From positions 248,001 to 312,000 of the forward strand of contig NZ_CP125652.1 in NCBI RefSeq assembly GCF_030053135.1: 64,000 nt of DNA. The letters run 5' to 3'. Shown here piece after piece: positions 1-64,000 of this stretch; positions within the stretch are counted from its first letter, which is position 1, and each line of letters opens with the position of its first letter. The notes under the pieces are model-generated. The model ran no database searches and was not told the origin of the DNA. It worked only from the letters and a program-made list of their open reading frames with translations. Both the position numbers and the translations under genes were made by a program. The stretch comes from Rhizobium sp. BT04. GTDB taxonomy: Bacteria > Pseudomonadota > Alphaproteobacteria > Rhizobiales > Rhizobiaceae.

Positions 1-240
1 TTCGATCCTGCGGCCAACAGCTATCGATCCTTTAGCGGCGAGATCCGCACCTGCTCTTCGCCGTATCAGCAGACTGTCGCCGAGGCCGATGGGAGCGTCG
101 GCGTGAAAGTGAATGCACAGGCGGCGACCTGGTGCGCTGCTCGTTACCGGTCGTATCGACCGGAAGACAATAGCTATCAGCCACGGGACGGGCCGCGGCG
201 CACCTGCGAAGCACCGGTTATCATCGCCACGAATAATTGA
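1..240 (+). CDS. BA14K-like repeat protein, C-terminal part
   Basis: The frame is open from the first base and ends at TGA 238-240, so only the last 79 residues of a longer protein are visible. Two copies of a short module can be read: one around FDPAANSYRSFSGEIRTC near the start, and one around WCAARYRSYRPEDNSY followed by a GxRRxC end. Alternating Trp/Cys, YRSYxPxxNxY and a final Cys are typical of the BA14K family of small exported alphaproteobacterial proteins. The role of that family is poorly defined (lectin-like or immunoreactive in Brucella). The start and any signal peptide lie outside the window. The family call rests on motif recognition only. Confidence 0.6.
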   Translation, partial: FDPAANSYRSFSGEIRTCSSPYQQTVAEADGSVGVKVNAQAATWCAARYRSYRPEDNSYQPRDGPRRTCEAPVIIATNN

Positions 241-343
241 TCGTAGCCGGTGTTTGCCAACGCGCTGAGTTGCAGTCAGACCAAAGTCCGTATTACAAAC
301 GCTGCGGTTGTGATATTCGGTTTCGTTGGGTCGGAGAGCAGGG

Positions 344-658
344 ATGGCGACGACGCTGATAACGGAAATTCAACGGGCGCAGACAAGGCTCCGGTTCTTG
401 AGCCGGACCGAGCGCGGAGCCCTGATCATTCGCATCCTCCGCGAGCTGAAGACGCATCGACAGGAGGCTCTCGGCAATGTGCCGGCCGACCGTTGCGTTT
501 GGATCGACAGGCTTATCGCATCCGTTTCCTCGACGATTTCGGAAATCGCCAACATGCAGGACGTTGAATTCAATCGTGTCCTGACCGAATTCGAAAAGCT
601 TATGGCGACGCTCCAGGACATCTCGCATGCGGAAAAGTTGCCGAAGACTATCCACTGA
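344..658 (+). CDS. hypothetical protein, 104 aa
   Basis: A small soluble protein that I do not recognise. The ATG at 344 is preferred over an upstream in-frame codon at 326 because GGAGAG lies just upstream of it. The sequence is Arg/Leu/Ile-rich and predicted largely helical, with no signal peptide or membrane segment. It contains two near-helical blocks, one with RTERGALIIRILRELK and one towards the C-terminus with EFEKLMATLQDISHAEK. Codon use fits the neighbourhood, so it is probably a real gene. It lies about 100 bases upstream of another hypothetical gene in the same orientation. Confidence 0.5.
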   Translation: MATTLITEIQRAQTRLRFLSRTERGALIIRILRELKTHRQEALGNVPADRCVWIDRLIASVSSTISEIANMQDVEFNRVLTEFEKLMATLQDISHAEKLPKTIH

Positions 659-765
659 GGAGAGATCGCCCGCGATCTTATCGGGGCTGCGGCCTCGGCG
701 TCGTCTGATCCGTGCACCGACTGCCTCAGCGGAAACCGTTCCCGTCGCGAGAGCGTTCTCTTTCC

Positions 766-1551
766 ATGACCGAAACGAAATCCCGCGCTGACCATGACGA
801 GGCGCCCGCCGAAGATGACCCGAAGTCCGGCGCCGACATTGCCTTCCCTTACGACAGGATGACCGTCGAACAGTTCCGCAAGCGCTTTCCCCGTGCCCGC
901 TGGAACGACGCTCGCAAGGCCTGGTTCGTTCCCGGGCGGACGGCGTCTCGCCGCATCGGGCGATGGCTTGCCGAGCTGGAGGCCGAGGCCGACGCCCATG
1001 CGGATGCGAAGGGACGCGACGCCTTCACCTTCGATCCGATCGATAGTCCATACCTTGAACTCGGTAAGGCAGGCTTTCGCATCCGCACGCCCTATTCAAA
1101 AACCGTCGTCGACGAACTGCGCCAAGTGCCATTCTCACGCTGGGACGGCGATCTCAGGATTTGGCACGTTCCCTTCCGATCCTATGAGGACCTCAGACGT
1201 CGATGGCCTGAAATCGAAGCGGCTGCCCGCAGAAACGAGCCGGAGGAGAGACGGCGGCGGGCCGAGGAGCGGAAAGGGACCGAGCAGGAGATCCGCAGCC
1301 GGCTCCGCTCTGCGGAACGAAAGCGCCATCGTTACCCGCTTCCAAGCGACGATTTGCCGCCGATCGGCCGGCCGGTGGCCGTCGCCTATGGAATTGTGGT
1401 CCTTACTGAAATATCCGGCGAACTGGTCGATCCGGACGTCGTTGCCGACTTCTATCCGGGCGTGACCGAAGATCACGTCTGGGGACATTGGCGGGTGCCG
1501 ACGCTTGAAGAACTCGTCCGCACTTGGCCTGCGAAGATGCCCTCCGGCTGA
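766..1551 (+). CDS. hypothetical protein with two HARP-like repeats
   Basis: A 261-residue soluble protein. The ATG at 766 is preferred; the frame is open further upstream. Two modules of about 45 residues share a pattern: an aromatic strand, a helix, a short RW(N/D) turn, then W.VP. The first is at residues 26-70 (FRKRFPRARWNDARKAWFVP) and the second at about 102-150 (LRQVPFSRWDGDLRIWHVP). This resembles the HARP motif of SMARCAL1-type annealing helicases, where a helix is followed by a basic turn and W.FP, but no helicase domain is present here. Residues 150-190 are a highly charged Arg/Glu helix. The C-terminal 70 residues are a separate small domain ending in W.VPTLEELVRTWP. A nucleic-acid-binding role is inference from the repeat likeness. 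Confidence 0.55.
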   Translation: MTETKSRADHDEAPAEDDPKSGADIAFPYDRMTVEQFRKRFPRARWNDARKAWFVPGRTASRRIGRWLAELEAEADAHADAKGRDAFTFDPIDSPYLELGKAGFRIRTPYSKTVVDELRQVPFSRWDGDLRIWHVPFRSYEDLRRRWPEIEAAARRNEPEERRRRAEERKGTEQEIRSRLRSAERKRHRYPLPSDDLPPIGRPVAVAYGIVVLTEISGELVDPDVVADFYPGVTEDHVWGHWRVPTLEELVRTWPAKMPSG

Positions 1552-1701
1552 GGACGCCGAGTGGTGGCTGCCGACGATCGAGGAACTCAGACCCGCCCGT
1601 CGGACGGCAAGATCGCGCGAAGCCAGGAGGCGCGCCAAGACGTCGTGACCGCGGCACTCTTGCTCAGTGGAACAAGTTGCGCGGCTGGCCATTTGTTGTC
1701 C

Positions 1702-2694
1702 ATGAAAACACCACTGCCGATGTCGCTGCTCGCTCTGGCCATCTCCGTTGGCGGTGCCGCCGCGCGGGAGCTCCGATCCGAAGCCATCAATGGTGCTTCG
1801 ATTGCCGCTCTTGGGGCGGAGATGCCTTCATCCACAGATCCAGACCCCGCGATCGTCCGCCTTCAGGTCCTGCTCGACCGCGCCGGCGCGTCTCCCGGCG
1901 TGATCGATGGCCTCTCCGGCGAGAACGTCAATAAGGCGGTGGCCGGTTTCGAGGCCATGAACAAGCTTCCTGTTGATGGCAGGGTGGATCCGGAAGTCGT
2001 CTCCCGCCTGGAAGGCAATGCCCCGATCGTCGAGAGCTATGTCGTTTCGGCAGAGGACGCCAAGGGTCTCGTCGACAGGATCCCTGAAGATTATGGCGAG
2101 AAGGCAAAGATGCAGAGCTTGGGATATACCAGCGTTGCCGAAAAACTATCGGAGCGCTTCCACATGGGTATCGATCTTGTGAACGCGCTCAACCCGGCTT
2201 CGCAGTTTGCTCCTGGCGATACGGTGTGGGTGGTGAACCCCGGCGTTCCGAGGGAGGGAAAGGTCAAGAGGATCGAGGCCGACAAGCAGATGGGACAGGT
2301 GCTCGCCTATGCCGACAACGGATCGCTGCTTGCGGTCTATCCCGCGACGATCGGAAGCGAAGACAATCCGGCGCCGTCGGGAAAACACAAGGTCAAGGGC
2401 GTCGCGCGAATGCCGGTCTACCGGTATGACCCGAAGCGCAATTTCAAGCAGGGAAAGAACAACAAGGTTCTGACGATCCCGAAAGGGCCGAACGGCCCGG
2501 TCGGCACGGTCTGGATCGACCTGACCGAACCGACTTATGGAATCCATGGGACACCGGAGCCGAAGTTCATCGACAAGGTTGGATCGCACGGTTGCGTGCG
2601 GCTGACGAACTGGGATGCCGAAGAACTGGCCGGCATGGTCAAGCCCGGCGTCCTGGTGGACTTCGTCAACCGAAGTGCGGCCACGCCGAAGTGA
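1702..2694 (+). CDS. L,D-transpeptidase (YkuD) with peptidoglycan-binding domain
   Basis: A periplasmic peptidoglycan cross-linking enzyme of the YkuD family, about 330 residues. The ATG at 1702 starts a signal peptide (KTPLPMSLLALAISVGGAAA). The frame stays open upstream to 1561, but that extension has no export signal. Residues 45-100 look like a PG_binding_1 domain (LQVLLDRAG.SPG.IDG), followed by a LysM-like region. The catalytic YkuD domain fills the last 140 residues, with the signature HGTP.......G.SHGCVRL and its nucleophilic Cys. The family forms 3-3 cross-links or anchors proteins to peptidoglycan, which is the main cross-linking mode in rhizobia. The stop codon lies inside a terminator hairpin. 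Confidence 0.88.
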   Translation: MKTPLPMSLLALAISVGGAAARELRSEAINGASIAALGAEMPSSTDPDPAIVRLQVLLDRAGASPGVIDGLSGENVNKAVAGFEAMNKLPVDGRVDPEVVSRLEGNAPIVESYVVSAEDAKGLVDRIPEDYGEKAKMQSLGYTSVAEKLSERFHMGIDLVNALNPASQFAPGDTVWVVNPGVPREGKVKRIEADKQMGQVLAYADNGSLLAVYPATIGSEDNPAPSGKHKVKGVARMPVYRYDPKRNFKQGKNNKVLTIPKGPNGPVGTVWIDLTEPTYGIHGTPEPKFIDKVGSHGCVRLTNWDAEELAGMVKPGVLVDFVNRSAATPK

Positions 2695-2715
2695 GGGTTC
2701 GGCGTGGCCGCTTTA
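2677..2715 (+). terminator. rho-independent terminator overlapping the transpeptidase stop
   Basis: Perfect 14-bp inverted repeat, GCGGCCACGCCGAA (2677-2690) and its complement (2698-2711), with a 7-base loop that contains the TGA stop. TTTATC follows. It sits between two convergent genes and could act on both strands. Confidence 0.8.
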
Positions 2716-2726
2716 TCATCAGCAGT

Positions 2727-3518
2727 TCACGACGCTTTGGCCTCGAAAGCGGGGGCGAAATCACCGAGCGATTTCGCCTTGAGGATCGTGCCTTCGATAT
2801 CCTGTTCCACGATCGCTTCGAGATCGGCGAAGCTGTCGATGACGTAATAGATCGGCTGGAGGATATCGATGCGATAGGGGGTTCTCAGCACGCTCAGCAG
2901 ATCGAACGGCCGGAACTCGCACACCTTGCCCTCCATCGCCGCCTTGGCCTCACTGGGTGACGAGACGATGCCGGCGCCGAAGCAGCGGCGGCCTTGCGGT
3001 GTGTTGATCAGGCCGAATTCGACGGTGAACCAGAATATCCGGAACAGGTGCCAGGAATAGCCCTTGCCGAGGCGGACGGCGGTTTCGCCGAAATGCCTGA
3101 CGAAATTGGCATAGCTCTGGTTGGTGAGCATGGGGCAGTGACCGAAGACCTCGTGGAACAGATCCGGCTCTTCGATATAGTCGATATGCTCGCGGCGGCG
3201 CAGGAAGGTGGCGAGCGGGAATTTGCCTTGCGACAGAAGTTCATAAAAGCGCGAGGGCGGAATGAGCGCCGGCACGCCTTCGACGCCGAAGCCGGTGGTC
3301 TCGTTCAGGCGTCTGTTCACATCGATCAGCTGAGGTACCTTGTCCGGCCTGAGCCCCAGCATGTCGACGCCGTCGAGATATTCGCGGCAGGCCGTATCGG
3401 CCAGGATCATCATCTGACGCCGGTAGAGTTCGCCCCAGATCGCGTCTTCATCAGGGGTGTAGTCGTAGAGACCGTCCGGTCCGGGCAGTTTGGCGGTGTA
3501 GCTGCTTTCCTTGGTCAT
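2727..3518 (-). CDS. phhA: phenylalanine 4-hydroxylase
   Basis: Iron- and tetrahydropterin-dependent hydroxylation of phenylalanine to tyrosine in the cytosol, the first step of phenylalanine breakdown. At 263 residues it has the short bacterial form without the N-terminal ACT regulatory domain. The iron ligands are visible: His122 and His127 in DLFHEVFGHCPM, and Glu167 in WFTVEFGL. The gene is divergent from an Lrp-family regulator (from 3642), and the downstream catabolic operon begins at 4761, so its product feeds directly into the tyrosine pathway. No pterin carbinolamine dehydratase gene is adjacent. The call is secure. Confidence 0.95.
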   Translation of the reverse strand: MTKESSYTAKLPGPDGLYDYTPDEDAIWGELYRRQMMILADTACREYLDGVDMLGLRPDKVPQLIDVNRRLNETTGFGVEGVPALIPPSRFYELLSQGKFPLATFLRRREHIDYIEEPDLFHEVFGHCPMLTNQSYANFVRHFGETAVRLGKGYSWHLFRIFWFTVEFGLINTPQGRRCFGAGIVSSPSEAKAAMEGKVCEFRPFDLLSVLRTPYRIDILQPIYYVIDSFADLEAIVEQDIEGTILKAKSLGDFAPAFEAKAS

Positions 3519-3641
3519 TTGCTGATCCTCCCAGGCACGGCGCTATTCCTGCCATCATGATCCAGGTTTGGAGGATTTTCTTTTCTTTCGTGCTGGCTAT
3601 CGCCATACTGTTGGCAAGTCTTCCCGAAAGTGACGTCAAAA

Positions 3642-4103
3642 ATGAAAGAACCTGGGAACTTCCGCCGCACCCTTCTGAAGCTCGTCCAGGCCGACGGCAG
3701 TCTGTCGCTGGCGGATCTGGCGGAAAAGGCCGGCATGTCGCAGAGTTCGGCCTGGCGCAAGATCCAGGAACTGGAAGCCGACGGCGTTATCCGCAAGCGG
3801 GTAACGCTGCTCGATCCGGGAAAACTCGATCTCAAGCTCTGCGTGATCGCCCATGTGACGCTGGAGGATCACCATGAAGAGGCGGTCGCGTCTTTCGCGT
3901 CCGTTGTGCTGGCTCAGCCGGAGATCATGGAGTGTTACGCCCTGTCGGGCGCCTTCGATTACATGCTGAAAATCAGGGTGAGGGACGTGGAAAGCTACGA
4001 AGTCTTCATGACCCGCTACCTCATGCGCAATCCGCATGTGCGCACTGTTGTCTCGAGCTTCGTGCTGCGCGAGCTGAAATTCTCGACCGAACTGCCGCTC
4101 TGA
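3642..4103 (+). CDS. Lrp/AsnC family regulator (divergent from phhA)
   Basis: A 153-residue Lrp/AsnC regulator. The N-terminal helix-turn-helix is clear (LSLADLAEKAGMSQSSAWRK), followed by the RAM/AsnC effector domain with MECYALSGAFDYMLK. A GTG at 3630 is an alternative start four codons upstream; the ATG at 3642 has GAAAG at a plausible distance. It faces phhA across a 120-base intergenic region, the usual layout for an Lrp-type activator of amino-acid catabolism. Local control of phhA in response to phenylalanine or tyrosine is therefore likely, but it is inferred from position only. Confidence 0.85.
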   Translation: MKEPGNFRRTLLKLVQADGSLSLADLAEKAGMSQSSAWRKIQELEADGVIRKRVTLLDPGKLDLKLCVIAHVTLEDHHEEAVASFASVVLAQPEIMECYALSGAFDYMLKIRVRDVESYEVFMTRYLMRNPHVRTVVSSFVLRELKFSTELPL

Positions 4104-4130
4104 CGCTTGCCGCCAAACGAGGCGGCGGGA

Positions 4131-4631
4131 TCACCGCGTGCTGTCGCCATGCCAGCTGCCCGGCATATGCACCGGAAAGCCTTCGAATGTCTTCAGCGTG
4201 TCGAGCACGATCGACGTCTTCACATGCTGCACCGACTCGTGCGGCAACAGAACGTCGTTGACGAATTTCGAGAGATCGGCGAGCCCACGGGTCGCCACCT
4301 TCAGGTGATAATCCATTTCACCGGTGAGCGCATAGGCTTCGAGAACTTCCGGCAGTCCGTTGATCAGCTGCGAAAACCGGCGGGCATTGTCCCGGTTGTG
4401 GGTGGCAAGCGTCACCGAAATGACCACCAGCATATCGAGGCCCAGCTTCTGCTGATCGAGATAGGCGCGGTAGCTGCGAATATATCCCTCGGCCTCCAAT
4501 CTCGTCCGCCGGCGCGAGCATTGCGACGGTGAAAGCGCGATCCGCTCGCCCAGCTCATTGTTCGTCAACCGCCCATCTTTTTGAAGTTCCTGGAGCAGGC
4601 GCAAATCCAATTTATCGAGCTGTTCATCCAT
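4131..4631 (-). CDS. Lrp/AsnC family regulator (divergent from hppD)
   Basis: A 166-residue Lrp/AsnC regulator starting at MDEQLDKLDLRLLQELQKDG. The HTH is at NNELGERIALSPSQCSRR, and the effector domain contains VLEAYALTGEMDYHLKV. It is divergent from the hppD-hmgA-fahA-maiA operon and is probably its regulator, as Lrp-type proteins often are for homogentisate pathways in alphaproteobacteria. It differs in sequence from the neighbouring Lrp at 3642, so the two are not a recent duplication. Start choice: an in-frame codon five residues upstream is possible but unnecessary for the family length. Confidence 0.88.
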   Translation of the reverse strand: MDEQLDKLDLRLLQELQKDGRLTNNELGERIALSPSQCSRRRTRLEAEGYIRSYRAYLDQQKLGLDMLVVISVTLATHNRDNARRFSQLINGLPEVLEAYALTGEMDYHLKVATRGLADLSKFVNDVLLPHESVQHVKTSIVLDTLKTFEGFPVHMPGSWHGDSTR

Positions 4632-4760
4632 TGCGCAAAATCTCAAAAATACTCACGAACCGTGCATAATATCTTCCTGTAGCATGAAGAATGCAAGAAC
4701 TTTGCACGCGTTTTGGGCCACACTTTGCATCAATCAAGGTTCAATCCCCAGGAGGAGAAA

Positions 4761-5870
4761 ATGGGCCCTTTTCCGCATGATGCGCCGCCTTCGGAAATCA
4801 CCGCCGACAACCCGGCCGGCACCGACGGTTTTGAATTCGTCGAATTCGCCCATCCCGAGCCGGAGAAGCTCCGCGAGCTCTTCACACGCATGGGCTACGT
4901 CGCGGTCGCCAGGCACAAGACGAAAGACATCACCGTCTGGCGCCAGGGCGATATCAACTATGTCCTCAACGCCGAATCCGGCAGCCATGCGGCGCGTTTC
5001 GTCGCAGAACATGGCCCCTGCGCCCCGTCGATGGCGTGGCGCGTCGTCGACGCCCGGCACGCCTTCGATCACGCGGTTTCGAAAGGTGCCATTCCCTATG
5101 ATGGCGACGACAAGATGCTCGACGTGCCGGCGATTGTCGGCATCGGCGGTTCGCTGCTTTATTTCGTCGAGACCTATGGCGCGAAGGGATCGGCTTACGA
5201 TGCCGAGTTCGATTGGCTCGGCGAGCGCAACCCGCATCCTCAGGGGATCGGTTTCTATTACCTCGACCATCTCACCCACAATGTCTTCCGCGGCAACATG
5301 GACAAGTGGTGGGATTTTTACCGCAACCTGTTCAATTTCAAGCAGATCCACTTCTTCGATATTGATGGCCGCATCACCGGCCTGGTCAGCCGCGCCATCA
5401 CCTCACCCTGCGGCAAGATCCGCATTCCGCTGAATGAATCGAAGGACGATACCAGCCAGATCGAGGAATATCTGAAGAAGTATCGGGGCGAGGGCATCCA
5501 GCACATCGCCGTTGGAACGGAGGACATCTACGACGCCACCGACCGGCTGGCCGACAATGGCCTGCGCTTCATGCCGGGGCCGCCGGAAACCTATTACGAC
5601 ATGTCCTATGAACGGGTGAACGGCCATAGCGAACCGATCGACCGCATGAAGAAACACGGCATCCTCATCGACGGCGAAGGCGTGGTGAATGGCGGCATGA
5701 CGAAAATTCTGCTGCAGATTTTCTCCAAAACCGTCATCGGTCCGATCTTCTTCGAATTCATCCAGCGCAAGGGCGACGAGGGTTTCGGCGAAGGCAACTT
5801 CCGTGCTCTGTTCGAGTCGATCGAGGCCGATCAGATCAAGCGTGGTGTCATCGGCACGGCAGCGGAGTAA
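4761..5870 (+). CDS. hppD: 4-hydroxyphenylpyruvate dioxygenase
   Basis: Fe(II)-dependent conversion of 4-hydroxyphenylpyruvate to homogentisate in the cytosol. The start at 4761 is set by an exact AGGAGG a few bases upstream; the protein has 369 residues, normal for the family. It has two vicinal-oxygen-chelate domains. The iron triad is visible at His170 (YLDHLTHNV), His248 (GIQHIAV) and Glu332 (FFEFIQRKG). It is the first gene of a four-gene operon and depends on an aminotransferase encoded elsewhere for its substrate. The identification is very secure. Confidence 0.96.
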
Positions 5871-5911
5871 ACTCCGGAGCGCTCTGGAGTTCTCGGGGAG
5901 AGGAGTTGAGC

Positions 5912-7273
5912 ATGGACCAGACATCGATCCAGACGTCGGACGGTGAAGCCGCGACGGCAAACACGCTGAAATATATGCCGGGCTTCGGCAACGACTTCGA
6001 AACCGAGTCGCTGCCCGGCGCCTTGCCGCAGGGCCAGAACAGCCCGCAGAAATGCAATTACGGTCTCTATGCCGAGCAGCTTTCCGGCTCGCCCTTCACC
6101 GCGCCGCGCGGCACGAATGAACGGTCCTGGCTGTATCGCATTCGCCCGAGCGTGCGCCACACAAGCCGCTTCTCCAACGCCTCCTATCCGCTCTGGAAAA
6201 CCGCGCCTTGCCTGGACGAGCATTCGCTGCCGCTCGGCCAGCTTCGCTGGGACCCCATCCCTGCACCCGCGGAGAGACTGACCTTTCTCGAGGGAGTGCG
6301 GACCATCACGACGGCAGGCGATGCCACCACCCAGGTCGGCATGTCGGCCCATGCCTACCTCTTCAACGAAGACATGGTCGACGACTACTTCTTCAATGCC
6401 GATGGTGAACTGCTGATCGTGCCGCAGCTCGGCGCCATCAGAGTGTTCACCGAAATGGGCATCATGGATGTCGAGCCGCTGGAAATTTGCCTCATCCCCC
6501 GCGGCATGATGTTCAAGATTTTGACGAGTGGTGAGCAGACGGTCTGGCGCGGCTATATCTGCGAGAACTACGGCGCCAAATTCACCCTGCCGGATCGCGG
6601 CCCGATCGGCGCCAACTGCCTGGCAAACCCGCGCGACTTCAAGACACCGGTCGCCGCTTTCGAGGATAAGGAAAGGCCTTGCCGCGTCCATGTGAAGTGG
6701 TGCGGAAAATTCTATGTCACTGACATCGGCCACTCGCCGCTCGATGTGGTCGCCTGGCATGGCAATTACGCCCCCTACAAATACGACTTGCGGACGTTTT
6801 CGCCTGTGGGCGCCATCAGCTTCGACCATCCCGATCCGTCGATTTTCTCGGTGCTGACCGCGCCCACCGAAGATGCCGGCACGGCCAATGTCGACTTCGT
6901 GATCTTTCCGCCGCGCTGGCTAGTCGCCGAGCACACCTTCCGTCCGCCCTGGTACCACCGCAACATCATGAGCGAATTCATGGGCCTGATCCACGGTCAG
7001 TACGACGCCAAGGAGGAGGGTTTCGTCCCGGGCGGCATGAGCCTGCACAACATGATGCTTCCCCACGGGCCGGATGCGCTGGCCTTCGAAAAGGCATCCA
7101 ATACCGAGCTCAAGCCGGTGAAGCTGGAGCACACCATGGCCTTCATGTTCGAGACCCGATACGCGCAGCAGCTGACGAAATACGCGGCCGAGCTTGAGGG
7201 GCTGCAGGATAATTACCTCGAATGCTGGGACGGCCTGGAACGCAAGTTCGACGGAACCCCCGGCATCAAGTGA
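5912..7273 (+). CDS. hmgA: homogentisate 1,2-dioxygenase
   Basis: Cleaves the ring of homogentisate to maleylacetoacetate using Fe(II). It has 453 residues with the characteristic N-terminus [19 protein letters not shown]. The iron-binding region near the C-terminus includes [14 protein letters not shown] and later MMLPHGPD. The ATG at 5912 is preferred because AGGAG ends six bases before it; a TTG at 5906 would leave no spacing. It lies 41 bases after hppD and 52 bases before fahA, in one operon. Confidence 0.97.
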
Positions 7274-7325
7274 CGTGTCAAGTGATGCGTCGAGCGAAGA
7301 CACCCTCCGGCATTGGAATTCGGAT

Positions 7326-8351
7326 ATGAAACTTGCGACGTTGAAGGACTCCACCCGGGACGGCCGGCTGGTCGTCGTTTCCCGCGACCTGACCCGCTGT
7401 TCCGAGGTCGGTCACATCGCCCGCACCCTCCAGGCAGCGCTTGATGACTGGGCGCATGTGGCGCCGAGGCTTGCATTGATTGCCGAAGGCATCGAGACCG
7501 GAGCCCAGCCGACGATCCGCTTTCACGAACATGACGCTACGTCACCGTTGCCGCGGGCCTACCAATGGGCCGATGGTTCCGCTTACGTCAACCACGTCGA
7601 GCTGGTGCGCAAGGCGCGCGACGCCGAGATGCCGGCGAGCTTCTGGACCGATCCGCTGATCTATCAAGGCGGCTCGGACGCTTTCCTCGCGCCCCGCGAT
7701 CCCATCCTGGCGGCGGACGAGGCCTATGGCATCGACATGGAGGGTGAGGTCGCCGTCATAACAGGCGACGTGGCCATGGGTTCCAGCCCGGAGGCCGCGC
7801 GCAGCGCCATCCGGCTGCTGATGCTCGTCAACGACGTGTCGCTGCGCGGCCTGATCCCGGACGAGTTGGCGAAGGGATTTGGTTTCTTCCAGTCCAAGCC
7901 GGCCTCGGCATTTTCCCCGGTCGCGGTGACGCCGGACGAGCTCGGGGATGCCTGGGATGGCGGCAAGCTGCATCTGCCGCTGCTGGTGAGCTTGAACGGC
8001 ACGGCATTCGGCAAGGCCAACGCCGGCATCGACATGACATTCGATTTCGGCGAGCTGATCGCCCATGCCGCCAAAACCCGCCATCTCCTGGCCGGAACGA
8101 TCATCGGCTCCGGCACTGTTTCCAACAAGCGCGACGGCGGCCCCGGCAAGCCGGTGGAAGGGGGAGGAGACGGCTACTCCTGCATTGCTGAACTCCGGAT
8201 GATCGAGGCGATCGAGACCGGATCGCCGAAAACGCCTTTCATGAAATTCGGTGATCGGGTGCGCATCGAGATGAAGGATCAAGCCGGCCATTCGATATTC
8301 GGGGCGATCGAGCAGACGGTCGAAAAATACGAAGGAGCCGACCTGCGATGA
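7326..8351 (+). CDS. fahA: fumarylacetoacetase
   Basis: Hydrolyses fumarylacetoacetate to fumarate and acetoacetate, the last step of the pathway. The protein has 341 residues, the long bacterial form. The start MKLATLKD at 7326 matches family N-termini; upstream in-frame codons only read through the end of hmgA. The FAH fold is supported by YQWADGSAYVNHV, the metal-site segment GIDMEGEVAVITGDV and GTIIGSGTVSNK. Its stop overlaps the start of the isomerase gene by four bases, indicating translational coupling. The name is given by pathway context plus family. Confidence 0.92.
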   Translation: MKLATLKDSTRDGRLVVVSRDLTRCSEVGHIARTLQAALDDWAHVAPRLALIAEGIETGAQPTIRFHEHDATSPLPRAYQWADGSAYVNHVELVRKARDAEMPASFWTDPLIYQGGSDAFLAPRDPILAADEAYGIDMEGEVAVITGDVAMGSSPEAARSAIRLLMLVNDVSLRGLIPDELAKGFGFFQSKPASAFSPVAVTPDELGDAWDGGKLHLPLLVSLNGTAFGKANAGIDMTFDFGELIAHAAKTRHLLAGTIIGSGTVSNKRDGGPGKPVEGGGDGYSCIAELRMIEAIETGSPKTPFMKFGDRVRIEMKDQAGHSIFGAIEQTVEKYEGADLR

Positions 8352-8980
8352 ATGAGGTGGTTCTCTACGACTACTGGCGATCATCGGCGAGCTACCGCGT
8401 CCGCATCGCGCTCAATCTCCTGGGCGTCAACTATAAGGCGGTCCCGATCAACCTGTTGGACGGCGCGCACAGGAAGCCGGACTATCTCGCGCTCAACCCG
8501 CAGGGGCTCGTGCCGACGCTGGTAATCGATGGGAAAACACTGACGCAGTCGTTGGCGATCATCGAATATCTCGCCGAAACCAGGCCGGAATGCGGATTGC
8601 TGCCATCCGACATTGCCGATCGCCAGCAAGTGCGGGCGCTTGCATATGCGGTTGCCATGGACATCCATCCGATCTGCAACATGCATGTCGTTACCCACCT
8701 CATGACCATCACCGACAAGGCCGACGCCCGCGAGGAATGGATGAAGCATTTCATCGCCGACGGTCTGCGCAAACTGGAAGCCATGATCGGCGAATTTGAT
8801 GGAGCGTTCAGCTTTGGCGACAGGCCGACGATGGCGGATCTCTGTCTGGTTCCACAGGTCTACAACGCCCGCCGCTGGGGATTAGATATGACCGCTTTCA
8901 GGCGCATCGCCGATATCGACACCAGATGCGCCGACATAGCCGCTTTCCAGGCGGCGCATCCTGACCGGGTGAAACCGTAG
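8348..8980 (+). CDS. maiA: maleylacetoacetate isomerase
   Basis: A zeta-class glutathione transferase that isomerises maleylacetoacetate to fumarylacetoacetate. It has 210 residues. The zeta-class signature SSASYRVRIAL lies at residues 12-22, where the first serines bind and activate glutathione. The thioredoxin-fold proline region is NPQGLVPTL, and the all-helical C-terminal domain contains DRPTMADLCLVPQVYNARR. ATG overlaps the fahA stop (ATGA). It is the last gene of the hppD operon, although it acts before fahA in the pathway. Confidence 0.95.
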   Translation: MNEVVLYDYWRSSASYRVRIALNLLGVNYKAVPINLLDGAHRKPDYLALNPQGLVPTLVIDGKTLTQSLAIIEYLAETRPECGLLPSDIADRQQVRALAYAVAMDIHPICNMHVVTHLMTITDKADAREEWMKHFIADGLRKLEAMIGEFDGAFSFGDRPTMADLCLVPQVYNARRWGLDMTAFRRIADIDTRCADIAAFQAAHPDRVKP

Positions 8981-8983
8981 AAA

Positions 8984-9454
8984 CTACGCGTCCCGCCATG
9001 AAGAGAATATCGCAGCCTGGCCCAATCGCTTGCCCGCTTCATCGATGAGCTGCCAGACGGTCACTTCCTCGATCCAGAAACGGCGCCCCGATTTCGCGAT
9101 CCTTAGACCGCGCGCATTGTCGACAAAACCATCGCGCGTGACGGCGTCCAGCAGCCGCTGGCGCTCGGCGCGATCAGGCTGCTCGGCCGAAAGCCGCGAC
9201 GGCAGCGCGGTAAATTCATCCCAGCTATATTCGAAGCAGTTCTGCGCGGTGCGGTTGGCGTAGATGAAGCGCGGATCAGGCGCGGTATTGTGAGCAAGGA
9301 CCACGAAAGGTGCATCGTTGTAGAGCCAGTTCGGCCCTTGCCCGTCCTGGACAAGACGACAGCCGGTGATGCGCAGATAGCTTCCGGTAAGGAGGGAGAA
9401 AAAATCGGCATCGCTCCTCAGATCGAGGGCGTGATTGTCATAGGCAAAAGTCAC
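8984..9454 (-). CDS. MEKHLA domain protein
   Basis: A 156-residue cytosolic PAS-like protein. The MEKHLA family pattern is clear: an apolar stretch reading APFVVLAHNTAPDPRFIYAN, then FEYSWDEFTALPSRLSAE, a basic stretch ending in a G.RI segment, FWIEEVTVWQLIDEAG and a final GQAAIF. The domain is known from plant HD-ZIP III proteins and from free-standing bacterial proteins, and is thought to be a redox or ligand sensor related to PAS. The GTG at 9454 is chosen because GAGG lies six bases upstream; the frame is open to a GTG at 9529. It converges with maiA only three bases apart. No partner gene is obvious. Confidence 0.75.
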   Translation of the reverse strand: MTFAYDNHALDLRSDADFFSLLTGSYLRITGCRLVQDGQGPNWLYNDAPFVVLAHNTAPDPRFIYANRTAQNCFEYSWDEFTALPSRLSAEQPDRAERQRLLDAVTRDGFVDNARGLRIAKSGRRFWIEEVTVWQLIDEAGKRLGQAAIFSSWRDA

Positions 9455-9868
9455 GAAGTGCCTCGTTGGTCGAATGCTTGGATGCAGGTGACATAATCGA
9501 TATTCATTGCATCGGTCTACAACGCCCACCGCTCGGGAACGCGGCGGATATCGCTGGCAGGGCGTCGAACTGCTGGGTTCAGCCGGCGCGTCCCGACGAA
9601 TGCGGACAGGATATCGCGATTGTGCGAGGACCGTCGTTTACCTTGTCTCATGACTTCTGATTGTGCCGCTTGCCAGAAGATCGCCCCTTGTGCATTGATC
9701 GGATACTGCGGGAGGAGGTATCAACATTCTCTGCGAAGCTATTGTTCTTCTGACCGTAATCGGGCGAGGCGGTCATCGCGGTGACCGTTGTAACGCGACG
9801 GCGCTCTAACACTTTCAATCCTCGCATCGTGCTTTCCGAAAATCGATTCCGATTTTCGGGCCGATGCG
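9455..9868. other. intergenic stretch with one palindromic element
   Basis: About 410 bases with no convincing gene on either strand. The left half looks like degraded coding or promoter sequence for the MEKHLA gene. The right end holds the nested palindrome at 9824-9867, annotated separately. Confidence 0.5.
9824..9867. repeat. rhizobial-type intergenic palindrome
   Basis: Nested inverted repeats. The inner arms CCGAAAATCG (9836-9845) and CGATTTTCGG (9850-9859) are exact with a 4-base loop; the outer arms are GCATCG (9824-9829) and CGATGC (9862-9867). It lies directly after the stop of the minus-strand gene and may terminate it. From memory, similar elements are frequent in rhizobial intergenic DNA. 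A weaker relative lies at 61069-61084. Confidence 0.65.
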
Positions 9869-10702
9869 CTAGCAGCCGTCAAGCGCCTTGATCCTCGAGA
9901 CCAAAGTCGTGCCAAACACATAGGTGGTCTGGACATCGGCGCGGCCCTTGCAGCGACGGCCGTCATTGGTGACGTATTGGTAGGAAACCCGGACATCATC
10001 ATTGCCGCGCAGCGCCGTGCCTGTGAGTTTGAGCGGTTGCGACATCGCGCCGTAGAAAGCGTGGATCGACGCTTCGTTGAACGGGCCTTTGCCGCGCTTC
10101 TCCGGAACGACCAGCGCCGAGGCGGTTTCGCCATCGGCTGCTGCGAGCGCGGAGTAGAACGCCGTCACCGCGCCCATCGGGTCGTGCGGAAACGTCTTGC
10201 CCGCCTCGGACGCCGGATCAGGTCCGTCCTCGTCAATCGCGTCGTAGGTGATGCCCACGCTCTGTGCCTCGTCGGCGGTCAGCCACGCGATGCCTTCAGG
10301 CGGCGCTGACGTCACGTAGGCGATGGCAGTCTCGGACAATCCCAGCTGGTTGAGGTAGGCTCCGACCAGCGCGTTGGCGACACCACTCTCGCTGGCCTTG
10401 CCGTCCACCACGCGATAGGCGGCATGGAAGCCGATATTGGATTCGGGCTGAAGAAACCGGGGCGAACCGGCAAGCCAGGTGAGGGCGCAAGCCGAAGCGC
10501 ACAAGGTCCCCGGTGGGGTGGCCGTGGCAAAGCCTCGAAGGCGGACGGCGCGCCCGATCTCGATCCCAGCTTTGAGATCTCCGCCCTCGCTGTTCAAAAA
10601 AACCAGGGCCTTGCTGGAGGCAGCGGCTACGTTTCTGAAGACGATTTCGTCACCGTCGTTCAAGACGCCCGTGACCGAGATGAGGTCCGTGTCACCCTCC
10701 AA
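9869..10702 (-). CDS. ClpP-fold periplasmic-type protein (COG3904-like), 5' end doubtful
   Basis: Resembles the COG3904 group of ClpP/crotonase-fold putative exported proteins. GDEIVFRN and FLNSEGGDLKAGIEIGRAVR are followed by a nucleophile-type segment GTLCASACALTWLAG and IGFHAAY, which would supply Ser and His. Family members normally begin with a signal peptide. Here the frame has no ATG or GTG, only a TTG at 10702 without a ribosome binding site, and coding-like sequence continues upstream to a stop near 10787. The gene may therefore have lost its 5' end. It is the last gene of the minus-strand accessory cluster. Substrate unknown. Confidence 0.55.
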   Translation of the reverse strand: MEGDTDLISVTGVLNDGDEIVFRNVAAASSKALVFLNSEGGDLKAGIEIGRAVRLRGFATATPPGTLCASACALTWLAGSPRFLQPESNIGFHAAYRVVDGKASESGVANALVGAYLNQLGLSETAIAYVTSAPPEGIAWLTADEAQSVGITYDAIDEDGPDPASEAGKTFPHDPMGAVTAFYSALAAADGETASALVVPEKRGKGPFNEASIHAFYGAMSQPLKLTGTALRGNDDVRVSYQYVTNDGRRCKGRADVQTTYVFGTTLVSRIKALDGC

Positions 10703-10955
10703 CGGCTGTCGCGCGATCTCCGCTGCAGACCTGCACGTAAGTCTTGTACTTCGAGAACGCTCGATGACTCGCCGAATCCCATAGCCCTATTGAAGCGCTC
10801 CGACTGGAGACTGCGTTCGAGGTCCAGGGACGCCAGCCTCTATGACCTCGGCCACTGCGGCCTAGGGCCACGTCCGACGACATGTCTTGTGCAGCGGACA
10901 TGCGAGGGGAAGTCGGTTACAGGTACATACTAGGCGGTATCGTCGACCTGCGGAT

Positions 10956-11759
10956 TCACTTTGGAAAGAGGAACGTCAGCGCGACGCGGAAGCCGATGCC
11001 TTCCGGGCCGTTCTCCGGTGCATCCGCCCAATAGCGGATGCCTGCCGTCAGGCTGATCGGCTGCTTGTCGATAGTGATCAGCTTGGCGACTGTGAAGTTG
11101 ATCGGCACCGACCAGTTGTTTGTTTCCCAGTCGTAGGTGGATTCCGTGTTCAGCGAGAAGGTCCATGCGTCTTTGGTCGTGTAGGAGATGAAGGGCTGGA
11201 GGAAGGTCGAACTGACGTCCCGACGGTCACTCTGACCTGCAAACGACCAGATATGGTTGCTGAGCATGCCGTAGGTCCAGGGGCCATCCTGCTTGAGGAC
11301 GACTGCGGTCGGACCCGCTCCCCATTTGCCGCTCCCGAGGAGCTCGTCCGTGGCCGTCGGAAGGAGGAACACCGGTCCTGCACCCCAGACAATGCCGCTC
11401 TCGGTCGGCTTAGAAGGGGAGAGAAAGAAGCTCTGCAACGTGTCGCCGAGACCGAACTGCGTGCCGGACGGTCCGGCGATGTCGTTCTGCCATGTGACCG
11501 GGAGGATGGTCCTTGAGATGAGGTTCCAGTCCTCATTGAGAGAGAAGGGGATGACCGGTTGGATGTTCAGCGTTGCCTTGTCGCCATCTTCGGGACCATA
11601 ACCATGGTCGTAGTTGAACTGGAACGGCACGCTGATGAGCGAGGCGATCGGGTTCGACAGCTTCTTCGCGAGTTCTTCGCTCGACTGGGCGTTGACTGAG
11701 GTTGCAGAGAGACCGAGCGCCGCAGCGAACAGCATAATACAAACAGCGATGTTCTTCAT
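10956..11759 (-). CDS. outer-membrane beta-barrel protein (phenol-degradation MetA-like)
   Basis: A 267-residue exported protein. The start MKNIAVCIMLFAAALGLSA gives a signal peptide ending at VNAQ. The rest is alternating amphipathic strands with many Trp/Tyr/Phe girdle residues (LNEDWNLISRTILPVTW, IWSFAG, WETNNWSVPINFTVAKL) and ends in FRVALTFLFPK, an outer-membrane type C-terminus. The pattern matches putative transporters annotated as 'MetA-pathway of phenol degradation'. It lies 48 bases downstream of another predicted outer-membrane protein in the same orientation. Substrate unknown. Confidence 0.65.
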   Translation of the reverse strand: MKNIAVCIMLFAAALGLSATSVNAQSSEELAKKLSNPIASLISVPFQFNYDHGYGPEDGDKATLNIQPVIPFSLNEDWNLISRTILPVTWQNDIAGPSGTQFGLGDTLQSFFLSPSKPTESGIVWGAGPVFLLPTATDELLGSGKWGAGPTAVVLKQDGPWTYGMLSNHIWSFAGQSDRRDVSSTFLQPFISYTTKDAWTFSLNTESTYDWETNNWSVPINFTVAKLITIDKQPISLTAGIRYWADAPENGPEGIGFRVALTFLFPK

Positions 11760-11807
11760 TGATGCCCCAATCATTTGACCGAACCAGCCCCGACGCAGCC
11801 TTCGTTC

Positions 11808-12596
11808 TCAGAAGTGAAACGCTATCCCCAGGATCGGACCCTGCTGGACGACGTCGAAGACAAAGCCGTCGTTGTCGTAATCAACGCCGAGTGCGCGGTA
11901 TCCCGCAACGGCCGAGATCGTGTCGGTGAACTTGTAGCCGAGCGCGAGCGCCACATCCCAGTCGAGATCCGCGCCGCCGGCGCCGACGAGACCCCATCCT
12001 GTCAGATAGATCTCCGGCGTGAAGAAGTAGTTGCCTCGGACGCCGACCAGACCGTCGACCCAGGTCGCGCTGTCATCGGCCTCGACGCCACCGAGGATCC
12101 CGCCATGGAAGGAGATGTTGGTGTCGACCGACCACACCCGGATGCCGCCGACGACATCGAGGTGTCCCGACTGGTCCTCCAGCACCGAGTAACCGACCCC
12201 GAGAAGTCCGGCGAAGGTCTTTGAGGTGACGTCGACGCTGTCGGCGAGAATGCCAAGCGGCGTATTCGCGTCTGCGCCAAGCTTGGTGTAGATGATGTCG
12301 CCGAAGACGCTGAACCGGTCGTAACGCGCTTCACCGGCGGCCATGAAGGCGAAATCGAGGTTCTGCAGGATGTCGCCGAAATCGGAGTCGATATGAACCT
12401 CCGGCAATCCGAACTGTGCAATGTCTCCGGAAATCCCTGCCATCCAGAAATACGGTGCGACCGTGAATGTCCAACCGCTCGGGCTCTCGACTACTTTTGC
12501 ATCGGGTGTTAGCGGCGTGATATCGGCTGCTTGGAGGGATGTCGACAATCCCAGGCCCGCGCACACGATCGCGGCCTGTAGCAAGATAGACTTCAT
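11808..12596 (-). CDS. outer-membrane beta-barrel protein
   Basis: A 262-residue exported protein. The start at 12596 has AAGGGGAG upstream; the signal peptide MKSILLQAAIVCAGLGLSTS ends near LQAAD. The mature part is a series of amphipathic strands (FTVAPYFWMAGISGDI, FSVFGDIIYTKLG, SVLEDQSGHLDVVGGIRVW) and finishes with ILGIAFHF, a terminal aromatic that fits BamA recognition. Strand content suggests an 8-12 stranded porin-like or OmpW-like barrel. With the adjacent barrel at 10956 it would serve the exported enzymes of the cluster, which is inference. Confidence 0.65.
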   Translation of the reverse strand: MKSILLQAAIVCAGLGLSTSLQAADITPLTPDAKVVESPSGWTFTVAPYFWMAGISGDIAQFGLPEVHIDSDFGDILQNLDFAFMAAGEARYDRFSVFGDIIYTKLGADANTPLGILADSVDVTSKTFAGLLGVGYSVLEDQSGHLDVVGGIRVWSVDTNISFHGGILGGVEADDSATWVDGLVGVRGNYFFTPEIYLTGWGLVGAGGADLDWDVALALGYKFTDTISAVAGYRALGVDYDNDGFVFDVVQQGPILGIAFHF

Positions 12597-12743
12597 GATC
12601 AACTCCCCTTCATCGGCGATGGACATGCCCCTGATGTCCAGCCTTCGATTCTCTCCTGCACAATCTGTCAGAATATAAGCAAATGCTAAGTAACGTACGG
12701 TTACAATTGGTTGCAAACCGTGTGTCGTGCACCAGTGCTCGCA

Positions 12744-14051
12744 CTATCGTTTGCAAGCTTGCGGGCGACGCCCGACTTCGCAGGCGGTTGCGGCCGTGCG
12801 AGCTGGCTGGCTCTTGCTTGCCAGCGCGCCCACGTGGTCTGCATAGTTGTCTCGGCTATTCTGGTCGACGGCAGCGACGGGCGCGGTCAGGATCAAGCCG
12901 GCGGCATGGCCCGCCGCCGCCGCGGTTCCGATCGTTGCATCCAAGATATGATCGCCCAGACCCACCCTGCTGTCTGTCAATGTCTGGCCCTCGGAGATAC
13001 GCGAGCCGATGAGGCGGACGATTTCGGGTGACTCGGCGAACTTGGTGTGGTGCAGCCTGTCGCCCTGTTTGACCTTAGTGAGGTCGATCACGTTGATCCT
13101 GTTGATCTCCAGTTCCTCCTTGTACGGGGCCTGTTCAGGGTCGATCGCACCAAGCCGCGACACATCTCCCCAGACCCGGCGCGATACTGCGAGGGCTCGA
13201 TCGTCGCGCGACACAAAGAGAGTGAACTGCGGGTGCTGTTTGCCCATATCGACGATCTGCTGGCTGAACACGTCGACATCGACATCGGGAGCCGCCAGAA
13301 TGACGTTCTTGAATTTTGCAGGCAGCCGGCCGTTGCGGATCGCCATCTGGCGCAGCGATTCCAGTGTCAGCCAGTTGCCCATCGAATGGGCGAGAATGGA
13401 CACCTCCTTCACTTCCCTGTCCTGGGCCAGATACTGAAAGAGCCGTTCGAGGGCATTGCGTGTGTAATTGGTGCTCTCGCGGTCATATCCGTAGGCAAGC
13501 AGGCTGCCACGTGAGGGCCATGTCACCAGCACAGGCGCGCTGTGGACGCCGGAGTCGTGGACGACCTGGGCGAAGCGGTAGACGGAGTCTTCGAAACGGG
13601 TGTTAAACCCGTGAATGAAGACAAGCACGCTTCCGTCAGGGGTTTTGCGGACACTGGTGTTGAGCCAGGCCTTGGCCGCTGCCTCGTCGATCTCTTGCGC
13701 CTTCAATGTCGCGAAATCGGTGGCCGGATTGGAAGGCAGCCTTCTCGGCCAGGCGACTTCGCCGACCTTGCGGACGCTGTTCGGGGGAATGGATACGGTG
13801 ATATCGGCGAATGCGGGTTTCAAGGCGCGTTCGCCGGTGAACATCTCGCCGGGAATCGCCGAGCGGCTGCGTGTCGTCGCAATCAGCATGTTGACCTTCG
13901 TGGACTTCACCGACGTATCCGCGACCGGGGTCAGGACACCTTTCGGATGCCCGCCGCATCCATTCAACACGATGATCAAGACGCACAGAAGAACCCGGTG
14001 AAGACATCCGCTAACTTTCAACCCTATTTCAACTCTGTTTTTGCTTCCCAC
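12744..14051 (-). CDS. DUF900 alpha/beta-hydrolase lipoprotein
   Basis: An exported alpha/beta-hydrolase of the DUF900 (COG4782) group, 435 residues. A hydrophobic N-terminus ends in a lipobox IIVLNGCGG, predicting a lipid-anchored envelope protein. Catalytic features are an oxyanion strand VLVFIHGFNTRFEDS and the nucleophile elbow AHSMGNW, with a later Asp and His fitting the triad. The GTG at 14051 has GAGG upstream; a TTG at 14021 is an alternative. Family substrates are undefined (esterase or lipase-like). It lies between the DUF1254 pair and the outer-membrane proteins in the same orientation. Confidence 0.75.
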   Translation of the reverse strand: MGSKNRVEIGLKVSGCLHRVLLCVLIIVLNGCGGHPKGVLTPVADTSVKSTKVNMLIATTRSRSAIPGEMFTGERALKPAFADITVSIPPNSVRKVGEVAWPRRLPSNPATDFATLKAQEIDEAAAKAWLNTSVRKTPDGSVLVFIHGFNTRFEDSVYRFAQVVHDSGVHSAPVLVTWPSRGSLLAYGYDRESTNYTRNALERLFQYLAQDREVKEVSILAHSMGNWLTLESLRQMAIRNGRLPAKFKNVILAAPDVDVDVFSQQIVDMGKQHPQFTLFVSRDDRALAVSRRVWGDVSRLGAIDPEQAPYKEELEINRINVIDLTKVKQGDRLHHTKFAESPEIVRLIGSRISEGQTLTDSRVGLGDHILDATIGTAAAAGHAAGLILTAPVAAVDQNSRDNYADHVGALASKSQPARTAATACEVGRRPQACKR

Positions 14052-14165
14052 CGAGTTCCCTCATACTAGCGCTTGTCGAATGCGTTCTCTGTGCCGTTTT
14101 CCTCACAATAGTAGACGTCGCCGACAGCGCCGCACCGGACCTTGCGGCAAGCTGCGGCTGTCCCT

Positions 14166-15566
14166 TTACTGTGCCTTCGTCATCGCCGGCTGCTTCCACG
14201 TGCCGTCGAGCGCTGCTTCCTTCGGCGAGTAGAGGCGCATGATCGAGGAGAAAGGTCCCTTGGGCGCAGGCAGCCAGTTCGACTCCTTGTCTTTGCCCGG
14301 CGACCCGTTCTGCACATAGAAAGTCAGGCCGCCATCGGCATCCTTCACGAATTGCGGCAGCATCGGTGAGTTGAGCAGGTAGCGGTGGATCGGGTTGGCG
14401 ACGAGCAGGCTCTGAGGTTGGTCATACATCGTCAGCGACCAGAACGCGTTGACCGGCGGCAATTGCCCCGGCGCAAAGTGCAAGGTGTAGCGATTGGCCC
14501 CGTCTAGCTTCTGCTTCGCTTCATCCACGTAATAGACCGGATATATCGCCTCTTGCTTCGAATTTCCGTAGATGCCGAGTACGGCCGCGGCCATGCGGTA
14601 CAGGTAGTTGTTCTTCAGGTATTCCCGCGTGCCGAAGACATCGCCGGAGGTTATCTTCCCCGCGGCAAATTCCTTCTCCATGTCGGCGAAGTCAGTCCAG
14701 GCGTCGGCCATGCCCTGCTCGATGGCGGTTTTGATTTCGGGCGAGAGTGCGCTCGCGTCAAAGGTCTTCCCTGCGCCAATCCCGATCTTGGCGAAACGCG
14801 CCATCAGTTCGGTCTCGGAAGGATCGGTCGGACAGAACTGCAAGGTGAAGTTCAGGATGTTGAAAAACTCGAGCGACGTCTTCTCCTCGTCCGGCGTCAG
14901 CGGCTTGATGAAATCAATCGCCGGCGCGGCTGCCGGTGCAGGCTGACCGAGGAAAGCCGACAACGGCTCCACCTTGTAGCCGGCCTGGACTTTCTTGACG
15001 TTGTCGAGGTCTTCGGGGTTGAAGAGCTGGGTGCGATAGGCCGCGAACACGAACTCTGTCTCGGAGCGGATTACGTCCTTCACCCCTTCCGGCTTTTCGC
15101 CCTTCCAATTCGGGCCTGCGAGCAGGAAGCTGCCGCCATCATTGCCGGTCGTGCGGGTGCCGGCATAGGCAAAGTTGAACGTGTAGGCGTCGATGAACTG
15201 GATGCTGAAATAGCGCTCTTTTTCAATATGCGGCACGGTCAGCACGAGCGGTTCGGCCCGCAGATCCGCGCCGAGCCACGAGTAGGGTGTATCGGAGTTC
15301 GGCGTCTGGATCGCTGTATCCGCCGGCGTGTAGACGCGCGGAGTGTTGACCAAAGTGTTCCAGGGCGCCTTGTATTCGGGATTCTTGCTGTCTTCGAAAT
15401 AGGCGTACTGGATGCGGTAGTGGTCCACCATCGGGAAGCCGTAGATATAGGCCTCCTTGGCGATAGCGCGGGCTTCTGCCGCCGTCACGTCTTGAGCCTG
15501 GACGCTGGTGGTAGCTGAGGCCAAACCACCGGCAAGTGCCAGGGCCATCATTGCCATGCGTAACAT
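14166..15566 (-). CDS. DUF1254/DUF1214 exported protein, copy 1
   Basis: A 466-residue exported protein. The start MLRMAMMALALAGG at 15566 has GGAGG upstream, and a Sec signal peptide ends at VQAQ. The DUF1254 domain comes first (IYGFPMVDHYRIQYAYF, TPNSDTPYSWLGADLRAEP), then DUF1214 (PPVNAFWSLTMYDQPQSLL, NWLPAPKGPF). The biochemical role of this pair is not established; proteins with it are common in soil bacteria next to degradative genes. It is a tandem paralogue of the next gene upstream. Their 3' ends are almost identical at DNA level over about 60 bases (14180-14245 against 15640-15705). Confidence 0.85.
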   Translation of the reverse strand: MLRMAMMALALAGGLASATTSVQAQDVTAAEARAIAKEAYIYGFPMVDHYRIQYAYFEDSKNPEYKAPWNTLVNTPRVYTPADTAIQTPNSDTPYSWLGADLRAEPLVLTVPHIEKERYFSIQFIDAYTFNFAYAGTRTTGNDGGSFLLAGPNWKGEKPEGVKDVIRSETEFVFAAYRTQLFNPEDLDNVKKVQAGYKVEPLSAFLGQPAPAAAPAIDFIKPLTPDEEKTSLEFFNILNFTLQFCPTDPSETELMARFAKIGIGAGKTFDASALSPEIKTAIEQGMADAWTDFADMEKEFAAGKITSGDVFGTREYLKNNYLYRMAAAVLGIYGNSKQEAIYPVYYVDEAKQKLDGANRYTLHFAPGQLPPVNAFWSLTMYDQPQSLLVANPIHRYLLNSPMLPQFVKDADGGLTFYVQNGSPGKDKESNWLPAPKGPFSSIMRLYSPKEAALDGTWKQPAMTKAQ

Positions 15567-15626
15567 TGGGATGATCCTCCTCGGTGTACTGGCGTCTATT
15601 CCGCGAGACAATTTCCAGCCTCGCAA

Positions 15627-17036
15627 TCACTGCATCTTGGTTATCGGCGGCTGCTTCCATGTGCCGTCGAGCGCTGCTTCCTTCGGCCAATAGAGGCGCA
15701 TGAAAGCGATGAAAGGACCTTTGGGAGCCGGCAGCCAGTTCGGCTCCTTGTCTTTGCCGGGGGATTCATTCTGGACATAGAGCGTAACGCCGCCATCGGC
15801 GTCCTTCACCAATTGCGGCAGCATCGGCGAGTTGATCAGGTAGCGGTCGATCGGATTGGCAACGAGGAAGCTGCCGGGCAGCTCGTACATCGTCAGCGAC
15901 CAGAAGGCGTTGACCGGCGGTAGCTCGCCCGAGGCAAAGTGGACGGTGTACTTGTTAATGCCATCGAGCTTCTGACCCGTCGCATCGACGGAATACACGG
16001 GATACATTGCCTCCTGCTTTGCATTGCCCCCAATGCCGAGTACCGCGCCGGCCATCCGGTACAAATAATTGTTCTTGAGAAATTCGCGCGTGCCGAACAC
16101 GTCGCCCATCGTCACCTTTCCCGTATTGATTTCCGTTTTCTGCAAATTGGCGAGATCGGCCCAGGCGTCGGCCATTCCCTGTTCGATGGCGGTTTTCATT
16201 TCGGGCGAGAGCGTGCTCGCGTCAAAGGTCTTTCCTGCGCCGATCCCGATCTTGGCGAACCGAGCCATCAGTTCGGTTTCGGATGGAATGGCCGGGCCGA
16301 ATTGAAGTACGAAATTCAAGGTGTTGAAAAACTCAAGCGAGGCCTTCTCTTCTTCCGTGGTCGGCGGCTTGATGAAATTGGTCGATGCAGCTGGAGGCGC
16401 GGGCTGGCCGAGAAACGCCGACAGTGGCTCCGCCTTGTAACCGGCCTGGACTTTCTTCACGTTGTCGATGTCTTCCGGATTGAACAGCTGCGTGCGGTAG
16501 ACGCCCCATGCCAAATTGGTGTCCGAACGGAACACTTTCTTGACGCCCGCAGGCGTTTCGCCTTTCCAGCCCGGCCCGGCGATGAGGTAGCTGCCTCCGC
16601 CGTTACCTGTCGTACGGCTGCCGATATAATCAATGATGTAAGTATACCCATCGATCAGCTGGATGGTGAAATAGCGTTTCTCGTCGATGACCGGCATGGT
16701 CAGCACCATGGGTTCGGCGCGCAGGTCCATACCGAGCCACGAATATGGCGTGTCCGAATTTGGTGACGGGAACGCTCTGTCGGCCGGCGTGTATACGCGC
16801 AGTGTGTTGACGAGATGGTTCCACGGCGCCTTGTACTCGGGATTGGTGGCGTCGACGAAGTACTGGTACTGAACCCGGTAGCTGTCGACCATCGGGAAGC
16901 CGTAGATATAGGCCTCCTTGGCGATGGCGCGGGCTTCCTCGGGTGTGGCGCTGGCCTGTGCCCTCGCGGTGCTGAAACGGAGCGCTGGCGACAGGGCAAT
17001 TCCGGACGCAAAGAGTCTTCGTGTAATGGCTGGCAT
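15627..17036 (-). CDS. DUF1254/DUF1214 exported protein, copy 2
   Basis: A 469-residue paralogue of the adjacent copy 1, with the same domain order and most conserved blocks unchanged (IYGFPMVDSYRVQYQYF, SPNSDTPYSWLGMDLRAEP, PPVNAFWSLTMYELPGSFL). The start at 17036 gives MPAITRRLFASGIALS, a possible twin-arginine signal, whereas copy 1 has a plain Sec signal. If correct, the two copies would use different export routes. The frame is open further upstream to 17186, but that extension lacks an export signal. Spacing to copy 1 is 60 bases. Function unknown. Confidence 0.85.
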   Translation of the reverse strand: MPAITRRLFASGIALSPALRFSTARAQASATPEEARAIAKEAYIYGFPMVDSYRVQYQYFVDATNPEYKAPWNHLVNTLRVYTPADRAFPSPNSDTPYSWLGMDLRAEPMVLTMPVIDEKRYFTIQLIDGYTYIIDYIGSRTTGNGGGSYLIAGPGWKGETPAGVKKVFRSDTNLAWGVYRTQLFNPEDIDNVKKVQAGYKAEPLSAFLGQPAPPAASTNFIKPPTTEEEKASLEFFNTLNFVLQFGPAIPSETELMARFAKIGIGAGKTFDASTLSPEMKTAIEQGMADAWADLANLQKTEINTGKVTMGDVFGTREFLKNNYLYRMAGAVLGIGGNAKQEAMYPVYSVDATGQKLDGINKYTVHFASGELPPVNAFWSLTMYELPGSFLVANPIDRYLINSPMLPQLVKDADGGVTLYVQNESPGKDKEPNWLPAPKGPFIAFMRLYWPKEAALDGTWKQPPITKMQ

Positions 17037-17365
17037 AACTGGATCCCCCCACAATGCTGATGTTGAATGCGTCAGGCGAATTAGCGGACCGCGGAACCGA
17101 AGGACTACTGGGAGAGGGCGCTGGCCTCTCAGATCGCGTCGGTAAAATTGATAGACGCGTGCAACTGTTCTTATAAATATTAGCAAAACATAATATCATA
17201 CGCGCTACAAGTGCGTAACGGTAACATTAGGGACTCCCGGCAGGCCGATCCCTGAATGTCGCAAGGACCGGCCCAGCCAATGCTTGGCCCGGCTGTTATT
17301 TCATCAGCTCGATTTCTCCCGGCTGCCAAATCGTGCGGCGGAAATACTTCGCCGATCTAAAACGC
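17037..17365. other. intergenic stretch inside the accessory cluster
   Basis: 329 bases between the cytochrome gene and DUF1254 copy 2, AT-richer than its surroundings around 17170-17230. I see no gene. It probably holds the promoter of the DUF1254 pair, so the minus-strand cluster is likely more than one transcript. Confidence 0.5.
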
Positions 17366-19624
17366 CTATTTCGGGTTAATCGCCTGTCGCAACTGCCCGA
17401 TGAGACCTGAGATCTGCTGGTCGTGCGGCCTCAGTCGTGCCAGGACCTCTGCGTATTTCAATGCATCCGGCAAGCGTTGAAGCTTGAGACTGTATTGGAG
17501 AGCCAGGCCTATAATGTCTGCATCATCACCATGCGCCGCCCAGCGGTCCAGATTGTCCAGGGAGTCCTCGGTCCTGCCAACGGAATCGAGAGCGACCGCA
17601 AGTGTAGTCTTGTAGCGCGAGCTTGCAGGATCCAGCCGTACCGCTTCTTCGAGTTCCTTGATCGCATCAGCCATCGCTTTTTTGCGCACCAAGGATAAAG
17701 CATGCCCGTAACGCAGGTCTGCGTGTTCAGGCGAGATCGAGATCGCTTCCCGATAAGTTTGTTCGGAATTGTCGTTTTGTCCGGTCGCCCGATAAAACTC
17801 CGCAAGATTGGCGCGCGAGCCTTCCAGGGTGGGATCGAGAGAAATAGCTCGCCGGAAGGCGGCTTCGGCATCGGCTGTACGCTGTTGGCCGAATAGGAAG
17901 AAGCCATAGTTACTTTGCGTTTCCGCCACGTCAGCGTTCGTTTCGACATAGGCCCGCAAGTCTTCGACAGCTTTTTCAAAGCGGCGTCGCTGATCGCCAA
18001 GGAGATCCATGGGCGTGCTTCCGAGGGCAGTCACTGCTGCCACGCGCACGGCCCGCGTTTCATCGCCAAGCAGATCGCCGATCGCCTCCAGCCTGTGCTC
18101 CGGGGGGATGTTGCCGGCGGCTTCAGCGGCGCCCAGCCTGACGAGCGGATCAGCATCCTGCGAAGCTGCTCGAACGTCGGCGGTGACATCCGTTCCGCCG
18201 ATCCGGCTCATTCTGGCTATCGCGCTGCCTCTGACGATCCCTGCCTGGTCGTGGTCGTCGACGAGCTTGCGGAGTGCCGCCATCGCAGCCTGATCACCAT
18301 TCGTGGTTTCGGCGAAAGCATGGGCGATCGTCGGACGTCTGCGCCACTCGGTTCCATACCATTGGTCCATGCTCTCTGCTGCCCAGGCATTGTCCTTGCC
18401 CGCATGGCAGGTGGTGCACGCATTCGGCGTTCCGAAGTTCGCAGACAGATCGGGTCGAGGAATGACGAACGAATGGTCGCGTCTTGGATCGACCTTCATG
18501 TATGTGCGTTCCGGCATGTGGCAGTTGGCACATTGTGCTCCGGCCGAGCCGACCGGATGGTGGGTGTGGCTCGGCCCGTCGAACAGGCCGCTTGGATCCT
18601 GCTTGACGAAGCGCTCCGGCTTCGTTTGCGTATGGCATTGCGTGCATAGCGCATTGCCCTCGGCCTTCAGGCGGGCATCGTGCGGCCGATGGCAGTCGAT
18701 ACATGTCACCCCCGCCCTTGCCATTTTGCTTTGCTGAAACGAGCCATACTCGAACACCTCGTCGAGGATCTGCCCATCGGGGAAATAAAGATCCTGTCGG
18801 AGCAGCGCAGGAGAGAAGTAGTCGAGAAACGGCTTTCCCGGCTCATAGCCGCCCGAGAGTTTGGCGCGCCTGGAATGGCAGGCAAAGCAGATACTCGCAT
18901 CGACTTTCGGCAAGCCGAAGTCTGGCTTGGAGGAAGACACTTCCTCGGATTTTGCCCACTCGACATGGTTGGCGGCTGGGCCGTGACAAGACTGACAACC
19001 GATGCTGGTGGCGACATAGGTCGAATTGTATTCGTTCGTCGCCGGTTGAAAGTTGGCTTGAGGATCGGTCGAATGGCAGTCAATACAGGTGCGGTTCCAG
19101 CGGTAGAATGGACCCGTCCAATGATACGTCGAGCCCGCTTTGGCTGCTGCGCCATTGCCGAGCCAGAACCACCTGTGTTTGGCTGTATCCCAGGCGACGT
19201 CGAGAGCCTGCAGTCGTCCTCCTCCCATATCAACGAGGTATTGTTGAAGAGGCTCATAGGCGAAGGTGTATTTGACTTCGAACTCAGTTTCCTTGCCGTC
19301 TGGACCTTCAGCTCTGACGAAGAAGCGGCCGTCACGACGGGAGAAAGTCGTAGCAACGCCGTCATGTTCAAACCGAGTATTGAAATTTGCCCGGACAGTC
19401 TTCTCGTCGGCTATAGCCATGGCGTTTGCGTGGTGGGATTTCGCGAAAGCGGTCGCTTGATCACCATGGCAGGACGCGCAAGTCTCTTCGTCTGCGAAAC
19501 CCTGGTGACTCGATATCCGGGAATCTGGAACGGGTGTCGAGAAGCTGTCGGCAGCCAGGCTCCGTCCGGCAAAGCCGAGCAACAGGAAAAGCAGGACACC
19601 TGTTGACCGTACAGTTGCTGCCAC
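17366..19624 (-). CDS. octaheme cytochrome c with HEAT and TPR repeats
   Basis: A 752-residue exported multiheme protein. The GTG start at 19624 has GGAG upstream and gives a signal peptide ending in SLAAD. Eight CxxCH heme sites are visible between about residues 48 and 410: CASCH, CIDCH, CQSCH, CFACH, CIDCH, CTQCH, CANCH and CTTCH. Several distal His are available as sixth ligands. A HEAT-like segment (ARMSRIGGTDVTADVRAASQ, VRVAAVTALGS) and at least four TPRs (SNYGFFLFGQQRTADAEAAF and repeats) follow. The order multiheme domain-HEAT-TPR suggests an electron-transfer enzyme docked to partner proteins. It starts four bases from the phosphatase stop, so the two are co-transcribed. Substrate unknown. 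Confidence 0.88.
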   Translation of the reverse strand: MAATVRSTGVLLFLLLGFAGRSLAADSFSTPVPDSRISSHQGFADEETCASCHGDQATAFAKSHHANAMAIADEKTVRANFNTRFEHDGVATTFSRRDGRFFVRAEGPDGKETEFEVKYTFAYEPLQQYLVDMGGGRLQALDVAWDTAKHRWFWLGNGAAAKAGSTYHWTGPFYRWNRTCIDCHSTDPQANFQPATNEYNSTYVATSIGCQSCHGPAANHVEWAKSEEVSSSKPDFGLPKVDASICFACHSRRAKLSGGYEPGKPFLDYFSPALLRQDLYFPDGQILDEVFEYGSFQQSKMARAGVTCIDCHRPHDARLKAEGNALCTQCHTQTKPERFVKQDPSGLFDGPSHTHHPVGSAGAQCANCHMPERTYMKVDPRRDHSFVIPRPDLSANFGTPNACTTCHAGKDNAWAAESMDQWYGTEWRRRPTIAHAFAETTNGDQAAMAALRKLVDDHDQAGIVRGSAIARMSRIGGTDVTADVRAASQDADPLVRLGAAEAAGNIPPEHRLEAIGDLLGDETRAVRVAAVTALGSTPMDLLGDQRRRFEKAVEDLRAYVETNADVAETQSNYGFFLFGQQRTADAEAAFRRAISLDPTLEGSRANLAEFYRATGQNDNSEQTYREAISISPEHADLRYGHALSLVRKKAMADAIKELEEAVRLDPASSRYKTTLAVALDSVGRTEDSLDNLDRWAAHGDDADIIGLALQYSLKLQRLPDALKYAEVLARLRPHDQQISGLIGQLRQAINPK

Positions 19625-19628
19625 TCAA

Positions 19629-20648
19629 TCACTCCATGTGGACGTGGAAGATCTGCTTCCAGTCGGCTTTCATGTCGATGACGGTCCAGCCGGTGATCGC
19701 GGCTGCATCGAGAGCCTTGTCGAGGCGGCCGAATTCGGTCTTGCGGTCGTACGCGTATTCGCGCTCCGCGTCCGTGTGGTGAACAAGCATGCCCAGGCGC
19801 GCCGGCGCACCCGCCATCGTCGTCCACTGCAGCATTTCCAGGTCGCCGTCGGAATTGCCGAAGGCCGCAATCGGGCGACGGCCGATCTGTTGGTTGATCG
19901 CGACCGGCTTTCCGGCCTTGTCGTCGATGAAGTTGACCTCTGGCAGACGGTGCAAGGTCGGAGTGTCGTCCTGCATCTTGAACTCGGTCTTGATCGAGGA
20001 GCCGACAACCTGCTCCGGCGGGACACCGTAGATCTTTTCCGCCCATGGCCGCATGAACTCCACGCCACCACCCGACACGATGAATGTTTTAAAGCCGTTG
20101 GCGCGCAGGTAGGCCAGAAGCTCGACCATCGGCTGATAGACGAGTTCGGTGTAGGGGCGCTTGAATCGGGGATCGCGTGCCGTGGAAAGCCAGTCGGTCA
20201 CGACCTTCTGGAAATCGTCGTTGGTCATTCCCGCATGGGTGACCATGATGAGCTCGAGAAGGCCTTTTTCGCCAGATGCGGCCAGCGTCTTCATGTCGCC
20301 TTCGAGCACCGCCTTGAATGGCTGTACATCTTTCCATTCCGGATGCGCCGGAGCGAGCGTCTTCACGCGGTCCAAGGCGAAGGCAAGCTGGATGTACATC
20401 GGATGCTCGACCCATAGCGTGCCGTCATTGTCGAACACGGCGATGCGTTCCGGTTCCGGCACGAAGTCGGGCGAACCCGCCTTGCTCACCTTCTCGACGA
20501 AGCCGACGATGGCCGCTTTCGGAGCGGTGCCGTTCCAAGACGGCAGAGGATCGGTCTGGCACAGCGCCGGCGCAGCGACGAGAACGACGGCTGCGACGCC
20601 CAACGCCGCGCTACGCGCCAGACTCAGGAAATCATAGGTCTCGAACAT
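19629..20648 (-). CDS. exported HAD-family phosphatase
   Basis: A 339-residue HAD-superfamily hydrolase. The start MFETYDFLSLARSAALG at 20648 gives an exported protein (cleavage near PALCQ). HAD motif I is IAVFDNDGTLW (nucleophile and acid/base Asp), motif II FIVSGGG, and motif IV AFGNSDGDLEML. Motif I places it among phosphoserine-phosphatase-like or acid phosphatases. The long cap region carries MVTHAGMTNDDFQKVVTDWL. It is translationally coupled to the cytochrome gene downstream and lies about 100 bases after the arylsulfatase. A role in removing phosphate from an exported substrate is inferred. Confidence 0.82.
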   Translation of the reverse strand: MFETYDFLSLARSAALGVAAVVLVAAPALCQTDPLPSWNGTAPKAAIVGFVEKVSKAGSPDFVPEPERIAVFDNDGTLWVEHPMYIQLAFALDRVKTLAPAHPEWKDVQPFKAVLEGDMKTLAASGEKGLLELIMVTHAGMTNDDFQKVVTDWLSTARDPRFKRPYTELVYQPMVELLAYLRANGFKTFIVSGGGVEFMRPWAEKIYGVPPEQVVGSSIKTEFKMQDDTPTLHRLPEVNFIDDKAGKPVAINQQIGRRPIAAFGNSDGDLEMLQWTTMAGAPARLGMLVHHTDAEREYAYDRKTEFGRLDKALDAAAITGWTVIDMKADWKQIFHVHME

Positions 20649-20745
20649 CTGGAGTCCTCCCGTGGTTTGGTGACAGCTTCGTTCCTTGGATACGCTCCCC
20701 GAACATGCGGCGGCCCCGGTTTGAGCCGGGGCCGCCAATCGCATC

Positions 20746-22416
20746 CTAGTTGCCGGTCGGCAAAGAAATGGCGACGCCTTCCTTCCCAAGCTGCTCGCGC
20801 ACCCACTGGAACCGCTCATAGTTCGATAGCGTGATCGGGCCAGTATAGGTCAGGCTCTGCTGTTTGCGTGGCGGATACTGTACGTACGTGGCCATGATCT
20901 TCTTCAGTTCCTCCCCCATGATCACGCCCATCCAGGTCCGCTCGGTAAAGTTGTTCATGAAAATGTCGTAGCGTTCCTGCGGGTCCTGCCACAAATCGAA
21001 CACCTGGGGTACGGTGGCGACATATTTCTCCGCGCCCTTCCAGCCGAGGTTGGAATCGACGGCGAGCCCACCGGTCGAGGCTCCGTCATCGCCACGGATA
21101 TTGAACGCGAACTTGTAATTGTTGACACGGATCGCCCCCGGCGAGAGCTCGTTTTCGGTAAAGTAGAACCATGATTTGCGTGCCGACTTGCCCGTGCCGA
21201 GCAGGATCGGCGACATGTCATAGCTGTCGAAGATGATCGGCTTGTCTTCGCGGTCCTTGTCCGGCAAGGGTACGCTGCCGACCGAGGCGAAGGTAGCCAT
21301 CAGATCGAGACCGCCAACGATGTCGTGGTTCTTGGTGTCAGGTTTGATCTTGCCAGGCCACACTGCGATTGCGGGAACGCGATTGCCGCCCTCGCGCAAG
21401 GTGCCCTTGGTGCCGCGAAACGGGGTGTATCCGGCATCGGGATAAACGTCCTGCCAGGCTCCGTTGTCGGTCGTGTAGAAAACCAGCGTGTTTCGGTCCA
21501 TGCCAGTTTCACGCAGCTTGTCCATGATCCTGCCGATGTGCGTGTCAAGCTCGACGATCGAGTCTGCATATTTCGACTTCGAGAGCGACTTATGCTCGAA
21601 TTCCGGTGCTGGCATGTTAGGCTGGTGCACCTTCATGAAGTTGACGTTGATGAAGAACGGCTGGTCTGGCTTTTTCGAAGCCGTGTCGAGAAATTCGATC
21701 GCCGCCTTCTCGACGTAACCATCGAAGAACGGAATGCCGACTACACCTTCCTTGCCGTCGATTACCGGTGTGTTGACGTACTGACCGTTGATCTTGAAGT
21801 CCTCCTTGACCTCGCCACCGGCCTTGCCGGAGAGGGAGCCCTTCGTAACCTTCTGGAACATAGCCCGCAGTTCCGGATCCATGTCCGGAAACCACGTCGG
21901 ATCGGCATAGGTGTAGGCGTTGAGATGATAGAGGCCGACATATTTCATCTCATCGTAGCCCTGGGCGATCGGTAGCGCATAATCCGCTTCCCCGAGATGC
22001 CACTTTCCCGTGAAGTAGGTCTGATATCCGCCGCGCTTCAGTACCGAGGCTAGCGTCCATTCGGCGGCGGGGAGACCACCACCCTGGCCTTGGAAGGCCA
22101 CCGTGGTCATGCCGCTTCTGTTCGGAATGCGTCCGGTCTGCATGGCAGCACGGCCAGGCGTGCAGCTCGGCTGCGCATAGAACGAAAAGAAGGTCATTCC
22201 TTCGTCGGCAAGCGCGTCGATGTTCGGGGTCGGCATTCCCCGTCCTTCGCCGCCGCCATACGGGCCAAGATCGCCGTAGCCGGTGTCGTCGGACACGATG
22301 AACAGGATGTTGGGCTTTTTCTGTGCCTCTTGAGCCTGCACTGGGGTGAATGCGCTGTAGAGAGCGGCCGTAGCAGTCAAGGCACCAAAGCCGTAGCTGA
22401 GGATCATGCGATGCAT
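20746..22416 (-). CDS. arylsulfatase (type I, formylglycine)
   Basis: A 556-residue exported sulfatase of the alkaline-phosphatase superfamily. The start at 22416 has GGGAGGAG upstream, and the signal peptide ends near VQAQE. The N-terminal metal site ILFIVSDDTGYGD is followed by the sulfatase signature SCTPGRAAMQTGR, where Cys85 would be converted to formylglycine (CxPxR). TGKWHLG and a second metal segment FYTTDNGAW complete the site. Type I sulfatases need a formylglycine-generating enzyme, which is not encoded in this window. It is the first gene of the minus-strand cluster, facing the histidine kinase gene, and would release sulfate from an aryl or sugar ester in the periplasm. Confidence 0.92.
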   Translation of the reverse strand: MHRMILSYGFGALTATAALYSAFTPVQAQEAQKKPNILFIVSDDTGYGDLGPYGGGEGRGMPTPNIDALADEGMTFFSFYAQPSCTPGRAAMQTGRIPNRSGMTTVAFQGQGGGLPAAEWTLASVLKRGGYQTYFTGKWHLGEADYALPIAQGYDEMKYVGLYHLNAYTYADPTWFPDMDPELRAMFQKVTKGSLSGKAGGEVKEDFKINGQYVNTPVIDGKEGVVGIPFFDGYVEKAAIEFLDTASKKPDQPFFINVNFMKVHQPNMPAPEFEHKSLSKSKYADSIVELDTHIGRIMDKLRETGMDRNTLVFYTTDNGAWQDVYPDAGYTPFRGTKGTLREGGNRVPAIAVWPGKIKPDTKNHDIVGGLDLMATFASVGSVPLPDKDREDKPIIFDSYDMSPILLGTGKSARKSWFYFTENELSPGAIRVNNYKFAFNIRGDDGASTGGLAVDSNLGWKGAEKYVATVPQVFDLWQDPQERYDIFMNNFTERTWMGVIMGEELKKIMATYVQYPPRKQQSLTYTGPITLSNYERFQWVREQLGKEGVAISLPTGN

Positions 22417-22775
22417 TTTCTTCTCCTCCCTTTGAGCGTTCCGGCCGGACGATGATTCACCGAGATGCACAGCGGCAACCAATGAGTGACGGAGGTCGTG
22501 TGTTCACATGGAATTCAATCGAAACGGCTGGGGCAATCCTAAATTCCGCACGCCAGTTCAGGCTGGAACGGCGTCCAGCTCAAGTGTCCATTGCGGCCAA
22601 AGACACCCATAACGAGCACCCTACCTAACGGCGGTCCCCCGCGATATTGTACCTTCGGGCAACGCGGCTCTTTGTGATCTTCGCCACGGCGGCTGGCCAG
22701 GCGGTCTCGATGTCGGCGCGGATGACGCTGCTTGGCTAACCTGCTATTATCGCTCCGCCTGTGGGGGCAGGGACG
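22417..22775. other. divergent promoter region, sulfatase / histidine kinase
   Basis: About 360 bases between the divergent arylsulfatase and sensor kinase genes. No gene is supported. It must contain both promoters and is the natural place for a binding site of the FixJ-like regulator. I could not pick out a clear dyad. Confidence 0.5.
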
Positions 22776-24662
22776 ATGGGTAGGGTTCACAATGGGAAGG
22801 TTCGATCGAGCCGATTTGCCCGGAGTCAGGTCGCACTCTGTTGCCTGTTGCTTGTGATCCTCGCCGCCGCACCAGCCGTCTCGATGGAGATCGTTGGCCG
22901 GGTTCCGCGCATACTCATCCTTTATCCCTATGACGAAAGGATCGCGGCAACGACTGCTGCGGGAGAGGCTGTGAGAACCCGGCTGCTGGAAGCCACCACA
23001 GGCAAGATCGATATTTTTTCGGAGTTTCTCGACCTTTCGAGATTTCCGGAAGAGACCCACGTCGCTGGGATGGCACGCTATCTCACCGATAAATATGCCG
23101 ATCGCCGCCCGGATGTGGTGATTGCGCTTGGCGAGGAATCGGCAAGCTTCATCGTCCCCAACCGCGAGACCATCGCCCCCGGCGCGCGCATAGTTGTCAC
23201 CGGATTCAGCAGCTCCACCGCTCGGGCGATGCGCTTGCCGAGCGATGTGGTCGGGGCCTTCAACGAGTATGACATCACAAAGACGCTTGAGATGGCTCGC
23301 AGTCTTCAGCCGAAGGCACGGCATCTTTTCATCATCGGGGGATCGGCAGACTTCGACCGTGCGTGGCTCGCAACGGCTCGTGACGATCTTAGGGATTTGG
23401 CCAAGGACTATGAAACCACCTACCTGGAGGATTTGACGATCGACGAATTCGTCGAGCGTGCCGCTCACCTTCCGCCCGACAGCATCGTCCTGGCCCTGAC
23501 GATCTTTAGAGATCACACCGGCCGCAATTTTATTCCGCGCGAAGCCATCAAACAGATATCGGCAACTGCCAGCGCACCAGTCTACGGTCCTTATCCCACT
23601 TACATCGACTACGGCATCGTCGGAGGCAACATGGTCACGTTCGAGTCGCTGGGCTTGACGGTGGCCGACCTTGCCGTCGATGCGATTGCCGGTAAGCCGA
23701 TTGCCAGTGTCGATGTACCGCAGACTTATATTGCAGATGCGAGGCAGCTCGAGCGCTGGGGGTTGTCGGAGGACAAACTTCCGCCCGGAACGATCCAGTG
23801 GTTCAGGGAAAAAACACTCTGGGAGGAGCACTGGGTGGTGATCCTCGCCATAATCACCGTCATCGCCGCGCAAGGCGTCGTCATTGCCGGCCTGCTTGCC
23901 GAACGCCGTCGCCGCCGTGCTGCGGAACTGGAATCGCGTGTTCGTCTCCTCGAACTGGTGCATCTCAACCAGTCCGCGACGGCGGGCGCGTTGACAGCGT
24001 CCATTGCACATGAACTCAACCAGCCACTCGGCGCGATCCGCAGCAACGCCGAGGCGGCAGAGCTCCTACTCCGGGGCGAGAGGCCCGATCTCAAACTCAT
24101 TCAACAGATTGTCGCAGACATTCTCGATGACGATCAGCGTGCCGGCGATATCATTCTCCGATTGAGGGGGCTGCTTAAGAAGCGCAGCGAGATTGATTGG
24201 CAGGAGTTCGACCTCAATGAGGTAATCCACAGCGCGATCCGCATTCTCCACCCCGAAGCCGAACGGCGAAACATCCTGGTAAGCTCCAGCGGCCCGACGG
24301 AGGAATTGCATGTCCGAGCCGACAAGGTCCATATCCAGCAAGTCATTCTCAACCTCGCAACCAATGCGATGGATGCCATGCTCGACGTGGCGGCGACCGA
24401 GAGAAGGCTGGTGGTCCAGACCCGTCTCACCCAGGAATCCAAGGTCGAGCTGTCGATTTCCGATACCGGCCGCGGCATCCCCAGCGAAAAGCTCGTCGGT
24501 GTTTTTGAGGCATTCTATACGACGAAGCCGACCGGCACCGGGCTTGGTCTTCCGATCGCACGGATGATCGTCGAAGCCTACGCCGGCAAGATATGGGCGG
24601 ACAACAATCCGGAGGGCGGCGCGGTTTTCCGTTTCGTCCTGCCGCTTGCGCGGAGTCGATAG
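22776..24662 (+). CDS. sensor histidine kinase with ABC-binding-protein sensor domain
   Basis: A 628-residue membrane kinase. A signal-anchor stretch (VALCCLLLVILAAAPAVSM) leads into a periplasmic domain of the ABC_sub_bind type (RILILYPYDERIAATTAAGE, PDVVIALGEESASFIV). A transmembrane helix follows at about 353-376 (WVVILAIITVIAAQGVVIAG). The cytoplasmic HisKA has IAHELNQPLGAI with the phosphoaccepting His412. The HATPase has N (ILNLATNAMDAML), G1 (ISDTGRGIP) and G2 (GTGLGLPIARMIVEAYAG) boxes. The ATG at 22776 is preferred to a GTG at 22761. The response regulator starts two bases after its stop. The ligand is unknown but may be a substrate or product of the facing exported enzymes. Confidence 0.9.
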   Translation: MGRVHNGKVRSSRFARSQVALCCLLLVILAAAPAVSMEIVGRVPRILILYPYDERIAATTAAGEAVRTRLLEATTGKIDIFSEFLDLSRFPEETHVAGMARYLTDKYADRRPDVVIALGEESASFIVPNRETIAPGARIVVTGFSSSTARAMRLPSDVVGAFNEYDITKTLEMARSLQPKARHLFIIGGSADFDRAWLATARDDLRDLAKDYETTYLEDLTIDEFVERAAHLPPDSIVLALTIFRDHTGRNFIPREAIKQISATASAPVYGPYPTYIDYGIVGGNMVTFESLGLTVADLAVDAIAGKPIASVDVPQTYIADARQLERWGLSEDKLPPGTIQWFREKTLWEEHWVVILAIITVIAAQGVVIAGLLAERRRRRAAELESRVRLLELVHLNQSATAGALTASIAHELNQPLGAIRSNAEAAELLLRGERPDLKLIQQIVADILDDDQRAGDIILRLRGLLKKRSEIDWQEFDLNEVIHSAIRILHPEAERRNILVSSSGPTEELHVRADKVHIQQVILNLATNAMDAMLDVAATERRLVVQTRLTQESKVELSISDTGRGIPSEKLVGVFEAFYTTKPTGTGLGLPIARMIVEAYAGKIWADNNPEGGAVFRFVLPLARSR

Positions 24663-24664
24663 CC

Positions 24665-25300
24665 ATGGGTCCTATCATTCACATCGTCGATGACGACCAG
24701 TCATTCCGAACCGCGATCGGGCGAATGATCGAGGCGTCCGGATTCCGGGTGGCGCTCTATGAATCAGGCGAACAGTTTCTCGCGCATCTGCCGAATGCCG
24801 GGCCAGGCTGCATCCTTCTCGATCTCCAATTGCCTGGTCTGAGCGGATCTGACCTGCAGAGCCGTCTTGCGGAGACTGTCCCGCTGCTGCCGATCATCTA
24901 CCTGACGGGCGAAGGCGACATTCAAGCCAGCGTCCGGGCAATCAAGGCGGGTGCGGAAGACTTCCTGGAGAAGCCGGCATCGGGCAAGACCGTAGTGGAG
25001 GCGATCGACCGAGCGCTGCTCCAGTACGAAAGACGACGTATGGCATATGATCGCATCCATACATTCGAGACTCTCCTGGCAAACCTGACACCGCGCGAAG
25101 CGCAGGTTTTCGATTTGATTGTTCGCGGTAAGCTCAACAAGCAAATCGCCTACGCCCTCGGAACGTCCGAGAGAACGGTCAAGGCCCACCGCCACTGCGT
25201 CATGGAAAAGCTCGGGGCGCGTTCGCTTGCCGAGGCGGTGTCAATCGCCGAAAGAATGGGACGTCTCGAACCCGCGTCAAACCCACCGCGTCACGTCTGA
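24665..25300 (+). CDS. FixJ-family response regulator
   Basis: A 211-residue receiver-LuxR regulator. The receiver has the acidic pair in IHIVDDDQSF, phosphoacceptor Asp53 (ILLDLQLPG), a Thr in IYLTGEGD and Lys in FLEKPA. The LuxR/GerE HTH is LTPREAQVFDLIVRGKLNKQ with SERTVKAHR. It is the partner of the kinase immediately upstream. Likely targets are the divergent arylsulfatase cluster and its own operon; this is inferred from position. Confidence 0.92.
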   Translation: MGPIIHIVDDDQSFRTAIGRMIEASGFRVALYESGEQFLAHLPNAGPGCILLDLQLPGLSGSDLQSRLAETVPLLPIIYLTGEGDIQASVRAIKAGAEDFLEKPASGKTVVEAIDRALLQYERRRMAYDRIHTFETLLANLTPREAQVFDLIVRGKLNKQIAYALGTSERTVKAHRHCVMEKLGARSLAEAVSIAERMGRLEPASNPPRHV

Positions 25301-25339
25301 ACGCGGAAACGCTTCCCTTTAGGACAGTATCGGAGAGCC

Positions 25340-25786
25340 TTGGACGGCTCTATCATCGATAGAGCCGGTCGCCTTCTCGGCTGGCTGAAGCGAGGCACAA
25401 AATTGGAACTCCCACCAAGCATAGTGGCTGTCGTGGAAGACGATCCGAGCATGCGCAGGAGCGTCCGGAGGTTGCTGAATGCCTATGGCTTTTTGACCGA
25501 GGAATATTCGTCCGCCGAGGCATTTCTGAGCCGCGACGCCGCGAGCAAGGTTGAATGCCTCGTGCTGGATATTGATCTCGGCGGTATGTCCGGGATAGAG
25601 CTGCAGCGACGATTGAGGGATTCCGGTTCCAAGCTTCCGGTAATTTTCATCACGGCTCTCGAAGAGAGTGCAGTGGAAGCAGACGCGGTGCAAGCGGGAT
25701 GCATCGCCTATCTGCATAAGCCGTTTCCAGGTGCCTTGCTGATCAACGCCGTTAACAAGGCACTGGCGGCTTCCACGTCCGATTGA
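25340..25786 (+). CDS. single-domain response regulator
   Basis: A receiver-only protein of about 120-148 residues. The fold is clear: VVEDDPSMRRSVRRLLNAYG, phosphoacceptor Asp in LVLDIDLGGMSG, Thr in IFITALEE and Lys in YLHKPFPG. The start is uncertain: the longest form begins at TTG 25340 with GGAGAG upstream and adds about 28 residues before the receiver. It follows the FixJ-like gene by 39 bases in the same orientation and has no output domain. It may be a phosphate sink or phosphorelay component for the upstream kinase, or a second input. Confidence 0.85.
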   Translation: MDGSIIDRAGRLLGWLKRGTKLELPPSIVAVVEDDPSMRRSVRRLLNAYGFLTEEYSSAEAFLSRDAASKVECLVLDIDLGGMSGIELQRRLRDSGSKLPVIFITALEESAVEADAVQAGCIAYLHKPFPGALLINAVNKALAASTSD

Positions 25787-26027
25787 ACGGCAAATATGAG
25801 CCTTCCATAGCGCCTTCTCCAATGCAAGCATCGGCCGCTCCGCGACGAAGGCGATCACTTTCTCGTATGGAAGGCGGACGTCGACATGGCGAGGGTGCTC
25901 TTCTGGCAGTGCGCGAAGTACCCGTTCGGACAGAACAGCAGAGTCTTGAACGATCTTCCACCTTCCGGCTTCGACGCCGGCATTTCCGCAGAGCCGATAT
26001 CGCTCGAACAGGTTCGGCATCACCGGA

Positions 26028-26317
26028 GCGTCGATAGTCGCCGTCGGTCCGCCGGTGATGCGTGTCGCAGAGCAGCATCAGGTTGGACGGGTCTTTGGAG
26101 CTTGGGGGGAGAGGATGACATCTAGGCGAAGGCCCTTGGGAGCGTCCGAAACGATGTGCACGATATAGGCGGTGTTAAGGTCTGACTTGCCAGAGATGAG
26201 GTCGCCGATGAAGAGCTTGTTGCAAAATGCACATCGCCCGGCCGAACGAGCCCAGACGATGGCCTTTCACGTTCGGCGAAATTGCTGCTTCGCAGCGTCG
26301 CGGACGACTTCTGTCAT
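26028..26317 (-). pseudogene. HNH endonuclease remnant, Cap5-like N-terminus
   Basis: Reading the minus strand from an ATG at 26317 gives a short leader, an in-frame TGA, then KAIVWARSAGRCAFCNKLF and later LNTAYIVHIVSDAPKG. A frameshift near 26090 is needed to continue into DPSNLMLLCDTHHR. The paired Cys of RCAFC, the AHI-like VHIVSD and CDTHH are the treble-clef residues of an HNH nuclease. The spacing and PKGxRxDxxLSPQ linker resemble the nuclease half of HNH-SAVED (Cap5) anti-phage effectors. At least one stop and one or two frameshifts disable it, and no SAVED domain is left. The Cap5 link is from memory of the family, not a search. Confidence 0.6.
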
Positions 26318-26577
26318 GTGGCCAAGGTGTCTTTCATATCAACCGCTACTTCGGCGTCTTTCATGGCATTCCTCAGCTCTACAGATGGCTGGCGCCCACG
26401 TTACCGAAGTGATGCAATTATGATGAACTAGAAATCGCTTGTTGGACTGTGTCTTTCAATATTGAGGCGACCGTTACATTTTCAGAATGTGTCGAACTAA
26501 CTTCTCATTCGAGGTGAACGGCTTGGATTTTGTCTTCGACGATCTGATGATGATCTATCTTGTTGATCTAGCTCTGT

Positions 26578-26606
26578 CCCGCCCGAGCTTTTTGGCCTCG
26601 GGCGGG
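26578..26606 (-). terminator. hairpin downstream of nrdJ
   Basis: Exact 10-bp inverted repeat CCCGCCCGAG (26578-26587) and CTCGGGCGGG (26597-26606), 9-base loop. It lies 80-110 bases past the nrdJ stop. There is no strong T-run, so termination may be weak or factor-assisted. Confidence 0.5.
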
Positions 26607-26687
26607 ATAAATTCTGCGTCAATTCAGTGGCTGCCGGACATAATCAATGGCTGCCTATACTAAGAACAGAACCCGACCAGCGCCTAC

Positions 26688-29600
26688 TCAGCTGCACCCG
26701 CTCGTAGCACCGCACGTGTCGCACTTCTCGCAGGTGCCGTTCCGCACCATCGTAAAGTTCTGGCACTCCGAGCACATGTTGCCGGTATAGCCCTGCATGA
26801 TCGAGCGCTGGCGGCGTTCGGCTTCCACCTTTTTGGCTTCCGTCTTGGCCGTTGCCGCGTCGGCTGCCGCCTTGTCGGAGAAGAGGGCCGTTGCGTCGCT
26901 GGTGAGTTCCTCGGTCACCTCTTCGGCGATCTCTTCCGCCAGCTCCTTGGCCCGCTCCTCGTAATCGCGCTTGAAGGCGACGATTTCGGAGGTGGAGATG
27001 GCAACCGTCGGCTCCAGCTTGCGGGCGGCACTTCCTGCAAAGGCGGTCACGGTGCCGGAGGAAGCGGCGCGGGCAGGGGCTGATGTGGCCGCACCCTTGG
27101 GTTCGCCTGCCTGGCGTTCGCCGCCGGTGCCGGAGACCAGCGTCGGCTTGTAGCCGCGGGTCCAGCCGGTGGAGAGCAGGTTGGTCTTGCCTTCCTGGAT
27201 GCCCTTGCCGAGTGCCGTGTTCGAGAAGTCCGACGTATCGACATGCGCCAGATCGTGGCGGCCGAGATAGGAGACAGCAAGCTCGCGGAAGACATAGTCG
27301 AGGATCGAGGTGGCGTTCTTGATCGCATCATTGCCGATGACCATGCCGGCCGGCTCGAACTTGGTGAAGGTGAAGGCCTCGACATATTCTTCGAGCGGCA
27401 CGCCATATTGCAGGCCGAGCGAGATGGCGATGGCGAAATTGTTCATCATCGCACGGAAGGCAGCACCTTCCTTGTGCATGTCGATGAAGATCTCGCCGAG
27501 GCGGCCGTCGCCGAATTCGCCGGTTCTGAGATAGACCTTGTGTCCACCGACGGCGGCCTTCTGGGTATAGCCCTGGCGGCGGTTCGGCAGCTTCTCACGT
27601 TCGCGCGAAACCCGTTCGATCACCCGCTCGATGATCTTCTCGGTGATGGTGACGGCCTGGGCGGCGACCGGCGCCTGCAGCAGTTCCTCCAGCGCATCCT
27701 CCTCGTTCTCGTCTTCGATCAGCGAGGCGTTGAGCGGTTGCGACAGCTTGGAGCCGTCGCGATAGAGCGCGTTGGCCTTGAGGCCAAGCTTCCAGGAGAG
27801 CAGGTAGGCGTTCTTGCAATCCTCGACGGTCGCCTCGTTCGGCATGTTGATCGTCTTGGAAATCGCACCCGAGATGAAGGGCTGGGCCGCCGCCATCATG
27901 CGGATATGGCTTTCCACCGAGAGGTAGCGCTTGCCGATCTTGCCGCAGGGATTGGCGCAATCGAACACCGGCAGGTGCTCGGCCTTGAGGAAGGGCGCGC
28001 CTTCCAGCGTCATCGCACCGCAGACATGGATGTTGGCGGCTTCGATGTCCTTCTTCGAGAAGCCGATATGGTCGAGCAGGCTGAAGCTCATGTCGGCCAA
28101 CTGTTCGTCGGAAACCTTCAGCGTGTCCTTGAGGAAGTCGGCGCCGAGCGTCCACTGGTTGAAGACGAACTTGATGTCGAAGGCGCTCTTCAGCGCGGCG
28201 TTGACGGCTTCGACCTTCTCGTCGGTGAAGCCCTTGGCCCTCAGCGTCGACGGGTTGACCGACGGTGCCTGGTTCAGGTTGCCGTGGCCGACGGCATAGG
28301 CCTCGATCTCGGCGATCTGGCTTTCCGAATAGCCGAGCGTGCGCAGCGCGTCGGGTACGGCGCGGTTGATGATCTTGAAGTAGCCGCCGCCGGCGAGCTT
28401 CTTGAACTTGACGAGGGCGAAGTCGGGCTCGATGCCGGTGGTGTCGCAATCCATGACGAGCCCGATCGTGCCGGTGGGCGCGATCACCGAGACCTGGGCA
28501 TTGCGATAGCCGTGCTGTTCGCCGAGCTCGAGCGCCTTGTCCCAGGCCGATTTGGCGTGGGCGACGAGATCCTGGTCGGGGTTTTCCGAATGGATCAGCG
28601 CGACCGGGTTGATCGACAGGGCCTCATAGCCTGAGGTTTCGCCATGGGCGGCCCGGCGATGGTTGCGAATGACCTTGAGCATGCTCTCGCGGTTCGGCGC
28701 GAAATTCGGGAACGGCCCGAGCTCGGCAGCCATTTCGGCCGAGGTCGCATAGCAGATGCCGGTCATGATCGCGGTCAGCGACCCGGCGATGGCGCGAGCC
28801 TCGGTAGAGTCGTAGGGAATGCCCGACGACATCAGCAGGCCGCCGATATTGGCATATCCGAGGCCGAGCGTGCGGTATTCGTAGGAGAGTTCGGCAATGC
28901 GCTTCGACGGGAACTGCGCCATCATCACCGAGACTTCGAGCACGACGGTCCACAGGCGGACGGCATGTTCGTAATCGGCGATATTGATGCGCTTGGTGGC
29001 CTTGTCCTTGAACTGCAGCAGGTTCAGCGAGGCAAGGTTGCAGGCCGTGTCGTCGAGGAACATGTATTCCGAGCACGGGTTCGAGCCGCGGATCGGGCCG
29101 CCGGCCGGCGAGGTGTGCCAGTCGTTCATCGTCGTGTTGAAGTGGATGCCCGGATCGGCCGAGGCCCAGGCGGCATAGGAGATCGTTTCCCAGAGATCGC
29201 GCGCCTTCAGCGTCTTCATCACCCGGCCGTCCTTGCGGGCGGTCAGGTTCCAATCGCCGTCATTTTCGACGGCGCGCAGGAAGTCGTCCTTGATCGAGAC
29301 GGAGTTGTTGGAGTTCTGGCCCGATACCGTCAGGTAGGCTTCCGAATCCCAATCGGTGTCGTAGGTCTTGAACTGCAGATCCTTGTAGCCCTGGCGGGCG
29401 AACTGGATGACGCGCTGGACGTAGTTCTCGGGAACCTGATCCTTCTTGGCGGCGCGGATTTCGCGCTTCAGGGCAGGGTTCTTGGCCGGGTCGAAGCAAT
29501 CGCCGTTATCGCCGCCTTCGCAGTTGAAGCAGGCCTTCATGATCGCCTTCAGATGCTTGGCGACCACTTTTGAGCCGGTGACGAGGGCCGCCACCTTCTG

Positions 29601-30503
29601 TTCTTCCTTGACCTTCCAGTTGATGTATTCCTCGATATCGGGATGGTCGATATCGACGACCACCATCTTGGCGGCGCGGCGCGTCGTGCCGCCCGACTTG
29701 ATGGCGCCGGCGGCGCGGTCGCCGATCTTCAGGAAGCTCATCAGGCCGGAGGAGCGGCCGCCGCCGGAAAGCTTTTCACCTTCGCCGCGCAGCATCGAGA
29801 AGTTGGAGCCGGTGCCGGAGCCGTACTTGAACAGGCGGGCTTCACGCACCCAAAGATCCATGATGCCGCCTTCGTTGACGAGATCGTCCTCGACCGACTG
29901 GATGAAGCAGGCATGCGGCTGCGGGTGTTCGTAGGCCGACTTGGACTTGGTCAGCTTGCCGGTGAAGGGATCGACGTAGAAATGGCCCTGGCCGGGACCG
30001 TCGATGCCGTAGGCCCAGTGCAGGCCGGTGTTGAACCACTGCGGCGAGTTCGGGGCGACGCGCTGGGTGGCGAGCATATAGGCAAGCTCGTCCTTGAAGG
30101 CGGCAGCATCTTCTTCGGAGGAGAAATAGCCACCCTTCCAGCCCCAATAAGTCCAGGTACCGGCAAGACGGTCGAAGACCTGGCGCGCATCGATTTCGGA
30201 GCCGGTCTGTTCGTCCTTCGGCAGGGCCTTCAGTGCAGCATCGTCGGGAACGGAGCGCCACAGGAAGGAGGGAACGTCGTTTTCCTCGACCTTCTTCAGC
30301 CGAGTGGGAACGCCGGCCTTGCGGAAATACTTCTGCGCCAGAACGTCGGTCGCGACCTGGGAGAACTGCGCGGGAACATCGATGTTCTCGAGGCGGAACA
30401 CGATCGAACCATCGGGGTTCTTGATCTCGCTCGTCGCCTTGCGGAATTCGATATCCGCATAGGCGCCTTGGCCGGCCTTCGTGAAACGACGTTCGATGCG
30501 CAT
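26688..30503 (-). CDS. nrdJ: vitamin B12-dependent ribonucleoside-diphosphate reductase (class II)
   Basis: Adenosylcobalamin-dependent reduction of ribonucleotides to deoxyribonucleotides, independent of oxygen. It has 1271 residues, the long alphaproteobacterial form. The N-terminal region is typical ([11 protein letters not shown]). The ten-stranded barrel contains [20 protein letters not shown] and the later [20 protein letters not shown]. The C-terminus has a cysteine-rich zinc-ribbon tail ([17 protein letters not shown], ending GCS) that carries the redox-active cysteines. Ala/Glu/Lys-rich linkers separate the barrel from the tail. Tandem NrdR-type boxes lie upstream. As no nrdAB genes appear nearby, this may be the main reductase, as in other rhizobia. 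Confidence 0.96.
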
Positions 30504-30630
30504 GGTCTTGACCTCGTGTTGGCGCCCGGTCCCCGCGACCGGGGCGCAAAATTCCTATCCGGCGGCACTTTGTCGTCGTGCAGCCAGCCTCGTTTCCGTA
30601 TTGTCACAGGGGTGTCATCCGGAGATGTCC

Positions 30631-30677
30631 TTCCTGTATCTTGTGGTGATGGTGGCTGCAAACACTAAATATAGTAT
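30631..30677 (-). promoter_or_regulatory. tandem NrdR boxes upstream of nrdJ
   Basis: ACACTAAATATAGTAT at 30662-30677 matches the palindromic NrdR-box pattern ACACTATATATAGTGT at 14 of 16 positions. A second box at 30631-30646 has a near-perfect right half (TATCTTGTGG). The boxes are 31 bases apart, three helical turns, which is the known arrangement for NrdR pairs. They lie about 130-175 bases before the nrdJ start. Repression by NrdR when dATP is high is established for the family; use here is inferred. Confidence 0.65.
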
Positions 30678-30906
30678 TAACAGCTTATTATCGCCAGTCC
30701 CGACGTCACTTTTTTTGGAGGCTGAAAATCGCGCAGAAATCCTGTCAGGCCCGACACCGTTTCCGGTCCATCACCCTGATTCCGCGTCCAATTTTTCAAA
30801 AGGAAACCGGGCTCGTTACCTCCGGTCCTGTCGCCGCCGCAACATCAGGGACAGTAAGTTTGAAACAGGTGATTCCGTCAAGGGCTGGATCTTAATTGAT
30901 TGCTAA

Positions 30907-30922
30907 CCACAACATCTTGTGG
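30907..30922. promoter_or_regulatory. isolated NrdR-like dyad
   Basis: CCACAACATCTTGTGG has 6-bp complementary arms (CCACAA/TTGTGG) around CATC and resembles an NrdR box. It lies 230 bases beyond the tandem pair and over 400 bases from nrdJ, so its role is uncertain. Confidence 0.3.
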
Positions 30923-31092
30923 ATGCGCCTGTGAAGATTGGGGAAAGCCGGGGAGTGCTGAAAATACAATGGCTTGCGGGCGTTGCCGGCTAAGGAAAAT
31001 GCCGGAACGGCAAAAAAGCGTCCCGCGGCAAATCTTGTGATGGCATTTCCGCCGCAAATCGGCATGGCGATTCGCCCTGTTGCAAGCGCCTG

Positions 31093-31682
31093 TCAGAGCG
31101 CGTCGATGGCGATGGTGACGGTGACGACCCCGATCGGCCGTTCCTCTTCGTCGAGGACGACGAAGCTCGCCTGCGTTTCGAGCATCTGGATGGATTCGTT
31201 GCGTTCGGCGCGGTCGATGAAGATCTCGCGGGAGCCGTTTGCGAAGGTTCTGAGGTATTTCTCCTCGTCACCCTGCCAATAGTCGGCGGTGATGATGCTT
31301 TGCCCGACGTTCAGCCCGTGACTGTCGGTCATGAAAAATTCGAGGATCGCGCCCTGTGAGGCGTCCTGCCTGGTTTTAGATAGTGCGACACGGATTTGTC
31401 GAGCAGCAGCTTGACCATGTGCAGATGGTGCTGATCGATCTCCGACCGGTAGGTCTTGTCGAGCACCCGGATGTCCATCTCGCTGACATCGCCGAATTCC
31501 GCGTCCTGCTCGGCGATGGCTTTCAGCACCAGCGGTGTCTCCACCGTCGGCCGGATCCGCGTCTCCAGGTAGTCGCGCACCAGAGGAATATAGGCAGGCT
31601 CGGCGCGGCCAGGCGTGAGGGGAAACAGACATGCCGCCAGCCCGACGGTCACAACCGCTCCTCTATGCCCCCACCGCGCCAT
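31093..31682 (-). pseudogene. exported PDC/CACHE-like sensor protein, frameshifted
   Basis: Two overlapping minus-strand frames make one coherent protein. The first, from ATG 31682, has a signal peptide (VVTVGLAACLFPLTPGRAEP) and runs to LLLDKSVSHYLK. The second continues with TRQDASQGAILEFFMTDSHG, ADYWQGDEEKYLRTF and QMLETQASFVVLDEEERPIG. The joined product, about 195 residues, looks like a periplasmic PDC-type ligand-binding domain with no membrane anchor or output. The break lies in a run of four A/T at 31374-31377; one extra base there would restore the frame. It could be a sequencing error in a homopolymer or a recent mutation. Free-standing exported domains of this sort are known in rhizobia, role unclear. 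Confidence 0.65.
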
Positions 31683-31876
31683 TTTGGTTCCCTATCATCG
31701 TATCGCTCGTTGCACGCCTTAGGCGCAGCCTGCCGCGATTCGCAGCCGTCGAGTTTATGAGAGGAAGATAAAATAGATGTGCGGATCCCGATAGCGGATT
31801 CGAGAATCCCCGCCGACAAAATCTGGAACAATTTCAAGTCGTAAACGCGAAGGTCGCGCGTTGTGGTCGGTGGCGA

Positions 31877-32371
31877 TCAGCCTGCGCTCTTGGCGATCGG
31901 CTCCTGGTAGGTGAAGCCCATGTCCCAAGGGAAATAGATCCAGGTGTCCTGGCTCACCTCGGTGATGAAGGTATCGACGGTCGGAACGCCCTTCGGCTTG
32001 GCATAGACACAGGCGAAATGCGCCCGCGGCAGCATGGTGCGCACCTGGACGGCGGTCTTGCCGGTATCGGTCAGATCGTCGACGACGAGCACGCCTTCGC
32101 CGCCATTTTCCTGAAGTTCGGGGGCGATCCCCTTGAGCAGCACCATGTCGCCCTGGTTCACATAATCATGATAGGAGGCGACGCAGACGGTCTCGATCAG
32201 CCGGATGTTCAGTTCGCGCGAGATGATCGCGGCCGGGACGAGGCCGCCGCGGGTGATGCAGACGATCGCCTTGAAGGTCTGGTCGAGGCCGGCAAGCCGC
32301 CAGGCAAGGGCGCGCGCATCGCGGTGGAACTGATCCCAGGAAACGGGAAAGGCTTTATCGGGAAGGGACAT
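31877..32371 (-). CDS. gpt: xanthine (guanine) phosphoribosyltransferase
   Basis: Purine salvage: transfers the phosphoribosyl group of PRPP to xanthine or guanine. It has 164 residues from the ATG at 32371 ([20 protein letters not shown]). The PRPP-binding motif is [11 protein letters not shown], preceded by the pyrophosphate-loop segment [17 protein letters not shown]. The C-terminus [11 protein letters not shown] is typical of Gpt and separates it from Hpt. An upstream in-frame extension to 32446 is rejected as low-quality sequence. Confidence 0.92.
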
Positions 32372-32572
32372 CGGGCTGCTCCGCGGCATGAAAAAACAAC
32401 ACGCCGTTGGCCGGCGACCGGATGGACTTGGAGCGGCGATCGGCAAAACGAGAAATCGCGCAGCCGGAACTGCGCGAGATCGCGAGCTGTGCCGAGGCTC
32501 GAAGCTGTCATCGGTCGCCGCAATTAACGGAATTTGCCGGCAAAAGGCAAGAGCGCCGATGATCGCGGCAAG

Positions 32573-33415
32573 TCAACGCGACATCAGCGTCAGCGCCGTC
32601 ATCGATTGCAGCAAGGTCTTCGTCGTGCCGCCGAAAATCATCTGCCAGAGCCAGGAATGCGTAGAGGCGCCCATGACGAGAAGATCGATGCTGTCGTCGG
32701 AAAGCCGGTTCTCGATGGCATGCGAGGTGCTCTTGTCTACACTCTGGGCTGTGGCAAGCGTCGTCTTCACGCCGTGGCGGGCCAGTGTGGCGGCGATCTC
32801 GGCGCCTGCCGTCAGCGGCGATTGCAGCGCCGTGTCGGCCGGATCGACCGAGAAGATCTCCACCTCCTCGGCCGCCTTGAGGATCGGCAGCGCATCGAAG
32901 GTGGCGCGGGCCACCTCTTTCGAGCCGTTCCAGGCGATCAGCACGCGCTTGATCGGCTTCGGCTGGCGGATGATATAGGGGATTATCAGCACCGGCCGGC
33001 CGGTTTCGAAGAGGAAGGTGTCGACGTCGACATGGCTGTCGGAAGCTCTGGCCGGGTCGGCCTGCGAGGCGATCAGCAGATCGGCGCTGCGGGCGCTTTC
33101 GATCAGCGGCGCCGAGCCGTAACCGGTTGACGTGGTAAAGCTGCGCCATTCGGAAGAGGTGCCCGATGCATCCGCTTTCGCCCGGAAGATCCGCTCCACC
33201 GCAACCGTTTCGCTGTGCGCCATGTCCTGCAGCGCCTGCACGGCGACCGGATCGGGAATTTCCATCGGCGCCACCAGCGGTACGGCGGAGATGGTTTCGG
33301 CATGCAGGCCGATCACATGGGCGCCGTTTTCAGCGGCGAGGGCAAAGGCGAAATCGGCAACCGCAGCACTATTGTCTGATGTATCGAGAATGGCGAGAAT
33401 GGTTTTGTAAGACAT
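32573..33415 (-). CDS. tandem universal stress protein
   Basis: A 280-residue protein made of two UspA domains. Domain 1 starts MSYKTILAILDTSDNSAAVA; domain 2 starts about residue 150 with KRVLIAWNGSKEVARATFDA and ends with LLVMGASTHSWLWQMIFGG. The second domain keeps a G-2x-G-9x-G(S/T)-like ATP-site pattern (MGASTHS...FGGTTK), though not perfectly. The start at 33415 is preceded by AAGGAG. A perfect FixK/FnrN box lies 75 bases upstream, so expression is probably raised under oxygen limitation. The gene follows the CinA-like gene in the same orientation. Confidence 0.88.
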   Translation of the reverse strand: MSYKTILAILDTSDNSAAVADFAFALAAENGAHVIGLHAETISAVPLVAPMEIPDPVAVQALQDMAHSETVAVERIFRAKADASGTSSEWRSFTTSTGYGSAPLIESARSADLLIASQADPARASDSHVDVDTFLFETGRPVLIIPYIIRQPKPIKRVLIAWNGSKEVARATFDALPILKAAEEVEIFSVDPADTALQSPLTAGAEIAATLARHGVKTTLATAQSVDKSTSHAIENRLSDDSIDLLVMGASTHSWLWQMIFGGTTKTLLQSMTALTLMSR

Positions 33416-33482
33416 ATCAATTCTCCTTGCGCTGAAATGGCTGCCGCGAGGGAAGGAATGCAGCGGACCGTTCTCAAGTTCC

Positions 33483-33496
33483 TTGATGGGGATCAA
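33483..33496 (-). promoter_or_regulatory. FixK/FnrN box (anaerobox) upstream of the Usp gene
   Basis: TTGATGGGGATCAA is an exact match to the FNR/FixK consensus TTGAT-N4-ATCAA. Two further complementary bases on each side make an 18-base palindrome (33481-33498). The centre is about 75 bases upstream of the Usp start, fitting a class II activator site if the transcript has a 30-40 base leader. Confidence 0.75.
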
Positions 33497-33522
33497 GGAT
33501 GGCCTCCGTTCCGGCGTTTCCC

Positions 33523-34299
33523 TCAAGCCTCGGCGGAATGGTTTTCGGCGACCTCTTTCCGCCGGCGGATGGCGTCGATCATCGCCTGCACCTCGGCCCC
33601 GGCCGCCTCGATGACCGCCTGCGAGCGGCCGCGCACGACGATCTCGGTCGAGAATTTCTGGCCGATATAGCGCGGGTAGGAACCGATGCTGGTTTCGGGA
33701 TGCGCTTTCTGGATCGCGGTCAGCGGCGTGCCGATTTCGCCTTCGCCGTAAGGGCAGGCGATGGCAAGCGAAAGCACCGGCGTGCCGGTTCGAAGCGTCG
33801 GCAGCACATTGTCGACCATCGCCTGGAAAACCTGCGGCACGCCGGCCATGACATGGACATTGCCGATGATGAAGCCTGGCGCCGTGGAAACCGGATTGGC
33901 GATATGGGTAGCACCGCGCGGCATGCGCGCCATGCGCTGGCGCGCCTCGGTGAACTCCATCTCGCGGCGCCGGTACATATCAGCCAGCAGCGCCATTGCC
34001 GTTTCGTCATATTCGCAGGGCACGCCGAATGCCTTGGAGATGGCATCGGCGGTAATGTCGTCATGCGTCGGCCCGATACCGCCCGAGGTGAAGACATAGT
34101 CGTATTTGCCGCGAAGCGCGTTCAGCGCCTCGACGATCGCCTCTTCCTCGTCGGCGACAATGCGCACCTCCTTGAGGTCGATGCCGGAAAGGGTGAGCAG
34201 ATCGGCGAGGTGGCCGATATTCTTGTCCTTGGTGCGGCCGGAAAGAAGTTCGTCGCCGATGGCGAGCATGGCGGCGGTGACGACGATGGTATGGCTCAT
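33523..34299 (-). CDS. CinA/MoaB-like molybdopterin-binding domain protein
   Basis: A 258-residue cytosolic protein with the MoCF_biosynth (MoaB/MogA) fold at the N-terminus: MLAIGDELLSGRTKDKN, then VFTSGGIGPTHDDITADAI. This is the COG1058 form found in CinA N-termini. The CinA C-terminal amidase domain is absent, which is common in rhizobial copies. Proposed roles are cofactor-related or nicotinamide-nucleotide metabolism. The start at 34299 is chosen over upstream codons that read into low-quality sequence. Confidence 0.85.
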   Translation of the reverse strand: MSHTIVVTAAMLAIGDELLSGRTKDKNIGHLADLLTLSGIDLKEVRIVADEEEAIVEALNALRGKYDYVFTSGGIGPTHDDITADAISKAFGVPCEYDETAMALLADMYRRREMEFTEARQRMARMPRGATHIANPVSTAPGFIIGNVHVMAGVPQVFQAMVDNVLPTLRTGTPVLSLAIACPYGEGEIGTPLTAIQKAHPETSIGSYPRYIGQKFSTEIVVRGRSQAVIEAAGAEVQAMIDAIRRRKEVAENHSAEA

Positions 34300-34561
34300 G
34301 GGATGTTCCGTGATGTGAAGCTGGTGAATAGGTAGTCCCGTTCGATCGCTTTGCAAACAGCCGGAGCATGATGCCGCACAGTGCCAGCGGTTATCGGACG
34401 GCATCATCTGCGTCCATTTTGCTGAAATGAAAAGGCAAGTGAATTTTCATCTACATCAGTTGAACACTGCGTCCTTGAGGGGAGGGCTTTGTTCAACCAG
34501 GCGCGCTGATAGAAATCCTTCGGTCACGAAATTCAACCCCCTGTTTCAAGGAAGATAGAAG

Positions 34562-35158
34562 ATGGCGAAGGTTCTCGTCCTTTATTATTCGGCTTACGGC
34601 CATATCGAAACCATGGCCTATGCCGTCGCCGAAGGCGCGAAGTCGGCCGGTGCCGAGGTCACCGTGAAGCGCGTTCCGGAACTGGTTCCGGAAGACGTCG
34701 CCAAGGCTTCCTACTACAAGGTCGATCAGGCCGCTCCGATCGCCACCGTCGACGAACTCGCGGATTATGACGCGATCATCGTCGGCGCCGGCACCCGCTT
34801 CGGAACGGTCGCATCGCAGATGCGCAATTTCTGGGATCAGACGGGCGGCCTCTGGTTCGCCGGCAAACTGGTCGGCAAGATCGGTTCGGTGTTCACCTCT
34901 TCGGCTACCCAGCACGGCGGCCAGGAATCGACCATTCTCGGCTTCATCCCCACCTTCCTGCACCAGGGCATGGTCGTTGCCGGCCTTCCCTATGCCTTCC
35001 AGGGCCAGATGGGCACCGAGGAAGTCAAGGGCGGCTCGCCCTATGGCGCCTCCACCATCACCAACGGCGACGGCTCGCGCCAGCCTTCCGAGATCGAGCT
35101 GGAAGGCGCGAAATACCAAGGCGCCCATATCGCCAAGCTTGCTGCCAAGCTCGCTTGA
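34562..35158 (+). CDS. wrbA: NAD(P)H:quinone oxidoreductase WrbA
   Basis: A flavodoxin-like FMN enzyme reducing quinones by two electrons, protecting against redox cycling. At 198 residues it has normal family length. FMN-site segments are [34 protein letters not shown] and [14 protein letters not shown]. The RBS GGAAG sits just before ATG 34562. An inverted repeat GTTGAAC/GTTCAAC lies about 65-105 bases upstream. It is monocistronic, with its own terminator. Confidence 0.95.
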
Positions 35159-35179
35159 TCCTTGACGCCGGAATGATGA

Positions 35180-35212
35180 GGTGCGGCGGGCATGAGGCCT
35201 GCCGCGCCTTTT
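35180..35212 (+). terminator. rho-independent terminator of wrbA
   Basis: 12-bp stem GGTGCGGCGGGC / GCCTGCCGCGCC with two G-U pairs, 5-base loop, followed directly by TTTT. It lies 22 bases after the wrbA stop. Confidence 0.75.
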
Positions 35213-35324
35213 CCGTTTAGTGCCCTCGGCAGATGGTGCAGCAAACCGGAATATTGTCGAACCAGTCCGCCTTTGTTCCCGACGGAACTACGGCTCGCCG
35301 AGCCGGGGCTCACAGAGCGTAGGC

Positions 35325-35612
35325 TGGTGCGGACGGCGGGGGTCGAACCCGCAAAGCCGAGGCCGAGGGATTTTCTTACCAGCTACGGCTTTCGCCGCCG
35401 CCTTCCGGCGTTTGTGGTCTGGACTATACCTTCACCCTAGCTTTGCCTTAGGTGCTGCCCGTCTAGTCTCTACACCTTCCCCTTGCAGGGCTTGGCTCGG
35501 GATTGCCATCTGACAGGTTTCCCCGACTTTGAGCAGTTCTACATCCGGCGTTTCCGCCAGTGCACTCAATTTGCTTTAAGTCCCTTGTGTCTACCGATTC
35601 CACCACGTCCGC
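35325..35612 (-). tRNA. tRNA-Leu(UAA) interrupted by a group I intron
   Basis: The minus strand encodes a class II tRNA in two exons. Exon 1 is 35612-35578 (acceptor GCGGACG, D-arm GGTGGAATCGGTAGACAC, half-anticodon stem AGGGA and loop CTT). Exon 2 is 35374-35325 (loop AAAA, TCCCT, long variable arm, T-arm GGGTTCGACCCCC, acceptor CGTCCGC, A, encoded CCA). Joined, the loop is CUUAAAA with anticodon UAA; the anticodon and acceptor stems are fully paired. The 85-nt product is a normal leucine tRNA. The intron splits the loop after U34, the same site as in cyanobacterial and plastid tRNA-Leu(UAA). Confidence 0.9.
35375..35577 (-). ncRNA. group I self-splicing intron in tRNA-Leu(UAA)
   Basis: A 203-nt insertion between U34 and A35 of the tRNA. 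The upstream exon ends in U, and the intron ends in G (35375), as group I introns require. Core elements can be read: a Q-like block GGCAATCCCGAGCC (about 35494-35507), an R-like block GTGTAGAGACTAGACGGGCA (about 35456-35475), and an S-like block AAGGTATAGTCC (35421-35432). The short peripheral hairpin GGCGGAAACGCC fits P2 or P5-type loops. There is no room for a homing endonuclease. Compact tRNA-intron size and site point to subgroup IC3; that assignment needs folding. Confidence 0.88.
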
Positions 35613-36046
35613 GTGGTTCTTCCTGCTAACAAAGAGAGACGCTATTCTCAACCGATATTCAGGGATTGGGATGCGATTCCGTTTCAAAGTTTGGAAGCCC
35701 TCATCGCTCACGACAATCCGATATTGGGTTGCTTCGAATGTCCAGTTGAATTCGGGCGCAAAACGACGATCCCACATGCTGAGCACGGCCACGACAAGCA
35801 ACGGCGCGTCACGCAGTTGCAAATTGACATTGTTTCTACGCAAGGTCAGGATAGATTGATTGCGAAAAATATTTCATGCAAGTTGATGTAGAAATCTCAG
35901 CATGACTCCTGGGCACTCAAGCTTGTTGAATTTGGTAGACGTTGGGACAGAGTGTCGGCAGGGGTAGTGCTTGCGACTTCTACTGTTGCAATACGTGCAT
36001 TTCACTTTTCATTGTGAACGCCGGGACATGTGGTGACTAGGGCAAA
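35613..36046. other. intergenic stretch between the tRNA and the SARP-type gene
   Basis: About 430 bases, AT-richer than average. I see no gene that survives inspection on either strand. It should contain the tRNA promoter (minus) and the promoter of the regulator gene (plus). Confidence 0.5.
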
Positions 36047-37978
36047 ATGGCTTTTGTTCTGAAGACCTTCGGGAGGTTACACCTCATTGACGAGAATGGC
36101 AGCGCTGTCGCCTTTCCCGAGAAGGGCCTGCTGCTCTTCGCCTATTTGTTCACAACCGATCAAGGGGCGGCGGATCGAACGACCTTGGCTCACTTTCTGT
36201 GGGGCGAAGCCGACAGGGACGTTGCGCTTTCGACTTTGCGCAAGGTGATTTCGAGAATTAAGGCCCGTCAAATCGATCTCGGAGTCAACATCCTTTCATC
36301 TCAGGGCAATATGCTCACCCTCGACCGGGGTTCTCTGTCTTCCGACATTCTGCTGTCGGACAAGGAGGAAGAGGTCGAGCCGTTCTCGCGGCTGAGGCAG
36401 CTTGTGAAGCTGATGAACCAGCCTTTTCTGGGACCGGTTCACAGCCATAGCCGTCAGTTTCAGCGCTGGCTCGCCGAACGTGAAAATTACCATGTCGAGC
36501 TTCTCGCAAATACACTGAGAACGGCGTCGCGATTGGCTCAGTCGCGAGAGGAATCCGAACTGCTGAGGAAGGCTGCGGTGATCCTGTTTCGGACCGAGCC
36601 GAAGGATCCGGAAACGCTGCAATTGCTGATCCGGATATTCAACGCGGAAGAGGAAGTTGAATCTGTTCGGAACTATTTTGAACAGCGGCGCAATTCGAGT
36701 TTGCGGGGCATCGCCGTGCGCACCGGATCCGATGACGGTGACGTAAAATCGCTGCGTCCGCCGTCAGCGCCGTCAAAGGCGAAACTCGAGGCGGCTCTTC
36801 CTCTCGAGCCCGAAGATGTCCGCATTGCAATTCCCCGCCTGGTGCTGCTTCCCCCTAGGAATCAATCGGTTCGGCCGCAAGCCGGTTTCCTCGCCGCATC
36901 TCTGGTGGAGGATATCACGATCGGATTTTGCGTCTTCAACAGCCTGGAGGTCATAGCCCCATATTCGGCGGTTCAAATCGGTCACCACGTGGAGACGCAG
37001 AAGGCCTTCTTTGAACGGCATCGCGTCAACTATATCCTCGACACCCGGATTAGCAGTACAGGCGATGAAGTGACGCTGTTCGCCCAGCTGATCTTTTTCG
37101 ATCAGAATCAAATTGTTTGGGCGGAAAGATTCAGTCTCGATCGTATGGATCTCGCCAGAGACAGGAGAGTTGTTGCCCGGCAGATCGCTCTCTCCGTGTC
37201 CGGCGAAATCGAGCGCCATGAGGCGTTGCGCGAAGATCTGAACCCGGTCGCTTACCATCGATATCTTGTCGGCAGGCGGCACCTGGCGCGGCTGACACTT
37301 CCGAACCTGCGGCGCGCCCGCAAGGAAATGAAAGCCGCGCTAAGCGTAAGCCCCGATTTCGCACCGGCGCTGAGTTCGATGGCGCGGACCTACTCCAAGG
37401 AATGGTTGTTGACGGCCCGAGGCGATATCGATCTTTTGCAATTGGCCGAGACTTTCGCCAAGCAGGCCACCGAGATGCGTTCGGACTTTGCCGACGGCTA
37501 TCGCGAGCTCGGAGTCGCCAAGCTGTTGCAGGGCGCGTTTGATCAAAGCGCCGAAGCAATGGAAGTGGCCGAAAGCCTTGCGCCACACTATGCCGACGTG
37601 ATTGCCGACTATGCGGACACGTTGGTTCATTGTTCGCTCCCCGCCATGGCCTTGCGAAAGATCGAGCGGGCAATCGAGCTGAACCCACTCAGTCCCGATA
37701 CGTATTTCTGGACCGCTGCGGGAGCAAACTATGCCCTCGGCGAATTCGAAGCGTCGCTGGACTATATCGGGCAGATGGCGGATCCCAATCTAGCGGACAG
37801 ACTGTCTGCCGCAAGTTGGGCCATGTTGGGCCATCAGGACAAGGCGCGGATCTTCGTAAGAAGGTTTCGTGAAGGCAATCCGGACTTCGATGTGGACAAG
37901 TGGTTGTCTGCCGTTCCAAGTAAAGAGCAATGGCATAAAGATCTTTATCGTGAAGGCCTGAAGAAAGCTGGATTTTAA
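36047..37978 (+). CDS. SARP-type transcriptional regulator with TPR domain
   Basis: A 643-residue cytosolic regulator. Residues 5-95 form an OmpR-like winged helix of the SARP type: LKTFGRLHLIDENG, GLLLFAYLFTTDQ, LAHFLWGEAD and LSTLRKVISRIK. A helical BTAD-like part follows to about 240. Residues 265-400 resemble the TolB/FlgO-like segment seen in adenylate-cyclase-type TPR regulators (AASLVEDITIGFCVFNSLEV). TPR-like helices fill 405-600. There is no kinase, so activity is probably set by protein or ligand binding. A 72-residue ORF starts 28 bases after its stop and is likely co-transcribed. Targets are unknown. Confidence 0.75.
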   Translation: MAFVLKTFGRLHLIDENGSAVAFPEKGLLLFAYLFTTDQGAADRTTLAHFLWGEADRDVALSTLRKVISRIKARQIDLGVNILSSQGNMLTLDRGSLSSDILLSDKEEEVEPFSRLRQLVKLMNQPFLGPVHSHSRQFQRWLAERENYHVELLANTLRTASRLAQSREESELLRKAAVILFRTEPKDPETLQLLIRIFNAEEEVESVRNYFEQRRNSSLRGIAVRTGSDDGDVKSLRPPSAPSKAKLEAALPLEPEDVRIAIPRLVLLPPRNQSVRPQAGFLAASLVEDITIGFCVFNSLEVIAPYSAVQIGHHVETQKAFFERHRVNYILDTRISSTGDEVTLFAQLIFFDQNQIVWAERFSLDRMDLARDRRVVARQIALSVSGEIERHEALREDLNPVAYHRYLVGRRHLARLTLPNLRRARKEMKAALSVSPDFAPALSSMARTYSKEWLLTARGDIDLLQLAETFAKQATEMRSDFADGYRELGVAKLLQGAFDQSAEAMEVAESLAPHYADVIADYADTLVHCSLPAMALRKIERAIELNPLSPDTYFWTAAGANYALGEFEASLDYIGQMADPNLADRLSAASWAMLGHQDKARIFVRRFREGNPDFDVDKWLSAVPSKEQWHKDLYREGLKKAGF

Positions 37979-38005
37979 AACATCAATCGTTAGAAAGGGC
38001 AAAAC

Positions 38006-38224
38006 ATGGCTACAGTTGTTGTTATAAGTGTTGATGGTCAAGACGGGCTCTGGGTCGCTGATCTGGACGCCGGCACCGTAGTGCCGCTTCCGGCCCCCAA
38101 GGCGGGCGGCTTGAAAGTGGTGACCGATCTTCGCGCCACCGGCGCGACGGTGACAAAGGGCGTGAACGTGGCTGTCACCGTCAAGTCGGCAGAGGCGGCA
38201 TTCTCGGGTCATTATGACGGCTAA
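38006..38224 (+). CDS. small hypothetical protein, 72 aa, downstream of the SARP gene
   Basis: An unrecognised small soluble protein (MATVVVISVDGQDGLWVADL...). It is Val/Ala/Gly-rich, with alternating hydrophobic residues that suggest a small beta fold, no Cys and no signal peptide. AAAGGG lies upstream of the ATG. Its position, 28 bases behind the SARP-type regulator and just before a strong palindrome, suggests a two-gene transcript. It could be a partner or output of the regulator; that is inference. Codon use is coding-like. Confidence 0.6.
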   Translation: MATVVVISVDGQDGLWVADLDAGTVVPLPAPKAGGLKVVTDLRATGATVTKGVNVAVTVKSAEAAFSGHYDG

Positions 38225-38584
38225 ACGCCGATAATTTTGGGTGCTACAGCGCCCACGTCGTTCAGACGTGCAAGACGCTGTAGCACTTGATTCCGATCTA
38301 AGAAATTGTGCAGTGGTGCGCGCCGTCGAACATCAATCACGCGCTGCATTGACGTGATCAAAGTGCTTTCTCGGTGCCGATCAAGTGTAGCGGGTGTCAG
38401 CGATAATCTATCGGCCCGGGCTCATACGGGTTCGATCTCCGTCGCCCGTATCACCTTCATAATACCGTTTGAATATGCTTGTATATTGTGGATGAAAGCG
38501 TGTTTTTGCTTGACAACCGCATTTTAGGTGCAAAGGTTGCGCCGCGGCGGTTGAGTAAGTGTTGTCTTTGTGGGGAGTAAGACG
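38225..38584. other. intergenic stretch with nested palindrome
   Basis: About 360 bases without a gene. The left end holds the palindrome 38241-38286; the rest, with an AT-rich part near 38460-38530, probably carries the promoter of the small membrane peptide at 38585. Confidence 0.5.
38241..38286 (+). repeat. nested palindrome, probable terminator or rhizobial repeat
   Basis: Perfect 11-bp outer arms GTGCTACAGCG (38241-38251) and CGCTGTAGCAC (38276-38286) enclose a second hairpin CACGTC-GTTCA-GACGTG (38254-38270). It begins 17 bases after the stop of the 72-aa ORF. No T-run follows. The GTGCTACAGCG sequence is, from memory, a frequent intergenic motif in Rhizobium. Confidence 0.65.
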
Positions 38585-38716
38585 ATGGTTTACGATTGGA
38601 GTGGGGCGAGGGTTCGGCGCATCCGGATCTTCAAGACCAGTGTCGCACTTGTTCTCGGAACTGTGATGGCTGCGATACCACTGTTCTTCTGGGCCGCGCA
38701 GCTGCGCGGTTTCTGA
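38585..38716 (+). CDS. small membrane peptide, 43 aa
   Basis: A short ORF with GGGGAG eight bases upstream of its ATG. The product begins MVYDWSGARVRRIRIFKTSV, a basic stretch, and continues with one hydrophobic helix (VALVLGTVMAAIPLFFWAAQ), ending LRGF. This is the layout of a single-pass membrane peptide with a cytosolic positive N-terminus. It stops 12 bases before the end of the convergent VanZ-like gene. Function unknown. Confidence comes from the RBS and the membrane pattern. Confidence 0.5.
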   Translation: MVYDWSGARVRRIRIFKTSVALVLGTVMAAIPLFFWAAQLRGF

Positions 38717-38728
38717 CCTGAGGGATAA

Positions 38729-39103
38729 TCAGCGTTCTGCGAAGGGAACGGTGTTTGGCGCCTTGCTCTCGCGCCACCTGTTGATGACCCAGCCGGCCAG
38801 CAGCCCGAGGGCGGCGCCCATGGCCTTGACGCCGGCATCATGCAGGCGTGGATGACGCGTCGGCGCAAAATACTGCAAATATTCGATGGCGATCGAGCCG
38901 GCGATCAGCAGCACGGCCACCAATTTCCACTGTTTCGGATAGGCGAGTGCAAAGGCGAGGCCGACAAGAACATAGGCGCCCGCGCGATCGGTATTGACCG
39001 TCGTGACCGTTTCCGGCCGCAGCCCGATCGGCGAGACCGTGACGAAGAGGATGAAGGCGAGCAGCAGCCAGGCGAGCGGTCTTGCGAATTTGAGGATCAT
39101 CAT
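38729..39103 (-). CDS. VanZ-family membrane protein
   Basis: A 124-residue inner-membrane protein with four predicted helices: LAWLLLAFILFVTVSPIGLR, AYVLVGLAFALAYP, LVAVLLIAGSIAIEYLQYF and GAALGLLAGWVI. The conserved VanZ-like spacing is present: SPIGLRPE at the end of helix 1, IEYLQYFAPTRHP and HDAGVKAMGA before the last helix. VanZ itself gives low-level teicoplanin resistance, but most family members have no known role. The gene stands alone. Confidence 0.75.
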   Translation of the reverse strand: MMILKFARPLAWLLLAFILFVTVSPIGLRPETVTTVNTDRAGAYVLVGLAFALAYPKQWKLVAVLLIAGSIAIEYLQYFAPTRHPRLHDAGVKAMGAALGLLAGWVINRWRESKAPNTVPFAER

Positions 39104-39294
39104 GGCTTCATATAGTGGCGGGCCCTTTCATGGACAGTTAAAATCAGTTCATGTGCCGCCAATTTTGCGATTGACTTGAGAAAGCCTTTCGCCAACAGGC
39201 CCGGCGGCGAACCGGAAATGGCCGCACCGGGCTTTCTTTTGCCGGTCGGCATGTGCCATAGCGGCCCTGTATAACATGAGAATGGACCACGCCC

Positions 39295-40545
39295 GTGACG
39301 AGACTTGATGTCGAAAGCGCCGAAGAGGCGATGCGCAGCCTCTTTCCGGCAACGCCGCTGCAGCTCAACGATCATCTCTCGGCCCGCTACGGGGCCGATA
39401 TCTGGCTGAAGCGCGAGGATCTGTCGCCGGTGCGCTCCTATAAGATCCGCGGCGCTTTCAATTTCTTCCGCAAGGCGATCGGGCAGGGGGCCGCCGGCAA
39501 GACCTTCGTCTGCGCCTCGGCCGGCAATCATGCCCAGGGCTTTGCCTTTGTCTGCCGCCATTTCGGCGTGCCGGGCGTCGTCTTCATGCCGGTGACGACG
39601 CCGCAGCAGAAGATCGACAAGACCCGCATGTTCGGCGCCGAATTCATCACCATCCGGCTGTTCGGCGATTTCTTCGACCAGTGCTACCAGGCCGCCCGCG
39701 ACCATGTCGAAGCGGTCGGCGGCGTCATGGTGCCGCCCTTCGATCACGCCGACATCATCGAGGGCCAGGCGACGGTCGCCGCCGAAATCATGCAGCAGCT
39801 GCCGGAAGGAACGGTCCCCGACATGATCGTCCTGCCGGTCGGCGGCGGCGGACTTGCCGCCGGCATCACCGGTTATCTCGACGGCACCGTGCCGAAATCG
39901 GCCTTCGTCTTCACCGAGCCGGCCGGGGCGCCGAGCCTCAGGCGCAGCATCGAGGCGGGCAAGGTAACGACGCTTGGCAAGGTCGACAATTTCGTCGACG
40001 GCGCTGCCGTCGCCCGCATCGGTGACCTGAATTTCGCCGCCCTTCGCGATTTTCCGGCAAGCCAGGTGCAGCTGATGCCGGAGAACGCCATCTGCGTCAC
40101 CATCCAGGAGATGCTGAATGTCGAGGGCGTCGTGCTGGAGCCGGCCGGCGCCCTGTCGCTGACGGCAATTGCCGCGATGGACCGCCAAGCGATCCGCGGC
40201 AAGACCATCGTCGCCGTCGTTTCCGGCGGCAACTTCGATTTCGAGCGCCTGCCTGACGTTAAGGAAAGAGCCATGCGTTACGCAGGGCTGAAGAAATACT
40301 TCATCCTGCGGCTTGCCCAGCGCCCCGGCGCGCTCAGGGATTTCCTCAATCTACTCGGCCCAGACGACGATATCGCCCGCTTCGAATATCTGAAGAAATC
40401 GGCGCGCAACTTCGGCTCGATCCTGATCGGCATCGAAACCAAGGCGCCGGAGAATTTCGCCCGTTTGATCGGAAATTTCGAAGCTGCCGGCATGGGTTAC
40501 GAGGATATCACCGAAAACGAGATCCTCGCCAACCTGATCATTTGA
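39295..40545 (+). CDS. ilvA: threonine dehydratase (threonine ammonia-lyase)
   Basis: PLP-dependent deamination of threonine to 2-oxobutanoate, the first step of isoleucine synthesis. It has 416 residues. The PLP lysine is Lys50 in SYKIRGAFNFF; SAGNHAQG and the phosphate-binding loop VGGGGLAAG are present. The C-terminal 90 residues form one ACT-like domain (YFILRLAQRPGALRDFLNLL), in keeping with isoleucine feedback control. This length matches the shorter single-ACT IlvA rather than the 514-residue E. coli type. The GTG at 39295 is the start. Confidence 0.92.
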   Translation: MTRLDVESAEEAMRSLFPATPLQLNDHLSARYGADIWLKREDLSPVRSYKIRGAFNFFRKAIGQGAAGKTFVCASAGNHAQGFAFVCRHFGVPGVVFMPVTTPQQKIDKTRMFGAEFITIRLFGDFFDQCYQAARDHVEAVGGVMVPPFDHADIIEGQATVAAEIMQQLPEGTVPDMIVLPVGGGGLAAGITGYLDGTVPKSAFVFTEPAGAPSLRRSIEAGKVTTLGKVDNFVDGAAVARIGDLNFAALRDFPASQVQLMPENAICVTIQEMLNVEGVVLEPAGALSLTAIAAMDRQAIRGKTIVAVVSGGNFDFERLPDVKERAMRYAGLKKYFILRLAQRPGALRDFLNLLGPDDDIARFEYLKKSARNFGSILIGIETKAPENFARLIGNFEAAGMGYEDITENEILANLII

Positions 40546-40582
40546 CTTGGCGATAACAGCACCATCGTGCTAAAGGCGGAAC

Positions 40583-40909
40583 ATGGCTTCGTTCATCTCA
40601 AATATCTTTTCGATGTTCTCCGGCGGCGGCAAACCCGCCGCGGAAGCGGCCGGTCCTTCCGGCGAGCCGCAGCTTTACGGCGATTGCACGATCTATGCCG
40701 AGCCGCGTAAGGAAGGCGGCCAATATCGCCTTGCCGGCCGCATCGAAAAGAAGGTCGGCGACGAGGTCTTGGTGCGCAATTTCATCCGCGCCGATCTGTT
40801 TTCCTCGTCCGACGATGCGCTTGAATGCACGGTGCGCAAAGCGCAGCAGATCATCGATCAGCACGGTTCGTCACTCTTCGGCGACGGCGAGAAGCTTCGG
40901 CAGGTCTGA
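40583..40909 (+). CDS. HlyU-family protein
   Basis: A 108-residue protein. The C-terminal 75 residues match the HlyU family pattern: DCTIYAEPRKEGGQYRLAGR, then VLVRNFIRADLFSSSDDALE and a terminal TVRKAQQIIDQHG. The family is named after the Vibrio haemolysin regulator, but the rhizobial members are small proteins of unproven function. It follows ilvA by 37 bases and may share its transcript. Confidence 0.8.
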   Translation: MASFISNIFSMFSGGGKPAAEAAGPSGEPQLYGDCTIYAEPRKEGGQYRLAGRIEKKVGDEVLVRNFIRADLFSSSDDALECTVRKAQQIIDQHGSSLFGDGEKLRQV

Positions 40910-41165
40910 AATCGGCATCCGCCCGATCAGCATGTGATACCGGCCACAATTATTCTTGTTTTTCAATCCTGTGACTCCGGTACATCGCCGGTGACCGGGA
41001 TCTCACTCACGCAATCTTAAAGGATTGGGGTGAAAGGTATCGCCTGCAGGATTTGCGGGACGCCCTCGTGTTTGATTTTTTCGGACGATCGACCAAAGGA
41101 TTTGCTGTCGCCATCGCCGCGCCGGCAAAATACCGAGGACGGACATCCGTCGCTGAGCTATCGTG

Positions 41166-42434
41166 ATGGAGACACTCAACCTCGTTCTCTTCGCCATCGA
41201 AGCCGTCGCTTATTTCGCGCTGATGGTGACGCTTCTGCATTTCCGCCACCGGCTTGGTCTCGGGGTTTTCCTGACGGCGCTCGGCGTCATGCATTTCATG
41301 GAGACCTATCTGGCGGCGGTCTTCTATGTCTCGCTGCCGTTCGGGGATGTGTCGCCGGGCTCATCCGTCTTCTTCTCCGGCAAGCTGATGATGATCCTGA
41401 TGCTTTACCTGCAGGAGGATGCCGCGACGGTGCGCCAGCCGATCTATGGCCTGTTCCTCGGCAACCTGCTCACCGTCGGCATTGCCTGGGTGCTGCAACT
41501 GCACCTGCCGCTGCAGATGTCGCCCGACCACACGCCCGACGTCGATTTTCTCAAGGAGATGGGCTGGTTGATGGTCTGGGGCACGGCGCTGCTCTATGTC
41601 GATTCGCTCGGCATCATCCTGCTTTACGAAAAGCTCGGCGATTTCTTCCGCCGGCGCGTCGTTCTGCGTTTCCTGATTTCGGGATTCGTGCTGCTGTCTT
41701 TCGACCAGATCGGCTTCTTCGCCGCACTGCATTATTTCCTGAATGTGCCGATCGCCGCATTCTGGGCCGGATGGAAGGCGAAAATGCTGGCCGTCTGCCT
41801 CTATGCGGCGATGTTCGCAATCTATGAATATCGTATCCGCCGGGGTAGGGCGGCGATGTCCGCACGCTCGATCAGCGACGTCTTCGGCGACCTGACATTC
41901 CGTGAGCGCTACAACGATCTTCTGGAGCGCACCGGCCGCGATATGCTCACCGGCGTCTACGATCGCACGCGCATGGAACTGGAAGCGCCGCTGATGCTGA
42001 GCGAGGCGCTGAGGCAGGGACTATTCACCACCATTCTCATTCTCGACGCCGATCACTTCAAGGATGTCAATGACGGCTATGGCCATCTTCAGGGCGACGA
42101 GGTGCTGAAGGCGATCGCCGCTCGTGTGGGCACGACATTGCGCTCGAGCGACCGCGTCTTCCGCTTCGGCGGCGAGGAGTTCGTTGCCGTCTGTCCCGGC
42201 ACCGGCCACGAAGAAGGTCTGCTGCTTGCGGAGCGCTTGCGCTGGACGATCGAGACCAGCGTCAGGACGCCGGATGACAGGCCGGTCACGGTCAGCATCG
42301 GCGTCGCCACCGCCGACGAGGACGGCGCCGATTTCACCGCCGTGCTGACGGCCGCCGACGGCAGGCTCTACGCCGCAAAGAAGAGCGGCCGCAACTGCGT
42401 CGTCGGTCGTTCCGGCCCGGTGAAACTCAGTTAG
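41166..42434 (+). CDS. membrane-bound diguanylate cyclase
   Basis: A 422-residue protein. The N-terminal 215 residues contain about six membrane helices (VLFAIEAVAYFALMVTLLHF, LTALGVMHFMETYLAAVFYV, SVFFSGKLMMILMLYL and others), a VUT-like membrane sensor. A short linker leads to a GGDEF domain: DMLTGVYDRTRME, ILDADHFKDVNDGYGHLQGD, active site FGGEEF and VSIGVATADEDG. The RxxD inhibitory site is not obvious before the GGEEF, although LRSSDRVFRFGGEEF has RSSD at the right distance. Active synthesis of c-di-GMP is expected. The ATG at 41166 directly follows an in-frame GTG. Confidence 0.9.
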   Translation: METLNLVLFAIEAVAYFALMVTLLHFRHRLGLGVFLTALGVMHFMETYLAAVFYVSLPFGDVSPGSSVFFSGKLMMILMLYLQEDAATVRQPIYGLFLGNLLTVGIAWVLQLHLPLQMSPDHTPDVDFLKEMGWLMVWGTALLYVDSLGIILLYEKLGDFFRRRVVLRFLISGFVLLSFDQIGFFAALHYFLNVPIAAFWAGWKAKMLAVCLYAAMFAIYEYRIRRGRAAMSARSISDVFGDLTFRERYNDLLERTGRDMLTGVYDRTRMELEAPLMLSEALRQGLFTTILILDADHFKDVNDGYGHLQGDEVLKAIAARVGTTLRSSDRVFRFGGEEFVAVCPGTGHEEGLLLAERLRWTIETSVRTPDDRPVTVSIGVATADEDGADFTAVLTAADGRLYAAKKSGRNCVVGRSGPVKLS

Positions 42435-42478
42435 CGCGGCTGCTGCTTGTCTGGACAGACGCGCGGCGCTACGCGCCA

Positions 42479-42580
42479 ATGCATGTCGCCCGGAAGAGTG
42501 CAGCGGTGCCGGAATAACGACATGCATGAAAACAAGGAGCCAAAGCGCGTCGCTTGATCAAGTTTCATGCAACGCGCTTT
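42479..42580. repeat. rhizobial mosaic-type palindromic repeat
   Basis: Two exact inverted repeats in tandem: ATGCATGTCG (42479-42488) with CGACATGCAT (42518-42527), and AAAGCGCGT (42542-42550) with ACGCGCTTT (42572-42580). The layout and wording match an intergenic element I remember as abundant in Rhizobium genomes. It follows the diguanylate cyclase stop. Confidence 0.7.
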
Positions 42581-42842
42581 AGTAATCTTCTTCGTCATCT
42601 CGGCGACGGGTTTGAACAGGCGGAGCCCTGAACATGAAATCCTGGTGCCGCGTGTCGTTCCGGTGATCGCTGACGCGTATTTGCACGATCATGCCGAGTG
42701 CGGCTATGGCAGCAAGAATACCGGTAACGAGGGGTTGATGGTCGAGGACCCAGGTCTTCCAGTCAATTCGTCCCAGAAGCGGAATTGCGACGCAAGCGGC
42801 GCCGACCACTCCCCATTTCCAAATCCAGGGTACACCAACCAA
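42579..42842 (-). CDS. doubtful small membrane protein, 87 aa
   Basis: A possible protein starting at TTG 42842 with two hydrophobic stretches (WGVVGAACVAIPLLG and PLVTGILAAIAALGMIVQI) and a charged C-terminus (RHQDFMFRAPPVQTRRRDDE). It would be a two-helix inner-membrane protein. There is no clear RBS, and its end touches the palindromic repeat, so it may not be translated. Reported because the two-helix hairpin pattern is better than expected by chance. Confidence 0.3.
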   Translation of the reverse strand: MVGVPWIWKWGVVGAACVAIPLLGRIDWKTWVLDHQPLVTGILAAIAALGMIVQIRVSDHRNDTRHQDFMFRAPPVQTRRRDDEEDY

Positions 42843-43345
42843 CTTCTTGTCCCCCTGATACCCGATTCAACTCGGCAATATTCATCCATAGATTGCATAA
42901 ACCAGAGCAATACACAAGCGGCCACGTTGAGAGCAGCCGATTGTTCACAGGATGCTCCACGTTCGATACAAACTTCCGGCACATCGCCGCCATCGGAGGC
43001 CAAAGGTCTGCCGGCCATTGCTGGAAACCAGCCTTTATAAAGCTCTCTCACCGAGTAGCTTCAAAGTTTTCCCTTTTCGCGCGTGTTGTTAGCATCAGCA
43101 ATTCTATTGCGATGGCCTGAGACGATCAAAAGAGAGGCCGGACCGTATACCGGCGGTCGACGAGGCGACTTCGGTCGAGGCAGACCGCGGCGGGTGTTGA
43201 GGATGTTCTATAAACAATAACATAGATCTATAGAAATTATATTTTTCAATGGGTTATGGGAGTCATAAAAACGGCTTGTTCGTAAAATGCCAACGTGATC
43301 TCCATTGCTGCAACGGAAGAGCTTTCCTGCGAGGGGCGTGGAGAC

Positions 43346-44557
43346 ATGAGTGATACAGCAGTGCGAACCAAGGTCGATGGCGGCGAATTTGCCGTTTTGT
43401 GCATCGGAGGATTTCTTCTCTCGATCGCCTACGGCGTGACCTTTCTCATCCCGGTGCTGGTCGGACAGCGGGGCGGGAACGAGGCGCTCGCCGGCCTGAT
43501 CATCTCGGCGGCGACGGTCAGCACCGTCATTCTCGTGATCCTGTCCGGCCACATCGCCGATGCCATCGGCTCAGCGCGGGCGGTGGCGGTTTCCGGGCTG
43601 TTTCTGGCGGCATCCGGGCTGGGATTCGCCACGGTCCCCGCCGCCGGACTGAGCCTAATGACTGTCGGTTTCGTCCTCGGAATCGGTTGGGGCACTTTTT
43701 ACGCGCTCGGGCCGATCCTGGTCGCGGCGATCACCGAACCCGCGGACCGCATCCGGTTCTTTGCCCTGCTTTCGGGATCGATGATGTCGGGCATCGGCGC
43801 CGGACCGATCATTGGCCGCATTGCCACCGGCTGGTCGATGCCGATCGAGACGGCCTTCGCCTTTGCCTTCCTGTCCAGTCTTGCCGGCGGCGCACTTTAC
43901 CTTTGGCTGCATCTCCGGCTGAACAGAGCCGGCAAGATTTTGCCTCATGTCAACAAGATCTCATTTGCCGCAGCGCGTCAGGTGATTGCTTCGCCGGCGA
44001 TCTATTCCATCGCCATGGTTGGCATCGGCGGCGCGATTTTCGGCGGGCTTTCCAGCTTTCAGACCAGCTACGCCAAGGCGCACGGATTCGATTATTCGCT
44101 CTTCTTCATCGGTTTCATGTCCGCCGCCATCCTGAGCCGGCTGTTCGTGGCGGGATATGTGGTCAAGAAGGATCCATTCTATTCGCTTCTGGTGCTGACG
44201 AGCCTGACGCTGGCCTCCATCCTGCTGTTCCTGGTGATGACATCAGGTCAGATGGCCTATCTCGGAGCTGCGGCGATGCTGGGCCTGGGCTACGGGCTGA
44301 CCTATTCCGTCATCAATGGCCTTGCCGCGAATGAGGCGCCCACCGGCCTTATGCCGCAATCGCTTCTCTTGTTCTCGCTGTCCTATTTCATCGGCGTCTT
44401 CGGCTTTCCGATGATCGCCGGCAATCTAATCGTTTCCTCCGGCATTCAGACCATGCTGTCCGTGTTGCTCCTGCTTGCCGCCCTGAATCTGGCAATCGTC
44501 CTGTTTCGAGTTGCCCGCCGTGTGATGATCGGCAAAGCGTCCTTAGTAGAGGAATAG
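43346..44557 (+). CDS. MFS transporter
   Basis: A 403-residue major-facilitator protein with about twelve helices. It starts MSDTAVRTKVDGGEFAVL, and the first helices are FLLSIAYGVTFLIPVLVGQ and AGLIISAATVSTVILVILSG. The short A-type loop HIADAIGSARAV resembles the MFS motif GxLaDrxGrrxxl. The GTG-rich leader includes GGGGCGTGGAGAC before ATG 43346. Substrate unknown; drug or sugar efflux of the YfcJ/AraJ sort is possible. It converges with the SDR gene. Confidence 0.82.
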   Translation: MSDTAVRTKVDGGEFAVLCIGGFLLSIAYGVTFLIPVLVGQRGGNEALAGLIISAATVSTVILVILSGHIADAIGSARAVAVSGLFLAASGLGFATVPAAGLSLMTVGFVLGIGWGTFYALGPILVAAITEPADRIRFFALLSGSMMSGIGAGPIIGRIATGWSMPIETAFAFAFLSSLAGGALYLWLHLRLNRAGKILPHVNKISFAAARQVIASPAIYSIAMVGIGGAIFGGLSSFQTSYAKAHGFDYSLFFIGFMSAAILSRLFVAGYVVKKDPFYSLLVLTSLTLASILLFLVMTSGQMAYLGAAAMLGLGYGLTYSVINGLAANEAPTGLMPQSLLLFSLSYFIGVFGFPMIAGNLIVSSGIQTMLSVLLLLAALNLAIVLFRVARRVMIGKASLVEE

Positions 44558-44596
44558 GAAGCCCTCGACGACCGACCGAAGTCGCTGACAAGACGG

Positions 44597-44628
44597 GGAC
44601 CCGGACAAGTCTGACTTTGCCCGGGTCC
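44597..44628. terminator. bidirectional terminator between the MFS and SDR genes
   Basis: GGACCCGG (44597-44604) and CCGGGTCC (44621-44628) are exact complements; CAAGT/ACTTTG inside can extend the stem. It sits between two convergent stop codons. Confidence 0.6.
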
Positions 44629-44635
44629 GGCTTGC

Positions 44636-45412
44636 TCAAGCGGCGCGGAAGATCTTGGCGCCGGACGGCGCACTTGTCATGCCGCCGTCCACGGTGATCT
44701 CGATGCCGGTGACATTGGCGGAATCATCCGATGCCAGGTAGAGCGCCGCCTTGGCGATCTCGTCGGCTTCGCTCATGCGGCCGAGCGGGCTCAGGCCGCC
44801 CATACGAGCCTCGAGCGCCGACATCGCGTCTTCTGTTGGTGCCATCGGCGACCAGATCGGCGTCTTCGTGCCGCCGGGCGTCACCTGATTGACGCGGATG
44901 CCGCGCGGCGCGAGTTCGGAGGCCATATTGCGTGTCATCGCCCGGACCGCCGCCTTGGTCGCTGCATAGGCAGACCAGCCGGGAGCGCCCAGCACGGCAT
45001 GCACTGAGCCGTTGAGGATCACCGAAGCGCCGTCGTTGAGATGCGGCAGGGCTGATTGCACGGTGAAGAAGACTGCGGTGAGGTTGGTGCTGATGATCTG
45101 GTTGAACTGCTCCGGCGACGTGTCACCGAGCGGTGTCGCGCCGCCGATGCCGGCATTGGCGAAGACGATGTCGAACTTGCCGACCTTTCCGGCTGCTTCC
45201 GCAAAGGCCTTCTCGGTGGCGGCGGCATCGGTGACATCGACCTTCAGCGCCAGCACGCCGGCCCCGAGCGCCTTTTCGGCGGCAGCGAGCGTTTCCGGGT
45301 TGCGGCCGGTGATCACCACCCTGGCACCCTCGTCGATGAAGACCCTGGCGGTCGCAAGACCGATACCGCTGTTTCCACCGGTGATCAGGGCGACTTTGTT
45401 TCTTAGACGCAT
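44636..45412 (-). CDS. SDR-family oxidoreductase
   Basis: A classical short-chain dehydrogenase, 258 residues. The cofactor motif is TGGNSGIG near residue 11, then NAG in FANAGIGG. The catalytic Ser (ILNGSVHAV), Tyr and Lys (YAATKAA) are all present, with a C-terminal GIEITVDGG. The Arg after the second strand (ITGRNPE) favours NADP. It is divergent from a TetR regulator across about 108 bases that hold two direct repeats, so it is very likely the regulator's target. Substrate unknown; this gene pair is common in proteobacteria responding to electrophiles or quinones. Confidence 0.88.
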   Translation of the reverse strand: MRLRNKVALITGGNSGIGLATARVFIDEGARVVITGRNPETLAAAEKALGAGVLALKVDVTDAAATEKAFAEAAGKVGKFDIVFANAGIGGATPLGDTSPEQFNQIISTNLTAVFFTVQSALPHLNDGASVILNGSVHAVLGAPGWSAYAATKAAVRAMTRNMASELAPRGIRVNQVTPGGTKTPIWSPMAPTEDAMSALEARMGGLSPLGRMSEADEIAKAALYLASDDSANVTGIEITVDGGMTSAPSGAKIFRAA

Positions 45413-45445
45413 GATTCATGCTCCTCTTGGAATTGGCAACGATAT

Positions 45446-45487
45446 GGATTATGATCGTTATCTACAAGGATTATGATGATAATCTAC
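45446..45487. promoter_or_regulatory. two 20-bp direct repeats, candidate TetR operators
   Basis: GGATTATGATCGTTATCTAC (45446-45465) and GGATTATGATGATAATCTAC (45468-45487) agree at 17 of 20 positions and are 22 bases apart, two helical turns. The second contains the dyad ATTAT-GATG-ATAAT. They lie in the SDR/TetR divergent region. Confidence 0.65.
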
Positions 45488-45520
45488 GTGAGTCAAGAGG
45501 CATTGCCGGGGAGATTTCCG

Positions 45521-46096
45521 ATGGGCCGTTCGCAGTTGGAAAAACAGAAGACGCACGAGAAGATTGTCGAGACCGCGTCGAAGCGGCTGCGCGAGGAGGG
45601 GCTCGAAGGTATTGGCGTCGCCGACCTGATGAAGGAAGCAGGACTGACCGTCGGGGGCTTCTACAAGCATTTCGCCTCCCGCGACGATCTGGTCGCCGAG
45701 GCGATCCAGTCCGCTTTCGATTCATGGGGACGCAGGCTGGAGGCCGAGGGAGTGAACCCGGCGGAGATGTCGGCTGCCGATGTCGCCGATCGTTATGTCA
45801 GCGCCCATCATCGCGACAATCCCGGCGAAGGCTGCCCTTTTGCCGCGCTGACCTCTGATCTATCCCGCAGCGGCGAGAAGGCGCGAGCGATCGCGACGCA
45901 GGGGTTGCGGCGCAATTTCGAAGCCTTGGCAAGCAAGGCTGCGGGAACGGAGGAAGGAGAAAGGCGGCGCAAGGCGATCATGGCCTTTGCGATGATGGCA
46001 GGCGGCGTCGGCCTTGCCAGGATCTCCTCCGATGAGGAACTTTCAGCAGAAATCCTGGCGACGGTCCGGGATTTTGTCGCCGACATCGACAAATGA
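45521..46096 (+). CDS. TetR-family regulator
   Basis: A 191-residue repressor. The HTH occupies residues 10-55 (KIVETASKRLREEGLEGIGV, then ADLMKEAGLTVGGFYKHFAS), and the C-terminal helices include a conserved GCPFAALTSDLSR. The TVGGFYKHF motif places it with TetR proteins of the AcrR/YbiH-like subset that control a divergent SDR or oxidoreductase. The ATG at 45521 is preferred to one at 45473, because the upstream extension would run through the operator repeats. Repression of the divergent SDR and of itself is inferred. Confidence 0.88.
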   Translation: MGRSQLEKQKTHEKIVETASKRLREEGLEGIGVADLMKEAGLTVGGFYKHFASRDDLVAEAIQSAFDSWGRRLEAEGVNPAEMSAADVADRYVSAHHRDNPGEGCPFAALTSDLSRSGEKARAIATQGLRRNFEALASKAAGTEEGERRRKAIMAFAMMAGGVGLARISSDEELSAEILATVRDFVADIDK

Positions 46097-46098
46097 CA

Positions 46099-46122
46099 AA
46101 CGGCCGGCGAAGGCCGGCCGTT
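46099..46122. terminator. bidirectional terminator between tetR and azoR
   Basis: AACGGCCGGC (46099-46108) and GCCGGCCGTT (46113-46122) form an exact 10-bp stem with loop GAAG, three bases past the TetR stop and 22 bases from the azoR stop. Confidence 0.75.
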
Positions 46123-46144
46123 CCAAGCTGTATTGGCGAGCCGA

Positions 46145-46759
46145 TCAGGCGGCCAGCGCGATTTCCTGGACGCGCGACTTGGCGGCGTCGATGGCCTTTT
46201 CGGCAGCTTCGGGACCGAAGGCGAGACCTTCGACATAGATGGTCTCGATATCCGTGATGCCGAGGAAGCCGAGAACCGACTTCAGATACGGTACGGCATG
46301 GTTCAGCGGCGCAGCCGGTCCCTGCGAGTAGACGCCGCCGGAGGTGAGCACGACATAAACCTTCTTGCCGGTGACGAGGCCGACCGGGCCGGTTTCCGTG
46401 TACTTGAAGGTCACGCCGGCGCGGGCGACGTTGTCGATCCAGGTCTTCAGCGACGAATAGATGTTGAAGTTGATCAGACCGGTGCTGATGACGATCGTAT
46501 CGGCGGCAAACAGTTCGGCGACGAGTTCGTCGGAGGTTTTGATGGCTGCGATTTCTTCGGCGGTACGGTCTTCGGCCGGCTTGCGGATCGCGCCGGTGAA
46601 CAAGTCATCGATATGCGGCAGCGGGTTGGCGGCGAGGTCGCGGCGGACGACGACGCTGCCCGGATTCTGGCCCTTCAGCTTTTCGGCGAGATCGGCGGCG
46701 ATCGGCGTCGAGAGCGATTCGGCACGCGGGCTGGACGTCAGAAGCAGGATGGACGACAT
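46145..46759 (-). CDS. azoR: FMN-dependent NADH-azoreductase
   Basis: A 204-residue flavodoxin-like reductase of quinones and azo compounds. The FMN phosphate loop is LLLTSSPRAESLST at the N-terminus; FNIYSSLKTWIDNVARAGVTF and LTSGGVYSQGP form the rest of the flavin site. The start MSSILLLTSS at 46759 has AAGGAA at the right distance; the frame runs open far upstream but across the promoter. It is divergent from a LysR regulator that probably controls it in response to quinone-type electrophiles. Confidence 0.92.
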   Translation of the reverse strand: MSSILLLTSSPRAESLSTPIAADLAEKLKGQNPGSVVVRRDLAANPLPHIDDLFTGAIRKPAEDRTAEEIAAIKTSDELVAELFAADTIVISTGLINFNIYSSLKTWIDNVARAGVTFKYTETGPVGLVTGKKVYVVLTSGGVYSQGPAAPLNHAVPYLKSVLGFLGITDIETIYVEGLAFGPEAAEKAIDAAKSRVQEIALAA

Positions 46760-46897
46760 GTACATTTCCTTTCGAATTGAATTTGACGGCCCGTTGCTGG
46801 GAGGTGAGCCGCAGTCTCGATGAGCAAAATAGGTCTGGCCTGCTATCGAAAAAACGGTGATAATGTCGATCGAAACTATCGATGGAATGGATGGAAC

Positions 46898-47866
46898 ATG
46901 CTCCCGAACCCGACCCTGGATCAATTGCAGGTGTTTCTGACCGTTGCCGAAACCGGCAGCTTTTCGGCCGCTTCGCGGGCATTGAACCGGGCGCAGTCGG
47001 TCGTCAGCTATACGATCGCCAACCTGGAAGCGCAGCTCGAAGTGCCGCTTTTCGAGCGCTCCGGCGCACGCCAGCCGAAGCTGACGGAAGCGGGCAAGGC
47101 GATGCTCGAGGATGCGCGGCGCATTCTGGGCGATCTGCAAGTCATGCGGGCGCGCGTCAAGAGCTTGAGGGAAGGGCTCGAAGCGGAGGTTTCTGTCGCC
47201 ATCAGCGTCATGGTGCCCTCGCGCGCCATGGTGGACGTCCTGCATGAATTCCGCGAGATATTCCCGTCCGTTTCGTTGAGCCTCAACGTCGGCGAACTCG
47301 GAATGGTCATGGATCTCGTCCTCAGCGGCAAGGCGACGATCGGCATCGGCGGCGCCGTCATCAAACAGGACGATTCGATTATCACGGAGCGGATCGGCCA
47401 TTCCTTCATGTTGCCGGTTGCCGCCCCCAACCACCCGCTGGCCCGCATCGACCGGCCGCTCACGCTGGGCGACGTGCGCGAGGAAGTGCAGCTCGTCGTC
47501 ACCGACGCCTCAGGCCGAACGAAGGGGCGGGATTTCAACGTGCTGTCCTACAAGACATGGCGCGTCAGCGATATTGCGACGAAGCACCAGCTCATCAAGG
47601 CCGGCCTGGGCTGGGGCGGTCTTCCGGCCTCTATAATGCATGACGATCTCCGCAGCGGCGCGCTCGTCCATCTCGATCTGGATGCCTACGAGCAGGGGGA
47701 ATATCCGATATATTCGGTGCGCCAGCTCGCCAACCCGCCCGGACCTGCCGCCAGCTGGATGGTCGATGCGTTCCGCACGCGGCTTTCCCATTGCCCGAAC
47801 CAGGCCGATTTCCATGCGGAGATGGCGGAGCTCCAGCAACCCGCGGCACGGCTCGCGGCTGAATGA
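46898..47866 (+). CDS. LysR-family regulator (divergent from azoR)
   Basis: A 322-residue LysR regulator. The HTH is at residues 8-65 (LDQLQVFLTVAETGSFSAAS, RALNRAQSVVSYTIANLEAQ). The substrate-binding domain starts near residue 95 and contains FPSVSLSLNVGELG and GLGWGGLPASIM. The start at 46898 is chosen because MLPNPTLDQLQVF matches family N-termini; an upstream in-frame ATG at 46820 would add a poor leader. It faces azoR over about 140 bases containing several TCGA/ATCGA dyads. Confidence 0.9.
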   Translation: MLPNPTLDQLQVFLTVAETGSFSAASRALNRAQSVVSYTIANLEAQLEVPLFERSGARQPKLTEAGKAMLEDARRILGDLQVMRARVKSLREGLEAEVSVAISVMVPSRAMVDVLHEFREIFPSVSLSLNVGELGMVMDLVLSGKATIGIGGAVIKQDDSIITERIGHSFMLPVAAPNHPLARIDRPLTLGDVREEVQLVVTDASGRTKGRDFNVLSYKTWRVSDIATKHQLIKAGLGWGGLPASIMHDDLRSGALVHLDLDAYEQGEYPIYSVRQLANPPGPAASWMVDAFRTRLSHCPNQADFHAEMAELQQPAARLAAE

Positions 47867-47893
47867 CGAAGGCGCGGGTGCCGCGCCTTCGTC
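47865..47893. terminator. bidirectional terminator between lysR and cpdB
   Basis: 13-bp exact stem GACGAAGGCGCGG (47865-47877) with its complement (47881-47893) and a 3-base loop, starting in the LysR stop codon. Confidence 0.75.
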
Positions 47894-47908
47894 TGCATTT
47901 CCTTCGGT

Positions 47909-49897
47909 TTAAAGAACCAGCCTGAACTTCGAGAAGCCGTCGGCGCCGTCGCCGGCATCCTCGATCTTGACGCTCTTGACCGCCGCGAGGAACTGCTTTG
48001 CCTTCGGGCCGCTTTCGAAGGTCACGGTCGTGCCCGGCAGCGGTTTGAAGGTCCAGTTCGCATCGGCCGACGGATTGATCGTGCCCTGGTCGTGGACATA
48101 GCGGACGATGACGTCGCGGTTGGTGTCCGGCGCCTGGAAGATCACCTTATCAGCGGCGATCTCCGGGAAACTGCCGCCGCCGCCGGCGCGGTAATTGTTG
48201 GTGACGACGACGAACTTCTGGGCGGGATCGATCGGCCTGCCGTCGAAGGCCAGGTTCTGGATGCGGTTGGCATCCGGATTGATCGCCTTGCCGGAGGAAT
48301 CATATTTCGGCGGCTGCGACAGGTCGATCTGGTAGGTCACGCCATCGATGACGTCGAAATTGTAGGACGGGAAGTCGTTGTTGAGCAGCGGCGCATCCTT
48401 CGAGCCGGCCGCAATGTGATTGAACATGCCGGCCGACATTTCCAGCCAGTTCTTCACCTGGGCGCCGGTGATGGCGACAGCCTGCACCGTGTTCGGATAG
48501 AGATAGAGGTCAGCGACGTTCTTGATGGCGATATCGCCGGCCGGAACGTCGGTATAATAGTCGGCGCCGCCGCGACCGCCGGCCTTGAAGGGGGCTGCCG
48601 CCGACAGCACCGGCAGGTCCTTGAATGCGGTATCGGCGAGCATCTGCTTGATGTACCAGGTCTGGGCCTGGCTGACGACCTGCACGGAAGGGTCGTCGGC
48701 GACCAGTGCGAAATAGGAATAGAGCGGTGCGGAGGTTTTGCCGACAGGGGTGCGGACATACGCAAGAGTCGCCTCGTGCTCGGCCTTGGCGGCTTCGACC
48801 ACGTCCTTCTTGTCGGCGTAGTCGGCAACCACCTTCTTCTTGTCGTCACGATGGTAGATCGGCCGTGCTTCCGAGGTGAAATCGACGATCTTCCAGCTGT
48901 TGCCGTCCTTTTCGAGCAGCAGGTCGATCAGGCCGAGATGCGAGCCCCAGAAGCCGGCCATCACCGCGGGCTTGCCATGCAGCGTGCCCTTGACGGGATC
49001 GGCATTGGCAATGCCGTCCCAGCTCTTCGGGCCGGGGAAGACGAGATGCTGATGGCCGGTGAAGATCGCGTCGATCCCTTCGACGGCGGCGAGGTGCAGC
49101 GAGGCGTTTTCCATCTTTTCGGACGGTGCGCTGCCGTCGATACCGGAATGGGAGAGCGCGATGACGATATCGGCGCCGGCTTCCTTCATGGCTGGAACCC
49201 AGGCCTTGGCCGCCTCGACGATATCGCGCGTCTGCGCCTTGCCTTCGAGGTTCTTGATATCCCAGAGCATGATCTGCGGCGGTACGAAGCCGATGAAGCC
49301 GATCTTGACCGGGCTCTCATCGCCGGCGCCGTCCTTGATCTGTTTTTCCACGATGATGTAGGGCTTGAAGAAGAGATCGTCCTGCTTCGGGTCCGAGGCG
49401 AGCCGGCCCTTGGTCAGGTTGGCGCAGACGAAGGGGAAGTTCGCGCCCGACAGGACCTTGAACATGAAGTCGAGGCCGTAGTTGAACTCGTGATTGCCAA
49501 GCGTTCCCACTGTATAGCCGAGCGTGTTCATCGCCTTGATCACGGGATGGACGTCGCCGTCCTTCATGCCGTGCTGGTAGGCCATGTAATCGCCCATCGG
49601 ATTGCCCTGCAGCACGTCGCCATTGTCGATCAGCAGCGAGTTGACGGCCTCTGCGCGGATAGTGTCGATGGTCGTCCCGGTGCGGGAAAGACCCATCGTG
49701 TCGTTCGGCTTGTCGGCATAATAGTCATAGGGGAAGACGTTGACGTGAATATCCGTCGTTTCCATCAGCCGGAGATGCGCCTGGTTGGCGCTGGCGCGGG
49801 CGCTGAAAGGGTGCAGCAGCACCAGAGCGGAAGTGGCGGCAAGCCCGCCAAGCAGAGAACGGCGGCTCATGACGCCAACGTCGAAAATAGAAGACAT
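47909..49897 (-). CDS. cpdB: 2',3'-cyclic-nucleotide 2'-phosphodiesterase / 3'-nucleotidase
   Basis: A periplasmic enzyme that hydrolyses 2',3'-cyclic nucleotides and 3'-nucleotides, for phosphate and nucleoside scavenging. It has 662 residues. The N-terminus MSSIFDVGVMSRRSLLGGLA is a twin-arginine type signal. Metallophosphatase metal sites are METTDIHVNVF, LLIDNGDVLQGNP, TLGNHEFNYG, LSHSGIDG and GHQHLVFPG. The C-terminal 5'-nucleotidase domain includes VVVTNNYRAGGGG and FDGRPIDP. The RBS GGAGAG lies before ATG 49897. Most CpdB proteins use Sec; Tat export here would be notable. Confidence 0.92.
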   Translation of the reverse strand: MSSIFDVGVMSRRSLLGGLAATSALVLLHPFSARASANQAHLRLMETTDIHVNVFPYDYYADKPNDTMGLSRTGTTIDTIRAEAVNSLLIDNGDVLQGNPMGDYMAYQHGMKDGDVHPVIKAMNTLGYTVGTLGNHEFNYGLDFMFKVLSGANFPFVCANLTKGRLASDPKQDDLFFKPYIIVEKQIKDGAGDESPVKIGFIGFVPPQIMLWDIKNLEGKAQTRDIVEAAKAWVPAMKEAGADIVIALSHSGIDGSAPSEKMENASLHLAAVEGIDAIFTGHQHLVFPGPKSWDGIANADPVKGTLHGKPAVMAGFWGSHLGLIDLLLEKDGNSWKIVDFTSEARPIYHRDDKKKVVADYADKKDVVEAAKAEHEATLAYVRTPVGKTSAPLYSYFALVADDPSVQVVSQAQTWYIKQMLADTAFKDLPVLSAAAPFKAGGRGGADYYTDVPAGDIAIKNVADLYLYPNTVQAVAITGAQVKNWLEMSAGMFNHIAAGSKDAPLLNNDFPSYNFDVIDGVTYQIDLSQPPKYDSSGKAINPDANRIQNLAFDGRPIDPAQKFVVVTNNYRAGGGGSFPEIAADKVIFQAPDTNRDVIVRYVHDQGTINPSADANWTFKPLPGTTVTFESGPKAKQFLAAVKSVKIEDAGDGADGFSKFRLVL

Positions 49898-50203
49898 GGG
49901 AACTCTCCTTCAAAAAGCATGCATCGTCCGGCCCGTCAGAATTAGGACGATTTGGCGAGGAGTACACTGCGAAAATGACAGGACGGCAAAACAATCGGCG
50001 GCGATGGCGCAATGGTTTTAAAATACAACTTATAGTAAAGTTTCCCGACGGAAATCCATCGGAGGAACGGGTCATGGCCGGAGCCATTATCGTCATTGCA
50101 GGAGGTGCCGAGACGTCCGCTCGGCTGCGGGCTCGGCGCCAACGGCAACCACAGCCACTGAGCGGCCACACAGCCGCTCCTTTGGCACAAAGGCGGTGCA
50201 GCC
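49898..50203. other. intergenic stretch upstream of cpdB
   Basis: About 306 bases; an AT-rich block near 50010-50045 probably holds the cpdB promoter. Open frames on both strands show no family features. Confidence 0.5.
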
Positions 50204-50608
50204 TTACGATTTCGGCGTCGATGTGGCCAATTGAGGCGTCCGTTTGCCGTTGGCGTTGGCCGTAACCAGTTGGCGTACCGCCAGAACCGGTCGTATTTCC
50301 TTATGGAAAAAGCGGAAATAGGAGGAGACCTGCGCTCGCGCATTGGAATTCACGTCGAATTGGATGCCGACGCGGCCATTGTGTTTCCAGCGAATGACGC
50401 CTTCGAGCATCCCGAGGTTCTCGGCCTCGATGCGCACCTTGCTGCCGGAAGCCGCATGAAACGGTCCCTTCATCTCCAGGGCCGCACCGGTCACCGACAG
50501 ATTCAGGATACGTGCATCCACCTGGCTGTTCAAATATTTGACGCTGCCGAAGACGCGGCAGTTTTGCCGTTCGGCCTTTCTGGCCGTAATTTTCAAATTG
50601 CGAGTCAT
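50204..50608 (-). CDS. PilZ-domain protein
   Basis: A 134-residue protein with a PilZ fold. Residues 9-100 run AERQNCRVFGSVKYLN, DARILNLSVTGAALEM and GMLEGVIRWKHNGRVGIQF. The usual c-di-GMP motif is RxxxR plus D/NxSxxG. Here the second part is present (NLSVTG), while the first reads ARKAERQNCR, a plausible RxxxR-like stretch. It could therefore bind c-di-GMP, and a diguanylate cyclase is encoded at 41166 on the opposite strand. The start MTRNLKITARKAERQ at 50608 fits an upstream GGGAG; a longer start at 50638 is less likely. Confidence 0.78.
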   Translation of the reverse strand: MTRNLKITARKAERQNCRVFGSVKYLNSQVDARILNLSVTGAALEMKGPFHAASGSKVRIEAENLGMLEGVIRWKHNGRVGIQFDVNSNARAQVSSYFRFFHKEIRPVLAVRQLVTANANGKRTPQLATSTPKS

Positions 50609-50784
50609 ACATTCTCCCTCGAATATGGGGAGCAGCATAGCGCCCGAAAATTGAAATGGTTTTAGTGGCTTGGCTAAAATTGCAGTGAAATGTCACCTTA
50701 TCGAACATCAGCCATTCGAGATCTGCTTCACGCGCCAGCGTGACAAGCAGCACACCGCCGCACTCACCACCATCCTGCACGCGT

Positions 50785-51060
50785 TTAGGGCAGGCTCAGT
50801 TTCGCCATGCGTCCACCATCGATGGTCCAGACCTGGCCGGTGACAAAGCCGGCTTCCGGCGAGGCAAGCCAGGCGACCAGTGCGGCCACTTCTTCCGGCT
50901 TTCCTGTCCGTCCGACGGGATGGATGCGGCCGATCTCCCGGCGGAAGGCTTGCGGATCCGGCATGCTCTCGAGGAAATCCACGTTGAGGTCAGTATCGAT
51001 CCATCCTGGCGCGACTGCATTGCAGCGGATGCCACATCGGATGGTCGTCCTGCGCCGAAC
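50785..51060 (-). pseudogene. SDR oxidoreductase remnant, C-terminal third
   Basis: The minus strand reads [17 protein letters not shown], then a helix and [32 protein letters not shown] and MAKLSLP. This is the C-terminal third of a classical SDR: the post-catalytic NAVAPG segment, the helix and the terminal strand. An in-frame TGA lies just upstream (about 51063), and the cofactor site and Ser-Tyr-Lys residues are missing. The remainder is replaced by the DMT transporter gene ending at 51072. This is a 5'-truncated pseudogene left by a deletion or rearrangement. Confidence 0.75.
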
Positions 51061-51071
51061 CTTTCAGAGTC

Positions 51072-51968
51072 CTATTCGACTTGCGGTGCTCCGGCGGCGG
51101 CCGTCCTGCGCCCCACCACATGCTCGCGCCAGACCGTGAAGATACCGGCGGCGACCACGATGACCGAGCCGACGATCACGTTGAAGCTCAGCGTTTCTCC
51201 ATAGATCACCATGCCGATGATGGAGGCGTAGACAAGTGACAGATAGGTCAGCGGCTGGACGGCGGCGGCATCGAGAATATCGTAGGCGCGGATCAGGAAA
51301 TAATGGCTGGAAATGCTGGTCATGCAAACGAGCGCCATCCAGCCCCAGTCGCCCGGCGACATCGAGCTCCAGTAGAATGGTCCGATAAGCGTCATCGTCA
51401 CACCGCCGACGACGCCGGTATAAAAGAAGCTGGTCATCGACGAATCGTCGCGGCTGACGAGGCGAGTGGCGATAACGTAGAAGGCGAAGTTGAAGCAGGA
51501 GGCGACGGCGAGAAGCAGCTTCACGTCGAAAAATTCGCCTTCCGGCTTCAGGATCAGCAGCACCCCGAAAAGTCCGGCGGCGATCGCCGCCCACCGCCGC
51601 CAGCCGACCCGTTCGCCGAGGATCGGCATCGCCAGCAGCGCGATCAGGATCGGTGTCGCGGAAAAGATCGCCTGCGAACGGGCAAGGCCGATTATCGCAA
51701 AACAGGTGATGGCCAGAACCACCTGGACCGCAAGCAGAACGCCGCGTGTCACCTGCAGGAGCGGGCGTTTGGTGCGGGCCGTCGCCTTGAGGCCACCACG
51801 CATCCTCGAGGCGAGAATGATCGTGAAAAGCGCGAAAGCCCAGTAGCGGATCATCGTTACGAAGATCGGCGGATAGCTCGTCGCCAGATGTTTCGAGATG
51901 GCGTCCTGCAGCGAAAAGATGGTGAGCGCCAGCAGGGCGAAAATATAACCGTGGGTCTTCGATGTCAT
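51072..51968 (-). CDS. EamA/DMT-family exporter
   Basis: A 298-residue inner-membrane transporter with ten predicted helices in two EamA halves (first YIFALLALTIFSLQDAISKH; second from about residue 150, LLLAVASCFNFAFYVIATRL). Members export amino acids, nucleobases or unknown metabolites. The ATG at 51968 is chosen because an upstream open frame to 52187 overlaps the Lrp gene. The Lrp-family regulator lies just upstream in the same orientation, so it could control this exporter as well as the divergent alanine dehydrogenase. Confidence 0.85.
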   Translation of the reverse strand: MTSKTHGYIFALLALTIFSLQDAISKHLATSYPPIFVTMIRYWAFALFTIILASRMRGGLKATARTKRPLLQVTRGVLLAVQVVLAITCFAIIGLARSQAIFSATPILIALLAMPILGERVGWRRWAAIAAGLFGVLLILKPEGEFFDVKLLLAVASCFNFAFYVIATRLVSRDDSSMTSFFYTGVVGGVTMTLIGPFYWSSMSPGDWGWMALVCMTSISSHYFLIRAYDILDAAAVQPLTYLSLVYASIIGMVIYGETLSFNVIVGSVIVVAAGIFTVWREHVVGRRTAAAGAPQVE

Positions 51969-52038
51969 GATTTGCCATTGAGCGGGAAACGCCTGCGCGT
52001 CGAAAGTCTGGGCAGGCTTTCGAAAACTTTGCAAGGGC

Positions 52039-52500
52039 TCAAAGCCCGACATTCGGCTTGTCGATGATTTCTCTGAGCGCGAAACTCGAATTGATCTTGA
52101 CGACGTGGGGCAGGGCGGACAGCCAGTCGCGGTGGATGCGCTCATAGTCCTCGAGATCGCGGGCCGCGACCCTGAGGATATAATCATATTCGCCTGACAT
52201 CAGGTAACAGACGAGCACGTTGGGACAGAGCTTCACCGCCGCCTCGAATTCCGCCAGCGTCTTGGCGAACTGGCCGGAGAGCGAGATATGCACGATGGCG
52301 ATCATCTTGTAGTCGAGCGCCTTGTGCGACAGCCGCGCATGGTAGCCGGCGATGACGCAGCTTCTTTCCAGGATGTCGAGCCGGCGCGAACAGGCCGAAG
52401 GCGACAATCCGATCCTCTCGGCAAGCTCGGCATTGGTGATGCGGGCATTGGCCTGCAATGCCCGGAGAATCGCAAGATCGATGGTATCGAGATCGGCCAT
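52039..52500 (-). CDS. Lrp/AsnC family regulator (divergent from ald)
   Basis: A 153-residue Lrp/AsnC regulator. The HTH is at TNAELAERIGLSPSACSRRL, and the effector domain has VLVCYLMSGEYDYILRV. The start MADLDTIDLAILRAL at 52500 is usual for the family. It is divergent from alanine dehydrogenase over 156 bases, the arrangement of AldR-type activators that respond to alanine. The downstream DMT exporter may be part of the same response. Confidence 0.9.
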   Translation of the reverse strand: MADLDTIDLAILRALQANARITNAELAERIGLSPSACSRRLDILERSCVIAGYHARLSHKALDYKMIAIVHISLSGQFAKTLAEFEAAVKLCPNVLVCYLMSGEYDYILRVAARDLEDYERIHRDWLSALPHVVKINSSFALREIIDKPNVGL

Positions 52501-52656
52501 TCGAAGAACCTTCGAAGAATGAGGTGAAGAGCACAATAATCGCCGAAAAATCGCCTCTTCGCAAATCGTCTTTGCAAGGACATTTCGCGGCCTTGGTGGT
52601 TGGATTCATCATCTGAGGAGATCCGCGGCTGCGGAGATGACAGGAGAGGAACGCCA

Positions 52657-53775
52657 ATGCGTGTCGGTTGCCCGAAGGAAATCAAGAATCATGAATATCG
52701 CGTCGGTCTGACGCCGGCTTCGGTGCGCGAATATGTCGCCCACGGTCACGAGGTCTGGGTGGAGACCAAGGCGGGCGCCGGCATCGGCGCCGATGACGCC
52801 GCCTATGCCGCGGCTGGCGCGAAGATCGCTGCCTCCGCCAGGGATATCTTCGAAAAGTGCGACATGATCGTCAAGGTGAAGGAGCCGCAGCCTTCCGAAT
52901 GGGCGCAGCTCCGCGACGGTCAGCTGCTTTATACTTATCTGCATCTGGCGCCCGATCCGGAACAGACCAAGGGTCTGATAGCCTCCGGCGTCACGGCGAT
53001 CGCCTATGAAACGGTGACCGACGAGCGCGGCGGCCTGCCGCTGCTGGCGCCGATGTCGGAGGTTGCCGGGCGCCTGTCGATCCAGGCGGGTGCGACCGCG
53101 CTGCAGAAGGCCAATGGCGGCCTCGGCGTCCTGCTCGGCGGCGTGCCCGGCGTCTTGCCGGCCAAGGTCGCGGTCATCGGCGGCGGCGTCGTCGGCCTGC
53201 ATGCGGCCCGGATGGCCGCCGGCCTCGGCGCCGATGTCAGCATCCTCGACAAGTCGCTGCCGCGCCTGCGCCAGCTCGACGATATCTTCTCAGGCCGCAT
53301 CCACACCCGCTATTCCAGCATTCAGGCGCTGGAGGAGGAAGTCTTCTCGGCCGATCTGATTATCGGCGCCGTTCTGATCCCGGGTGCGGCTGCGCCGAAG
53401 CTCGTCACCCGCGAGATGCTCTCCGGCATGAAAAAGGGCGCCGTCATCGTCGACGTCGCCATCGATCAGGGCGGCTGCTTCGAGACCTCGCATGCGACGA
53501 CCCATTCCGATCCCACCTACGAGGTCGACGGCGTCGTGCATTATTGCGTTGCCAATATGCCGGGCGCTGTCCCGGTCACCTCGGCGCACGCACTGAACAA
53601 TGCCACACTGGTTCACGGCCTGGCGCTTGCCGATCGCGGCCTGCGCGCCATCGCCGAAGACAAGCATCTGAGGAACGGCCTCAACGTCCACAAGGGCCGC
53701 ATCACCAGCAAGCCGGTCGCCGACGCACTTGGCTACGAAGCCTTCGCGCCGGAGAGCGTACTGAACGTTGCGTAA
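52657..53775 (+). CDS. ald: alanine dehydrogenase
   Basis: NAD-dependent interconversion of alanine and pyruvate plus ammonia. It has 372 residues. The start [20 protein letters not shown] at 52657 matches the family and has AGGAGAGGA upstream. Substrate-site segments are [10 protein letters not shown] and [10 protein letters not shown]. The Rossmann motif is [10 protein letters not shown]; catalytic His/Asp-region segments are [14 protein letters not shown] and [14 protein letters not shown]. Ald matters in rhizobia because bacteroids can excrete alanine. Control by the divergent Lrp is likely. Confidence 0.96.
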
Positions 53776-53791
53776 GCTGCCTGTCTCTACG

Positions 53792-54301
53792 TCAGCTAAA
53801 GGCGCCGGTCTCCGCAAGGGTCGGCGCCTCTACCTTGTCGATCCGGCATTGAAAGCAATTGTTGCGCGCCGAGCGCACATGCACATAGGTGATATCAGAT
53901 CGTCCCAGCAGCTCTTCGCCATAGGCGGGAATATCGCCGATAGCAGTCACCGCGCCGGTGCCGTAGACGATGCGGTCGTTCTCGCTGTAGCCGCGGACGA
54001 TGAAATCCCGGCTCGTCGTCAGTACCGGCGGCATGATGTCTTCGGCGGTATAGCGTGCGCAAGGTTGCTTGTGCAGGAAGACCGGTCCGGTTTCGGCATA
54101 GGGCTGCAGCTTCGGGAAGGGCCGGTAGGCGAAGACCAGCAACGCCTCGCCGGCATCGATATTCTGAAGGCAATGGCGGCAGGGATGACCGGGACCATCG
54201 GAAACGATCGTCTCGGGCAGCCTGTCATAGGCGTCGCGGCCGCCGTTCCAGAGCTGTTCGGCGTCGGTCGTCGGCATGGCGACAAAACGAATGGCGGTCA
54301 T
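53792..54301 (-). CDS. DUF1203 family protein
   Basis: A 169-residue soluble protein of the DUF1203 family. Features are an N-terminal MTAIRFVAMPTTDAEQLWNG, CRHCL in the middle (a C-x2-C pair within PGHPCRHCLQ), PFLHKQPC-like VFLHKQPCARY, and RGYSENDRIVYGTG near the end. Several Cys and His suggest metal or redox chemistry, but no reaction is known for the family. The start at 54301 removes a poor extension running to 54481. It converges with ald. Confidence 0.78.
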   Translation of the reverse strand: MTAIRFVAMPTTDAEQLWNGGRDAYDRLPETIVSDGPGHPCRHCLQNIDAGEALLVFAYRPFPKLQPYAETGPVFLHKQPCARYTAEDIMPPVLTTSRDFIVRGYSENDRIVYGTGAVTAIGDIPAYGEELLGRSDITYVHVRSARNNCFQCRIDKVEAPTLAETGAFS

Positions 54302-54448
54302 GGCAGATCTCCTTTGTGATTGCCATGAAATGCACCCCGACGAGCGGGCAAGCCACCCGATTCTTGCCTGCGTCTGCATATGAGATCGCCGGGGAGCGAA
54401 AAGCGGAGTATCTTCTGGGCGAACGCCGTAAGCCGAAAGGAGAAGGCC

Positions 54449-54616
54449 TTGGCCGACGTCGATCTCGCACTGCTGGCGCAACAGAATGCTGAAATACTGG
54501 AAGAACTCAGGGCTCTGCGCCGGGAAGTAGCGGAACTGAAAGAACAGTCGGGCCGCACGCTCGATTTCGAGCGCCGCAACGACCCGCGCCGCCCGAACAG
54601 TCTGACGCAGCGTTAG
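54449..54616 (+). CDS. small coiled-coil protein, 55 aa
   Basis: A short ORF with a strong RBS (AAAGGAGAAGG) just before a TTG start at 54449; the frame is open upstream to 54380. The product is a heptad-patterned helix (LLAQQNAEILEELRALRREV, AELKEQ) followed by a basic tail ending in SLTQR. It looks like a small dimerising coiled coil. No function is known to me. It is divergent from the DUF1203 gene and convergent with the GNAT gene. Confidence 0.55.
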   Translation: MADVDLALLAQQNAEILEELRALRREVAELKEQSGRTLDFERRNDPRRPNSLTQR

Positions 54617-54646
54617 CCATCTCCCCTTACCTCGGGAAAGAAGCTG

Positions 54647-55207
54647 TCAGCTTTTCCGCGCCATCTCCAGAAGCTCCTTGTCGCTCAGCGGACGCACAAT
54701 CCCGGCGCCTGTGGACACTGGCGAGAAGCCGTACATCTGGTAGAGCTGCAGCGCGCGCGGGTGGTCGAGATTGTTGGTGGTGGTGGTGACCCGCTTCGGG
54801 TTGAGTGACCAGATGGCGTAGAGCGCCTGCAGCAGGAACCATTTGCCGATGCCGAGACCGAGCGCATGTTCGATCAGGCCGAAATGGCTGAGCTCGATCG
54901 TATCCTCGTCCTCGCAGAAATATTCGTAGAAACCGGCGGGCGCGCCATTCACATAAAGGACGCTGATATTGTTGCGCTTGTCGTTCAGTGTCTCGGCCAA
55001 CTGCTCGTCGCTCATGCGCAGCCGGTCCACCCATTGCCAGCGCGCGCCCACCTGCCGGTAGAGATAGCGATAGAAGGGCAGCGGGATCTGGGGCGCGCGC
55101 ATGATCGCCGTCTGAATATTGACGGGCACCGGCATGCTCGCCTTCGGCGGCGCCGTCATTTCCAGCCGGGTGATGTGGGCTTTCAGCGAAGCGGGCGTCT
55201 TTCCCAT
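54647..55207 (-). CDS. GNAT-family acetyltransferase
   Basis: A 186-residue acetyltransferase. The GNAT core is at residues 85-165, with beta-4 YVNGAPAGFYEYF, the acetyl-CoA pyrophosphate loop GLGIGKWFLLQAL (in place of Q/RxxGxG/A) and the C-terminal LYQMYGFSPV typical of GNAT motif B. It is the last gene of the cysK-alaX-sseA operon, starting five bases from the sseA stop. Substrate unknown; position suggests an amino-acid or sulfur-related acceptor. Confidence 0.8.
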   Translation of the reverse strand: MGKTPASLKAHITRLEMTAPPKASMPVPVNIQTAIMRAPQIPLPFYRYLYRQVGARWQWVDRLRMSDEQLAETLNDKRNNISVLYVNGAPAGFYEYFCEDEDTIELSHFGLIEHALGLGIGKWFLLQALYAIWSLNPKRVTTTTNNLDHPRALQLYQMYGFSPVSTGAGIVRPLSDKELLEMARKS

Positions 55208-55212
55208 GGCGA

Positions 55213-56082
55213 TCAGGCTTTGACTGGCGTCGGCGGGCCGGTGACGACGGGCGTATCGTCACGGCTGCCCCATTCGCTCCACGAGCCGTCATAAAGCTTG
55301 TTGTCGTGATGGCCGAGCGATTCCAGCGCCAGCGTGATGATCGCGGCTGTTATCCCCGAGCCGCAGGAGGTGACGACGGGCTTGGAAAGGTCGATGCCGG
55401 CCTCCTCGATCGTCTGGCGGAGTTCCGGCAGCGATTTGAATCGGCCCTGGTTGGCGAAGGTACCGGAGGGCAGGCTGCGGGCGCCGGGCATATGGCCGGA
55501 GCGCATGCCGGCACGCGGCTCGGGCTCGGCGGCGGCGAAGCGGCCGGCGCTGCGGGCATCGGCGATCTGCATCGCGCCGCTCGCGACGATATCGCGCATC
55601 CTATCGAGCGCCACCACGCGGCTTTCGTCGAAGTCAGGCGTGAAGGTCGCCGGCGCATGGCTGGGCGTCGTCGTTTCGAGCCGACGGCCCTCGGCCTTCC
55701 AGCCATCGAGACCGCCGTCGAGCACGAAGACGTTTTTCGCGCCCATCACCCGGAACAGCCACCAGACGCGCGGCGAGGCGAACAGGCCGATGCCGTCATA
55801 GACGACGATGCGATCGTTCTCGCTGATGCCGAGCCGGCCGGCCTCAGTGGCGAAATAGTCGGGCGAGGGGATCGTGTGCGGCAGCGACGTCGAATGGTCG
55901 GCGATCTTGTCCTGGTCGAAGCGGATGGCGCCGGGAATATGGCCGGCCGCATATTCGGCATCGGCATCGCGCTTCTGCGCCGGCAGATAGAAGGAGGCGT
56001 CCAGCACGCGCAGATCCGGCTTCCCGAGCTCAGCCTGCAGCCAGTCGGCCGACACCACGAAACGGCTCTTGCTCTCACTCAT
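55213..56082 (-). CDS. sseA: 3-mercaptopyruvate sulfurtransferase
   Basis: Moves sulfur from 3-mercaptopyruvate to a nucleophile such as cyanide or a thiol. It has 289 residues in two rhodanese domains. The N-terminal domain contains AAGHIPGAIRFDQDKIAD and an inactive loop. The C-terminal domain carries the catalytic Cys240 in VVTSCGSGITAA; CGSGI(T/S) marks mercaptopyruvate rather than thiosulfate specificity. It lies between alaX and the GNAT gene, downstream of cysK, forming a cysteine-metabolism operon. Confidence 0.93.
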   Translation of the reverse strand: MSESKSRFVVSADWLQAELGKPDLRVLDASFYLPAQKRDADAEYAAGHIPGAIRFDQDKIADHSTSLPHTIPSPDYFATEAGRLGISENDRIVVYDGIGLFASPRVWWLFRVMGAKNVFVLDGGLDGWKAEGRRLETTTPSHAPATFTPDFDESRVVALDRMRDIVASGAMQIADARSAGRFAAAEPEPRAGMRSGHMPGARSLPSGTFANQGRFKSLPELRQTIEEAGIDLSKPVVTSCGSGITAAIITLALESLGHHDNKLYDGSWSEWGSRDDTPVVTGPPTPVKA

Positions 56083-56100
56083 TATGCTCTCCCTTGATGA

Positions 56101-56838
56101 TCAGGCTTCGTCGCCGGGCGTGCCGAAGCGGATTCGGAAGCGCCGGTTCTCCTTGCCCTTTTTCTCGATCTTGGCGATATGGATCTGGCCGACTTCCTGC
56201 GTTTCGGAGACATGTGTGCCGCCGCAGGGCTGGCTGTCAATCGAGGAGTTCTCACCGATGCAGACGAGGCTGACGCGCCCGAGCCCAATCGGCGGGCGCA
56301 CGTTCTTCGATTTGACGATGTCTGGATTGGCCGCCAATTCCTCATCGGTGATCCACTGCAGATAGACCGGATGGTTTTCGGCGACCAGTTCCATCAGCTT
56401 TGATGTCACCTGGTCCTTGTCGATCGTTTCGGTCATGTCGAAGTCGACGCGGCTTTCCTCCTCGCCGACGGCAGCCCCGGTGATCGGATAAGAGCAGACG
56501 ACGGATAGCAGGTGGCAGGCCGTGTGCATACGCATCAGCCTGTAGCGGCGCTGCCAGTCGACATGCAGCACCAGCGTCTCGCCGACTTCCGGGCGCGGCT
56601 CGTTTTCGAGCGGCACATGGATGACGATATCCTTGCTGGGTCCGTGCTTCGTCTGGCCGAGCGCGATCTTGGTGCCGTCGGCGCGTTCCAGCGCGCCGGT
56701 ATCACCCGGCTGACCGCCTGATGTCGCATAGAAACAGGTCTGGTCGAGTTCGATGCCCCCGTCCTCGTGAACGGCGGTAACAACAGCCTCGCATGTCGAG
56801 AGATAGAAGTCGTCACGATAGAGGGCATTGACGGGCAT
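56101..56838 (-). CDS. alanyl-tRNA editing protein AlaX
   Basis: Free-standing editing protein that hydrolyses mischarged Ser- or Gly-tRNA(Ala). It has 245 residues with the AlaX-M layout: an N-terminal barrel containing TSGGQPGDTG, and an editing domain with zinc ligands His105 and His109 (HTACHL) and Cys205 and His209 (QPCGGTHVS). The catalytic core matches AlaRS editing domains. It starts six bases from the cysK stop. Placement in a cysteine operon is not the usual setting and may reflect protection against serine misincorporation when serine pools feed cysteine synthesis. Confidence 0.92.
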   Translation of the reverse strand: MPVNALYRDDFYLSTCEAVVTAVHEDGGIELDQTCFYATSGGQPGDTGALERADGTKIALGQTKHGPSKDIVIHVPLENEPRPEVGETLVLHVDWQRRYRLMRMHTACHLLSVVCSYPITGAAVGEEESRVDFDMTETIDKDQVTSKLMELVAENHPVYLQWITDEELAANPDIVKSKNVRPPIGLGRVSLVCIGENSSIDSQPCGGTHVSETQEVGQIHIAKIEKKGKENRRFRIRFGTPGDEA

Positions 56839-56844
56839 GGGGTC

Positions 56845-57882
56845 TCACGCGGGTTCGTAGGGAACGTCTATCTCGGACGACTTGGCCATCCAGCCCGGAA
56901 CGGGCAGTCCTTTCGAGGTCAGGAAATCCGGGTTGAAGAGCTTCGACTGATAGCGGTTGCCGTAGTCGCACAGGATCGTCACCACCGTGTGGCCGGGCCC
57001 GAGATCCCTCGCGAGTTTGACCGCGCCGGCAACGTTGATCGCCGTCGAGCCGCCGAGGCAAAGGCCCTCGTTTTCGACGAGGTCGAAAAGATAGGGAAGC
57101 GCTTCGGCATCGGAAACCCGATAGGAGAAATCGGGCGTGAAGCCTTCGAGATTGGCGGTGATGCGGCCCTGGCCGATGCCCTCGGTGATCGACGATCCCT
57201 CGGATATCAGCGTGCCGTTCTGGTAGAATTCGTAAAGTGCGGCGCCGTCGGGATCGGCGATGCCGATCTTGACGTCCGCATTGAAAGCCTTGAGGCCGGC
57301 GGCGACGCCTGCCAGCGTGCCGCCGGAACCGACAGAGCAGATGAAGCCGTCGACCTTGCCGTCGGTATCTTTCCAAATTTCCCTGGCGGTGGTTTCGATA
57401 TGCGCCTGACGGTTGGCGACGTTGTCGAATTGGTTTGCCCAGATCGCCCCGTTCGGCTCGGTCTTCGCCAGCTGCTCGGCAAGCCGCCCGGACACTTTCA
57501 CGTAATTGTTCGGGTTCTTATAGGCGACGGCCGGCACTTCGACGAGTTCGGCGCCGAGCAGCTTCAGCGCGTCCTTCTTTTCCTGGCTCTGCGTTTCCGG
57601 GATGACGATGACGGTGCGGTAGCCGAGCGCTTTGGCGACCAGCGTCAGGCCGATGCCGGTATTGCCGGCCGTGCCTTCGACGATGACGCCGCCCGGGCGA
57701 AGCAATCCCTTCCGCTCTGCGTCGCGGATGATGTAGAGCGCGGCACGATCCTTCACCGATTGGCCGGGGTTCAGGAACTCCGCCTTGCCGAGAATGGTGC
57801 AGCCGGTTGCCGCTGAGGCGCCCTTGAGCTGGATCAGGGGCGTGTTGCCGATGGCTTCGAGGACGGAGGGGTGAAAGGTCAT
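56845..57882 (-). CDS. cysK: cysteine synthase (O-acetylserine sulfhydrylase)
   Basis: PLP-dependent synthesis of cysteine from O-acetylserine and sulfide. It has 345 residues. The PLP Lys44 is in NPGQSVKDRAAL, the substrate loop is EGTAGNTGIG, and the phosphate loop is GSGGTLAGVA. The C-terminal region is longer than in E. coli CysK (323 residues). The EGTAGNTG form with Ala in place of the common TSGNTG loop is typical of a rhizobial CysK subgroup. It is the first gene of the minus-strand operon, and upstream it faces the chrR-like gene. Confidence 0.92.
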   Translation of the reverse strand: MTFHPSVLEAIGNTPLIQLKGASAATGCTILGKAEFLNPGQSVKDRAALYIIRDAERKGLLRPGGVIVEGTAGNTGIGLTLVAKALGYRTVIVIPETQSQEKKDALKLLGAELVEVPAVAYKNPNNYVKVSGRLAEQLAKTEPNGAIWANQFDNVANRQAHIETTAREIWKDTDGKVDGFICSVGSGGTLAGVAAGLKAFNADVKIGIADPDGAALYEFYQNGTLISEGSSITEGIGQGRITANLEGFTPDFSYRVSDAEALPYLFDLVENEGLCLGGSTAINVAGAVKLARDLGPGHTVVTILCDYGNRYQSKLFNPDFLTSKGLPVPGWMAKSSEIDVPYEPA

Positions 57883-58108
57883 GGAATCTGCCTCTATTCG
57901 AACTCTTACTTTAGGAACGGTCTTTTCCCTTCACAAGGCTGTGTTGGCAAGAAATGCTATTCCACGCCTCTGTCGGACACGATAAAATTTGGCCTCCGTC
58001 CCCCGAAATGACGCATGGCCGGCAATCCCGCCTTGGGCGGGGTGATCCGAAGATTGACTTTCCCCGTACGGATGACGACAAAGCGACAACGGAGCCCGGC
58101 AACAGGGC

Positions 58109-58768
58109 GTGACCGAAACAGACATGGTTCACGAGCAGATCGACACGATCGATGCATTGATGGCGCATTATGTTGCCGGCTCCTTGCCCGAGCCGGCGCG
58201 TGTGCTGGTGCAGGCTCATCTTGAAATGAAACCGGACAATCGCAGCCTGGTGAACAGCCTCGAGCTGCTGGCGGGCGAAGCCCTGGAAAGTGTGCAGCAA
58301 GCTTCCATTGCCGACCGCGACCGGCGGCTTGCGGCGATTTTTGCCTCCGATTCTCCCATCATGGAGCCTGCTGCGATCGAGCGGCCGGAGCATGCCCTGT
58401 TTCCTCAGGCATTGCGCGATTTCGTCGGTTTCGAGGCCGAGGACGTGCCCTGGCGCACGCGGCTGCCGGGCTTCAAGGAGTATCCGCTCGACATGGACGG
58501 CTGCGAGGTCAATCTGATGTGGATCCGTCCGGGCCGCGCCTTGCCGGCACACACGCATAAAGGCATGGAACTGATCCTCATCCTCGACGGCGCCTTCAAC
58601 GATGAGCGCGGCCGTTTCGGTCCCGGCGACATCTCAATTGCCGACGAGACGGTCGACCACCGGCCGGTCGCCGAAAAGGACAGACCTTGCATCGCCTTTG
58701 CCGTTTCGGACGGGCCGGTCAGGCTGACGGGATCCTTTCGACAGATGATCGGCGACCTGATCGGCTGA
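58109..58768 (+). CDS. ChrR-like cupin protein (anti-sigma-type), orphan
   Basis: A 219-residue protein with the two-domain layout of ChrR. The N-terminal helical anti-sigma-like domain has MAHYVAGSLPEPARVLVQAH; the C-terminal cupin has metal-site residues in PAHTHKGMELILILDG. In Rhodobacter ChrR the anti-sigma zinc site is His, His, Cys, Cys. Here His20 and His37 are kept, but the Cys positions read Lys41 and Asn44, so that zinc site is incomplete. No ECF sigma gene is adjacent. Start uncertain: GTG 58109 or ATG 58124. The neighbours are SDR, cfa and photolyase, all known members of RpoE-ChrR regulons. Confidence 0.78.
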   Translation: MTETDMVHEQIDTIDALMAHYVAGSLPEPARVLVQAHLEMKPDNRSLVNSLELLAGEALESVQQASIADRDRRLAAIFASDSPIMEPAAIERPEHALFPQALRDFVGFEAEDVPWRTRLPGFKEYPLDMDGCEVNLMWIRPGRALPAHTHKGMELILILDGAFNDERGRFGPGDISIADETVDHRPVAEKDRPCIAFAVSDGPVRLTGSFRQMIGDLIG

Positions 58769-58866
58769 AAGCAGCCACAATGGTGTGATAGAGCCATAAA
58801 TCCGGGAGGAGCAGTGAACTTCCGGACCTGTTTCGTGTTGATCAGGCAGAGCCGGAGGAACATGTC

Positions 58867-59700
58867 ATGCGTGATTTCATCGCCCGTCCCGAACATGGAA
58901 TCGTCTGGATCACCGGGGCGAGCTCGGGTATCGGCCGGGCGCTTGCGCTGAAGCTCGCGGCCGAAGGATACAAGGTCGCGGTCACAGCCAGAAGTCACGA
59001 AAAGCTGGTCGAACTGCAGGCCGAGGCCCGCGGCCTTTCCGGCAGCATCGTCGTTCTCGACGGCGACGTCACCGATGCCGAGGACATGGAACATGTCATG
59101 GCCTCCATTGAATATGAACACGGCACGCTCGCCATGGCGATCCTCAATGCCGGCGTCTGCCTGCCTGTTCATGCCGAGGATCTGAACCGGGCCGATTTCG
59201 ACAAAAGCTTTGCCGTCAATCTTTCCGGCGTCGTCAACTGCCTGTTGCCGGCGATCGGCCATATGAAGGCGAAAGGGCAGGGGCAGATCGCCATCGTCTC
59301 CTGCGTCACCGGCTATGGCGGCCTGCCGACGGGTGCGGCCTATGGCGCCACCAAGGCGGCGTTGATCAATATGGCCGAAAGCCTGAAATTCGATCTCGAT
59401 AAGATCGGCATCCGCATCCAACTCGTCAGTCCGGGTTTTGTCGATACGCCGGCGACGAGGAGGAACGCCTTTGCGATGTCAGCCTTGGTATCGGTCGAGG
59501 AGGCCGCCCGGCAGATTGCCGCCGGCCTGAAATCGCAGGCCTTCGAGATCACCTTCCCTAGGCGCTTCATCACCATACTGAAACTCGCGCGCCTGCTTCC
59601 CTATGGCGCTTATTTCCCCTTGGTGAACCGCGTCACCGGCTGGCGGGAGCGGCGGTCATCGACTGGCCATCATCCGGCGACACCGCACCCGGCGGAATGA
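58867..59700 (+). CDS. SDR-family NAD(P)-dependent oxidoreductase
   Basis: A 277-residue short-chain dehydrogenase. The cofactor motif is TGASSGIG near residue 17, with an Arg-containing second strand (VTARSHEKL) for NADP. NAG is in ILNAGVCLP, and the catalytic Tyr/Lys in YGATKAAL. A GGAGG precedes ATG 58867. In several proteobacteria such an SDR lies in the RpoE-ChrR operon with cfa, and the present order chrR-SDR-cfa fits. Its stop touches the convergent cfa stop with no bases between. Confidence 0.88.
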   Translation: MRDFIARPEHGIVWITGASSGIGRALALKLAAEGYKVAVTARSHEKLVELQAEARGLSGSIVVLDGDVTDAEDMEHVMASIEYEHGTLAMAILNAGVCLPVHAEDLNRADFDKSFAVNLSGVVNCLLPAIGHMKAKGQGQIAIVSCVTGYGGLPTGAAYGATKAALINMAESLKFDLDKIGIRIQLVSPGFVDTPATRRNAFAMSALVSVEEAARQIAAGLKSQAFEITFPRRFITILKLARLLPYGAYFPLVNRVTGWRERRSSTGHHPATPHPAE

Positions 59701-60960
59701 TCAACGGCGCGAGAACACAACCTGGCGCACATCGATATTGCGGGCGCGGAAGCCGGCCTCGCAATAGAACAGATAGAATTCCCAGAGCCGCTTGAAACGC
59801 TCGTCGAAGCCCATCGGGCGGATGCGCTCCCAGACCGACCAGAAGCGCTCGCGCCATTCGGCAAGCGTGCGGGCATAGTCGAGCCCGAAGCCGAAATCCT
59901 TGACCAGCGACAGCTCGACCTTGCCGGCGAGTTCAGCGAGATGATTGCGCGTTGGCAGCATGCCGCCGGGAAACACGTATTTCTGGATGAAGTCAGGATT
60001 GCCGCGATACTGGTCGAAGGACTCGGGCTTGATCGTGATGATCTGCAGGCCGGCCTTGCCGCCCGGCTTTAGGCATTGCCTGAGCTTGGAGAAATAGGAT
60101 GGCCAGTATTTCTCGCCGACCGCTTCGAACATCTCGATCGAGACGATCCGGTCATAGAGTCCAGTCTCGTCGCGGTAATCCTGGAAGCGGAATTCGACGC
60201 GGTCGCCGAGGCCGGCCTTGCGGATGCGCTCCTCGGCAAAGACGAGCTGCTCGCGGCTGATCGTCAGCCCGGTCACCTTGCAGTTCAGCTCGCCGGCGGC
60301 AAATTCGGCAAAACCGCCCCAGCCGCAGCCGATCTCCAGCACGTGATCGCCGGGACCGATGCCGGTCGCTTCGGCGAGCGCGCGGTATTTGGCGTTCTGG
60401 GCCGATTGCAGGTCGTTGGCGCCGGTGGAATAGAGTGCCGAGGAATAGGTCATGCTCGGATCGAGCCATTCCCTGTAGAAATCATTGCCGAGATCGTAAT
60501 GGGCTGAGATGTTGCGCTTCGAGCCCGTCCTGGTGTTGGCATTCATCCAATGGCGCATCCGCTCGAAGAGGCGGCCAAGGCCGCCCTTGCCATGCGCGTA
60601 GCTGAAGGCGGCTTCGCCGTTGACGAGAAAGAGTTCGAGGAAGGCGGCGATGTCGGGGCTGTCCCAGTCGCCGTCCATATAGGTTTCGGCAACCCCGATC
60701 GTGCCGCTCGCCAGCGCCCGATAGGCAAGGTTCCAGTTGTGGAGGCTGAGTGCCGCCTTCGGCCCGGCCTTCTTGCCCTCGACCAGCAGCCTGCGGCCGT
60801 CGGGGAGGGTCACGGCAAGCGAACCGTGCTGCATGTGCAGAAGTCCACGCAGCGCCAGCCTTGCCTTGAAGGGCAGGCCCTTCACCATGCGGGACATGTT
60901 TTCGGCCGTCAGCGTCACCGCGTCACGAGCCAGCAGATTCCAGTCCTGCGCCTTGCTCAT
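59701..60960 (-). CDS. cfa: cyclopropane-fatty-acyl-phospholipid synthase
   Basis: Adds a methylene bridge from S-adenosylmethionine to unsaturated acyl chains in membrane lipids. It has 419 residues. The start MSKAQDWNLLARDAVTLTAE at 60960 has GGAGGAG upstream; an extension to 61110 is rejected. The N-terminal lipid-binding region includes IGVAETYMDGDWDSPD. The SAM site is VLEIGCGWGGFAEFAAGE, and the catalytic region has SIEMFEAVGEKYWPSYF and YVFPGGMLPT. This modification is a known output of singlet-oxygen and acid-stress responses. It converges with the SDR gene. Confidence 0.94.
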   Translation of the reverse strand: MSKAQDWNLLARDAVTLTAENMSRMVKGLPFKARLALRGLLHMQHGSLAVTLPDGRRLLVEGKKAGPKAALSLHNWNLAYRALASGTIGVAETYMDGDWDSPDIAAFLELFLVNGEAAFSYAHGKGGLGRLFERMRHWMNANTRTGSKRNISAHYDLGNDFYREWLDPSMTYSSALYSTGANDLQSAQNAKYRALAEATGIGPGDHVLEIGCGWGGFAEFAAGELNCKVTGLTISREQLVFAEERIRKAGLGDRVEFRFQDYRDETGLYDRIVSIEMFEAVGEKYWPSYFSKLRQCLKPGGKAGLQIITIKPESFDQYRGNPDFIQKYVFPGGMLPTRNHLAELAGKVELSLVKDFGFGLDYARTLAEWRERFWSVWERIRPMGFDERFKRLWEFYLFYCEAGFRARNIDVRQVVFSRR

Positions 60961-61068
60961 CTCTCCTCCTCCCGCATTTTCCTGCCGGTTAGGGACGACG
61001 AAGCACCCGTTATGATATGCGCGGCCGCCCCCCCGGCCATTGTATCGAAGGCTACTGCATAATTGCTC

Positions 61069-61084
61069 AAATCGGAACCGATTT
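61069..61084. repeat. short inverted repeat between cfa and the photolyase
   Basis: AAATCGG-AA-CCGATTT, 7-bp exact arms. It lies about 110 bases upstream of cfa and 50 bases past the photolyase stop. It could be a regulator site or a degenerate copy of the palindrome at 9836-9859, which shares AATCG/CGATT. Confidence 0.45.
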
Positions 61085-61134
61085 AAGAGAAGATCATAAG
61101 AGCAGTTCAATGGAAGCGGGATCGGCGTGCGCGT

Positions 61135-62582
61135 TCAGGCTGCACCCCTCGTGGCGTTGTAGGCGGCGAGCGCGCGGTTGCGCGCACTGGCATGGTCCAC
61201 GATCGGTTTCGGATAGGTTTGGCCAAGCGTGACGCCGGCCTCGTCGAGCATGCTCTTCGGCGCCTCGAACGGCCTGTGGATGTATTTTGCCCCGAGTTGT
61301 CGAAGCTCCGGCACATGAGCCCTGACATAACAGCCGTCCGGATCGAAAGTCTCGCCCTGGAGCACCGGATTGAATATCCGGAAGAACGGCGAGGCATCGG
61401 CGCCGGAACCCGCCACCCACTGCCAGCTTGCCGCGTTGTTGGCGGGATCGGCATCGACAAGCGTGTCGCGAAACCAGGCCTCGCCCCGGCGCCAGTCAAC
61501 CATCAGATCCTTGATGAGGAAGGAGGCGACGATCATCCGCACGCGATTGTGCATCCAGCCATGCCGCCAGAGCTGGCGCATGCCGGCGTCGACGATCGGG
61601 TAGCCGGTCAGCCCTCGGCGCCACGCCTCGAAATCGTCATCGTCATTGCGCCATTCGAAGCCGTCGAAACGATCGTTCCAGTTGTCCGAGGCAAGACGCG
61701 GGAAATGGAAAAGCAGGTGATAGGAGAATTCGCGCCAGGCGATCTCCTTGCGGAAATGCACGATGTCGGCCGCCGGCACCCGTTTCGACAGACCACGGGT
61801 CGCGTCCCATATGCGGGCAGGGGAGATCTCGCCGAGCGCTAGATGTGGCGACAGCATCGATGTCGCCTGCTTCGCCGGATAGTCGCGGTTTTCCTTATAG
61901 CCGTCGAGCATGTCCTCGACGAAGGAACGGAGCTTTTCCCGCGCGCCTTGTTCGCCCGGCGTCCAGAGATCACCAAAATCCCTCGCCCAGTCCGGCTTCG
62001 TCGGCAGCAGTTTCCAGCTCTCCAGCCTTTCCGATTTCGGAAGCGGCGATGCCAGCCGCAGTTTCGCCGGCGCCTCCAGCGGCGGCTCCGGTTCGCGGCG
62101 CCCTCCAGCGCGTGCCAGAAAGGCGTATAGACACGGTAGGGGGTGCCGCTGTCGGTCATCAGCCGGGAAGGTTCGTGCAGCAGCTGGCCCCCGAAGCTTC
62201 TCGCCTCGATCGCCTGCTTGTCCAATTCGTGCTCGATGCGGATGTCGACGGCGGTGCCGGATGGATCGTAGCGCCGGTTCCAGAAGACGGCTTCGGCGCC
62301 GCTCTCTCTGATGATAGCACGAAGAACCTCGAGCGCCTCGCCGCAGGCAAGCACCAGCCGTCCCTGGCGCCTGCGCAGCGCTCTGTCGAGCGCTGCCAGC
62401 GAATGATGCAGCCACCAGGCCTGCGCGGCCCCGAGCGGACCGGTATGGGCCGCGGGCTCGCTGATATAGAGGAGGATGACCGGCCGCCCGGAGAGATGGG
62501 CTGCATTGAGAGCCTGGTTGTCGTCAAGGCGCAAATCCTTGCGAAACCACAGAATGACCGGTTTTGCCGTGTCCTTTGCCAA
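61135..62582 (-). pseudogene. phrB: deoxyribodipyrimidine photolyase, split by a frameshift
   Basis: DNA photolyase read in two frames. The N-terminal frame starts at TTG 62582 (MAKDTAKPVILWFRKDLRLD) and is intact through GTPYRVYTPFWHALEG. The C-terminal frame resumes with REPEPPLEAPAKLRL and carries the FAD-binding domain: LSPHLALGEISP, REFSYHLLFHFP, GYPIVDAGMRQLW, GWMHNRVRMIVASFL and DADPANNAASWQW. One base is missing at about 62096-62103, where GGCGCC would read GGCGGCC if intact. Both halves are otherwise free of stops and highly conserved, so this is either a very recent mutation or a sequence error. The enzyme repairs pyrimidine dimers with blue light. Confidence 0.88.
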
Positions 62583-62687
62583 TGAGTCCGTCCCTGCTCG
62601 TGTTCTTTCAACCTGCTACGGAGGTACGGAACGGCCGGATTAAAAGTTTCATCCGGAAGAAGAAGCGTTCGTCGCTGCCGGGACATG

Positions 62688-62713
62688 AAAAGGCCGGCGT
62701 GAACCGGCCTTTT
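62688..62713 (-). terminator. rho-independent terminator of the 62758 gene
   Basis: AAAAGGCCGG (62688-62697) and CCGGCCTTTT (62704-62713), 6-base loop. On the minus strand the stem is followed by T-rich sequence. It lies 45 bases past the stop of the exported protein gene. Confidence 0.8.
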
Positions 62714-62757
62714 CCAAGCGTGGCGCACCGCGCGACATGCTTGAAGCGTAGAAATGC

Positions 62758-63084
62758 TTAGTTGTCGTATTCGCGGCAGGCTTCGCTGATCGAGGCGCCG
62801 CTCTGGCCGCCACGCGTGTCGACGCCGGACATCTGCTGTGGCATGCCGGGGCATTCCATCGTTTGCGGCTGTCCGATGCTCTGTGTCGTCATCGGATCGA
62901 CCGGCGCCGTGCGCACCGGATACATGCCATTGTCGTCATTGGTGTAATCGGACGAGTAGTTGCCCGAACTCGGATCGGTCGAGCCGCCATTGGTCGGCCC
63001 GATCGGATCGGGGTTCGACTGGGCAAAGGCCGACGATGCCAGGCCGAGTGCAAGCAGAGAAGCGGCGACAAGGGATTTGGTCAT
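62758..63084 (-). CDS. small exported hypothetical protein, 108 aa
   Basis: A secreted or periplasmic protein. The signal peptide MTKSLVAASLLALGLASSAF ends at AQ. The mature part is low-complexity, rich in Gly, Ser, Asp, Asn and Pro (GSTDPSSGNYSSDYTNDDNG), with two Cys (MECPGMP, SEACREYDN) that could form one disulfide. AGGAGG is upstream of ATG 63084. An EcfG-like promoter lies about 45-68 bases upstream, pointing to general stress control. The gene has its own terminator. Function unknown. Confidence 0.75.
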   Translation of the reverse strand: MTKSLVAASLLALGLASSAFAQSNPDPIGPTNGGSTDPSSGNYSSDYTNDDNGMYPVRTAPVDPMTTQSIGQPQTMECPGMPQQMSGVDTRGGQSGASISEACREYDN

Positions 63085-63127
63085 GAGGATATCCTCCTTT
63101 GATTTTCATCTTGGATGACCCTGGTGT

Positions 63128-63152
63128 AACTGCTGGGTGGAATCATGGTTCC
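63128..63152 (-). promoter_or_regulatory. candidate EcfG (general stress) promoter
   Basis: On the minus strand GGAAC (63152-63148), 17 bases, then GTT (63130-63128), matching the alphaproteobacterial EcfG pattern GGAAC-N16/17-cGTT except for the base before GTT. It is 44 bases before the ATG of the exported protein. Confidence 0.45.
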
Positions 63153-63283
63153 GAAATTCGCGAAAACTTGCACGCGGCCTTGCATGGTTACGCATAAACC
63201 TTAACGGCCGAAGCCGCTGGATCGCCGCCGCCGCCTGCCTTAGTGACCTGATGAAACGCTAAATTCAGCAGCATGAGGCCGCT

Positions 63284-63598
63284 ATGTTCGTTTCCCCTCG
63301 CGAGGCCGCAGATCTCGGTCTGCAGATTGCGCTTGCGCTCGCCTTGACGGCAAGCGGCATGGCAATCGCGTCCTCTGCCATGGGCGGCGAGAAGGCCGGT
63401 GTTTCCCCGATTGACCTCAGCCGCCCCTCGTTATGGAGCACAGTCCCGATGCGCGTCGACCCGACGACGCAGGCCCCTCTGCGCGCCGATGCTCCCACCG
63501 GGCTAAAACTCGCCGGCGGCCGCGATGATCAGTGTTATGACCGGATCGGCCTGCGTCTCTCCTGCGACTTGATCGCCACCGCCAGCACAGCCTTTTAG
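63284..63598 (+). CDS. hypothetical protein, 104 aa, possibly exported
   Basis: An unrecognised small protein. After a charged start (MFVSPREAADLGLQ) comes a hydrophobic stretch IALALALTASGMAIASSAMG, which could be a signal peptide or anchor, then SRPSLWSTVPMRVDPTT and a two-Cys C-terminus (DDQCYDRIGLRLSCDL). There is no strong RBS at ATG 63284. Third-position GC bias supports coding. It stands alone between two minus-strand genes. Confidence 0.45.
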   Translation: MFVSPREAADLGLQIALALALTASGMAIASSAMGGEKAGVSPIDLSRPSLWSTVPMRVDPTTQAPLRADAPTGLKLAGGRDDQCYDRIGLRLSCDLIATASTAF

Positions 63599-63638
63599 GC
63601 CGCCTCTTCGGAGCCGCCTGGGAAGCAAGGGCTGCGCT

Positions 63639-64000
63639 TCAGCGCGAACGGCCGGTGGCCGCTAGCTGCACGGGCAGAATTGTCGATGCCTTGATGTCCT
63701 TCAGCACGAACATCGTATGCATCTCCTTGATGCCGGGCAGTCGGCGGATCACCGTCATGGCGAATTCGGCATAGTTGTCGAGATCGGTGGCAACCACTTG
63801 CAGCAGGAAGTCAGCCTCGCCGGCGACGGAATAGCAGGCGATGACCGCCTCCAGCTCGCCGACCTCGCGCTCGAAACGTTCGGCCTCGTCATGGGAATGC
63901 GTATCGATCTGCACACGCACGAAGGCGAGGACACCGAGGCCGACGGCGCGGCGATCGACGAGGGCTTGATAGCCGCGGATGACACCGGACTCTTCAAGCC
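63639..64000 (-). CDS. Lrp/AsnC family regulator, partial
   Basis: The C-terminal 120 residues of an Lrp/AsnC protein; the 5' end, including most of the HTH, lies beyond the window. Visible parts are the end of the HTH/linker (LEESGVIRGYQALVDRRAVG) and the effector domain with VIACYSVAGEADFLLQV and IKEMHTMFVLKDIK. It is the fourth Lrp-family member in this window. The target is not visible; the gene it faces is outside. Confidence 0.85.
   Translation of the reverse strand, partial: LEESGVIRGYQALVDRRAVGLGVLAFVRVQIDTHSHDEAERFEREVGELEAVIACYSVAGEADFLLQVVATDLDNYAEFAMTVIRRLPGIKEMHTMFVLKDIKASTILPVQLAATGRSR

Follow-up and report, generated by a model that had tools for sequence, protein, structure and literature searches.

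The window, a stretch of 64,000 nucleotides from Rhizobium sp. BT04 that we analysed over its whole length, contains a complete tRNA-Leu(UAA) gene of 288 nt on the minus strand (35325-35612), which an intron splits between U34 and A35. The parts of the gene are these:

35578..35612, minus strand: tRNA-Leu(UAA) exon 1, nucleotides 1-35, last base U34 (..GACTT) (ARAGORN)
35375..35577, minus strand: group I intron of 203 nt, last base G (RF00028 match and covarying structure)
35325..35374, minus strand: tRNA-Leu(UAA) exon 2, 50 nt, starting AAAATCCC and with an encoded CCA at its end (ARAGORN)

An earlier note, made from the letters of this stretch, had given exactly these gene coordinates and this anatomy. 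ARAGORN calls no tRNA in the window when introns are disallowed; once they are permitted, the program reports tRNA-Leu(taa) interrupted at position 36 by an intron of 203 nt, and joining of the exons yields the full cloverleaf of a tRNA-Leu(UAA), as the note had said. Its proposal that the insertion after U34 is a group I intron is borne out by Rfam cmscan, in which Intron_gpI (RF00028) matches at 35396-35587 (minus strand) with 61.7 bits against a gathering cut-off of 50 (E 3.2e-13) and is the sole Rfam family above its gathering score in the 64 kb. The U before the 5' splice site and the terminal G that the note had pointed out also hold: the P1 U.G pair (last exon U with an intron G; alignment columns 35 and 49) is present in 28 of 28 related intron genes, and the window's intron ends in G. 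Among these 28 intron-bearing tRNA-Leu genes compensatory double changes occur at 46 of 78 predicted pairs, with the tRNA arms counted in and the pairs taken from a structure program that predicts no pseudoknots. The intron would probably belong to subgroup IC3, and we predict that it self-splices in vivo. TTA codons are scarce, with one in nine reading frames of the window, a point against the reading that we prefer below.

The Rfam search of the whole genome (6,989,060 bases in 7 contigs, completeness 99.99) gave this one group I match. A tRNA-Leu(UAA) pattern allowing at most two mismatches had nine matches in the 6.99 Mb; besides the window gene these were tRNA-Leu(CAA), tRNA-Leu(UAG), five sites without an ARAGORN tRNA and one site on contig C7. 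The note had named a missing covariance match, or a second intact tRNA-Leu(UAA) gene together with no spliced product from this locus, as telling against its reading; the match is present, and no second gene was found among the eight pattern matches examined (all but that on C7), with a pattern that a strongly divergent gene would evade. The same genome also has a broken integrase relative beside an intact tRNA-Lys(UUU) (L240, G000:C6:536172-536987).

Around the split gene, the window holds host genes, remains of an element and a piece of a second, native tRNA gene:

34562..35158, plus strand: wrbA, host gene and left border of the chromosomal slot (TIGR01755, 343 bits; same neighbour at the empty site L208)
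35727..35852, minus strand: C-terminal remnant of a TfuA-like protein of the element (64% over 42 aa by tblastn)
36047..37978, plus strand: element gene for a 643-aa TPR protein (weak TPR matches; tblastn match from 35942 to 37975)
38405..38448, plus strand: decayed 3' half (nucleotides 38-80) of the native intronless tRNA-Leu(UAA), the attR scar (82% identity)
38454..38714, plus strand: native DNA 3' of the tRNA, running on directly from the scar (82.7% to L208 across 272 bp, E 6e-77)
38729..39103, minus strand: host gene (124 aa) that borders the slot on the right (same neighbour in L208)
39295..40545, plus strand: threonine ammonia-lyase gene, host landmark (TIGR02079, 592 bits; in 24 of 25 mapped regions, window counted)

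The native tRNA-Leu(UAA) has thus been cut in the window and not rebuilt. Its scar lies 2.8 kb from the intron-bearing gene, on the opposite strand, and aligns together with the native flank over 321 bp (82%, E 8e-89); the exons of the intron-bearing gene are 84% and 90% identical to the native ones. The 643-aa TPR protein is 83% identical to a 679-aa protein of a complete element in a congener (G045, locus L204), and the block between tRNA and scar is reversed in orientation with respect to that element, as is seen also for the TfuA remnant (blastn block 35727-35834, inverted relative to L204). The TfuA fragment is all that the window retains of a YcaO/TfuA cargo pair. Neither an integrase nor the native 5' half with the left junction was found in the window's stretch, which is best read as the decayed remnant of an integrative element and not as a working member.

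We surveyed 148 genomes of the genus. An uninterrupted tRNA-Leu(UAA) pattern, which covers the anticodon arm, is present in 112 of them (four of the 112 being cut natives) and missing from 36, among them the window's genome. Rfam matches to introns, obtained under strict filters in which weak matches are lost, occur in 26 of the 148 genomes, and tRNA calls place 25 of these in tRNA-Leu(UAA). Fifteen genomes lack both the uninterrupted pattern and a Leu intron; ten of the 15 have some match to the gene, and in eight of those ten ARAGORN calls an intronless tRNA-Leu(UAA). No tRNA-Leu(UAA) match was found in the congeners G103, G104 and G106. Group I introns in tRNA-Arg(CCU), the gene in which the earlier note placed the alphaproteobacterial tRNA introns, also occur in several congeners (L020, L022, L047, L266-L268); that placement was too narrow, as tRNA-Leu(UAA) introns are found in many alphaproteobacteria.

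All 25 intron-bearing regions that were mapped, window counted, fall in one common chromosomal slot, bordered on one side by a Usp gene and wrbA and on the other by the 124-aa gene and the threonine ammonia-lyase gene (the one stretch in which the lyase is not seen, L206, has wrbA and Usp). The empty site L208 holds an intact intronless tRNA-Leu(UAA), and wrbA and/or the lyase gene adjoins the intronless gene in 13 of 13 congeners checked, L208's genome included. The gene does not keep one orientation in the empty slot: in five of these 13 it lies on the wrbA/lyase strand, as in L208, and in eight it is reversed. Four genomes appeared to have both an intact native gene and an intron copy; in each the 'intact' gene proved to be cut in its 3' half and to run into foreign DNA, and a fifth genome (L227) has a cut native gene of the same kind. 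Nine of the 25, with G045 and the window among the nine, retain the native 3' piece, always on the strand opposite the intron-bearing gene. The comparison with tRNA-Leu(UAA) loci of relatives, which the note had put forward as a check, gives an intronless native gene at the same slot, cut open where the element persists. As a side observation, two congeners (G111, G182; L271, L275) have a complete intronless tRNA-Leu(UAA) and, no more than about 20 bp behind it, a second tRNA-Leu 3' half, a pattern that resembles the result of another type of integration.

These data bear on whether the intron came to the window by descent or by transfer, the question that the note had raised. Descent would mean an ancient intron of the native tRNA-Leu(UAA), lost in relatives; many related species do share the arrangement and the slot, so that inheritance within the clade after one event is likely, but the native 3' half is a scar 2.8 kb off on the other strand and the uninterrupted pattern is found in 112 of the 148 genomes, the four cut natives included. 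We consider this account very improbable. Homing or reverse splicing of the intron into the native gene, both known for group I introns in general, is less credible still: the exons that flank the intron are unlike the native ones, and a piece of the native gene persists nearby on the other strand. The native scar and the different exons led us to reject both accounts. The gene of the window is not the native one, and the answer is lateral: the whole interrupted gene, as we read the comparison, arrived on an integrative element whose insertion disrupted the native copy. The presence of one arrangement at the slot in many species suggests a single old integration followed by inheritance within the clade.

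The element itself is retained in five of the 25 mapped regions, each of which has a tyrosine integrase, an opened native gene and a complete intron-bearing copy inside; in these five congeners the host tRNA gene is cut and not rebuilt, and a complete tRNA of that isotype comes with the element. In G045 both ends are visible, in the order native nucleotides 1-67, integrase (a tyrosine integrase of 408 aa, with a PHROG integrase match at E 1e-33), cargo (the TPR protein and the YcaO and TfuA genes, the pair at L204 6412-8327), intron-bearing tRNA in the orientation opposite to the native gene, and native nucleotides 22-85. In the other four regions (L205, L206, L207 and L227) the integrase is present together with the cut native 5' half and, in opposite orientation to it, the intron-bearing tRNA; all four have a MobA/MobL relaxase-like gene near the intron-bearing tRNA, three (L205, L207, L227) have a gene for a VirD4-like coupling protein there, and the four would represent further element types. 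All five integrases match a PHROG integrase family (E 3e-33 to 2e-35); that of L204 has no Pfam match and no PDB match by sequence, and those of L204 and L205 have no NCBIfam match. Anti-phage defence genes are seen among the cargo, namely a Pycsar cyclase with a TIR effector in G187 (L206 7593-9218) and a Thoeris ThsB-like protein in G050 (L205 15143-16105). At the left junction of L206 a 5' anticodon arm AGAGA is combined with a 3' arm TCCCT, and the arms of congeners pair AGAGA with TCTCT or AGGGA with TCCCT; the mixed arms suggest a crossover within the anticodon loop, at a junction where a single point change would look identical.

The reading that we prefer, with a probability of roughly 85% for the explanation as a whole, is that the window's gene is an element-borne replacement whose core is split by the intron, that the integrase was later lost and that the host now lives on the replacement. 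A tyrosine integrase would act on the intronless tRNA-Leu(UAA) of the host and recombine inside its anticodon arm; as the attachment site would fail to restore the gene, the host copy would be destroyed, and the element would bring a complete tRNA-Leu(UAA) of different origin. In this replacement the group I intron between U34 and A35 would fall inside the crossover, at the exact position that we infer for it, so that the integrase core would be present only after RNA splicing and not in the DNA. Lacking the core in its DNA, the replacement would be hidden by the intron from the integrase and would offer no target to its own element or to rivals of the same kind. In the lineage of the window the integrase and the left junction would have been lost later, leaving a replacement gene that serves the host and on which the host probably depends. 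The sequences themselves show the intron and exons, the native scar, the complete elements of congeners and the recurring association of integrase, broken native gene and intron copy; splicing in the cell, the host's need for the tRNA, the exact crossover and the shielding go beyond them.

We searched for the integrase beyond the genus without regard to introns (E <= 1e-60) in a class sample of 385 genomes and an order sample of 397, two samples that overlap; 14 and 22 genomes, respectively, had a match, giving 37 distinct loci. At 25 of the 37 the tRNA upstream of the integrase is complete and of a different type (Met, Arg, Phe, Gln, Trp or Lys), and an intron-bearing tRNA was called at none of these 25 rebuilt-tRNA loci, which were read to about 1.5 kb past the integrase and in some cases less. 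Seven loci have an unrebuilt tRNA-Leu(UAA) 5' half (L229, L231, L233, L234, L239, L245 and L247; a degenerate 3' half is kept in L229 and L245, and the fragment in L233 is atypical), and at all seven an intron-bearing tRNA-Leu(UAA) follows the integrase, at a distance of 46-232 bp in six and about 2 kb in L233 (seen as L331). The link between integrase, broken gene and intron copy is thus a repeated one. Five further loci are partial or ambiguous (L237, L242, L244, L258, L260). In the integrase tree the integrases with a Leu(UAA) target cluster (3 changes against a shuffled mean of 16.7), and extension of the survey by 33 and 5 genomes gave three new integrase matches, all with tRNA-Met upstream.

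Named genomes were also searched for the intron-bearing gene, and among the matches listed an integrase homologue stands at 12 of 119 loci. At nine of the 11 such integrase loci examined a tRNA-Leu half is cut just after GACTTAAAA, just past the anticodon loop; at L124 and L127 no tRNA-Leu half was found. G327 and G513 show both junctions; the other junction carries the native 3' half, which in G513 lies on another contig. A link of the system to phages was considered and dropped, as integrase searches of a phage collection and of viral contigs gave almost nothing: there were no matches in the phage collection, and among the viral contigs none for the Rhizobium integrase query and one for a Caulobacterales query. 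Relatives of the integrase occur on eight plasmid records; of the four of these examined, none has a Leu target or an intron-bearing tRNA.

Introns are also found apart from elements, and replacements apart from introns. Group I matches occur in 31 of the 385 class-sample genomes (34 matches, four of them without a locus, two of those four left out). By the reading of exon 1, tRNA-Leu(UAA) introns are present at at least 15 class-sample loci besides the window; five of the 15 adjoin an integrase of this family, one (L326) has a cut native half and no integrase, and nine have neither in the stretches fetched. A replacement tRNA-Leu(UAA) at L348 (G014) is intronless, has an altered anticodon stem and is accompanied by no match to this integrase family. 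A viral contig (L370 4353-4437) combines a cut tRNA-Leu(CAA) and an integrase relative with a complete copy of tRNA-Leu(CAA), which is intronless and differs by one change in the anticodon loop. The replacement at L237 is perhaps an intronless tRNA-Leu(UAG), next to an inverted and ambiguous target fragment. A strict rule that every element replacement has an intron accordingly fails, on L348 and L370 and seemingly on L237. The replacements at L348 and L370 differ from their targets in the anticodon arm, which fits an escape from the integrase by an intron or by another change; a replacement would have to escape in one of these ways.

Matches to the intron-bearing gene extend to plasmids and viral contigs. 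An intron-bearing tRNA-Leu(UAA) is matched by 1283 plasmid records, mostly from Enterobacterales; in 1236 of the records the match spans 80% or more of the query. The plasmid gene (L002 6001-6299, L003 5001-5298, L004 1111-1410) is about 73% identical to that of the window in the best matches, and its exon type is that of alphaproteobacterial intron copies such as L055, L090 and L125; in L002 and L003 its neighbourhood includes an AAA ATPase gene and aac(3)-IId. The intron-bearing tRNA-Leu pattern is matched by 37 viral contigs (L167-L203), many with more tRNA genes nearby.

Two views of the intron's role can be set against these observations. It may be a passenger, the element having captured its tRNA-Leu(UAA) from a lineage that normally has the intron, with no protection involved. 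This would suit the many intron copies without sign of an element, the existence of intronless replacements and the standing of tRNA-Leu(UAA) as the classic host of this intron (as described in PMC4033280). Yet seven of seven Leu(UAA) replacements have the intron, against the uninterrupted pattern in 112 of the 148 genus genomes (four of them cut natives), and the intronless replacements L348 and L370 differ from their targets in the anticodon arm. We give the passenger view a substantial chance, though one that falls short of an even one. That elements use the intron as a shield, by which the core is split in the DNA and restored in the RNA so that an essential gene is safe from the element's own integrase, has, in our view, a chance only slightly below even.

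If the shield exists, it would give a selective reason for the spread of bacterial tRNA-Leu(UAA) introns without homing endonucleases, and it would tie a host to the element's tRNA even once the element decays. To our knowledge, the way in which the small group I introns of bacterial tRNAs spread and persist is unsettled. Here part of them travel on integrative elements within replacement tRNA genes, with a benefit that would be concrete and easy to test. The window offers a clear case, in which a ribozyme-split tRNA is apparently all that the host has left after the element's decay. The locus also joins the literature on tRNA-dependent lysogeny with that on disrupted tRNA genes that guard against integration, which we met in papers on archaea and on tRNA evolution.

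In the open-licence literature that we searched, we found no description of a replacement tRNA with a group I intron, and several systems come near. In Caldiarchaeum a tRNA-Thr locus contains a tRNA 5' fragment, a recombinase gene and an intron-bearing complete tRNA, and Sugahara and others propose that the intron may prevent further invasion (Sugahara 2012, PMC3293823); the sequence of fragment, recombinase and intron-bearing complete tRNA is like ours, whereas that case, as the available part of the paper describes it, is one archaeal locus with archaeal tRNA introns and an extra intron at 24/25. Randau and Soll are cited in PMC4390854 for disrupted tRNA genes as protection. Prophages of S. 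meliloti share the rhizobial host and the replacement of an inactivated tRNA by the element's isoacceptor (PMC11476347), but the word intron is absent from that paper's main text as available, and the replacements described here are intron-bearing. With the tRNA-Leu(UAA) intron of cyanobacteria and plastids (PMC4476775, PMC4033280), the window shares the gene and the intron class, a likeness by description; that intron is described in those sources as ancestral, and the present one would have been moved laterally by an element.

The closest known system is tRNA-dependent lysogeny, in which an integrase with a core of 8-10 bp disrupts a tRNA gene whose isotype the phage then provides (Guerrero-Bustamante and Hatfull 2024, PMC10865867). 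A tyrosine integrase, a short common core in the tRNA, a host tRNA that is not rebuilt and a supply of the same isotype are common to both. As far as the available text of PMC10865867 goes, that system is described in actinobacteriophages, including mycobacteriophages, and 'intron' appears solely in a reference title; the present elements are alphaproteobacterial, some have conjugation genes, and the core of their replacement is split by a group I intron. The elements of the congeners, as we interpret them, vary tRNA-dependent lysogeny by an intron-bearing replacement.
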